IMG/VR virus record: IMGVR_UViG_3300020000_000045
Span: 1-34,776 of that record
Strand: one strand, 5' to 3'
Length of the DNA stretch: 34,776 bases
Source of the DNA: a virus
The notes below the pieces were generated by a model. The model saw only the letters and a program-made list of their open reading frames with translations. It was not told the origin of the DNA and did no database searches. Shown piece by piece: positions 1 to 34,776 of the stretch. Position numbers and translations under genes: made by a program. Every line of letters begins with the position of its first letter. The stretch's first letter is position 1.

Positions 1-165
1 TTACCTGCGGGTTACGCGGTAGTCGACTTGACGAGCATAGGCACGACGACCTTGCGCAGCGCTCATAGCGTCGATGAGCTTTGCAGTAGCGGTTACTGCG
101 AGGCTTGCGACGATGATCACTGTGATCGGGTCTTCTTCCCAACGCTTCTTGATCTTGTCGAACAT
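1..165 (-). CDS. Small membrane protein, leftward (54 aa)
   Basis: Complete leftward gene: the ATG is the complement of 163-165 and the stop is the complement of 1-3. The product starts MFDKIKKRWEEDP and then has one hydrophobic segment (about residues 14-36, ITVIIVASLAVTATAK), followed by a basic tail ending VTRR. A GAAAGGA ribosome binding site lies 7-13 bases upstream. A TATAACGAGA promoter of the same type as in the right arm (30.2-33.6 kb) lies at 189-216. That shared leader is the main reason to believe the gene over the rightward frame through the same bases. The family is not recognised. It is probably a single-pass membrane protein of the phage's small-gene set, but no function can be assigned. 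Confidence 0.75.
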   Translation of the reverse strand: MFDKIKKRWEEDPITVIIVASLAVTATAKLIDAMSAAQGRRAYARQVDYRVTRR

Positions 166-188
166 TTCGGGGTCCTTTCGGGTAGGGG

Positions 189-216
189 TCTCGTTATATC
201 AGGTGTTTTTTCTGCG
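189..216 (-). promoter_or_regulatory. Repeated promoter element, leftward copy
   Basis: Read leftward, this is CGCAGAAAAAACACCTGA followed by TATAACGAGA. The C of CGCA is exactly 18 bases before the first T of the -10 box, as in the right-arm copies. It is closest to the copy at 32372-32399, with which it shares the CGCAGAAAAAACA stretch. It precedes the leftward gene at 1-165. It overlaps the ribosome binding site (about 214-221) of the rightward gene at 228, so expression of the two divergent genes may interfere. Promoter activity is inferred from sequence only. Confidence 0.7.
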
Positions 217-227
217 AGGAGAATTCT

Positions 228-677
228 GTGATCATTGAACATGCCGGCGTCAAAGGAATGCATTGGGGTGTTCGTAAACGGGATGCTCCTCGTGGGTCAA
301 GCAGTGAACTTGCAAAGGCAGATCATTCAGCAAGGAACAAGAAGATTGCTATCTCCGCTGGAATCGGTGTTGCTGTAGCGGCTTCCTTATTTGCGGGGCA
401 TCGGTATCTTTACACTGGTGGAGGATCTAATGCCAGAGCGGTTGGTAAACTAGCAACCGAATCCTCTTTGAGAAGAGTTGGGTCAACGCCAGCTAAAGCA
501 ATCAAGACGCCGTCTGCTGCCACACTTAGACGATCCGCAGAGCACCAAGCATTCATGAAGCAGTTCGCTGCAAAGCAAGACCTAATCAACAAAGCAGCCA
601 ATCTTGATCTTAAGCGTGGTTACGAACGGGGAATGGTGCCAATCCCCAAAAGAGAGTTTCTACCAAGTTGGACCTAG
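228..677 (+). CDS. HGVKG-motif small membrane protein (149 aa), copy A
   Basis: GTG start with GCGAGGAG 7-14 bases upstream. The protein starts MIIEHAGVKGMHWGVRK, then has a basic stretch, one hydrophobic segment (about residues 39-58, IAISAGIGVAVAASLFAGHR) and a charged C-terminus rich in Lys, Arg and Ala. The same plan of N-terminal (A/H)GVKGxxWGVR motif, basic linker and hydrophobic segment occurs in three more genes of this window (11734, 13860, 14287). The motif is widespread in phage and prophage structural regions of Firmicutes and actinobacteria, with no role that I know of. The copy here sits just upstream of the tail-fibre block, away from the other three beside terminase and portal. 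Function unknown; virion or assembly association is inferred from neighbours. Confidence 0.8.
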   Translation: MIIEHAGVKGMHWGVRKRDAPRGSSSELAKADHSARNKKIAISAGIGVAVAASLFAGHRYLYTGGGSNARAVGKLATESSLRRVGSTPAKAIKTPSAATLRRSAEHQAFMKQFAAKQDLINKAANLDLKRGYERGMVPIPKREFLPSWT

Positions 678-686
678 GAGGTCGAC

Positions 687-872
687 GTGTTTGCTGTAGA
701 TGATGGGTTCTTTTCAGGCAATTTCAACTTTGCAGATTTCTGTTTCTTGTTGGCGACAATCTTCTTTGCTATCGCATTTATTGTGAGGGCGCTGGCAAGA
801 CCAATGCCAATTGACACGGTGATGGTTGCGGCAGGTCTTACGGCAATTGCACTAGGATGGTTGGTGATTTAG
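687..872 (+). CDS. Small two-pass membrane protein (61 aa)
   Basis: GTG start with AGGAGG about 6-11 bases upstream, 9 bases after the stop of the preceding gene. The product has two hydrophobic segments (about residues 15-36, FADFCFLLATIFFAIAFIVR, and 43-60, VMVAAGLTAIALGWLVI) joined by a short basic loop, so it is probably a two-pass membrane protein. It lies between a HGVKG-motif gene and the tail-fibre block. It could be a holin-like or other membrane protein, but nothing specific supports that and two better holin candidates lie near 29-30.2 kb. Family not recognised. Confidence 0.65.
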   Translation: MFAVDDGFFSGNFNFADFCFLLATIFFAIAFIVRALARPMPIDTVMVAAGLTAIALGWLVI

Positions 873-875
873 ATT

Positions 876-1214
876 ATGCTCCCCGGAAAGCAAGACTTAG
901 AATTGTATCGAGGTGATTCGTACGACTATCGGTTTATTCTGTGGGCAGACCTCGAACAAACCGAACCTGTTGATCTTGCCGGGGCTACTGCTAAAGCAGA
1001 GATTCGTGATAAGTCTGGCGGGACAGTTATTATGAGTTTTGATTGTAGCATCGTGCAACCTAATACGGTTGACGTTAGCATTAAACCAACGATGTATGTA
1101 GTCACACCTAAGAAGGCCGTATGGGATCTTCAGGTAACATTTCCAAACGGAGCCGTTCGTACACAATTGTATGGAACGGTGAAGTTTACTGGGGATGTAA
1201 CTGATTCAGCATGA
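876..1214 (+). CDS. LtfC/BppU-like tail-fibre start module protein (112 aa)
   Basis: The protein opens with LELYRGDSYDYRFILW and contains DLAGATAKAEIRDKSGG. This pattern (LxLYRGD, Asp-Leu-Thr/Ala-Gly, AEIRxxxGG) is typical of small beta-sandwich modules at the start of tail-fibre or baseplate gene sets in siphoviruses (LtfC and BppU N-terminal type). It is clearly paralogous to the gene at 5092-5439, with matching EIR(D/E)KSGGT and KAVWDLQ/KGVWDLQ segments and recognisable DNA similarity. The ATG is 3 bases after the previous stop and has no good ribosome binding site, which suggests coupled translation. It probably forms an attachment or chaperone part of the fibre complex. The structural role is inferred from the family and from position. 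Confidence 0.7.
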   Translation: MLPGKQDLELYRGDSYDYRFILWADLEQTEPVDLAGATAKAEIRDKSGGTVIMSFDCSIVQPNTVDVSIKPTMYVVTPKKAVWDLQVTFPNGAVRTQLYGTVKFTGDVTDSA

Positions 1215-1226
1215 GGAGCATTTTTT

Positions 1227-1454
1227 ATGGCTGATCAAACTACAGAAGTTGTTGTTATCGAGAAAGATGGCGCCGTTGTAGTCAATGTAACGGATAGGCC
1301 ACCGGTAGAAGTTATTCACATAGGTAATCTCGGTGCTGGTCCTGGCCCAAAAGGTCCACCGGGAAACGACGCCAAATGGGTATCAATGACGCAAGCCGCG
1401 TTTAACGCACTACCTGTAAAAGACCCGAACACTCTATACGTGATTTTGAACTAA
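1227..1454 (+). CDS. Short collagen-like tail protein (75 aa)
   Basis: AGGAG lies upstream of the ATG. The N-terminal half reads EVVVIEKDG, PPVEVIHIGNLG and then a short Gly-X-Y stretch (GPGPKGPPGND). The C-terminal half ends with ALPVKDPNTLYVIL, a segment common at the ends of small phage tail proteins. The EVIxIGNxGG plus GPxGPKG start matches the N-terminus of the giant fibre at 5448, and both follow an LtfC-like gene. So this looks like the short version of the same attachment segment. It is likely a tail-fibre adaptor or a remnant of a duplicated fibre. Family membership beyond the collagen-like repeat is uncertain. Confidence 0.65.
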   Translation: MADQTTEVVVIEKDGAVVVNVTDRPPVEVIHIGNLGAGPGPKGPPGNDAKWVSMTQAAFNALPVKDPNTLYVILN

Positions 1455-1463
1455 GGAGAAACA

Positions 1464-1808
1464 ATGGCCCTTCTTGATGCACTGCTCAACATTGGAGCAA
1501 CGGCGATGGGTAACGCCGCTACACACCTTGCCCTTCATTCCGCCGATCCTGGTGCTACCGGGCTGAATCCAACCACCGCAGCTCGAGTCGCGGCCGGTTG
1601 GGGAGCTCCAGCTAACGGCGATTTGACCATCAGTAACAAAGCGTTTACTGGTGGAGCAGCTAATGGATCAGTTACTCATGTAGGGTTTTGGTCAGCAGCT
1701 ACCGGTGGTACTTTTTATGGATCACAAAGCATCACTGGCGATCTCACGTTTAACTCTGCTGGTGAATACACAATCACGTCTCTTGCCGTGAACGGATCTT
1801 CAACGTAG
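1464..1808 (+). CDS. Minor tail protein, Ala/Gly-rich (114 aa)
   Basis: Starts at ATG with AAGGAGAAACA just upstream. The product is rich in Ala, Gly, Thr and Ser and has the feel of a beta-rich tail protein: MALLDALLNIGATAMGN, then LALHSADPG, VTHVGFWSAATGG and YTITSLAVNGSST. The LHSADPG and VTHVGFWSAATGGTFYG pattern is one I recognise from small tail proteins that precede long tail fibres in actinobacterial phages. It is tightly spaced between the collagen-like adaptor and the 1080-residue tail protein, so it is probably co-translated with them. The exact role (tip, adaptor or decoration) is unknown. Confidence 0.65.
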   Translation: MALLDALLNIGATAMGNAATHLALHSADPGATGLNPTTAARVAAGWGAPANGDLTISNKAFTGGAANGSVTHVGFWSAATGGTFYGSQSITGDLTFNSAGEYTITSLAVNGSST

Positions 1809-1830
1809 TTTGGCCAAGGGAGTTTGAGCA

Positions 1831-4800
1831 ATGGCAACATGGATCGCTAATGGAACGCCAGGTACTACCTCAGCGTCTCTCCCGCCAGGAACAGCTGTCG
1901 ACGACTATGTTGTCGTAACCGCATATAAAGCGACAGCCACTGCTCCAACTCTTCCTGCTAACTGGACGTTGATTACTTCTACGGCAACACTTCCTGCGCA
2001 TCTTGTTGCTGCTCGCAAGTATGATGGTGTTTGGACGATGCCTGTGTTTACGGGTGCTGCTCGATGTGATTCTGTTACTATTCGCCCAAGCGTTAACACT
2101 GCGATTAAGGCCGGTGCAGTTTTAAGTGAAGCTAAGAATGTAATCGACGTTACTTGGAGTGCTCTTTCTCTGCAAGTTACAGACGGTTCGAGTGTTATTC
2201 TAAGAGGCGTTTCTCATACTCGTAACGATGTGGCTTTTCCTCTCCCAGCCAACCATACGTTGATCAGCCAAACAGGTGTTCAACCGGGGTATGGTACCTG
2301 GCGAAGGAACGACAGTTTAAGTTGTCCGTCAGTTACGATCACGGTTAGCAGAGCTACCACTTACACTGTATTCTCAACTGAATTTCGAGAGGTTCCTGCT
2401 CCAAATAAGGGATCGGCGAGTGCTTCCAACAGCTGGACAATCGCTGCAACTGGTGAGACAACTGGCATATTTCTCGCTGGTGTTGGAGCGAAAACCAGCG
2501 GGGATGCTGGAACTACTTCTCTTTCTATAAGTCGTCCGACACTCGGCAATGATGCCGATAACATTACTTTTTCAGCGCGAACGATAAAGCCGAGTACTGC
2601 CACAGGATCTACGCCATCTGGGTGGTTTAATATTGCCGCTGGTGTCGGTGGAACAGGAGCTAGTACTGTTGACGAAGGTGCGACAGGCATTGTTCTTGAT
2701 TATCAAAGACTTGTTGGTGGAGAATCGGGAGCAGTTAACTTCGCCCAGGGAAATTCGCCTGATTCTGTAACCGGTTGTATGGTGACATACCAACGAACAA
2801 CCGGTAGGGATTTGGATGTTATCGTTAGTATAGCCAACGACACAACACATGGTACTGGGCGAAGTGCTCTAGCTTCAAACAGTATCCCTACTAAAATTGG
2901 GGATGTTTTACTTGCTTTTGTTGCTTTGGATACTGACTCAACAACGCCATTCACAGCTCCAACAATCTCAAATAATTGGCACACGATAGTTACTACCGAA
3001 TTGGTTGGTACTGGTGGATCATCAGAAGGCAACAACACAGGACTCGCTATTTATGAAGGTTTGGTTACAGCCGGATCTGCCAATAGCATAGCCCCAACAC
3101 TTACCTTAACTGAAGGGCCCTCTAACTGTGGTCCGGTTGTTTTCGTCCGGTTGCGTGAGATTGATCCTCCGCAAGTAATTCAAGCTGCGTACGGGTGGTA
3201 TGATGAGGGCACACAAGCCGCAGCTCCAACTTTAGCTGCACAAGACACACCGATTTCTTTAACTAAAGATGGAACAACCACAGTTCAGTTGCGAACTCGG
3301 ATTCAAAATCGGAAATCCCTAGCTGTCCCCAATTATGAGTATAAACTACAGTATGAGAAAAACGGGTCTAACGTTTGGACAGATGTTTCATCGGATGTCT
3401 TGGTTCGTTACGATCCATCAATGGCGGCCATACAATCGTATTATTGTGGCGACACTGCCGCATATCACACGTTTGGGCAAGCTTTTAAAGGAAACGGACA
3501 AAAATTAACAAAAATTCTTTGGATGGTTTCTAGCAATGCTGCCGCGGTTGAAGATACTACGGTTCAAATCTTTGCTCATACCGGTGTCTATGGGGTCAAT
3601 GGACTTCCAACCGGTCCAGCATTAGCTACTTCAGCTCCAGTTTCTGCAGCAACAATGACCTCAGCCGCAACACCAACGGCATATTGTGAATACGTTTTTG
3701 ACGGTTCTTTTGTTTTGGAAAAAGATACCAGCTACTTCGCAATGTTTCAAAGTGCGGGTATTGCTACGGGAATCGTTTATGTTGGTTTGTGTAACTTTGG
3801 TTTAGGTGGACTGAGAGTCCCCCCAGGGATTGGTAATACAGCAATTGACCTTGGTGGGTTCCTGGCGGCCACCGGTAACGCAGCAGCCTTTACTATTTGT
3901 ACTACAGTTCGGCCAACAGCAGTGAGCGGATTCGATTCTCCGAATTTAACAGAATATTCAGCAACAACTCGACGTTTGACGGTTGGCACTGGGACTTTTG
4001 TGGCTGGAAAGGCTGGCGAAAAAGGATTTTCATTAGCAACAATCACGGGTCTTAATTACACTGAGAATTTAAATCCGATTGCGATTGACACAACTAGATT
4101 TTCTGGTGGGGATTCTTTACGATTTAGATCTTCACTTCGTGGTCAAGTTGTACCTCTTGGCGGAGATCTTTCATCTTGGCTTACTTACAATCAATACCCA
4201 ACGATTAATATTGTTGGCGGACTAGCCCCAAACTTTGGCGAAGCAGATTTTAATTACGAATGGAAAACAACAGCAGTTGGGTATGTAGCAAGATTTGGTA
4301 CTGCTAGCATAGACAACACCTGGGTTCCCACCGCGTCCGGTTTTACCCCGTCTACAGGAGACAAACAGGGTAGGATAACTGCTTCGTGGGATGCGTCAAC
4401 TACGGCTATTGGCAAAAGAGATCCACTAGCAACCGTTACTGCGATCTATTCCTACAGTTCGTACGTCTTTGCGTATCGTCCTGGTAAAGGTAATGCTGCG
4501 ATTACGTTTTCTTACAACGTCAATGGAACAGGTAGTCGATCCCCTAAGGCGAGTTCTTCGGCCAATCATACCTGGACTTTAATTGCGCAAGGAGTTAAGC
4601 CTCTTCCTGGGCAAAAGCAAGGTACGTCGCTTGCTACTTGGGCTGAAACAATTTCCGCTGTAGGCACGCGTACGCCAAAAGCTACTGCAACCGCAACATA
4701 TCTAGAAATTGTTACAGTAAACGGAACGAAATTTCTTCGAGGAACTGCGACAGCAACCTGGAATGAAGTTATTTCTGTGGTCGGTAAGAAGCCGCTTCGT

Positions 4801-5073
4801 GGATCTGCAACAGTTTTGTGGTCAGAGTCGGTTACAACTTCTGGTAAGAGGGTTGCCAAAGCAAATAGCGTGGTTTTTCATAGCTGGGATGCTCTTGCTT
4901 CTGGTAAGCACGAGTCAATTGCCATCGCTATATTGGATATTCTCTGGAAAATTGCGGCTATTGGTGTAGGAACCAGAGGAATTACAATTTTGAATGAAGC
5001 AGACAGCGTTTATCTTGGTTCTACTCAAGTAAAGGCCGTTTACGTCGGGAATCAAAAAGTCTGGGAAGTTTGA
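1831..5073 (+). CDS. Large minor tail protein with C-terminal 20-residue repeats (1080 aa)
   Basis: Starts MATWIANGTPGT after AAGGGAG. The N-terminal half has Ala/Thr/Gly-rich beta-type modules: one around residues 20-120 (DYVVVTAY, LPANWTLI) and a related one around residues 340-440 (GDVLLAFVALD, NNWHTIV). The middle (about 525-690) has TVQIFAHTG and ATSAPVSAATM segments that resemble extracellular beta-sandwich domains. From about residue 844 to 1050 there are tandem units of about 20 residues of the type (K/R)GxATATWxExIxxxGKxP. The end reads VYLGSTQVKAVYVGNQKVW, a C-terminal motif seen in many phage receptor-binding or tip proteins. It is probably a cell-surface binding tail protein. No enzyme motif was seen. 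Confidence 0.75.
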   Translation: MATWIANGTPGTTSASLPPGTAVDDYVVVTAYKATATAPTLPANWTLITSTATLPAHLVAARKYDGVWTMPVFTGAARCDSVTIRPSVNTAIKAGAVLSEAKNVIDVTWSALSLQVTDGSSVILRGVSHTRNDVAFPLPANHTLISQTGVQPGYGTWRRNDSLSCPSVTITVSRATTYTVFSTEFREVPAPNKGSASASNSWTIAATGETTGIFLAGVGAKTSGDAGTTSLSISRPTLGNDADNITFSARTIKPSTATGSTPSGWFNIAAGVGGTGASTVDEGATGIVLDYQRLVGGESGAVNFAQGNSPDSVTGCMVTYQRTTGRDLDVIVSIANDTTHGTGRSALASNSIPTKIGDVLLAFVALDTDSTTPFTAPTISNNWHTIVTTELVGTGGSSEGNNTGLAIYEGLVTAGSANSIAPTLTLTEGPSNCGPVVFVRLREIDPPQVIQAAYGWYDEGTQAAAPTLAAQDTPISLTKDGTTTVQLRTRIQNRKSLAVPNYEYKLQYEKNGSNVWTDVSSDVLVRYDPSMAAIQSYYCGDTAAYHTFGQAFKGNGQKLTKILWMVSSNAAAVEDTTVQIFAHTGVYGVNGLPTGPALATSAPVSAATMTSAATPTAYCEYVFDGSFVLEKDTSYFAMFQSAGIATGIVYVGLCNFGLGGLRVPPGIGNTAIDLGGFLAATGNAAAFTICTTVRPTAVSGFDSPNLTEYSATTRRLTVGTGTFVAGKAGEKGFSLATITGLNYTENLNPIAIDTTRFSGGDSLRFRSSLRGQVVPLGGDLSSWLTYNQYPTINIVGGLAPNFGEADFNYEWKTTAVGYVARFGTASIDNTWVPTASGFTPSTGDKQGRITASWDASTTAIGKRDPLATVTAIYSYSSYVFAYRPGKGNAAITFSYNVNGTGSRSPKASSSANHTWTLIAQGVKPLPGQKQGTSLATWAETISAVGTRTPKATATATYLEIVTVNGTKFLRGTATATWNEVISVVGKKPLRGSATVLWSESVTTSGKRVAKANSVVFHSWDALASGKHESIAIAILDILWKIAAIGVGTRGITILNEADSVYLGSTQVKAVYVGNQKVWEV
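4359..4980 (+). repeat. Tandem ~20-residue beta repeats in the tail protein
   Basis: In the protein at 1831-5073, residues about 844-1050 read as successive units such as QGRITASWDASTTAIGKRDP, KGNAAITFSYNVNGTGSRSP, KATATATYLEIVTVNGTKFL, RGTATATWNEVISVVGKKPL and RGSATVLWSESVTTSGKRVA. Each unit alternates hydrophobic residues like a beta strand pair and ends in a G-(K/T)-R/K turn. The DNA of the units has diverged, so the array is old or under selection for the protein pattern. Confidence 0.75.
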
Positions 5074-5091
5074 CCTTGATAAGGAGGCTAT

Positions 5092-5439
5092 GTGACACCC
5101 GGTAAATACGATTTGAACCTATATCGAGGCGATACAAACATTTTCCGGGTTGTTTTGTGGACTGACGATCTTCTGACAGTAGCGTATAGCTTAACCGGCT
5201 GCGTAGTGTCCGCTGAGATTCGTGAGAAGTCCGGCGGAACACATATTGTTTTCCTCGATGTACGTATTATTCTACCGAATACTGTAGAAGTAACAATGAA
5301 GCCGAGCATGTACGCTGGCTGTCCAACAAAAGGTGTATGGGATCTTCAAATCACCGTCACAGCTACGGGTGAGGTACTCACGCCTCTCGCTGGCTTTGTA
5401 ACCGTAACCCCAGATGTAACAGGATCTACTCAGCTTTAG
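5092..5439 (+). CDS. LtfC/BppU-like tail-fibre start module protein, second copy (115 aa)
   Basis: GTG start with AAGGAGG about 5-11 bases upstream; the overlapping ATG is followed at once by a stop. The protein reads YDLNLYRGDTNIFRVVLW, SLTGCVVSAEIREKSGG and KGVWDLQITV, which aligns along its whole length with the 112-residue protein at 876-1214. Like that copy it is followed directly by a collagen-like fibre gene. The pair therefore marks a duplication of a fibre-start module. It probably connects the giant fibre to the baseplate or helps it fold; this is inferred from context. Confidence 0.7.
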   Translation: MTPGKYDLNLYRGDTNIFRVVLWTDDLLTVAYSLTGCVVSAEIREKSGGTHIVFLDVRIILPNTVEVTMKPSMYAGCPTKGVWDLQITVTATGEVLTPLAGFVTVTPDVTGSTQL

Positions 5440-5447
5440 GAGCAACG

Positions 5448-8400
5448 ATGGCAACCACCCCAGAAGTTATTGAAATTGGCAACGTCGGTGGTCCCGTTGG
5501 GCCAACAGGCCCTAAAGGTGATAAAGGTGACGTAGGTCCTGCTGGTCCCCCAAGCTCTGCCGCAACAATTAGCAATGCACCGGCCGGAACTATTTCTGGA
5601 ACGACCGTTCAAGCGGCTCTTAATGAGTTGGATACTGAGAAACTTGCTAAGACCACGGATACATTTACAGGGCAATTGACAGTCACAGCTAATACCATTG
5701 CGGCTGTGCAACTTAAAGCATTAACGGGTGGAACCGCACATATTGAATGGCAAGACGAACTTGGTGCTCGTCGTTGGCGGCTTCAACGTGCTTGGGTTGG
5801 CGGCGATTTTGCTTTACTTCGTTGTGATACCGCAGGTGTACAACAATCGGTCCCTTTTAAAGTTGCGGCATCAGACGGCGCGATTACTATCGATGGCGTG
5901 TCACTCACTGTTCCAACGCCAACCGCCGCAGGTCACGCTGTAACTAAGGCATATGCTGATTTAGTGATGGCTACTTCCGGAAACAAGATGACAGCGGCCA
6001 TCAGCACCGATGGCGCCGTTTCATGGGATTCGTTTAACCGAGCATCATCAACAACAACGATGACTGTTTCGGATTCCGGGCATACTTGGACGCCGCTTCT
6101 TGGAACCTGGGGTATCACACTAAATCAGGCTTATAAAGTTGGTGCAGTTGCTGAAGCAATTGCAACTCTACCAGGCGTTGGGGACGGTTTGGTTGGTTGC
6201 GATGTTTGGGACGTCAGTTCTCGTCTTGCATTTAGAGTTGTTGATGCCAACAACTTTCTCTTTGTACGAATCACTGCTGCCGGCGCCGTTGAATTGTTCA
6301 AGAAAGAAGCAACGGTTAATACGCTTTTAGTGTCAGCTCAAGGCGCGCTTGTTCACTCACTGTATAATCGTCTCGAGATTTCTTTTACCGGAGCCGATAT
6401 TACGATCATGGTTTCCGGAACACTCGTTGCTCAATACAAACTTACTGCTGCCGAATTGGTAACCTTCCCGATCACAGCCACCGCATGTGGGATCAGCAGT
6501 GGCACCACAGCAACTACCGCTCGTTGGGAAAACTTTTATACCTCGAAAGTACCCAAGCATGTTGTAGATAATACTCGTGTTAATGAAATGAAAATGAATG
6601 CTCGAGACAGCATCGATAAGATGGTCTCCTGGGATTCGTTTAATCGCCCAGCAAGCGTTCTTGGAAGTGGTATCAGCGATTCTGGACACACATGGACTCA
6701 AACTCCAGCAGGTGCATTTAACCTCAATGGAACTTATGTAACCAAAACTGGGGCAACCGATAACTGTCTAGCTTCGATTACTGGCGTTGGTAACGGTAGT
6801 ATTGTTTGTGATGTTTACGATCAGAACAGTTTTTTAGCGTTTCGTGCCATCGACAACATGAATTATCTCTTGGGGAGAGTAACTTCTACCGGCGTTGTTC
6901 AAATTTGTAAATACGTTAACGGAGTGTTTACGATTCTAGCAAGTGGTTCTACCGGGTACCCCAATAACAACATGCACCGGCTTGAGATTACATTTCTGAC
7001 GGACACAATCACAGCCTCTAATGCTGGATCATTTAGTGTGACTTATACGTTGGACGCAACCGAATACGCGTTGTTTCCGGCTACAATAACAAACTGTGGG
7101 ATTGGGACTAACACTCTTGCAACAGGTCGGTGGGATAATTTCCAAACCGCAACCCAAGTTCGACATCACGCCAATCTAAGTCGTACTGGCGACACGATGA
7201 CCGGCGATCTTACTATTAATAAGACAGCTTCAACCCTGGTGCTTAAGCCTACTACTGCGTCAGCGACAGGTATCGATTGGTATGATGAGGCTGGTTTTCG
7301 TCGATTCCGAATTTACAGAGATGGTGCAGGCCTAGGAAACATTAACTTCGCCAGGTATGATGCGGCAGGAGTTTTGCTGGCTCCATCAGCATTTTTGTTT
7401 GGCATGGATGGTGCTGTTAACATGTCCGGTGCTCTTTCTGTAAGAGTACCAACTCCTACAATCTCTGATGCTGCCGCGACAAAAGCATATGTTGACTCAA
7501 CATATACAGCGACCACTACGCAGATGTCGAACAAGGTTTCATCAGCGATTAGTACTGATTCAGCAGTTGTGTGGGACTCGTTTAATCGCGCTAACTCAAC
7601 TACTAGCATGGGCGTCTCTGATAGTGGGCATACTTGGACGTCTGTCACTGGCGTATGGGGTATTAGCAGTAATCAAGCATACAAGGTTGGTGCTACTGCA
7701 GAATGTCTTGCCACGGTCCCAGGTGTTGGTGATGGTCTAGTCGCAGCCGATGTTAACGATGCTGCTCGACTTGCTTTTCGAGTGGTAGATACACTTAATT
7801 ATTTGTTTGTTAGACTTAATACGGGCACTATCGATCTGTATAAAAGAGTTGCCGGCGCTAACGTACTTCTTGCGTCCGCAACTCCTGCCGCATTTTCTGC
7901 AGTGTCTAACAGACTTGAAATTTCGTTTACAGGCCCCGTGATTAGCGTTCGATTCAATGCAGGACTCTTTATTCAGTACACATTGACTGCTGCTGATTAT
8001 GCAATTTACCCGAATACGCTAACGACTTGTGGACTTTCGACATCGACTGGAACTACTCCTCGTTGGGAAAACTTCTATATTTCCACTCTTGTAAACCATG
8101 GTAACGATAAGCCAGGCGCGCTTTCTAATAAAGTTTCTACAGTTATTGGTACGGATTCCGGAGTATCATGGGACTCGTTTAACCGTCCTGCTGGCCCAAT
8201 TGGAGTCTCTGACAGTGGCCATACGTGGACTGCACTTACTGGAACCTGGCTAACTACGGCTACAGGTAAGGCGTATTGTAGTACTACTCTTGACAATATC
8301 GCCATTATGCCAGGTGTCGGTGATGGTTTGGTTGCTTGTGATTCTCTGGATGTAAACAGTCGTCTCGCATTCCGAGTTGTGGATGCAAGCAATTATTTGT

Positions 8401-10553
8401 GGGTATGCGTCAACGCAAGTGGTTTGGTTCAACTGACAAAGAAAGAGGCAGGGGTTAACGTCTCTTTGGCGCAGGTGTTTGGCGCACCCATTAGTCAAAC
8501 TCAGTACAAGCGTCTAGAAGTCTCCATGAATGGTTCAGACTTTACGGTTGCTGTTAATGGACAAGTATATCTTCAGCACACGTTGTCAACCGCTGATGCG
8601 ACTACTTTTGCTAACACGTTTACAAATGTTGGTATGTATGCGGTTGGTATAACTGCTCGATGGGATAATTTCCATACATCAACGGTGTCTAAGGCATATG
8701 CTCCTGGACCCGTGCTTGTAGAGCGTAAAACGGCTTCAGTAATTGCTATCGATTCCGCAGTTGTGTGGGATACTTTTAACCGAGGACCGAGCACTACAGC
8801 ACTTCAGGTATCTGAGAGCGGCCATTTGTGGACACAGGTTGTCGGTGTATGGGGTACGGTTGGATCTCAAGCTTATAAGCCAGGTACAGCCGCAGATGCG
8901 TTGGCAACTGTTGTTGGTGTAGGTGACGGGCTGGTCGGTGCTGATGTAAACGACTCGAGTGCTCGTATCGCATTCCGAATCGCTGATGCATCTAATTTTC
9001 TGTGGGCACGAGTAAGCGTTGGTGGTATGGCTGAGCTGTGGAAGCGTGAGCTTGGGGTTAATACCATGCTTGCAACAGCTTTCACTGTTCCTGTGCACTC
9101 GTTGTTGACACGTTTGGAAGTATCCTTTACTGGTAGTGATATTTCAGTATTTGCTGATGGTGAATTTGCGGTTAAGTATACTTTGACTACCGCTGAAGCT
9201 ACTACATTCCCCAACACAAACCCAACTTGTGGTATGTATAGCGGATCAACAGGCGCTGTGTCGCGTTGGGATACTTTCTATGTATCAAAGCAACCAAAAC
9301 ATGGTTCAGGTACTTCGGCTGTTGCGTTGTCGAATAAAATGGCGGCAGCAGTTACTGGTGATATTCCAGCAGTTTGGGATTCTTTCAATAGACCGGTTAA
9401 CGCAACGGCAATTGGAATGGCTGATAGCGGTCAAACATGGAACTCGGTGGTTGGCGTTTGGGGAATCACTGTTAATACGGGAACGTCAAGGGCGTATAAG
9501 GTAAGCGGTCCATCTGAATCACTTGCCACAGTTACAGGGGTTGGCGATGGTGTAATTGCTGCTGATCTTGTTTCAACTATGCGTATTGCATTTAGGATTC
9601 AAGATAGCTCTAATTATTTGTTTGTTTATATCAACGCGCTTCGAGTACAATTGCTCAAGAAAGTTCTTGACGTCAACACGATAATTAATGACGCAACCGT
9701 TACACCACCAACAGGTACAATGGGAGCGAACCCAACAGGATCCTGTAACAGGGTTGAAGTTTCGTTTATGGGTGACAAGATCACAATCTCAGTCAACGGT
9801 GCAATTCAGATTCAACATGCTCTTGATCCAGCAGATTTTGTATTGTTCCCGAGCACGTTGAATACGGTTGGTCTGAGTGTTGGTTCTGGTACCGGTCATG
9901 CAGCAGATACGTTCTATGTTTCACCAGTTCCGAAATTTCAAGGTGGAGTTCGAGTCGGTGTTGGAAGTCCCGAAGGCAAGATTTATGCTCACATTGGGAC
10001 GAAATACACGGATCTTGCCGCTACAGCCGGAGCAATTGAATGGGTCAAAGCATCTGGAGCAGTATCCACTGCTACTGGATGGCGAGTGACCTACGGTGAT
10101 ACCGGCCAACGCACGCTTTCGAGCTGGGATGCTCTCGGGGCTTATACAGCTGGAACAACTCCTTTGTTGTCTCCATTTGCGCCCCGAGTAGGGAATGCAG
10201 GTTCTCTTAAAATCCGTAGAGTGAATGATATGGTTACTCTATATGGGACATACATTGCTTTGGATACCGCGGTTACTGCTGGGCTGCAAACCAACATACT
10301 TCTGGCCGATTTGACTGGCTTCAATCTTGATGGTGGGTACATATCGCATTCATCAATGCCGACTGGTAATAATGTTGTTGATCTTATCAACGGATGGGGC
10401 TCTCCGGTAACTTCTATCAGGGTTGGAGTATTAGGGGCACAAGCGGCCGGTACGTTGCTTTTGTCTGCAAATACATCCGGAGGGATACTTAACCTGTCTT
10501 CTGGTATGGCAGCAACCACAGTACCATGGCCACTAACTCTACCTGGTATCTAA
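5448..10553 (+). CDS. Giant tail fibre with collagen-like start and six lectin-like modules (1701 aa)
   Basis: The N-terminus reads EVIEIGNVGG followed by a Gly-X-Y stretch (about residues 14-36), then a fibre segment with QAALNELD, TFTGQLTV and WQDELGARRWRLQR. Then come six modules of about 175-180 residues, each starting with a form of (V/A)xWD(S/T)FNR, then SDSGHTW, GVGDGLV, FRVVDxxNYL and ending RWxxFYxS. These resemble jelly-roll carbohydrate-binding domains. A second DTMTGDL/YDEAGFRRFRIYR fibre segment separates modules two and three. The C-terminal about 200 residues include GTKYTDLAATAG and EWVKASG, a domain common at siphovirus fibre ends. It probably binds the cell-wall glycan of the host. 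Lectin function is inferred from fold-like pattern only. Confidence 0.8.
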   Translation: MATTPEVIEIGNVGGPVGPTGPKGDKGDVGPAGPPSSAATISNAPAGTISGTTVQAALNELDTEKLAKTTDTFTGQLTVTANTIAAVQLKALTGGTAHIEWQDELGARRWRLQRAWVGGDFALLRCDTAGVQQSVPFKVAASDGAITIDGVSLTVPTPTAAGHAVTKAYADLVMATSGNKMTAAISTDGAVSWDSFNRASSTTTMTVSDSGHTWTPLLGTWGITLNQAYKVGAVAEAIATLPGVGDGLVGCDVWDVSSRLAFRVVDANNFLFVRITAAGAVELFKKEATVNTLLVSAQGALVHSLYNRLEISFTGADITIMVSGTLVAQYKLTAAELVTFPITATACGISSGTTATTARWENFYTSKVPKHVVDNTRVNEMKMNARDSIDKMVSWDSFNRPASVLGSGISDSGHTWTQTPAGAFNLNGTYVTKTGATDNCLASITGVGNGSIVCDVYDQNSFLAFRAIDNMNYLLGRVTSTGVVQICKYVNGVFTILASGSTGYPNNNMHRLEITFLTDTITASNAGSFSVTYTLDATEYALFPATITNCGIGTNTLATGRWDNFQTATQVRHHANLSRTGDTMTGDLTINKTASTLVLKPTTASATGIDWYDEAGFRRFRIYRDGAGLGNINFARYDAAGVLLAPSAFLFGMDGAVNMSGALSVRVPTPTISDAAATKAYVDSTYTATTTQMSNKVSSAISTDSAVVWDSFNRANSTTSMGVSDSGHTWTSVTGVWGISSNQAYKVGATAECLATVPGVGDGLVAADVNDAARLAFRVVDTLNYLFVRLNTGTIDLYKRVAGANVLLASATPAAFSAVSNRLEISFTGPVISVRFNAGLFIQYTLTAADYAIYPNTLTTCGLSTSTGTTPRWENFYISTLVNHGNDKPGALSNKVSTVIGTDSGVSWDSFNRPAGPIGVSDSGHTWTALTGTWLTTATGKAYCSTTLDNIAIMPGVGDGLVACDSLDVNSRLAFRVVDASNYLWVCVNASGLVQLTKKEAGVNVSLAQVFGAPISQTQYKRLEVSMNGSDFTVAVNGQVYLQHTLSTADATTFANTFTNVGMYAVGITARWDNFHTSTVSKAYAPGPVLVERKTASVIAIDSAVVWDTFNRGPSTTALQVSESGHLWTQVVGVWGTVGSQAYKPGTAADALATVVGVGDGLVGADVNDSSARIAFRIADASNFLWARVSVGGMAELWKRELGVNTMLATAFTVPVHSLLTRLEVSFTGSDISVFADGEFAVKYTLTTAEATTFPNTNPTCGMYSGSTGAVSRWDTFYVSKQPKHGSGTSAVALSNKMAAAVTGDIPAVWDSFNRPVNATAIGMADSGQTWNSVVGVWGITVNTGTSRAYKVSGPSESLATVTGVGDGVIAADLVSTMRIAFRIQDSSNYLFVYINALRVQLLKKVLDVNTIINDATVTPPTGTMGANPTGSCNRVEVSFMGDKITISVNGAIQIQHALDPADFVLFPSTLNTVGLSVGSGTGHAADTFYVSPVPKFQGGVRVGVGSPEGKIYAHIGTKYTDLAATAGAIEWVKASGAVSTATGWRVTYGDTGQRTLSSWDALGAYTAGTTPLLSPFAPRVGNAGSLKIRRVNDMVTLYGTYIALDTAVTAGLQTNILLADLTGFNLDGGYISHSSMPTGNNVVDLINGWGSPVTSIRVGVLGAQAAGTLLLSANTSGGILNLSSGMAATTVPWPLTLPGI
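6003..9940 (+). repeat. Six tandem WDSFNR modules in the tail fibre
   Basis: The WD(S/T)FNR signature starts near 6024, 6639, 7571, 8169, 8766 and 9375. Each module repeats the order WDSFNR, SGHTW, W-G, GVGDG(L/S)(V/I), FR(V/I)xDxxN(Y/F)L, RLE(V/I)SF and RW(D/E)xFY. Five share the run GVGDG(L/V)(V/I). Spacing is about 600 bases, except between modules two and three where a fibre segment of roughly 360 bases is inserted (about 7175-7500). DNA identity between copies is only partial, so the array is not a very recent expansion. Confidence 0.85.
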
Positions 10554-10603
10554 TAGTTTACAAACTTCAAAATGGAAGCAATTAATAGTCAGAAGGGAGG
10601 CGT

Positions 10604-10939
10604 ATGCCTGCCAAAGGAGAACCAAGAAGGCGGCAATCTCGTCGCCCAGCAACAACTCCTGAAAACAGAGAGAATCAGCTAGTTAATCTGGCCGTTGATC
10701 TAGCTGAAAAGCAACTCTCAGATGGTACAGCCTCAGCTCAAGTAATTAGTCATTATCTAAAGCTGGGTTCTACCCGAGAACAACTCGAACAAGAGCGTCT
10801 TAGTGGAGAAAACTCTCTACTTTCGGCAAAGATTGAAGCGATGGCCTCTACAAAGCGTATCGAAGAGCTTTATGAGGCCGCGCTCAATGCTATGCGTAAT
10901 TACGCTGGACAAGATGTGCTTGATTACGATGACGAATAG
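10604..10939 (+). CDS. terS: Probable terminase small subunit (111 aa)
   Basis: ATG preceded by AGAAGGGAGG. The product is highly charged and helical: a basic N-terminus (PRRRQSRRPATTPENRENQ), LAVDLAEKQLSDGTASAQVI, HYLKLGSTREQLEQERL, then a coiled-coil-like segment and an acidic end. I recognise this pattern (TASAQVIxHYLKLGSTRE) from small proteins preceding HNH and large terminase genes in Firmicutes and actinobacterial phages. The role would be to recognise packaging-site DNA and start packaging with the large terminase at 12118. The neighbours (HNH nuclease, connector, large terminase, portal) fit that. No clear helix-turn-helix was identified by eye, so the call rests on resemblance and position. 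Confidence 0.7.
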   Translation: MPAKGEPRRRQSRRPATTPENRENQLVNLAVDLAEKQLSDGTASAQVISHYLKLGSTREQLEQERLSGENSLLSAKIEAMASTKRIEELYEAALNAMRNYAGQDVLDYDDE

Positions 10940-11339
10940 ACGTTATTCAGAATTAATTAGAATTCCATCATTCGAGGGCCGATATGAGTATTTGAGACTT
11001 TATGGATCGGTTGGTCAAGATACTTTCGGCTTTGATCGATACATTAATCAAAGCTTTTACACATCTAAAGAATGGCATCGCGCTAGGCAAGAGGTCCTTA
11101 TTAGAGACGATGGATGCGATTTGGGTGTCCCAGGGCATGAGATCAACGGCTCTGTCCTGGTTCACCACATCAATCCAATGGTTGCTGACGATATTACTCA
11201 TGCTGAAGATTGGATCCTAGATCCAGAGTATTTGATCACAACTACGCCACGCACACACAATGCCATTCATTACGGTGACGCAAGATTGCTTTTGCCACCG
11301 TATGTAAAACGCCAACCTGGCGACACTCGCCTTTGGTAA
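10929..11339 (+). CDS. HNH endonuclease (136 aa)
   Basis: The start chosen is ATG 10929, inside the end of the small terminase gene (11-base overlap); a longer frame upstream would only shadow that gene. The protein has the HNH nuclease order: EWHRARQEVLIRDDGCDLG, then LVHHINPM with the paired histidines, then EYLITTTPRTHNAIHYGDA with the final Asn and His. Only one Cys is near the first motif, which is usual for this phage type. HNH proteins beside the terminase genes are required for specific DNA cleavage and packaging in several long-tailed phages. The function here is inferred from that arrangement. Confidence 0.85.
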   Translation: MTNRRYSELIRIPSFEGRYEYLRLYGSVGQDTFGFDRYINQSFYTSKEWHRARQEVLIRDDGCDLGVPGHEINGSVLVHHINPMVADDITHAEDWILDPEYLITTTPRTHNAIHYGDARLLLPPYVKRQPGDTRLW

Positions 11340-11353
11340 ACAGGAGGTAAACC

Positions 11354-11737
11354 ATGGAACCGAGCATTCTAACGAGCACGAAGAAGGTCCTTGGTATTGC
11401 CGAAACGTATACCGTGTTTGACATGGATATTCTTATGCATATCAACGCGGCTTTTTCAATTCTTAATCAACTCGGCGTTGGACCGGTTGACGGTTTTTTC
11501 ATCGAGGATGAAAGCGCCGAATGGGAAGATTTTGACGTTCCGGCTAATCAGCTTAATCTGATCAGGACTTACGTTTTCCTAAAAGTTAGGCTTCTATTCG
11601 ATCCCCCATCCACTTCTTTCTTGATTACGGCGATGACCGATCAGATCAAAGAGTATGAGTGGCGACTCAATAGTTTCAGGGAGGATCTTCTCCCGGCAAA
11701 CCCATATCCACCGGCGCTTGAGGAGATTGATCTATGA
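11354..11737 (+). CDS. Head-tail connector, gp6-like (127 aa)
   Basis: ATG preceded by CAGGAGG. The protein reads MEPSILTSTKKVLGIAETYTVFD, IDxxMHINAAFSILNQLGVGP, then LNLIRTYVFLKVRLLFDPP and IKEYEWRLNSFRE. This all-helical pattern is that of small gp6-like head-tail connectors (adaptor ring below the portal) in siphoviruses. It is separated from the portal by the large terminase and HGVKG genes, which is unusual, since connectors normally follow the capsid gene. The stop overlaps the start of the next gene (ATGA), so translation is coupled. Confidence 0.7.
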   Translation: MEPSILTSTKKVLGIAETYTVFDMDILMHINAAFSILNQLGVGPVDGFFIEDESAEWEDFDVPANQLNLIRTYVFLKVRLLFDPPSTSFLITAMTDQIKEYEWRLNSFREDLLPANPYPPALEEIDL

Positions 11738-12102
11738 TTGTCGAACATACCGGTGTCAAAGGAATGCATTGGGGCGTTCGCAAAAGCACTAGTGGATCTA
11801 AGCCAGCTAAGCCGATGAGCACTGATGCCAAGAAAGTTGCTAAACTAAAAGCTAAGCCGGCTTCTGCTCTTTCAAACAAGCAACTTAAAGAAGCTAACGA
11901 GCGGTTGAATCTAGAGTCTAACTACAAGCGGCTTAATCCGTCGAAGGTTGGACAAGGTCGGAAGGTTGCTAGTGAAATTTTAGCTACTGTTGGTATTGGT
12001 ATTGCCGCATACAACATTGTCAAGAGTCCAGCAGGAAAAGCTATGGTTGATCTTGGGAAAACAGCTATTTCTGGCATTTTAATCGGAAGTAAAATGGCGT
12101 AA
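11734..12102 (+). CDS. HGVKG-motif small protein (122 aa), copy B
   Basis: Starts MIVEHTGVKGMHWGVRK, nearly identical to the first 17 residues of the protein at 228. After a Lys/Ala-rich middle (PMSTDAKKVAKLKAKPASAL) there is a C-terminal hydrophobic stretch (about residues 80-96, ILATVGIGIAAYNIV) and a second one near the end (ISGILIGSKMA). Beyond the motif the four copies share little sequence but the same plan. It overlaps the connector by ATGA and is followed by the large terminase 15 bases later. Function unknown; the position in the packaging block suggests a procapsid or virion role. Confidence 0.8.
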   Translation: MIVEHTGVKGMHWGVRKSTSGSKPAKPMSTDAKKVAKLKAKPASALSNKQLKEANERLNLESNYKRLNPSKVGQGRKVASEILATVGIGIAAYNIVKSPAGKAMVDLGKTAISGILIGSKMA

Positions 12103-12117
12103 GATCGGAGGCTCGAC

Positions 12118-13863
12118 TTGACTCTTTCTAACACGGCAACGCCGAGGTATTACGGAGAGTTTCGAGCTGCTGTTCTTCGTGGCGACATTCCCGTGAATCG
12201 CGAAGTATCTGCCGAAATGAATCGTATAGATGAATTAATCTCTAATCCAAACATCTATCACGATGATAGCGCAGTCAATGGGTTTGTTCAATATTGTGAA
12301 ATGGAGTTGACGTTAACTGATGGGTCTGATTTACATCTCCTCGATTCCTTCAAACTCTGGGCCGAACAACTTTTTGGATGGTTCTACTTTATCGAACGAA
12401 GTGTTTATCAGCCTAGCGCAACTGGTGGCGAAGGTAAATACATCAAGAAGTGGGTCAAGAAACGACTCATTGTCAAGCAGTATCTCATCGTTGCCAGAGG
12501 CGCTGCCAAGTCAATGTACGCCGCCTGCATCCAAAGCTACTTCCTCAATGTAGACACTGAGACCACCCATCAGATCACTACCGCTCCAACCATGAAGCAG
12601 GCCGATGAGGTCATCTCCCCCATCCGGACCGCCATCACCAGAGCCCGTGGCCCCCTGTTTAAGTTCCTTACTGAGGGGTCTCTTCAGAATACTACCGGTG
12701 CTAGAGTAAACCGGGTAAAGTTAGCCTCCACCAAGAAAGGTGTTGAGAACTTTCTTACTGGCTCCTTGCTCGAAGTACGCCCAATGGCAATCAACAAGCT
12801 CCAAGGGCTCCGACCTAAAGTCTCGACAATCGATGAGTGGTTGTCTGGAGACATTAGAGAGGATGTTGTCGGAGCGATCGAGCAAGGGGCCAGTAAGCTA
12901 GAAGACTTTTTGATCGTAGCTATCAGCTCTGAAGGAACAGTTCGGAACGGTTCCGGCGACACCATCAAAATGGAACTTGCTAGCATTCTTAAAGGAGAGT
13001 ATCAAGCTCCACACATTTCGATTTGGCATTACAAGTTGGATGACATTGAGGAAGTTAATGACCCATCAACATGGCTAAAGGCAAATCCGAATCTAGGCCT
13101 AACCGTTACATACGAAGTGTACCAATTGGACGTCGAACGGGCCGAAAAAGCTCCCGCATCTCGCAACGACATCTTAGCAAAGCGATTTGGCATTCCGATG
13201 GAAGGCTACACGTACTTCTTTACATATGAAGAAACGCTTCCTCACGCCAGTCGAGAATTTTGGGGAATGCCGTGTGCTCTTGGCGCTGACTTGTCGCAAG
13301 GTGACGACTTTTGCGCCTTTACTTTGATGTTTCCGCTTCGAAATGCCTCATTTGGGGTCAAAACACGTTCATACATCACCACATTGACCCTTATGCGGCT
13401 CCCTGGGGCCATGAGAGCCAAGTATGAAGAGTTTATAGCGGAAGGAAGTTTGCACGTCTTAGAAGGCACTGTGCTCGACATGATGGAGGTGTATGATGAC
13501 CTCGATGGCTTCATTTTAACTAACGAATACGACGTTCGTTGCCTTGGTTTCGATCCTTATAACGCTAAGGAATTTGTCACCCGCTGGGAGGCCGAGAATG
13601 GACCATACGGACTTGAAAAAGTCATTCAGGGAGCTCGTACTGAATCTGTGCCTTTGGGCGAGCTTAAGATTCTAAGTGAAGAGCGAAAGCTCATATTTGA
13701 TCAAGACTTGATGTCCTTTGCAATGGGCAATGCGGTTACTCTCGAAGACACAAATGGTAATCGAAAGCTTCTTAAGAAGCGCAAAGATGAGAAAATTGAC
13801 AACGTTTCGGCCATGATGGATGCATACGTTGCTTGGAAAGCCAATAAGGAGGCCTTTGAATGA
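12118..13863 (+). CDS. terL: Terminase large subunit (581 aa)
   Basis: The motor that drives DNA into the prohead, with an ATPase and a nuclease part. TTG start with GGAGG about 9-13 bases upstream. A Walker A variant is at residues 126-132 (ARGAAKS) and a Walker B-like STIDEW with Asp239 and Glu240. The nuclease domain begins near GADLSQGDDF, with Asp391 as a likely metal ligand, and the C-terminal part has GFDPYNA and NVSAMMDAYVAW. Length and order fit the phage terminase large subunit family (Terminase_1 type). The end overlaps the next start by four bases (ATGA). Confidence 0.93.
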   Translation: MTLSNTATPRYYGEFRAAVLRGDIPVNREVSAEMNRIDELISNPNIYHDDSAVNGFVQYCEMELTLTDGSDLHLLDSFKLWAEQLFGWFYFIERSVYQPSATGGEGKYIKKWVKKRLIVKQYLIVARGAAKSMYAACIQSYFLNVDTETTHQITTAPTMKQADEVISPIRTAITRARGPLFKFLTEGSLQNTTGARVNRVKLASTKKGVENFLTGSLLEVRPMAINKLQGLRPKVSTIDEWLSGDIREDVVGAIEQGASKLEDFLIVAISSEGTVRNGSGDTIKMELASILKGEYQAPHISIWHYKLDDIEEVNDPSTWLKANPNLGLTVTYEVYQLDVERAEKAPASRNDILAKRFGIPMEGYTYFFTYEETLPHASREFWGMPCALGADLSQGDDFCAFTLMFPLRNASFGVKTRSYITTLTLMRLPGAMRAKYEEFIAEGSLHVLEGTVLDMMEVYDDLDGFILTNEYDVRCLGFDPYNAKEFVTRWEAENGPYGLEKVIQGARTESVPLGELKILSEERKLIFDQDLMSFAMGNAVTLEDTNGNRKLLKKRKDEKIDNVSAMMDAYVAWKANKEAFE

Positions 13864-14252
13864 CCGTACCATTGCAAGCAGATATTGATTGGCTCGAGCA
13901 TCACGGCGTTAAAGGCCAGAAGTGGGGTGTTGTTCGTAAAGCGAATAAAAATGCTACTGCGACTTGGAAAGCCGGACACGCAGCTAACAAAAAGGCTCGT
14001 TCTGAAAGAAAAGCAGCCAAGCCACCATCTAGATATACAAAGGCACAAAAGGTTGAAATTGGTTTGCGTATTGCTGCTATTGCGCTTATTGGAGCAGCCG
14101 TTGTAGCAAAATCACAAAAGAACAAGAGTCTTTCTGCCGCAAAAGCATCTGCATTTTCTAGTCATGGTAAAGACTGGATCAACGCTTTTCAAAGTAGTCC
14201 GGCAGCTTTGAAGCCGTTTATTGTAAGTTCCGGTGGCGTTATTACTCGATAG
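13860..14252 (+). CDS. HGVKG-motif small protein (130 aa), copy C
   Basis: Overlaps the large terminase stop by ATGA. The N-terminus reads ADIDWLEHHGVKGQKWGVVR, a longer motif form than copies A and B, with one extra Val in GVVRK. A Lys/Ala-rich linker follows, then a hydrophobic segment (about residues 63-82, VEIGLRIAAIALIGAAVVAK). The next gene, at 14287, starts with nearly the same 20 residues, so the two look like a tandem duplication followed by divergence. Function unknown. Confidence 0.8.
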   Translation: MTVPLQADIDWLEHHGVKGQKWGVVRKANKNATATWKAGHAANKKARSERKAAKPPSRYTKAQKVEIGLRIAAIALIGAAVVAKSQKNKSLSAAKASAFSSHGKDWINAFQSSPAALKPFIVSSGGVITR

Positions 14253-14286
14253 TCAACACAGAACGAAAGGCCGTTGGTGCATAACC

Positions 14287-14709
14287 ATGACAATTCCACT
14301 ACAAAAAGATATTGACTGGCTCGAACACCACGGTGTTAAAGGTCAACAATGGGGGGTTAGGCGAGCGCAAAAGAAGCAAGCAAAAGCTAGAAACAAAGCT
14401 CTCAACAAAGCGAGTCGATCAAAAGATTTTAAAGAATTTGAAGGAACTGTCGACGCAGCACGCGCCCGTCGTAAAGGCGGCGCGATTAAGCAAGAGCGAA
14501 AAGCTGCAAAAGCGCAGTTTCACCAAGACAAAGCCAAGGTTGGGTCTAGAGAAGCACGCAAGATTCTTTATGAAAAGCGAAATAAGCTGAGTGAAGAAGT
14601 TGCAGTTTCCCACCAAGCAAAAAATGGCAAAGAAGTGGCCGGAACGATTTTGGCTGGTGCTGCTATTGGCGTAGCTTATAGCCTTCTCCTCAAGTCGGCA
14701 AGAGCGTAG
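14287..14709 (+). CDS. HGVKG-motif small protein (140 aa), copy D
   Basis: The ATG at 14287 was chosen because the product then starts MTIPLQKDIDWLEHHGVKGQ, matching copy C; a frame open further upstream has no homologous residues. The GAAAGG upstream lies rather far (about 18 bases) from this ATG. The middle is very basic and likely helical (ARARRKGGAIKQERKAAKAQ), followed by a C-terminal hydrophobic segment (about residues 119-135, VAGTILAGAAIGVAYSLLL). It directly precedes the portal gene. Function unknown; see copies A-C. Confidence 0.8.
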   Translation: MTIPLQKDIDWLEHHGVKGQQWGVRRAQKKQAKARNKALNKASRSKDFKEFEGTVDAARARRKGGAIKQERKAAKAQFHQDKAKVGSREARKILYEKRNKLSEEVAVSHQAKNGKEVAGTILAGAAIGVAYSLLLKSARA

Positions 14710-14746
14710 TTGATTCATATTCAAATGAACGAAAGGAGGTGCCGGT

Positions 14747-16027
14747 TTGGGACTTCTAGATCAGGTTAAGAAATCTTGGAATGCCTTTCGTTCAAATGAT
14801 CAATCATATTCGAAAGATCTATATGAGCAAGGACCACCAAGTTATGGGACTGCTCCACCACAGAATCAACGTCTTCGATATTTCAATGAACGATCCATCA
14901 TCACGTCGATCTATACCAGAATCGCTATCGATGTAGCTGATATTCTGATTAGACATGCAAAAGTTGATGAGGATGGTAATTTTCTAGATAATTTAACCAG
15001 CGAATTCAACACATGTTTGACTCTTCAACCGAATCTTGATCAAGCTCCTCGAGCGTTTAGGCAAGACATTGTCATGACGCTCTTCGATGAGGGTATTGCA
15101 ACAATTGTTCCCGTTGATACCATTTCGGATCCACAATTCAATGCGCAATTCGACATTCTGTCAATGCGTGTGGGGAAGATTACACAATGGTACCCAAAGC
15201 ATGTACGGGTTAGTGTTTACAACGAAGCCAAGGGTGTAAGAGAGGAAATTACTCTTGAAAAGCAAATGGTTGCCATTGTAGAGAACCCGTTCTATGCGGT
15301 TATGAATGAACCGAACTCGACCCTCCAAAGATTGACTCGAAAGCTGCAACTTTTGGATACGGTTGATGAGGCAAGTAGTTCAGGTAAGTTGGATTTGATT
15401 ATTCAGCTTCCATATGTAATCAAATCTGAAGCTAGACAAAAGCAAGCAGAGCAACGTAGAGAACAAATTGAGTTCCAACTTAAGGGAAGTCAGTACGGCA
15501 TTGCCTATACTGACGGCACCGAAAAGATTACGCAGCTCAATCGCCCGGCAGAGAACAATCTGCTTAAGCAAATCGAATACCTAACGAACAAACTGTATGG
15601 TGAACTGGGCATTACAGAAGAAGTAATGAACGGTACGGCCAACGAAGCCGCGATGCTCCTGTACTATAACCGAACAATTGAACCCATCTTGGATGCGATT
15701 GTTGAAGCTATGCAAAGGGCATTCCTGGGGCTTATCGGAACCAAGAAGAAGCAAAAGGTTTTGTACTTCCGTGAGCCGTTCAAGTTTGTTCCGCTTGGAC
15801 AGCTTGCAGACATTGTTGACACTATGTCTCGTAACGAGATTCTTTCTCCGAACGAGATTAGGAGTGCCATGGGCTATCGTCCGTCAAAGGATCCGAAGTC
15901 TGATGAGCTCATCAACAGTAACATGCCACCACCGGCTCCTCCACCTCAGGTTCCGCCAAACCCTCAAGGAGAATCTGAAAACCAAGTTGAAACCGCAACC
16001 AATGATGAACTCGAGGCTATCAAATGA
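14747..16027 (+). CDS. Portal protein (426 aa)
   Basis: TTG start with a strong GAAAGGAGGT 7 bases upstream. The product forms the dodecameric ring through which DNA enters the head. It has the order of HK97/SPP1-type portals: an N-terminal part with RYFNERSIITSIYTRIAIDVA, a middle with WYPKHVRVSVYNE, a helical part with GKLDLIIQLPYVIKSEARQKQ and YGIAYTDGTEKITQLN, then LYGELGITEEVMNGTANEAA, and LSPNEIRSAMGYRPSKDPKS. The tail is Pro-rich (PPPAPPPQVPPNP). Length is typical for the family. It lies directly upstream of the protease-capsid fusion, as expected. Confidence 0.92.
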   Translation: MGLLDQVKKSWNAFRSNDQSYSKDLYEQGPPSYGTAPPQNQRLRYFNERSIITSIYTRIAIDVADILIRHAKVDEDGNFLDNLTSEFNTCLTLQPNLDQAPRAFRQDIVMTLFDEGIATIVPVDTISDPQFNAQFDILSMRVGKITQWYPKHVRVSVYNEAKGVREEITLEKQMVAIVENPFYAVMNEPNSTLQRLTRKLQLLDTVDEASSSGKLDLIIQLPYVIKSEARQKQAEQRREQIEFQLKGSQYGIAYTDGTEKITQLNRPAENNLLKQIEYLTNKLYGELGITEEVMNGTANEAAMLLYYNRTIEPILDAIVEAMQRAFLGLIGTKKKQKVLYFREPFKFVPLGQLADIVDTMSRNEILSPNEIRSAMGYRPSKDPKSDELINSNMPPPAPPPQVPPNPQGESENQVETATNDELEAIK

Positions 16028-16060
16028 AGCGTTTAGCCCAAATCGAAAGGAATAGTCAAA

Positions 16061-18022
16061 ATGGAAGCAGATTTTAGCGGCTACGCCACAAAGGCGGGTC
16101 TTAAGTGTACCGACGGTCGGACGATTATGCCGGATGCTTTCAAGCATCAGGATAAAGCTCGAGTTCCGTTGGTCTGGCAGCATGGGCATACTGATCCGGA
16201 AAATGTTCTGGGTCATGCAATTCTTGAGAATCGTGACGACGGTGTTTACGCCTATGGTTTCTTTAACAAGACGACTAAGGCTACGCATTCGGGTCAACTT
16301 CTCGAACACGGTGACATCAACATGATGTCTATCTGGGCAAATCAACTTATTGAGCGTTCAGGGAATGTTATTCACGGCGCCATTCGTGAAGTTAGCCTGG
16401 TTCTTGCTGGGGCTAATCCTGGAGCAGTTATTGAGAGTGTTACGATTCGCCACAGCGATGGCGATGAGCAAGTTCTTGATGATGAAGCGATTATTTATAC
16501 CGGCCTTGTCCTCGAACACACCGATGGTGAAGAAGAGGAAGAGGTAGAGGAAGAGGAAGAAGAGGAAGAAGAAGAAGAAGCCGTTGAGGCAGTGGCTCAC
16601 GCTGATAACGGAACTTCTGCAGACGAAACTGTCCAGGATATTTACGATTCCCTTAGCCCCAAGCAAAAGGATGTCGTTCACTACCTTATCGGTGAAGCCG
16701 TTTCGGCAGCCGAACTTAAGCAATCAGATATCGCCGATGATGGCAACACCGACCCGGAAGGAAGTAAAGAAATGGTCCATAGCAATGTTTTCGAGCAGCA
16801 GGGTGACGCAAAGAAGGAAACGGTTCTCTCTCATGACGACATGAAGGGGATTCTCGAGAATGCGTCTCGGACAGGTTCGCTCAAGCACGCTGTCGAAGAG
16901 TATGCCCTCGCTCACGGAATCACCAACATCTCCGAGTTGTTCGTGAGTGATACCCCAGAATGGATTCGGCGCCGCACTGAGTGGGTTTCGGATCTTCTGG
17001 GTGCGACCCGCAAGAGCCCGTTTACCCGGATCAAGACGCTTAGCGCTGACCTGACGTTCGACGATGCTCGGGCCAAGGGTTATATTAAGGGCTCTCTCAA
17101 GAAAGAAGAGTTCTTCGGCGTCGCTTCTCGTACCACGACCCCGACGACCATCTACAAGAAGCAGCAGCTCGATCGTGACGACGTCCTTGACATCAGCGAC
17201 TTCGATGTGATTGCTTGGCTCAAGGCCGAGATGCGCCTCATGCTTGATGAGGAACTGGCTCGGGCTATCCTGTTTGGTGATGGTCGTGATATCGCTGATA
17301 CGGACAAGATCAACGAGCAGAACATTCGCCCGATCGCCAAGGATCACGAGCTTTACACCACCGTGATCAACGTCAATGTGGATGACGCCAACTCCTCGGT
17401 AGCCGAGGTTGTTGACGCGGTTATCATGAACCGGCACCGCTATAAGGGTACTGGCCAGCCGACGTTCTACACAACGGAGTACTGGATCGCTCGTTTCCTT
17501 CTGTTGAGGGACAATGACGGTCGTCGCATGTACAAGAGCCTCGATGAACTGGCTTCGGAACTCCGTGTTTCAAATGTCGTTGCTGTCGAGACCATGATGG
17601 ATCAACCGGACATGATCGGTGTCATGGTTAACCCGGTGGACTACGTCCTCGGTGCGGACAAGGGTGGCCAGGTCACCATGTTCGACGATTTTGATATCGA
17701 CTACAACAAGCAGAAGTACTTGATCGAGACCCGTGTTTCTGGTGCCTTGGTTAAGGTTAAGTCGGCTATGGTCATCATGCGTACGGCTGCTGCTACTGTC
17801 ATCGTCACGGCTACGGAACCGGGATTCAACGCCAATACTGGCGTTATCACCATTCCTACCGTTACTGGAGTGACGTATAAGGACGGTGCCACGACGCTTA
17901 CTGCCGGTGCTCAGACTGCTCTTGCTTCAGGAGCAAGCAAGGTCATCACCGCGGTTCCGTCGGGTGCAGGCTATGTGCTCAGCACGAGCGACGACGATAC
18001 CTGGTCGTTCAAGCGCAACTGA
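16061..18022 (+). CDS. Prohead protease fused to major capsid protein (653 aa)
   Basis: Residues 1-140 resemble HK97-type prohead proteases (family S78), with His41 in LVWQHGHTDPE and Ser112 in IREVSLVLAGANPGA as the likely catalytic pair. A Glu-rich tract follows (about 157-177), then SPKQKDVVHYLIGEAV, and from about 238 the HK97-fold capsid protein (WIRRRTEWVSDLL, ARAKGYIKGSLKKEEFFGVA, LDRDDVLDISDFDVIAWL, GADKGGQVTMFDDFDIDYNK). The last 65-75 residues form a separate beta domain (GVITIPTVTGVTY, DDDTWSFKRN) shared with the tail-tube protein at 18668. An in-frame ATG at 16772 has GGAAGGAAG upstream and could give free capsid protein of 416 residues. Codons from about 16850 on are richer in G and C, which suggests high expression. 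Confidence 0.92.
   Translation: MEADFSGYATKAGLKCTDGRTIMPDAFKHQDKARVPLVWQHGHTDPENVLGHAILENRDDGVYAYGFFNKTTKATHSGQLLEHGDINMMSIWANQLIERSGNVIHGAIREVSLVLAGANPGAVIESVTIRHSDGDEQVLDDEAIIYTGLVLEHTDGEEEEEVEEEEEEEEEEEAVEAVAHADNGTSADETVQDIYDSLSPKQKDVVHYLIGEAVSAAELKQSDIADDGNTDPEGSKEMVHSNVFEQQGDAKKETVLSHDDMKGILENASRTGSLKHAVEEYALAHGITNISELFVSDTPEWIRRRTEWVSDLLGATRKSPFTRIKTLSADLTFDDARAKGYIKGSLKKEEFFGVASRTTTPTTIYKKQQLDRDDVLDISDFDVIAWLKAEMRLMLDEELARAILFGDGRDIADTDKINEQNIRPIAKDHELYTTVINVNVDDANSSVAEVVDAVIMNRHRYKGTGQPTFYTTEYWIARFLLLRDNDGRRMYKSLDELASELRVSNVVAVETMMDQPDMIGVMVNPVDYVLGADKGGQVTMFDDFDIDYNKQKYLIETRVSGALVKVKSAMVIMRTAAATVIVTATEPGFNANTGVITIPTVTGVTYKDGATTLTAGAQTALASGASKVITAVPSGAGYVLSTSDDDTWSFKRN
16528..16590 (+). 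repeat. Glu-rich low-complexity tract in the capsid fusion
   Basis: A run of GAA/GAG/GTA codons gives an almost pure Glu stretch of about 20 residues between the protease and the capsid delta-like region. It is likely a flexible acidic linker that is removed with the protease. The simple repeat is prone to length change. Confidence 0.8.
16757..16774 (+). promoter_or_regulatory. Possible internal ribosome binding site and start of free capsid protein
   Basis: GGAAGGAAG (16757-16765) is followed by an in-frame ATG at 16772-16774. The spacing of 6 bases is good, and the product would begin MVHSNVFEQQGDAKK, the usual start of free capsid proteins of this type. Use in vivo is not shown by sequence. 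Confidence 0.45.
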
Positions 18023-18037
18023 CGGTAAGGGGTACTT

Positions 18038-18367
18038 ATGGCAAGATTCTATGGTGAAATCGGCTACGGATTTTCTGTAGAGGATCCTCCTGGGTCTGGC
18101 GTATACGTTGACAGAATTACGGAGTATTCATATTTCGGTGATGTCATCAGAGACAGCGTCAAGATTGAAGATGGTGAAGGACTCAACGATAACATTTCTG
18201 TGGGGAACTCCATTAGTGTTGTTGCGGATGAATACGCCAATCAGCATTTCTTTGCCATTAGGTATATTCGGTGGGCGGGGACTCTTTGGGCGGTTACATC
18301 CGTCGAAGTTAAGAGTCCCCGTCTCATCCTTGCTCTAGGGAGTGTGTATAATGGGCCGACGATCTGA
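18038..18367 (+). CDS. Head-tail joining protein (109 aa)
   Basis: ATG preceded by TAAGGGG. The product reads MARFYGEIGYGFSVE, RITEYSYFGDVIRDSVKIE, LNDNISVGNSISVVADEYAN, FFAIRYIRWAGTLWAVTSVEV and PRLILALGSVYNG. I recognise this as a small beta-rich protein found right after the capsid gene in many siphoviruses with protease-capsid fusions; it probably closes the head or joins the tail. It overlaps the next gene by 17 bases. Confidence 0.75.
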   Translation: MARFYGEIGYGFSVEDPPGSGVYVDRITEYSYFGDVIRDSVKIEDGEGLNDNISVGNSISVVADEYANQHFFAIRYIRWAGTLWAVTSVEVKSPRLILALGSVYNGPTI

Positions 18368-18656
18368 CCTCCACGTGCTTTTACAGAGCACTCTTGGAAC
18401 GACGCAAGTCTATTTTCAGCCACCCCCTACCGTTCAGATGACATATCCTTGTATCGTCTATCGACGAGATTCTGCAAGGACATTGTTCGCCGACGACAAG
18501 CCGTATCGGCATATGAAACGTTACCAGGTCATCGTCATTGATCGTGACCCAGATAGTCTCATCCCAGACAAGATCGCTGAGTTACCCACGTGTATCTTCG
18601 ATCGATTCTATACGGCTGACAACCTCAACCACGACGTTTACAAACTTTTTTTCTAA
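18351..18656 (+). CDS. Tail terminator or joining protein (101 aa)
   Basis: The ATG at 18351 was chosen because GGGAG lies at a good distance and the start MGRRSDLHVLLQSTLG fits the family; another ATG lies nine bases upstream. The product contains VYFQPPPTVQMTYPCIVYRR, FADDKPY, YQVIVIDRDPDSLIPDKIAE and FDRFYTADNLNHDVYKLFF. The pattern (small alpha/beta protein with YPCIVY and DRDPDS) fits tail terminator or tail completion proteins of siphoviruses, and its place between the joining protein and the tail tube is the expected one. Confidence 0.75.
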   Translation: MGRRSDLHVLLQSTLGTTQVYFQPPPTVQMTYPCIVYRRDSARTLFADDKPYRHMKRYQVIVIDRDPDSLIPDKIAELPTCIFDRFYTADNLNHDVYKLFF

Positions 18657-18667
18657 GGAGAAACACA

Positions 18668-19552
18668 ATGGCAATCCTTACTTGGGATCAGACCGGCCAA
18701 CGACTCTATGAAACTGGCGTTGATAGGGGCGTTCTGTACATTCCCACTGTAGGTATTTACGATGTTGGGTATGCTTGGAATGGTCTTACGGCCGTTACCG
18801 AGTCTCCCTCTGGCGCAGAAGCTACGGCTCTCTACGCCGACAACATCAAGTACCTCAACCTTTACTCGGCTGAGGAATTTGGTGCAACTATTGAAGCATA
18901 CACTTATCCCGATCAGTTCAACCAATTCGACGGACTTGCTTCCCCGCAGACCGGTGTTACTATCGGTCAGCAGGGACGTAAGGCTTTTGGTTTGTCTTAC
19001 AGGACGAAGCTGGGCAACGATACTTCTGGTAATGATTATGGGTATAAACTCCATATGATTTACGGATGTACCGCTGCTCCGTCAGAGAAGGCATACGCCA
19101 CAATCAATGATTCACCAGAGGCGATCACCTTTAGCTGGGAGATCACCACTGTTGCAGTGAGCATGGCAACCCTCAAGCCCACCGCTATTGTTACGGTTGA
19201 CTCGACCAAGGTTCAAGCAGGCAGCTTGTCTACTTTGGAAGGTGCCCTCTATGGTACGGTTGGTACCAGTCCAAGGCTCCCTCTCCCAGACGAGATCGTG
19301 ACAATGTTTGCCGGTTCTCAAACGTCGGTCACCACTACGGCGCCTACCTTTGTTCCGGCCACCGGCGTTATCACCATCCCGACCATCACCGGCGTTACCT
19401 ATCGCCGTGCCGATACCAATGCTGTTGTTACCGGCACCGTCACCATTGCTGGTACTGCTGGCGCATTCCTTACTATTCGGGCTGCTCCGACTACTGGTGC
19501 GTACGTGTTCTCGCCACAGTCGGACGATGACTGGACGTTTATCCGGACCTGA
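18668..19552 (+). CDS. Major tail tube protein (294 aa)
   Basis: ATG preceded by AAGGAGAAACA. Residues 1-215 are the tail-tube part: WDQTGQRLYETGVDRGVLYI, YAWNGLTAVTESPSG, YSAEEFGATIEAYTYPDQF, GLSYRTKLGNDTSG, GYKLHMIYGCTAAPSEK. A C-terminal domain (about 216-294: TGVITIPTITGVTYRR, SDDDWTFIRT) is shared with the capsid fusion and probably decorates the tube surface. The paralogue at 20130 lacks that domain and carries another one. Codons are rich in C and G at third positions, as in the capsid, which fits high expression. Confidence 0.9.
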   Translation: MAILTWDQTGQRLYETGVDRGVLYIPTVGIYDVGYAWNGLTAVTESPSGAEATALYADNIKYLNLYSAEEFGATIEAYTYPDQFNQFDGLASPQTGVTIGQQGRKAFGLSYRTKLGNDTSGNDYGYKLHMIYGCTAAPSEKAYATINDSPEAITFSWEITTVAVSMATLKPTAIVTVDSTKVQAGSLSTLEGALYGTVGTSPRLPLPDEIVTMFAGSQTSVTTTAPTFVPATGVITIPTITGVTYRRADTNAVVTGTVTIAGTAGAFLTIRAAPTTGAYVFSPQSDDDWTFIRT

Positions 19553-19564
19553 TGATTTGACTAG

Positions 19565-19679
19565 GAGACCAGAGAATGCTCGTAATTGTAGTTCCAGGAG
19601 CTGAGTTCTTCGACGAAACCACTAACGAATTTGTGGATGTTGAAGACGTTGTTTTGGAGCTAGAGCATTCTCTGGTCTC
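19565..19679 (+). promoter_or_regulatory. 17-base inverted repeat covering the chaperone start codon
   Basis: GAGACCAGAGAATGCTC at 19565-19581 is the exact reverse complement of GAGCATTCTCTGGTCTC at 19663-19679. The left arm contains part of the AGGAG ribosome binding site and the whole ATG (19576) of the tail assembly chaperone gene. The right arm lies within its codons 30-35. The mRNA can form a 17-base-pair stem with an 81-base loop that would hide the start. No T-run follows, so it is not a terminator. Translational control is inferred. Confidence 0.7.
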
Positions 19680-20118
19680 ACTGTCAAAATGGGAGTCAAA
19701 GTTCGAAAAGCCTTTTCTTGGAAAAGAGAAAAAATCCCCGGAGGAGATTGCCGGATACGTTAAGGCTATGTTAATTACTCCGGACATTGGTCTGGAAGTT
19801 TTGAATCGACTTAGTGTTGAAAATTTGACTGAAATTAATGCATACATCGAATCTAAACAGTCGGCTACAACATTTGGACAGATGCCAGATCGTTCAGGTT
19901 CTGGCGAAGTGATTACATCTGAATTAATTTATTATTGGATGGTAGCTTTTACCATTCCATTTGAGTGCCAGTATTGGCACCTAAATCGACTCTTCTCTCT
20001 GATTCGAATCTGTAACATTAAGAATTCGAAACCGAAGAAGATGGGTCGACATGAGATCGCTGCAAGAAACAGAGAACTAAACGCCCAAAGAAGAGCTCAG
20101 CTTTCTACTACTGGGTGA
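19576..20118 (+). CDS. Tail assembly chaperone, single-frame long form (180 aa)
   Basis: Lies between the two tail-tube genes and before the tape measure, the usual place for the chaperones that hold the tape measure during tube assembly. The N-terminal half (VVPGAEFFDETTNEFVDVE, LSKWESKFEKPFLGKEKKSP, YVKAMLITPDIG) resembles the short chaperone form. The C-terminal half (SELIYYWMVAFTIPFECQYW, LNRLFSLIRICNIK, KMGRHEIAARNRELNAQRRA) resembles the gp15/gpGT extension. In most siphoviruses the extension is reached by a ribosomal frameshift; here both parts are in one frame and no frameshift is needed. The start codon sits in one arm of a perfect 17-base inverted repeat. Confidence 0.75.
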   Translation: MLVIVVPGAEFFDETTNEFVDVEDVVLELEHSLVSLSKWESKFEKPFLGKEKKSPEEIAGYVKAMLITPDIGLEVLNRLSVENLTEINAYIESKQSATTFGQMPDRSGSGEVITSELIYYWMVAFTIPFECQYWHLNRLFSLIRICNIKNSKPKKMGRHEIAARNRELNAQRRAQLSTTG

Positions 20119-20129
20119 AAGGAGATTAA

Positions 20130-20948
20130 ATGGCTGCTATTGAATGGGACGTAGTTGGAGAACGAACATTCGAACAAGGTCTTGATCGTGGTGTGTTGTT
20201 ATTTCCAGATGGAGGCGGTGTTGCTTGGAATGGTCTTGCTTCCATTGATGAGAATGCCGAAATAGGCGTAGAGCCATTTTATTTCGATGGGGTTAAATTT
20301 ACAGAGTTTGTTACGGTTGGTAATTTTTCAGCTATTTTGAAAGCTTACACGTATCCGCAAGAGTTTCTTAAGTATGAAGGATTAATCGAAGATACCACTG
20401 GGTTTTTTATTGGTAATCAAGAGCCAAATCTTTTTCATCTAACATACAGAACCATGGCTGGTGACGATGCTGATTCAAGACCAGGTTATAAAATTCACAT
20501 TCTGTATAATTTAACGGCTATCCCATCCACAAAATCACATACGTCAATTGCTAATGGATCAGCCCCAATCTTATTTGAATGGAATCTTTCGGCAATTCCT
20601 GAGACTTTGGATGGATACACCCCAACCGCGCATATTGTTCTTGATAGTCGAGAGATGGACCCGTGGTTATTCGAAGATATTGAAGCTATTTTGTATGGCG
20701 ACGAAACACATGAGCCAACTGCTCCAGCTCTTAGTGGTTTCGCTACATTTATTCGTAACTGGGAACGGCTTATTGTTATTGATAATGGTAATGGGACCTG
20801 GACTGCGAGTGCGGTTGACGACGCCAGTATTGTGATGCTTGACAGCACTACATTTCAAATCATTGAAGATAATGCTGTGTATTTGAACGCAGACACTTAT
20901 ACACTCACTAGTTCTGACAAGAATGAGGAAGATATATGGCTACCGTAA
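20130..20948 (+). CDS. Second tail tube-like protein (272 aa)
   Basis: Paralogue of the major tail tube protein at 18668: WDVVGERTFEQGLDRGVLLF, VAWNGLASIDENAE, FVTVGNFSAILKAYTYPQEF, LTYRTMAGDDADSRPGYKIH and AIPSTKSHTSI align with matching parts there. The C-terminal about 70 residues differ (RLIVIDNGNGTWTASAVDD, STTFQIIEDNAVYLNADTYT), a domain I recall in several actinobacterial phage tail proteins. Codons are more A/T rich than in the first copy, so it may be a minor tube component, for example at one end of the tail. ATG preceded by GAAAGGAG. Confidence 0.8.
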   Translation: MAAIEWDVVGERTFEQGLDRGVLLFPDGGGVAWNGLASIDENAEIGVEPFYFDGVKFTEFVTVGNFSAILKAYTYPQEFLKYEGLIEDTTGFFIGNQEPNLFHLTYRTMAGDDADSRPGYKIHILYNLTAIPSTKSHTSIANGSAPILFEWNLSAIPETLDGYTPTAHIVLDSREMDPWLFEDIEAILYGDETHEPTAPALSGFATFIRNWERLIVIDNGNGTWTASAVDDASIVMLDSTTFQIIEDNAVYLNADTYTLTSSDKNEEDIWLP

Positions 20949-21832
20949 CTGGCTATACTGCGGCTCGAATGGACACAATGGAGGCCGCTACAGTTATTAC
21001 CGGAAAAATCACTGGTGATAATCTCATTCTAACCACCAAGGGTGGGACAAACATTAATGCGGGTAATGTTCGTGGTCCGCAAGGTGATCAGGGTGATCAA
21101 GGACCAGGGCCTAATCCAACAGGAACGTTTATTATTGGTGGTTGGACGACAGATCCTAGTGGATATTTGATTTTGGATGGTCGACTAATTGCTGGTGGAG
21201 TGGGTACATATCCTGCGTTGTCTGCAGTTTTCCCAGGTTGGAAATCGGGGGCAAACCTACAGCTTCCAAATGCTACTGGAGCTGTTCCAATGGTCGGCGG
21301 CGCTACTCCAGGCGTAGTTTCTGGGGCAATGACACATAATCTGATCACAGCCAACGTTCCCGGGCATAGTCATGGAGTTAATGATCACCAGCATGCAACA
21401 CCTAATCATGCTCACGCCATGTCACATGGACATACGGGTAGCAGTAGCTGGGTAACTCATGATCACGCCCACCAAATTCCAAACCACCAACATGCGCCAT
21501 CTTCACCTACATATGGTGAAGGTTATGCTTATCGCCATGGGCAAATTGGCGGCGGCAGTGAATTGTTTAGAACCACAGCAGGCGGAATCCTTATTGAATG
21601 GCATGATGGTGCGCAATCAACGTTTAGTGGTGGCGGAGGTTGGACTGGTGGAATCAGTCAAAACCACTATCACTATATTACGGTAGATAACATGTATGGT
21701 TATACATCTACAGACGGTTCTGGTCTTAGCGGTGGAGCTCCGAACCTTAAGACAGATAATGGTAACGGCGGTGGTACCGCTGTCGATCACACGCCAAAGA
21801 ACATTGCTGTAAGAATGGCCGTCAAAACCTGA
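20936..21832 (+). CDS. Histidine-rich tail collar-like protein (298 aa)
   Basis: Overlaps the end of the second tube-like gene by 13 bases. After an N-terminal part with a short collagen-like run (RGPQGDQGDQGPGPNPTG), it has FIIGGWTTDPSGYLILDGRL, a phage tail collar (microcystin-dependent protein) signature, then LQLPNATGAVPMVGG. From about residue 142 there are many His pairs (PGHSHGVNDHQHATPNHAHA, HGHTG, THDHAHQIPNHQHAP), and NHYHYIT and DHTPKNIAVRM near the end. In T4-type fibres HxH motifs bind metal ions inside trimers, so a metal-bound trimeric fibre or collar is likely. Collar proteins normally sit with fibre genes; the place before the tape measure is odd. Confidence 0.75.
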   Translation: MATVTGYTAARMDTMEAATVITGKITGDNLILTTKGGTNINAGNVRGPQGDQGDQGPGPNPTGTFIIGGWTTDPSGYLILDGRLIAGGVGTYPALSAVFPGWKSGANLQLPNATGAVPMVGGATPGVVSGAMTHNLITANVPGHSHGVNDHQHATPNHAHAMSHGHTGSSSWVTHDHAHQIPNHQHAPSSPTYGEGYAYRHGQIGGGSELFRTTAGGILIEWHDGAQSTFSGGGGWTGGISQNHYHYITVDNMYGYTSTDGSGLSGGAPNLKTDNGNGGGTAVDHTPKNIAVRMAVKT

Positions 21833-21854
21833 TACTAAGTACGAAGGTGGTAAG

Positions 21855-22229
21855 ATGATAAAAGTATCTGTTACCGGCTCGTATAAGAAGACTCAGGAAT
21901 GGCTTAATAAGCTGCACGAAGGCGATCATTTTGATGTACTCGGTGCGCATGGATCAGCCGGCGTTAGCGCATTGGCTTCTGCAACACCGAAAGATACTGG
22001 TAAAACAGCATCGTCTTGGACTTATGTCGTATTTAACAAGGGGAACAAAGCGGGTGTAGCTTGGTACAACTCCAACGTGGTTAATGGCGTTCCTATCGCT
22101 ATTATTCTTGACAACGGCCATGGTACAGGCACTGGTGGATGGGTTCCTGGACACAACTATATTAGTCCCGCAATTAAACCTATTATGGATAAAACCATTG
22201 ACGATGTCTGGAAGAAGGTGATCGAATGA
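21855..22229 (+). CDS. HK97 gp10-like tail completion protein (124 aa)
   Basis: ATG preceded by GAAGGTGG. The protein reads VSVTGSYKKTQEWLNKL, GVSALASATPKDTGKTASSW, AWYNSNVVNGVPIAIILDNG, GWVPGHNYISPAIKPIMD. The ATPKDTG(K/E)TASSW and DNGHGTxxGGxVxGxxYIxPAI pattern is that of gp10-like head-tail or tail completion proteins. In most siphoviruses this gene lies before the tail tube; here it follows both tube genes and the collar gene and overlaps the tape measure start by ATGA. Confidence 0.75.
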   Translation: MIKVSVTGSYKKTQEWLNKLHEGDHFDVLGAHGSAGVSALASATPKDTGKTASSWTYVVFNKGNKAGVAWYNSNVVNGVPIAIILDNGHGTGTGGWVPGHNYISPAIKPIMDKTIDDVWKKVIE

Positions 22230-25200
22230 GCGGTGATGATCGCGTTGTTGGACTTGAATTCGACAATTCTAAATTCGAATCAAAGCTCGCTCAGACTATA
22301 GCAAGTTTGGACAAACTTCAAACCACACTCGATAAGCAAAACGGTAAAAAAGCTCTGGAGGATCTTTCCACAGCAGGTTCCAAATTTGATGTTAGCAATA
22401 TTACTGCAGGCATCGAGGGTGTTAGCGCTAAATTCTTGGCACTGTCTACTATTGGTATTACAGCGCTAGCCAATATTGCTAGTAAAGCTGTCAGCGTAGG
22501 CATTGATTTAGCAAAGTCGTTGTCGCTTGATAACGTTCTGGCTGGTTTCCACGAATACGAAACCAACATGAACTCGATTCAAACGATCATGACGAACACG
22601 AGAAAAGATGGTTCAACTCTTCAAGATGTGAACAAAGCTCTCGATGAGCTGAACCATTACTCTGATCAGACCATCTATAATTTCTCTGAGATGGCTCGAA
22701 ACATTGGTACCTTTACGGCTGCTGGTGTTGATCTGAATACTTCAACTCAGTCGATTAAGGGTATTGCTAACCTTGCGGCTGCTTCGGGTTCAGATGCGAA
22801 CCAGGCTGCTACCGCAATGTATCAGCTTTCTCAGGCAATGGCATCCGGCACAGTCAAGCTTATGGACTGGAACTCAGTCGTTAATGCTGGCATGGGTGGC
22901 GAGATGTTTCAGGAAGCCCTCTTCAATGCGGGCAAACTGAAGGGAACACTTGATGGTGTAGGCGCTAATACAACTTTCGATAAATGGAAAGCTTCAGGTA
23001 ATTCGTTCCGAGATTCACTTGAATCCGGATGGATCACGGCAGACGTTCTTACTACAACGTTGCAGGGTTTCACCGGAGATCTTAGTGAAGCTCAGCTTAC
23101 AGCGATGGGTTATACCCAACAACAGGCCCAAGAAGTCATGGCAATGGGTCAGTCTGCTAAGGATGCTGCTACTCAGGTTAAAACCTTTACGCAGCTTGTG
23201 GGTACAGTCAAAGAGTCTATTGGATCTGGTTGGTCACAAACATTTAAGCTTATTATTGGCGACTTCGATCAGGCAAGAGGTTTGTTTACTGGCATCAACT
23301 CCGTCATTGGAGACATGATTCAAAAAGGTGCTGATAACCGCAACAACCTGCTCCAAGGTTGGGCTGATCTTGGTGGTCGCGGCGCTCTCATTGACGGCGT
23401 TGTTAGAATCTTCTTTGCTTTGGGCGCTGCTATTAAGCCCGTTCAACAGGCGTTCCATAACATATTCCCGCCAATGACGGCGGAAAAGCTTTATGATCTT
23501 ACTGTTAAGTTTAGAGATTTCACAGCAGCCCTTATGCCCAGCACGGCAACGATTCTTCGTTTGCAGCGCGTATTCGAGGGCGTATTTGCAGCGCTGGAAA
23601 TTGGCTGGACCGTTATTAAGGGTGTTGCAGAAGTATTCAAGACTTTGTTTATGGAACTTAAGTCGGGTACCGATGGAAAGGTACTCAAATTCTTCGCTGA
23701 GATTGGCGACAAGGTTGTAGCTCTTAATAAAGTGTTGGTCGAGGGTGGAGGAATCAAGGATTTCTTTACAAAGATTACTGATGCGATTAAAGATCCTATT
23801 CCTGCGCTTAAAGATTTCTTGGGGTACCTCTCTAATATAGGTGATGGCGCTGTTGGCGATGCCATCAATCTTATTGTTCAAGCCTTCCAACAAGCCTTGC
23901 CTGTGCTTGGAATGGCTCGTGATTTATTTGGAGTGCTCAAAGACAAGATCGCAGAATTCGTTTCAAGTATTGATATTGGTGGCGTCTTCGACGATCTTAC
24001 GGATAGTATCAAAGAGTTCCTTTCAAGCATTAATATTGGTGGCGGTGGCCTTGATATTAGTGATAAATTCGGAGATACACCAGATGTCGTAAAAGACATT
24101 GGCGCAAGATTCGACCATCTGAAAGATATTGTCAGTTCTGTTGCCGATTTCTTTCAATCCGTAGGCAACGTTATTGGCGATCTCTGGGGTAAGATTTCAC
24201 CAGTTCTCGATGAGGTCTTTGATCATATTCATGATTGGTTCTCTACGCTTGGCGAAAAGCTTGGCGACGCCATTGGTACTGGAGATTTCAACAAGGTTGT
24301 CGATGTCGTAAACGTCGGTCTTCTTGGTGGTATTCTCGTTATTCTTAGGAAGTTCTTCAAGAACGGGCTCAACATCGATTTCGGTGGCGGCTTGATGGAG
24401 AAGATCTCCGGCACATTTGGTCAGCTAACTGACACGTTGAAGGCGATGCAAACCAAGATCAAGGCCGACGCTTTGATCAAGATTGCTATTGCTCTTGGTG
24501 TTCTCGTTGCTTCATTGGTTGTTCTGTCTCTTATCGATTCTGCCGCTCTGACCAAGGCACTTGTTGCAATGGCAGTAGGTTTCGCTCAACTTGCGGCCAT
24601 GATGAAATTGATGGAGAAAGTTACTGGCAGCGCAAGTAAATTTGTAGGTCTAGCTGCCGGATTGCTGCTTTTGGCCGGAGCAATGCTAATTCTAGCCATA
24701 GCAATGAAGATATTTGCCACAATGTCTTGGGAAGACATTGCCCAGGGTCTAACCGCAGTAACGGTACTTCTTGGAACTTTGGTTCTCGTAGCAAAGAGGC
24801 TGGATGCCTCGGACATGATCAAAGCTGGCGCCGGCATATTGATTCTTGCTGGAGGCATGGTTGTTCTTGGGCTAGCTCTAAGAATGTTTGCCGGCATGTC
24901 TTTGCCAGAGATGGGTCAAGGACTTATTGGTGTAGGCGCTGGGCTTGTCATTATTGCCGAGTCTATGAAGAGAATGCCTACAATTTCGCCTAAGGATGGG
25001 GCGGCTATTATTCTAATTGCTGCTGGGTTGCTTGTTCTAAGCTTCGCAGTTAAACAATTTGCCGAACTGTCTTGGGGAGAGATGGCCAAGGGCTTTGCTA
25101 GTGTCGCCGCTGGTCTTTTGATCATCGCCGGTGCTATGCATCTTATGCCCAAGGATATGCTCCTCACTGCCGCTGGTCTATTGGTCGTCGGCGTGGCTCT

Positions 25201-27022
25201 TCTTGTTATCGCCAAGGCTATTGAAACTTTCGCCGGTATGTCAATGGGTGAAGTTGGGAAGGGGCTGGGCATTATAGCCGCGGCGCTTGTTCTTCTTGCC
25301 ATTGCTGCACACGCTATGTCTGGGGCGATTGTTGGTGCTATCGCTATTGGTATTATGGCGGTTTCTCTTGCGCTTCTAACTGGCGTGCTTACAGCGCTGT
25401 CTAAGTTGAGTTTGACTGAGCTTGCTCTTGCAATTGGCGCTCTAGCCGCTGTGTTTGTTGTGCTTGGTTTGGCTGCCTTGGTTCTGGAACCTGTTATCCC
25501 AGCGCTTATGCTTCTTGGCGTCGCGCTTGCTCTTATCGGTCTTGGCTTTGTGTTGTTCGGTGCTGGTGTGGCTATGGCTGCATCAGGTTTCCTCGCTTTG
25601 GCTAAGGCTGGGGACGCTGGCATCAAGGTATTTGTCAAGCTTCTTGACGTATTAATTTCTAAGATTCCAGAATTCCTTGGAGCGATAGCAGGCGGCTTGC
25701 TTGATGCGCTACAAATCTTTGTAGACATGCTACCTCAGCTAATGGAAATGGTTGTGACGGTTGTCACGTCATTGCTTGACACGGTTAAGACGCTTATTCC
25801 AGAAATTGTGTCCGTGGTTGTCGTTCTTATTGAAACTCTAATCGGTGCTCTCGTAGAGCTATATCCTGTGGTTATCGAAGCAGGGTTTTCTTTGCTGATG
25901 GCGCTTTTGAATGGAATCAAAGAGCACGTCCCCGAGATTGTTATTACAGTTGCCGAAATTATTGTCGGATTCCTAAACGCCCTCAGTGAGTCTCTCCAGA
26001 TGATCATTGCCGCTGGTGCGGATTTGATTATCAAGTTCCTCGAAGGTATTGGTAGTAATGCACTGAAGGTTATCGAGGCGGGCTTCAAAGTCCTCATCGA
26101 TTTCCTTGAGGGTCTTGCCAATAGCATTCGAGAAAATCGTAGTAAACTGTGGGCTGCAGGTATCGACATCATTGCTGCTATATTTGGTGGTATCACTGAG
26201 AAAGTTGCAGAGGTTTGGACTTTCTTCTCTGGTCTTGTCGGCACTGTTCTTGAGAAAATCGGTACGGTCACAAGTTCTCTTACGCAAAAGGGTAAAGATT
26301 TCATAATTGGTCTTTTGCACGGACTACAAGAAGTTTGGGAAACCGTCAAGACTTTTGTCGAAGGGCTTGCCGACCGTATTAAGAGTTATATCTCTAGTCC
26401 ACTAACAATCTTGTTGGAAGCTGGCAAGGATGTTATTCGTGGTTTGTGGAATGGTATTGTGGCCATGAAGGACTGGATCACAAATAAGCTTGGCGAAGTT
26501 GGTGGCTGGATTAAGAGTGGCATTGGTTCTGTCATGAAGATGTTCTCTCCGTCGCGAGTAATGGCGCAGTATGGCGTTTATATTGGCCAAGGCCTGATTA
26601 TTGGTATCGATTCTATGGAAAAGCCAATTACGAAGTCGTCCGAAAACATGGGTAATTCTGTGATTAAGACGATGGAATCGACTATGAATAAGATTCCTAA
26701 TATTCTGGCTGGAATGGAAGAATTCAATCCGACTATCACACCAGTTCTTGACTTGACTGGAGTTAAGAAGGAAGCTCAAAATCTATCTGGTTTGCTTAAT
26801 TCTGAAGATCTAACTGCTAAATCTAATTTGCAGCAAGCTCGTATTATTTCTGTTGACACAAATGAGCAGCAGAAAGCCACGACAGATCAATCATATGGAT
26901 ACCAGAAAGAAATCAAATTTGAGCAGACTATCAATGCTCCAACGGAGTTGTCTACCGCTGATATTTATCGTCAAACCCGTAACCTCATTGCGCTGGCAAA
27001 GGAAGAGTTGGCAATCGTATGA
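22226..27022 (+). CDS. Tape measure protein (1598 aa)
   Basis: Sets tail length and is ejected ahead of the DNA. The N-terminal part is helical and charged (FDNSKFESKLAQTIASLDKL) followed by the conserved tape-measure region (YETNMNSIQTIMTNTRKDGS, LDELNHYSDQTIYNFSEMAR, AAASGSDANQAATAMYQLSQ, GSGWSQTFKLIIGDFD). Residues about 750-1140 are very hydrophobic and contain four repeats of 57-58 residues. The C-terminal part has FSPSRVMAQYGVYIGQGLI, the usual end motif. At roughly 1.5 angstrom per residue, an established rule, the tail would be about 240 nm. No lysozyme or peptidase motif was seen. Confidence 0.92.
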   Translation: MSGDDRVVGLEFDNSKFESKLAQTIASLDKLQTTLDKQNGKKALEDLSTAGSKFDVSNITAGIEGVSAKFLALSTIGITALANIASKAVSVGIDLAKSLSLDNVLAGFHEYETNMNSIQTIMTNTRKDGSTLQDVNKALDELNHYSDQTIYNFSEMARNIGTFTAAGVDLNTSTQSIKGIANLAAASGSDANQAATAMYQLSQAMASGTVKLMDWNSVVNAGMGGEMFQEALFNAGKLKGTLDGVGANTTFDKWKASGNSFRDSLESGWITADVLTTTLQGFTGDLSEAQLTAMGYTQQQAQEVMAMGQSAKDAATQVKTFTQLVGTVKESIGSGWSQTFKLIIGDFDQARGLFTGINSVIGDMIQKGADNRNNLLQGWADLGGRGALIDGVVRIFFALGAAIKPVQQAFHNIFPPMTAEKLYDLTVKFRDFTAALMPSTATILRLQRVFEGVFAALEIGWTVIKGVAEVFKTLFMELKSGTDGKVLKFFAEIGDKVVALNKVLVEGGGIKDFFTKITDAIKDPIPALKDFLGYLSNIGDGAVGDAINLIVQAFQQALPVLGMARDLFGVLKDKIAEFVSSIDIGGVFDDLTDSIKEFLSSINIGGGGLDISDKFGDTPDVVKDIGARFDHLKDIVSSVADFFQSVGNVIGDLWGKISPVLDEVFDHIHDWFSTLGEKLGDAIGTGDFNKVVDVVNVGLLGGILVILRKFFKNGLNIDFGGGLMEKISGTFGQLTDTLKAMQTKIKADALIKIAIALGVLVASLVVLSLIDSAALTKALVAMAVGFAQLAAMMKLMEKVTGSASKFVGLAAGLLLLAGAMLILAIAMKIFATMSWEDIAQGLTAVTVLLGTLVLVAKRLDASDMIKAGAGILILAGGMVVLGLALRMFAGMSLPEMGQGLIGVGAGLVIIAESMKRMPTISPKDGAAIILIAAGLLVLSFAVKQFAELSWGEMAKGFASVAAGLLIIAGAMHLMPKDMLLTAAGLLVVGVALLVIAKAIETFAGMSMGEVGKGLGIIAAALVLLAIAAHAMSGAIVGAIAIGIMAVSLALLTGVLTALSKLSLTELALAIGALAAVFVVLGLAALVLEPVIPALMLLGVALALIGLGFVLFGAGVAMAASGFLALAKAGDAGIKVFVKLLDVLISKIPEFLGAIAGGLLDALQIFVDMLPQLMEMVVTVVTSLLDTVKTLIPEIVSVVVVLIETLIGALVELYPVVIEAGFSLLMALLNGIKEHVPEIVITVAEIIVGFLNALSESLQMIIAAGADLIIKFLEGIGSNALKVIEAGFKVLIDFLEGLANSIRENRSKLWAAGIDIIAAIFGGITEKVAEVWTFFSGLVGTVLEKIGTVTSSLTQKGKDFIIGLLHGLQEVWETVKTFVEGLADRIKSYISSPLTILLEAGKDVIRGLWNGIVAMKDWITNKLGEVGGWIKSGIGSVMKMFSPSRVMAQYGVYIGQGLIIGIDSMEKPITKSSENMGNSVIKTMESTMNKIPNILAGMEEFNPTITPVLDLTGVKKEAQNLSGLLNSEDLTAKSNLQQARIISVDTNEQQKATTDQSYGYQKEIKFEQTINAPTELSTADIYRQTRNLIALAKEELAIV
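24650..25320 (+). repeat. Four 57-58-residue hydrophobic repeats in the tape measure
   Basis: The unit A-x-x-F-A-x-M-S-x-x-(E/D)-x-x-x-G recurs with its M/L-S pair at 24722, 24896, 25067 and 25238, giving periods of 174, 171 and 171 bases. Each unit carries two hydrophobic helices (GLLLLAGAMLILAIAMKIFA, GILILAGGMVVLGLALRMFA). They may insert into the host membrane during DNA entry; this is known for tape measures in general and inferred here. Confidence 0.8.
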
Positions 27023-27879
27023 GAGTAACAGGTGTATGTCTATTCTCCAATAATGAAGAAATAGTCGAGTTCGATTTCCAAGATCATAGCCAAAAAGTTC
27101 CGTATACTATGCGGGCTATGATTGGGCTTGATGCTGAGGAAATTGTTCCTAGGTTCTATGGACGTGGGACAACAACTAAGACTAGGTATTATAGTCCAAC
27201 CATTGGCAGTCGTGAGATTGTTATTCGAATCGTCTTGAAGCCTCAAAACGGAGTTCTAGAAACATATTCTAGCCTTAGGGATAAGTTGTATAAGACGATC
27301 TCTTCGGCTCGAGACGGTCAAGTTGAAATTAGGTTTATGTCGGATTTGTACGAGATGGCGTCTATCAAGGGATTTATCACTAAATTTGAAGCGCCAGTCT
27401 TTAGCCAAGTGCCAGAAGTACAGCTCACGATATTCTGCGAGGATGGAATATTCAAAAGCATTAAATCGATAAAGGTAAGAGCTGCTGGTCTTAGCAAGAC
27501 AAAGATGATAATTACCGATACCACATCGACCTCTCCTCACGGAATGACCTTTGAATTGAAGTTCTTGACTAAGACTCCATATTTCAGTATTCAAGATGTA
27601 AGCGTGGTTCCAGAGTGGAAGTTCAAACTTATACCTGGCACAATCGGTGGACTAGTTGATTTTCAAGTCAATGACCGTCTGTTTTTCAGCAATGAAGGTA
27701 ATGAAAAGAGTGTATTTATTCTCAGAGGTTCGACTCAGTATTACCTAGCTGACAAGATTGAGACAGGTTCTGTTTGGCCGATCATATTCCCAGGAGAGAA
27801 CCAATACACTATCGACTATTCCACGGGAAATTTTTCTTGGACGGCCTTTAGTTATTATGCAACGTACTGGGGGATCTAG
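27019..27879 (+). CDS. Distal tail protein, Dit-like (286 aa)
   Basis: Overlaps the tape measure stop by ATGA. The product reads MRVTGVCLFSNNEEIVEFDF, then IVIRIVLKPQNGVLETYSSL, LRDKLYKTISSARDGQVEIR, FITKFEAPVFSQVPEVQLTI, which is the N-terminal belt-like part of siphovirus distal tail proteins, and a C-terminal galectin-like part (IIFPGENQYTIDYSTGNFSW). Position right after the tape measure and before the hub protein is the standard one. It probably forms the hexameric ring at the tail tip. Its end overlaps the next GTG start by one base. Confidence 0.82.
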   Translation: MRVTGVCLFSNNEEIVEFDFQDHSQKVPYTMRAMIGLDAEEIVPRFYGRGTTTKTRYYSPTIGSREIVIRIVLKPQNGVLETYSSLRDKLYKTISSARDGQVEIRFMSDLYEMASIKGFITKFEAPVFSQVPEVQLTIFCEDGIFKSIKSIKVRAAGLSKTKMIITDTTSTSPHGMTFELKFLTKTPYFSIQDVSVVPEWKFKLIPGTIGGLVDFQVNDRLFFSNEGNEKSVFILRGSTQYYLADKIETGSVWPIIFPGENQYTIDYSTGNFSWTAFSYYATYWGI

Positions 27880-28985
27880 TGGATCTTATAACCTTGGGTA
27901 ATCTTTCTAATAATACCTTGGTTCCCACACAAGGTCGATTGGTGAATGGTATTTTTGATTTGACTTGGACTGAACGATATCGAGAAGCTGGAGAATTTCA
28001 ACTTACGGGAGAGATGTCATCTGGTGTCCTAGATACGCTAACCAGAGGTACGTTGGTTTCACATCTTAAAACTCGTTCGGTTATGATTGTTGAAAACATC
28101 GGTATCTCTGAATCTAAGAGAGAAAGTTCAACGATTGATATTTCAGGTAGGAGTTTGGAATCTTATTTGGAAAACCGTGTTGCTGGCTCCAATTTTGCTG
28201 TAGCTATTCTTGGACTTGTCCCTGACTATCAATTAGCCGCCGGCCCTACGTGGACACAAGCATTGAAATTGCTTGACGACCATACAAAAGCCGGCTCTGT
28301 GGTTGACCCCAATGATGCTATCCCCGGTTTGTTTAATGAGAACGTTGCTTCCGGAACGGAGACGATCCCTCAAGAAGCTCGAATTATTAAACGAGGAACT
28401 CTTTATCAACGGCTTATGGAACTGCTTGAGTTGGGTGATTTGGGAATTAAAGTCCTTCGGCCCATAGCTACCGGCACGACGTCAATGACGTTGCAAATTC
28501 ACCGAGGTATTGATCTCAGTGGTTCGGTCGTATTTTCATGGGAAACCGGCGATCTTGAACGAACCGAGTATCTTTCTACGAGTAAGAAGGATAAGAACGC
28601 CGCGTTTGTAGCAGCTAAAACTCTTTATGTTCGTGTTCTTGGATCAGAAACACTTGTGAATCGTCGAATGATGCAGGTAGAAGCTGGCGATATCGACGAG
28701 GATGTAACGCTACCCTATAATCAAGCTACGTACGATTCTCTTGCAGCGAGTCTTGGTGTAAGAGGTCGAGAAGCAGTCAATCGTAACAACCCAATCGAAA
28801 TCACCAGTACTGATATTTCTGCGAATACCAAACAGCGTTATCGATCCGAATACAATATTGGTGATATCGTCATGGTTGATGGAAATTATGGCACTTCACA
28901 AAAGATGCGAGTTGTTGAGTACGTTGAGATTCAAGATGAAACCGGTGAAAGGGGATACCCTACTCTTACAACGCTAACCCCTTAA
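27879..28985 (+). CDS. Baseplate hub protein, ReqiPepy6 Gp37-like (368 aa)
   Basis: GTG start. The sequence has WTERYREAGEFQLTGEMSSG, TRGTLVSHLKTRSVMIVENI, ISGRSLESYLENRV, DLGIKVLRPI, LSGSVVFSWETGDLERTEYL and YRSEYNIGDIVMVDGNYGTS. This pattern fits the family named after gp37 of Rhodococcus phage ReqiPepy6, the equivalent of the N-terminal hub domain of tail-associated lysins. There is no added peptidase domain, so it is a bare hub. It ends the tail operon before the lysis genes. Confidence 0.85.
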   Translation: MDLITLGNLSNNTLVPTQGRLVNGIFDLTWTERYREAGEFQLTGEMSSGVLDTLTRGTLVSHLKTRSVMIVENIGISESKRESSTIDISGRSLESYLENRVAGSNFAVAILGLVPDYQLAAGPTWTQALKLLDDHTKAGSVVDPNDAIPGLFNENVASGTETIPQEARIIKRGTLYQRLMELLELGDLGIKVLRPIATGTTSMTLQIHRGIDLSGSVVFSWETGDLERTEYLSTSKKDKNAAFVAAKTLYVRVLGSETLVNRRMMQVEAGDIDEDVTLPYNQATYDSLAASLGVRGREAVNRNNPIEITSTDISANTKQRYRSEYNIGDIVMVDGNYGTSQKMRVVEYVEIQDETGERGYPTLTTLTP

Positions 28986-28999
28986 CGAAGGAGTGACTG

Positions 29000-29275
29000 A
29001 TGTTCAAGGGCCGCTCTGTGATCGAAATCATGGTCTTGTGGTTCTCGTTCATCGTGGGATTCGTGCTTCTAGCTGTAGGAGGAATGATCTCCGTCACTAA
29101 ACTCCTTAATCCTGACGCCGATATTGATCGGGCAGTGGATGCACTATTTGCAGCCATCACGATTGTCCTTGGCGCATTGTTAGGAATGCTTTCGGTCAAA
29201 GGGGCTGCACAGAGTGATTTGAGCAAGCGTCCAGACGAAGAGAAGGGCGTTGATGTAACGGAAAGGACAGAATGA
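29000..29275 (+). CDS. Two-pass membrane protein, possible holin partner (91 aa)
   Basis: ATG preceded by GAAGGAG. Two hydrophobic segments (about residues 8-32, [21 protein letters not shown], and 46-68, [20 protein letters not shown]) and a charged C-terminus ending DVTERTE. The hairpin plan, small size and place after the tail genes fit a class II holin or a holin-associated membrane protein. The better holin match is the gene at 29836, so this may be a second holin or antiholin. It overlaps the next gene by ATGA. Confidence 0.7.
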
Positions 29276-29817
29276 GTCCTATTACTTTCCTCTCAGTATG
29301 CGCTATCACTTCCGGTACGATGGTTGGGGTATCTACCGCTGTACAAGGGGACGCTCCCGAACCCCCTCCATCCGTAACAACCATTCAGGAGGAAACTAAT
29401 GCGCCACCAACCACAGTCCTCATCATACAAGGGGAACCCGGACCAGCCGGTCCACCTGGCCCCGCAGGAGCCATTGGCCCTCAAGGCGAAATTGGGTTAC
29501 AAGGACCCCCAGGCCCCCCAGGACCCGTTGGGGACAGCGGAAGCCGTGGAGCTACAGGTCCGGCTGGAGTACCGGGACCAGTGGGACCTACTGGCTCACC
29601 GGGAGAGACAGGCCTACCGGGCGCAAATGGTTTACCTGGAGAAGTTGGTCCACAAGGAGAACCGGGAGCTCAAGGTCAAAATGGAAGCCCAGGACCCCAA
29701 GGACCACCTGGACCTGTAGCAACCGGCTTGGGTTGCCCTAATGGATTCAGCCCAGAGGAAATTGTCTTTAATGCACCTGGTGGTCAGGTTACTTTGTTTA
29801 CATGCGTTCAACAATAA
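29272..29817 (+). CDS. Collagen-like protein with signal-like N-terminus (181 aa)
   Basis: The N-terminus ([20 protein letters not shown]) is hydrophobic and followed by [12 protein letters not shown], so it looks like a signal peptide or signal anchor. Residues about 55-148 are some 30 Gly-X-Y triplets rich in Pro ([20 protein letters not shown]), which predicts a trimeric collagen-like rod. The C-terminus is a short globular part with two Cys ([20 protein letters not shown]). It lies between two holin-like genes and is joined to the first by ATGA. It may be a secreted or surface protein of infected cells, or a virion fibre. Function not known. Confidence 0.75.
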
Positions 29818-29835
29818 TTTAATCGAGGAGTTTAA

Positions 29836-30213
29836 ATGACTAATGAAGACCCGAATAAGCCGGAAGAAGTAAAAAGCTCATGGATTCTTAGTGCGAAGCT
29901 TTATAACTCGCTCAAGTTTACCGTTATGGTGTTTCTTCCGGCTTTGTCGACCCTATATTTCACACTGGGCTCTGTATGGAACTTCCCAGCGGTTGAACAA
30001 GTAATCGGCACAACTGCCGCAATCACAACGTTCTTGGGTCTCTTGCTGAGACATGCCAGTACTGTGTATAATACCAGCGATACAAGATTTGACGGTGCTA
30101 TCAAATACACAGAGTCTACGGACGGCAGTAAAAGGTTTACTCTCGAGGTCCCAGGGGATCCCAACGAGATCAGCAAGAAAGATGTAATTACTTTCAAGGT
30201 AGCTCACGAGTGA
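29836..30213 (+). CDS. Holin, r1t-like (125 aa)
   Basis: ATG preceded by GAGGAG. The protein has LYNSLKFTVMVFLPALSTLY, FTLGSVWNFPAVEQVIGTTA and AITTFLGLLLRHASTVYN, which is the pattern of holins of the r1t type found in actinobacterial and lactococcal phages, with two membrane segments (about residues 26-47 and 54-77). The C-terminal tail (SDTRFDGAIKYTESTDGSKR, EISKKDVITF) is longer than in r1t itself. Holins form the lesions that let the endolysin reach the wall. No endolysin gene is visible in this window. Confidence 0.8.
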   Translation: MTNEDPNKPEEVKSSWILSAKLYNSLKFTVMVFLPALSTLYFTLGSVWNFPAVEQVIGTTAAITTFLGLLLRHASTVYNTSDTRFDGAIKYTESTDGSKRFTLEVPGDPNEISKKDVITFKVAHE

Positions 30214-30215
30214 AT

Positions 30216-30243
30216 CGCACGTAATTCAACTCGTATAACGAGA
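30216..30243 (+). promoter_or_regulatory. Repeated promoter element
   Basis: CGCACGTAATTCAACTCG then TATAACGAGA; the CGCA box begins 18 bases before the -10 box. It overlaps the first bases after the holin stop and precedes the gene at 30265, whose leader has CGAAAGGAAG. It starts the series of such elements in the right arm. Confidence 0.75.
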
Positions 30244-30264
30244 GCCTACCCGAAAGGAAGTTTG

Positions 30265-30555
30265 ATGTTTGGAAAAGATCCAAAGATCGAAGACGTAAAG
30301 CTAAAAGAGATCAAGAATCGACTTTTGGATGATATGTTGAAAGACAAGCCAGGAACTCCAGAGTTTATCAAACTACTAGTCCAATTGGAAAGAGTTAGTG
30401 CGTTGCAAAAGTCGGAAGACAAGCCACGCCCTGACATGAATACAATTTGCATAGTAGGAGGTAATCTTTTGGGGATTCTGATTATCGTCGCATATGAACA
30501 AAAGCACGTTTTTGCCTCGACAGCCAAAAGCTTCGTTCTGAAGACGAAAACCTGA
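30265..30555 (+). CDS. Small membrane protein (96 aa)
   Basis: The ATG at 30265 was chosen over the TTG three bases earlier; GAAAGGAAG lies 5 bases from it. The N-terminal two thirds are charged and helical (FGKDPKIEDVKLKEIKNRLL, TPEFIKLLVQLERVSAL). One membrane segment follows (about residues 60-77, TICIVGGNLLGILIIVAYE), then a short basic end. The DMNTICIVGGNLLGILIIVAYEQ type of segment occurs in small proteins of many Firmicutes phages, of unknown role. It has its own promoter (30216) and a strong terminator (30581). Confidence 0.75.
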   Translation: MFGKDPKIEDVKLKEIKNRLLDDMLKDKPGTPEFIKLLVQLERVSALQKSEDKPRPDMNTICIVGGNLLGILIIVAYEQKHVFASTAKSFVLKTKT

Positions 30556-30556
30556 C

Positions 30557-30577
30557 ATCACTGATATTCAGTGGTGA
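30557..30577 (+). repeat. Short hairpin
   Basis: CATCACTGA, TAT, TCAGTGGTG: nine paired bases (one G-T pair) around a 3-base loop directly after the stop of the gene at 30265. It lies immediately before the terminator and may protect the mRNA end. No T-run follows it. Confidence 0.6.
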
Positions 30578-30580
30578 TCG

Positions 30581-30630
30581 AACCTATAGGGTTTGTACGA
30601 AATACTAAGTACAAGCCCTATAGGTTTTTT
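30581..30630 (+). terminator. Intrinsic terminator
   Basis: AACCTATAGGG(T)TTGTAC pairs with GTACAA(G)CCCTATAGGTT around a 10-base loop, followed by TTTTTT. It is the strongest hairpin-plus-T-run in the window. The T-run touches the TCGCA box of the next promoter. Confidence 0.9.
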
Positions 30631-30656
30631 CGCATACTTTACAACCCATCTATATT
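30631..30656 (+). promoter_or_regulatory. Repeated promoter element, divergent copy
   Basis: CGCATACTTTACAACCCATC then TATATT, with CGCA 20 rather than 18 bases before the -10 and no GAGA after it. It still matches the CGCA(T)A-TTTACAAC core and precedes the GTG-started gene at 30684 with its AGAAAGG site. Confidence 0.55.
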
Positions 30657-30683
30657 TTCCCGTTTACCAGAAAGGTACAATTA

Positions 30684-30809
30684 GTGCGTTATAAGGATCC
30701 AAAAGGCCAAGAACACTGGTCGCACACTATTGTACCCATATTTCTAGCAATTTTAGCTCTTATGGCATGTATTTATTGCTTTCACAGAATTTTAGAAGGC
30801 GATTGGTGA
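30684..30809 (+). CDS. Very small membrane protein (41 aa)
   Basis: GTG start with GAAAGG 8-13 bases upstream. The product reads VRYKDPKGQEHWSHTIVPIF, LAILALMACIYCFHRILEG and DW: a short charged N-terminus, one membrane segment (about residues 15-35) and a short end. It sits behind a terminator and its own promoter-like element, which is the main support for such a short gene. Family not recognised. Confidence 0.55.
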   Translation: MRYKDPKGQEHWSHTIVPIFLAILALMACIYCFHRILEGDW

Positions 30810-30815
30810 AAAACT

Positions 30816-30911
30816 AGGCTCTATATTTCGTTCTAAGCCTCTTTAAATGTGTAAAAGGTATATTTGCCCCAGAAATGGGGGTAAAACGCTTAGAAACGAA
30901 TCTAGAGGCCT
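30816..30911 (+). other. Nested inverted repeats in a gene-free stretch (30810-31043)
   Basis: TTCTAAGC (30831-30838) pairs with GCTTAGAA (30888-30895), extended by TTCG/CGAA (30827-30830 with 30897-30900) after a one-base bulge. An outer stem pairs AGGCTCTA (30816-30823) with TAGAGgCCT (30903-30911). Inside, TTTGCCCC (30863-30870) pairs with GGGGTAAA (30878-30885). The whole can fold as one long, interrupted hairpin. No convincing gene was seen in this stretch; a 53-codon frame at 30847 runs into the next promoter. It could be a structured RNA, a processing site or a DNA-level site. Confidence 0.55.
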
Positions 30912-30985
30912 CTCCGGCGATTTGGGCATTTTTGGGCAAAATTTTCCCCGGGGAAGAGTTCTGACAACCTTTTTCGGTATATATT

Positions 30986-31013
30986 CGCACAAAAAACACG
31001 TCCTATAATGAGA
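30986..31013 (+). promoter_or_regulatory. Repeated promoter element
   Basis: CGCACAAAAAACACGTCC then TATAATGAGA with the standard 18-base offset, followed by a leader with CCGAAAGGA before the ATG at 31044. Confidence 0.8.
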
Positions 31014-31043
31014 TAATCAACCCCGACCGAAAGGACCCGAATA

Positions 31044-31247
31044 ATGAATCCGATCAAGAAGATCGCCGTCAAGACCAAGAACCACCTCGGACGACACAAG
31101 TTCGCATACGGAATGACCGCAGTCAGCATTTTGCTGGTGAAGGCCAACGTAAAGAACATGCAGTCGTTCGACCAGTTCCTGGTTACGAAGGACATCAACC
31201 CCCTCGAATTCTGGAACCCGGAAATGTTCAAAGAGTTGAATGCCTAA
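31044..31247 (+). CDS. Small membrane protein (67 aa)
   Basis: ATG preceded by GAAAGGACC. A basic N-terminus (MNPIKKIAVKTKNHLGRHKF) leads to a weak hydrophobic segment (about residues 20-33, FAYGMTAVSILLVKAN) and an acidic soluble end (DINPLEFWNPEMFKELNA). It has its own promoter and terminator. It is the first of three successive genes of exactly 67 codons spaced by about 299 bases. Family not recognised. Confidence 0.7.
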   Translation: MNPIKKIAVKTKNHLGRHKFAYGMTAVSILLVKANVKNMQSFDQFLVTKDINPLEFWNPEMFKELNA

Positions 31248-31294
31248 ACCCTAGGCCCCTGAAAGTAAACACTGACAGGGGCTTTAGGTTTTTC
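31248..31294 (+). terminator. Intrinsic terminator
   Basis: CCTAGGCCCCTG pairs with CAGGGGC(TT)TAGG around a loop of about 14 bases, followed by TTTTT. It starts directly after the stop of the gene at 31044. Confidence 0.88.
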
Positions 31295-31298
31295 CTTT

Positions 31299-31326
31299 CG
31301 CATATTTAACAACTCATGTAATGAGA
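31299..31326 (+). promoter_or_regulatory. Repeated promoter element
   Basis: CGCATATTTAACAACTCA then TGTAATGAGA; the 18-base offset is kept but the -10 box is TGTAAT, the only one with this change. The ribosome binding site CGAAAGGAAG follows closely. Confidence 0.72.
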
Positions 31327-31342
31327 CCTACGAAAGGAAGCA

Positions 31343-31546
31343 ATGGAGCAAATCATTAGCAATCTTGAAGGAAGTTTGGAAGTCATCCAGTTTGGAATGA
31401 TCCGAGTGAAAGACAACATCGTTGCAGAAGAGAACCCCATGAAAAGGGAACTCCAGATCAATGAGTTGCTCAGCTTGGTCATCAACATGGAATTGATTAC
31501 CATGACCATCAAGGAGCTTACAGAAGCCCGAGACTACGTCAAGTAA
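31343..31546 (+). CDS. Small helical protein (67 aa)
   Basis: ATG preceded by CGAAAGGAAG. The product (MEQIISNLEGSLEVIQFGMI, RVKDNIVAEENPMKRELQIN, LVINMELITMTIKELTEARD) is predicted by eye to be two soluble amphipathic helices, with no membrane segment, unlike its neighbours. It is framed by its own promoter and terminator. Family not recognised. Confidence 0.68.
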   Translation: MEQIISNLEGSLEVIQFGMIRVKDNIVAEENPMKRELQINELLSLVINMELITMTIKELTEARDYVK

Positions 31547-31552
31547 GAATCA

Positions 31553-31586
31553 AGGCTAAGCGCAGAACAACGCGTTTAGCTTTTTC
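31553..31586 (+). terminator. Intrinsic terminator
   Basis: AGGCTAAGCG, a short loop, CGCGTTTAGC then TTTTT; the stem GCTAAGCG/CGCGTTTAGC has one bulge. It follows the stop of the gene at 31343 by six bases and runs into the next promoter. Confidence 0.85.
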
Positions 31587-31590
31587 CTTT

Positions 31591-31618
31591 CGCAAGAATT
31601 ACATCTCCTATAATGAGA
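31591..31618 (+). promoter_or_regulatory. Repeated promoter element
   Basis: CGCAAGAATTACATCTCC then TATAATGAGA with the 18-base offset, and CCCGAAAGGA before the ATG at 31641. Confidence 0.8.
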
Positions 31619-31640
31619 TCATCGACCCGAAAGGAATATT

Positions 31641-31844
31641 ATGCGTAATCGCGCAATCAAAGTTAGCCTTGTCAAGGACGAGAAGAACACACTCGAACCC
31701 GCACCCAAAGAGGACATCAATCTGATGCTACAATCCGTAGCAGTCATTGCGAAAAGCCTCGGAAGGGATGCGGCCATCGCAGTGTTGTCCTACGTCGTGC
31801 TTGACACCGTTCGCCAAGTTGCCGTGGCAAAAGCCAGCAAGTAA
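31641..31844 (+). CDS. Small protein with a hydrophobic C-terminal half (67 aa)
   Basis: ATG preceded by CGAAAGGAATATT. The N-terminal part is charged (RNRAIKVSLVKDEKNTLEPA); the C-terminal part (LMLQSVAVIAKSLGRDAAIA, VLSYVVLDTVRQVAVAKASK) is helical and moderately hydrophobic, perhaps membrane-associated. It is the third of the 67-codon genes. Family not recognised. Confidence 0.68.
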   Translation: MRNRAIKVSLVKDEKNTLEPAPKEDINLMLQSVAVIAKSLGRDAAIAVLSYVVLDTVRQVAVAKASK

Positions 31845-31851
31845 TGATCAC

Positions 31852-31887
31852 CAAGCGAGGAGCCCACACAAGGGCTCTAAGCTTTTT
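31852..31887 (+). terminator. Intrinsic terminator
   Basis: AGCgaggAGCCC, ACACAA, GGGCTctaAGCT and TTTTT: an AGCCC/GGGCT stem with an outer AGC/GCT pair. It is five bases from the next TCGCA box. Confidence 0.8.
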
Positions 31888-31891
31888 GCCT

Positions 31892-31919
31892 CGCACAAAA
31901 AACATTCCGTATAATGAAG
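31892..31919 (+). promoter_or_regulatory. Repeated promoter element
   Basis: CGCACAAAAAACATTCCG then TATAATGAAG with the 18-base offset. The leader to the next good ribosome binding site is long here (about 100 bases) and contains a small GCGCT/AGCGC hairpin at 31954-31966. Confidence 0.78.
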
Positions 31920-32025
31920 AGATGTATGACCAGTGAAACGAAGACACACTGAAGCGCTTATAGCGCCTAGCCTAATCCCATTTGCATACATGTCTTCTAA
32001 ACTTTTCCCGATCCGAAAGGAAGCC

Positions 32026-32193
32026 ATGAAAACTTATTTTACTAATCTTGAATACATTCGACGAGCCAACCCGGAATTCTATAAGCATCACATGTTGGTT
32101 CGATTCGGTGTCATGGTTGGAGCAGCGTTGATTGCTTCGATTGCATACGACAAGACGGTCACGTTCCCCGAGTATTCAAAGATCTTCGAGTGA
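32026..32193 (+). CDS. Small membrane protein (55 aa)
   Basis: ATG 32026 was chosen because CGAAAGGAAG lies 3-12 bases upstream. The frame stays open to a GTG at 31933, which would add 31 residues (containing EALIAPSLIPFAYMSSKLFP) but lacks a clear ribosome binding site. From 32026 the protein reads MKTYFTNLEYIRRANPEFYK, then one membrane segment (about residues 23-41, MLVRFGVMVGAALIASIAY) and TVTFPEYSKIFE. The next gene starts one base after its stop. Family not recognised. Confidence 0.68.
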   Translation: MKTYFTNLEYIRRANPEFYKHHMLVRFGVMVGAALIASIAYDKTVTFPEYSKIFE

Positions 32194-32194
32194 C

Positions 32195-32368
32195 ATGCCC
32201 TTAATGAGAATCTTCTTGCTCTATCTGCTTGTCGGTCTTGTGTGGGCAGGACTGACTATGAGGAAGAGCTCTTTCAAAACTAATCTCAGCGACGTGACCT
32301 TCGTTCTCGTCTTTGCTATATTCTGGCCAGTCGTTCTTTTCATTCTCATTTTCAAAGAGGAAGAGTAA
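32195..32368 (+). CDS. Small two-pass membrane protein (57 aa)
   Basis: Starts at ATG 32195 (or ATG 32204), one base after the previous stop, so it is probably coupled. Two hydrophobic segments (about residues 5-20, RIFLLYLLVGLVWAGL, and 34-52, VTFVLVFAIFWPVVLFILIF) with a basic loop and an acidic end (KEEE). The plan is hairpin-like, similar to small holins or other phage membrane proteins. Family not recognised. Confidence 0.68.
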   Translation: MPLMRIFLLYLLVGLVWAGLTMRKSSFKTNLSDVTFVLVFAIFWPVVLFILIFKEEE

Positions 32369-32371
32369 CCT

Positions 32372-32399
32372 CGCAGAAAAAACAACGTGTATAATGAGA
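32372..32399 (+). promoter_or_regulatory. Repeated promoter element without a following gene start
   Basis: CGCAGAAAAAACAACGTG then TATAATGAGA with the 18-base offset. Unlike most copies it is not followed by GAAAGGA and a start codon; the next gene start is 145 bases downstream. The transcript would begin at the candidate RNA described below. Confidence 0.8.
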
Positions 32400-32515
32400 A
32401 GAAGATAAGACACGAATGCGTGGGTGAAAAGCCCACCTATCTGGCGTGGAAACAAAACCACAAATTACGAGTTTTCGTTGGACCGTAAGCCCTAGTCTTC
32501 TCATCTAATTTTTTC
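32398..32515 (+). ncRNA. Candidate structured small RNA or leader
   Basis: Directly downstream of a promoter element and lacking a credible gene. GAGAAGA (32396-32402) at the expected 5' end pairs with TCTTCTC (32496-32502). Between them lie GTGGG/CCCAC (32420-32435), GTGG/CCAC (32446-32461) and TTACG/CGTAA (32465-32488) hairpins. The closing stem is followed by ATCTAATTTTTT, a terminator-like T-run. It does not fit a tRNA (about 107 bases, no T-arm consensus, no U33). It may be a free RNA or the leader of the gene at 32540. Confidence 0.45.
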
Positions 32516-32539
32516 CATTCTAATAATCGAGGAGAATGT

Positions 32540-32692
32540 ATGGATGCTAGATCGAAAGAGATAGTTGAACGAACCGCAACCACAGTGATTCTAATTGTTT
32601 GCACATCATTGATTCAGACCGCATCCAGCGATTTTTATTGGTACGCAAAGAATAAGTGGTTCCGTAATACGGAGGATGAGTATGGGGTGTGA
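32540..32692 (+). CDS. Small membrane protein (50 aa)
   Basis: ATG 32540 with CGAGGAGAA about 4-12 bases upstream; an ATG four bases earlier meets a stop after four codons. The product is MDARSKEIVERTATTVILIV, CTSLIQTASSDFYWYAKNKW and FRNTEDEYGV, with one membrane segment (about residues 11-30). Its end overlaps the next gene by 11 bases. Family not recognised. Confidence 0.65.
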   Translation: MDARSKEIVERTATTVILIVCTSLIQTASSDFYWYAKNKWFRNTEDEYGV

Positions 32693-32822
32693 CTGCAATT
32701 ACCAATGCAACTGTAAACCACACTATGGATTTTTCAGTTTCATCTGGGACGTCTTCATGGTGTTCTTCACCTGTGGGTTCTGGCTCATTTGGATATTTGT
32801 CAGGGAGATGCGTAAAAGGTAA
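32682..32822 (+). CDS. Cys-rich tiny membrane protein (46 aa)
   Basis: ATG 32682 with GGAGG about 6-10 bases upstream, within the end of the previous gene. The N-terminus MGCDCNYQCNCKPHYG has four Cys in a CxC-x3-CxC arrangement, then comes a membrane segment (about residues 17-40, FFSFIWDVFMVFFTCGFWLI) and a basic end (REMRKR). The Cys set could bind a metal or form disulfides. Its stop overlaps the next ATG (TAATG). Family not recognised. Confidence 0.65.
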   Translation: MGCDCNYQCNCKPHYGFFSFIWDVFMVFFTCGFWLIWIFVREMRKR

Positions 32823-33574
32823 TGAACTTTATTGGACTGACCAAGGTAGTCGAGCGAGCGATTACTAAGAACTCACCGGCGATTCTCACGGGTCTGGGGA
32901 TCGCCGGTGTTCTTACTACCGCATATTTCACGGGCCGTGCATCATACGCAGCGGCCGCAGTAATCGAAAGCGAGGAATACCAGAACGGGCAAGCTGAAGA
33001 TCCTAAGCAGCGTTTGAAGGAGCGAGTGCAACTCACATGGCGTCTGTATATTCCTGCGGGAATCTCAGGCGCTGTGACAGTCGGATGCCTCGTTGCCGGT
33101 TCGCGCATCAGTAATAAGCGGACAACCGCCGCATATTCACTCGTAGCGCTGACTGAGACTGCATTTGGGGAGTACAAGGACAAAGTAGTAGAGAAGATCG
33201 GGGACAAGAAGGAAAAGGATATTCGAGATGAGATCGCTCAAGATCGAGTCAATAAAAATCCTCCCGGCCAACAAGTCATTATCAGTGGCTCGGGAACCGT
33301 TATTTGTTGTGAACTACACACTGGGCGATATTTCAATAGTGACGTCGAGACTATCCGTAAAGCTGAGAATGCAATCAACGCCAAAATCCTCAGAGAGACT
33401 GAAGCCACCCTCGACGACTTCTACTATCTTGTCGGATTGGAGCCTACCTCATATTCCAGTCATTCGGGATGGGACACAGGACGATTGTTAGAACTGAGTT
33501 GGTCCGCAGTCATATCTCCAGACGAGAAACCGTGTATGGCGTTCGAGTACAACCACGTTAAGGGTCTCCTGTAA
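32822..33574 (+). CDS. DUF6353-like membrane protein (250 aa)
   Basis: Starts in the TAATG overlap with the previous stop. Two membrane segments near residues 20-42 (AILTGLGIAGVLTTAYFTGR) and 76-96 (IPAGISGAVTVGCLVAGSRI) are followed by a soluble part: GEYKDKVVEKIGDKKEKDIR, LHTGRYFNSDVETIRKAENA, LDDFYYLVGLEPTSYSSHSG and ISPDEKPCMAFEYN. I recognise this order from the DUF6353 family of phages and prophages in Firmicutes and actinobacteria. Its role is unknown. It closes the four-gene run that starts at 32540. Confidence 0.75.
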   Translation: MNFIGLTKVVERAITKNSPAILTGLGIAGVLTTAYFTGRASYAAAAVIESEEYQNGQAEDPKQRLKERVQLTWRLYIPAGISGAVTVGCLVAGSRISNKRTTAAYSLVALTETAFGEYKDKVVEKIGDKKEKDIRDEIAQDRVNKNPPGQQVIISGSGTVICCELHTGRYFNSDVETIRKAENAINAKILRETEATLDDFYYLVGLEPTSYSSHSGWDTGRLLELSWSAVISPDEKPCMAFEYNHVKGLL

Positions 33575-33575
33575 T

Positions 33576-33603
33576 CGCAGGATTTACAACGCGTATAATG
33601 AGA
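33576..33603 (+). promoter_or_regulatory. Repeated promoter element
   Basis: CGCAGGATTTACAACGCG then TATAATGAGA with the 18-base offset. The leader ACCCCTACCGAATTGGAG resembles the ACCCCTACCCGAAAGGA leader of the leftward gene at 1-165. Confidence 0.8.
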
Positions 33604-33626
33604 CCCCTACCGAATTGGAGATAATC

Positions 33627-33833
33627 ATGGAAACAGAAATTGTTGAAATCGTTCGTTTTGTTGAGCCCATCAGCTTTAGCAAGGATATGGAGAACGCAGC
33701 CGCTAAGGCCGCCATTGGTGCCGTAATTGGCATCACTGCCGGACTAGTTGGTATGCTTCTTAATCGCCGTGTTGAGAAGATGCTCGAGAAGCGCGAAGCA
33801 GCAAAAGCAGAAGCCGAGAAGAACCAAGAGTAA
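33627..33833 (+). CDS. Small membrane protein (68 aa)
   Basis: ATG 33627 was chosen over an in-frame TTG at 33615, which is part of the TTGGAG ribosome binding site. The product has an acidic N-terminus (METEIVEIVRFVEPISFSKD), one membrane segment (about residues 27-46, AAIGAVIGITAGLVGMLLNR) and a charged coiled-coil-like end (RVEKMLEKREAAKAEAEKNQ). Own promoter and terminator. Family not recognised. Confidence 0.7.
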   Translation: METEIVEIVRFVEPISFSKDMENAAAKAAIGAVIGITAGLVGMLLNRRVEKMLEKREAAKAEAEKNQE

Positions 33834-33844
33834 GTAATAACTCG

Positions 33845-33881
33845 AAAGCGAGAGCCCCTAAACAGGGGCTTTAGCTTTTTC
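33845..33881 (+). terminator. Intrinsic terminator
   Basis: AAAGCgAGAGCCCCT, AAAC, AGGGGCTtTAGCT and TTTTT: AGCCCCT/AGGGGCT stem with an outer AGC/GCT pair. It follows the stop of the gene at 33627. Confidence 0.88.
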
Positions 33882-33910
33882 CATTTTCATCAGTTAACAG
33901 AAGGAAACCA

Positions 33911-34348
33911 ATGCTTAAGCGAAATATTACGTACGAAGATTTCGACGGTAACAAAGTTACCGAGCAATTTTACTTTAACATCTCGAAATCAGAGCTTGTT
34001 GAAATGGAATACAGTTACAAGGACGGTTTTGGCGAGACCCTTCAGAGAATTGTCAAGTCTGAAAACAAGGGTGAACTTCTCAACATTTTCAAGACGCTTG
34101 TGTTGAACGCTTATGGGGAAAAGTCAGAAGACGGCAAACGATTTATCAAGAGCCAAGAGCTTCGAGATCAGTTTGTTCAGTCTCTTGCTTATGATGCGCT
34201 CTTCATGGAGCTTGCTACGGACGATGGAGCCGCAGCAGAATTCGTTACAGGAGTTCTCCCCAAGGATCTGGCCAATGAAATGGCTGTTCAAACTTCTCCA
34301 GTCCCAACCCAACTCCCTGCCCATATTCCTCCGCCACCTACCAGTTAA
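33911..34348 (+). CDS. Tail assembly chaperone-like or structural protein (145 aa)
   Basis: ATG preceded by AGAAGGAAACC. The protein reads RNITYEDFDGNKVTEQFYFN, ISKSELVEMEYSYKDGFGET, GKRFIKSQELRDQFVQSLAY and DALFMELATDDGAAAEFVTG, then a Pro-rich end (PTQLPAHIPPPPTS). I recognise this pattern from proteins next to the tail genes of many Firmicutes siphoviruses, sometimes annotated as tail assembly chaperones. Here it is far from the tail block, among small membrane genes. No repeated promoter was found right before it, so it may be read through the terminator or from a promoter not recognised. Confidence 0.6.
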   Translation: MLKRNITYEDFDGNKVTEQFYFNISKSELVEMEYSYKDGFGETLQRIVKSENKGELLNIFKTLVLNAYGEKSEDGKRFIKSQELRDQFVQSLAYDALFMELATDDGAAAEFVTGVLPKDLANEMAVQTSPVPTQLPAHIPPPPTS

Positions 34349-34363
34349 GATCAAAGGATCATA

Positions 34364-34776
34364 ATGGAAGATTTTCCAGCTAATAGTCATAATGTACTTG
34401 GTCCACCCAAGGAAAAGAAAGAGAAGCCCGAAAAGAAGGAAGTCGAAAAGGTTGTCGTTGGTGAAGTTATTCAGAAACCTCGATCCATCGGCCGTAAATT
34501 TAAGGACATTTTTGTAGGTGGAGAATTTAGGAACGCCTCAACCTATGTTGCTACGGATGTTATTCTGCCAGCGATCAAGAATGCTATCGTCGATGCAACC
34601 AGCAAAGGCGTTGAGCGTCTTATTTACGGAGACACTGGACCATCCAGGCGACCTCGAGAGTATACGGGCCGTACATCGTACAATCGTCCAGTCGATCGAG
34701 GATATTCTCGCCCTGGGATACTGCCCGATCAGCCACCACGTAGTCAAGCACGACGACGTACTGGAGGGATGAGCGA
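34364..34776 (+). CDS. Basic phage protein, partial at window end
   Basis: ATG 34364, with the AAGGATC stretch as a weak ribosome binding site, open to the window end (at least 137 codons). The product has a Lys/Glu-rich N-terminus (PPKEKKEKPEKKEVEKVVVG), then VIQKPRSIGRKFKDIFVGGE and NASTYVATDVILPAIKNAIV, then DATSKGVERLIYGDTGPSRR and a basic Tyr/Pro-rich end. The IPAIKxAIxDxxxxGxxxLIYG pattern is one I know from phage proteins that accompany the previous family, so the two genes probably form a pair. Function unknown. Confidence 0.7.
   Translation, partial: MEDFPANSHNVLGPPKEKKEKPEKKEVEKVVVGEVIQKPRSIGRKFKDIFVGGEFRNASTYVATDVILPAIKNAIVDATSKGVERLIYGDTGPSRRPREYTGRTSYNRPVDRGYSRPGILPDQPPRSQARRRTGGMS

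Follow-up and report, generated by a model that had tools for sequence, protein, structure and literature searches.

A covarying mRNA helix predicted to mask the start of a probable tail assembly chaperone gene in tailed phages

The analysis of a viral DNA stretch of 34,776 nucleotides (IMG/VR record IMGVR_UViG_3300020000_000045, positions 1 to 34,776; hereafter the window), together with the homologues of one of its genes, shows that the start of a gene for a 180-aa protein, probably a tail assembly chaperone, lies in a cis-acting mRNA helix that is predicted to mask its ribosome site and has been kept by compensatory change. The evidence comes from the strength of the fold in the window, from covariation of the two arms across viral, cultured-phage and prophage relatives, and from an unusual fixation of codon choice in the segment that pairs with the start region.

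The helix at the start site and the covariation of its arms

The sequence-only reading had pointed to a perfect 17-base inverted repeat with an 81-base loop, whose 5' arm would cover part of the ribosome site and the ATG. The repeat is exact in the window (GAGACCAGAGAATGCTC at 19565-19581 and GAGCATTCTCTGGTCTC at 19663-19679), and its 17-bp core sits inside a longer 26-nt repeat (19556-19581 and 19663-19688) with 88% complementarity. The perfect 5' arm spans not only part of the Shine-Dalgarno (AGGAG, 19563-19567) and the ATG, as described, but also the spacer and codon 2; when the outer pairs are included, the whole Shine-Dalgarno falls inside the helix. The partner of this start region is provided by codons 30-35 (E-H-S-L-V-S) of the same gene. 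The parts of the helix are as follows:

19556-19564, plus strand: 5' outer extension of the helix, holding the start of the Shine-Dalgarno (from the 26-nt repeat and the MFE fold)
19565-19581 (-11 to +5), plus strand: 5' arm of the core helix (exact complement of 19663-19679, co-varying with the 3' arm in homologues)
19663-19679, plus strand: 3' arm of the core helix, in codons 30-35 (from complementarity, covariation and synonymous constraint)
19680-19688, plus strand: 3' outer extension of the helix (from the 26-nt repeat, the MFE fold and a covarying pair, -12/+18, on a shifted diagonal)

The claim that such a repeat is very unlikely to arise by chance is borne out: among inverted repeats with arms at most 150 nt apart, the 17-nt core is the longest perfect one in the 34.8-kb window, and the longest perfect inverted repeat in 100 first-order Markov sequences reaches 13 nt. 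The RNA from 19550 to 19700 (151 nt), whose folding had been suggested as a check, has a predicted folding energy of -67.8 kcal/mol (z = -8.4), and none of 200 shuffles is equally stable. Likewise, the computed cost of opening the ribosome site (-15 to +12) is 34.4 kcal/mol, as against 3.6-20.3 kcal/mol at 28 other ORF starts of the window, making it by far the most occluded of the 29 that were examined, in agreement with the view that the gene start is hidden.

Three further repeats were observed elsewhere in the window. A weaker, 16-nt inverted repeat (14721-14736 and 14784-14799, 88% complementary) surrounds the ribosome site at the start of the portal gene, a TTG at 14747, with a similar one in the closest relative and none in more distant ones. 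A 20-nt inverted repeat of 95% complementarity with a 104-nt loop (12754-12773 and 12878-12897) lies within a 581-aa ORF (12118-13863). Just 3' of an ORF ending at 30555, a strong 18-nt hairpin with a 10-nt loop (AACCTATAGGGTTTGTAC and GTACAAGCCCTATAGGTT, 30581-30626) may be a terminator or another element. The notion that a masked start is a general feature of this genome was rejected, as occlusion of comparable strength is seen only at the start of the chaperone candidate and the portal repeat recurs in the closest relative alone.

Relatives were collected from IMG/VR viral contigs, from cultured phages (of Streptomyces, Arthrobacter, Gordonia, Microbacterium, Curtobacterium, Bifidobacterium and Lactococcus) and from bacterial genomes, the last being mostly Firmicutes prophages. 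The tree was built from 265 non-redundant homologues, thinned at 95% identity and with the arms excluded, whereas covariation was computed over 166 distinct viral and cultured sequences, giving 1,887 column pairs. Some loci were found by a pattern, TGTCAAAATGGGAG, which is located 3' of the core arms; hence, this selection is unable to create covariation within them. Searches initiated from two distant members (Lactococcus 1706 and a faecal phage) returned no match beyond themselves.

Across these relatives the two arms change together, as is evident from matched variants such as GACCAGAGA/TCTCTGGTC, GATCAAAGA/TCTTTGATC, GAGTAGAGA/TCTCTACTC and GACTAAAGA/TCTTTAGTC. The start codon itself participates: ATG stands opposite a CAT His codon and GTG mostly opposite CAC. 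In the 166 sequences, the top eight covarying column pairs all belong to the helix, seven of them in register and the other on the diagonal displaced by the bulge, and Watson-Crick or wobble pairing amounts to 85% in the helix register as against 36-50% in others. Parsimony on the 265-sequence tree, the counts from which are approximate, places compensatory double changes on 97 branches in the helix register, including 22 at the first base of the start codon, as against 2-22 in 18 slid registers. The sequence-only reading had itself named loss of the pairing without compensation as the observation that would speak against it; the pairing is instead retained through just such double changes. 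When 33 diverse sequences are aligned, a 22-bp helix with one bulge emerges, in which 92.8% of the cells are paired, compared with 35-52% upon sliding; 0 of 500 shuffles reach its covariation score, and RNAalifold recovers the same helix unaided. The outer pairs are kept in 67-97%, with the exception of the -16/-14 positions, and one base is bulged in the 3' outer extension of relatives. Among viral copies, the best duplex includes the start codon in 177 of 180. Further, arms pair better with their own partners than with swapped ones in all three samples, the mean pairing energies being -34.3 versus -28.4 kcal/mol (viral), -35.6 versus -27.0 (cultured) and -23.9 versus -19.1 (prophage).

This register-specific covariation rejects chance or protein constraint alone as the source of the complementarity. 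Moreover, G-U cells (10.6%) outnumber A-C cells (2.5%) in the viral set, identifying the sense RNA as the selected strand. This points to selection on the sense RNA rather than on DNA or an antisense RNA, and a DNA cruciform or antisense transcript is correspondingly disfavoured.

The masked gene and its tail-gene neighborhood

The gene whose start is enclosed by the helix is flanked by a pair of paralogous major tail protein genes, both belonging to phrog_2645:

18668-19552, plus strand: upstream major tail protein gene (phrog_2645, E 7e-108)
19576-20118, plus strand: helix-masked gene coding for 180 aa, phrog_4338 (unknown function), probable tail assembly chaperone
20130-20948, plus strand: downstream second major tail protein gene (phrog_2645, E 8e-70)

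All three precede the tape measure gene (22226-27022). The stop codon of the upstream tail gene (19550-19552) is 23 nt before the ATG, a spacing that is mostly 13-33 nt in relatives, and a major-tail-like gene is found downstream in 170 of the 186 viral relatives tested. This pairing of tail genes around the probable chaperone gene is usual in viral relatives and rare in Firmicutes prophages.

The identification of the gene as a tail assembly chaperone by the sequence-only reading is plausible. In its favor, the gene occupies the position of a tail assembly chaperone, between the major tail protein and tape measure genes, with a second major tail gene intervening in most viral relatives. An AlphaFold model of the protein (pLDDT 87), with four N-terminal strands followed by helices, the C-terminal one being arginine-rich, matches viral models in BFVD: two unnamed homologues, a 'tail assembly protein' (weakly, at E 1e-3 and TM 0.44) and, weaker still, a 'tape measure chaperone frameshift protein' (E 0.04). 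On the other hand, phrog_4338 comes with no function, no Pfam or NCBIfam model gives a convincing match to the protein, its AlphaFold model has no relative in the PDB, and a search for an RNA-binding domain or a solved relative detected neither. Position and weak fold similarity thus make tail assembly chaperone the probable identity. In cluster DJ Gordonia phages, a 2026 paper reports as the sole chaperone candidate a single gene between two major tail genes, lacking a slippery sequence (PMC12859696); members of the phrog_4338-type family fill that same position in Gordonia phages of this kind.

We likewise found no conserved slippery site with an overlapping second frame in the family, with frames and overlaps varying between relatives; in the window, an in-frame TAA (20127-20129) sits directly before the next ATG. 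As candidate frameshift sites, TCAAAATGG and the gene's 3' end were both rejected, since the frame is not conserved. As a separate observation, Lys codons 149, 154 and 155 (in 20020-20046, codons 149-157) are AAG-biased across relatives (87-94%), which possibly avoids a slippery run of A. The lack of a conserved second frame is consistent with the idea that the helix may substitute for frameshifting.

The strength of the helix differs across the family. Viral copies have a median uninterrupted helix of 17 bp, extending up to 29 bp, whereas the Firmicutes prophages have a weaker one with a median of 9 bp, reaching at least 12 bp in 13 of 69; the helix is therefore not indispensable to the gene family. 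Its energy averages -35.7 kcal/mol where a second tail gene lies downstream (n=170) and -23.0 kcal/mol where it does not (n=16), and the 60 of 69 prophage copies that are missing the second tail gene average -23.4 kcal/mol. This link is confounded by ancestry, which may by itself explain it; the pattern also fits the insulation of a low-dose gene between two high-dose genes.

Codon constraint, the proposed brake and competing explanations

Synonymous codon usage varies unusually little at codon 2 and at codons 29-41 and, except for a few scattered sites, is near background elsewhere in the gene. The constrained region extends beyond the core 3' arm into a second feature:

19684-19695, plus strand: nucleotide-invariant element TCAAAATGGGAG, codons 37-40 (from codon-choice constraint across relatives)

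With the pattern-selected loci excluded from the counts, TCA stands at codon 37 in all 95 viral sequences, in 25/26 cultured and in 61/69 genome sequences (backgrounds 0.15, 0.07 and 0.14, respectively), and codon 38 is AAA in 93/94, 25/25 and 69/69. The first two bases of the TCA can pair with GA at -16/-15, while the invariant AAAAUGGGAG is directly 3' of the helix, outside the paired region. No complementary partner for TCAAAATGGGAG was found when the UTR, the loop, the 150 nt that follow and E. coli rRNA were examined. An antisense promoter at TTTTGACA was considered and dropped, given that its CTG varies to CTT and that a -10 box is absent after it. Since TCAAAATGGGAG is nearly nucleotide-invariant even beside weak helices, it may be an element independent of the helix; its invariance exceeds what simple masking explains and hints at an extra factor.

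Taking these observations together, we favor, with moderate confidence, a mechanism in which the cis-acting helix masks the start of the probable chaperone gene as a translational brake, keeping the protein scarce by way of initiation on nascent mRNA followed by a train of ribosomes. Such a brake would suit a low-dose protein whose gene lies between two tail-tube genes, both presumably sharing one mRNA with it. At equilibrium the ribosome site would be closed, and the opening cost of about 34 kcal/mol means that ribosome entry in that state would hardly be possible, whence we infer translation from nascent mRNA. Initiation would then be confined to the brief period in which the polymerase has yet to transcribe the 3' arm, some 100 nt further on. 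After the first initiation, closely spaced ribosomes would prevent codons 30-35 from pairing for as long as the train is unbroken; a gap in it would allow the helix to close, with the result that a small number of protein molecules is made per mRNA. With the usual ribosome footprint, a ribosome terminating 23 nt upstream extends no further than the helix's outer edge; those completing translation of the upstream tail gene would thus be expected to leave the core helix unopened.

The main rival to this brake is a regulator bound at AAAAUGGGAG, which we judge unlikely yet worth weighing: the helix would be the off state of a switch, with a trans-acting factor (the chaperone itself, a tail protein or a host factor) binding AAAAUGGGAG and stabilizing or opening the helix for feedback or timing control. 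A switch of this kind would account for a 12-nt element that adjoins the helix, lacks a pairing partner and is near-invariant at synonymous sites even where this calls for rare codons, such as the cultured-phage TCA; the arginine-rich helix at the end of the protein would also suit it. Against this, the 180-aa protein has yielded neither an RNA-binding domain nor a solved relative, and persistence of the element where the helix is weak suggests that the two may be independent.

RNase III processing appears improbable. A double strand of the length seen here is enough for RNase III, and the host enzyme could cut it, removing the start region and reducing how much chaperone is made compared with the upstream tail protein. 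The viral helices, with uninterrupted stretches of the lengths given above, would be suitable substrates, but the short, weak prophage helices would be poor ones, and a cleavage site has no need for the register that is fixed on the start codon throughout the family, with its paired changes at the first base; it is this fixed register that makes processing the less likely reading. Finally, we regard the absence of any regulatory role as very improbable: although E30-H31-S32-L33 and the Shine-Dalgarno region are each conserved on their own account, such that conserved protein sequence, a ribosome-site consensus, a DNA cruciform or an antisense RNA might be invoked, the register-specific covariation, the swapped-arm controls and the synonymous constraint exclude independent conservation, and the G-U excess indicates sense RNA.

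Relation to known systems and biological meaning

The proposed brake resembles several known systems without matching any one of them. In the coat-replicase coupling of RNA phages, the replicase start pairs over a long distance with coat codons and is opened by upstream translation. There too, a translated coding sequence pairs with a start site and ribosome passage governs access; however, the partner lies in the upstream gene rather than downstream of the start in the same gene. In the MS2 maturation protein gene, ribosomes can enter only on freshly synthesized RNA, the ribosome site being closed once the RNA is mature (PMC6071253; kinetic view in PMC6733600). This system similarly closes the ribosome site of a low-dose structural protein, with the nascent-only step being the part that would carry over to the tailed-phage gene by inference, but its partner lies in the 5' leader of an RNA genome, as opposed to the gene's own codons 30-35 in a dsDNA phage mRNA. 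In type I toxin mRNAs (hok, aapA/IsoA), a distant downstream segment masks the Shine-Dalgarno and renders the full-length mRNA inert (PMC6733600). Long-distance masking and conserved mRNA folding are shared with these, whereas their partner is at the mRNA 3' end and is freed by processing, with an antisense RNA as antitoxin; the tailed-phage partner is within the first 35 codons and is not known to be processed or to have an antisense counterpart. Lastly, the lambda G/GT genes and their actinophage relatives use programmed frameshifting in tail assembly chaperone genes (PMC10885494). Frameshifting controls the dosage of chaperone forms from the same genomic position and the helix would serve the same end, but the helix-masked gene has no conserved slippery site or second frame, and its control point would be initiation rather than elongation.

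No Rfam family matched above its gathering score, the remaining matches being at chance level, and a literature search, mostly outside subscription journals, found no description of the helix. Thus, while masking of ribosome sites is already known, conserved self-masking with covariation of the start codon is new as far as could be checked. More tentatively, we raise the possibility of a hitherto undescribed dosage device of tailed dsDNA phages, in which the helix between the start and codons 30-35, together with AAAAUGGGAG, replaces programmed frameshifting, holds chaperone levels down and limits the freedom of the EHSL motif and of the start codon to vary.

The region is an unusually clear instance of a single stretch with overlapping functions (ribosome site, start codon, protein code and RNA structure), the start codon itself covarying with a codon 30 positions on. 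For an unnamed gene family that occurs in actinophages and Firmicutes prophages, the helix furnishes an annotation handle, and it offers a natural design by which the amount of protein made from each mRNA could be capped. It also offers a testable answer to how chaperone dose may be controlled in phages without a frameshifted chaperone gene, such as the cluster DJ Gordonia phages (PMC12859696).
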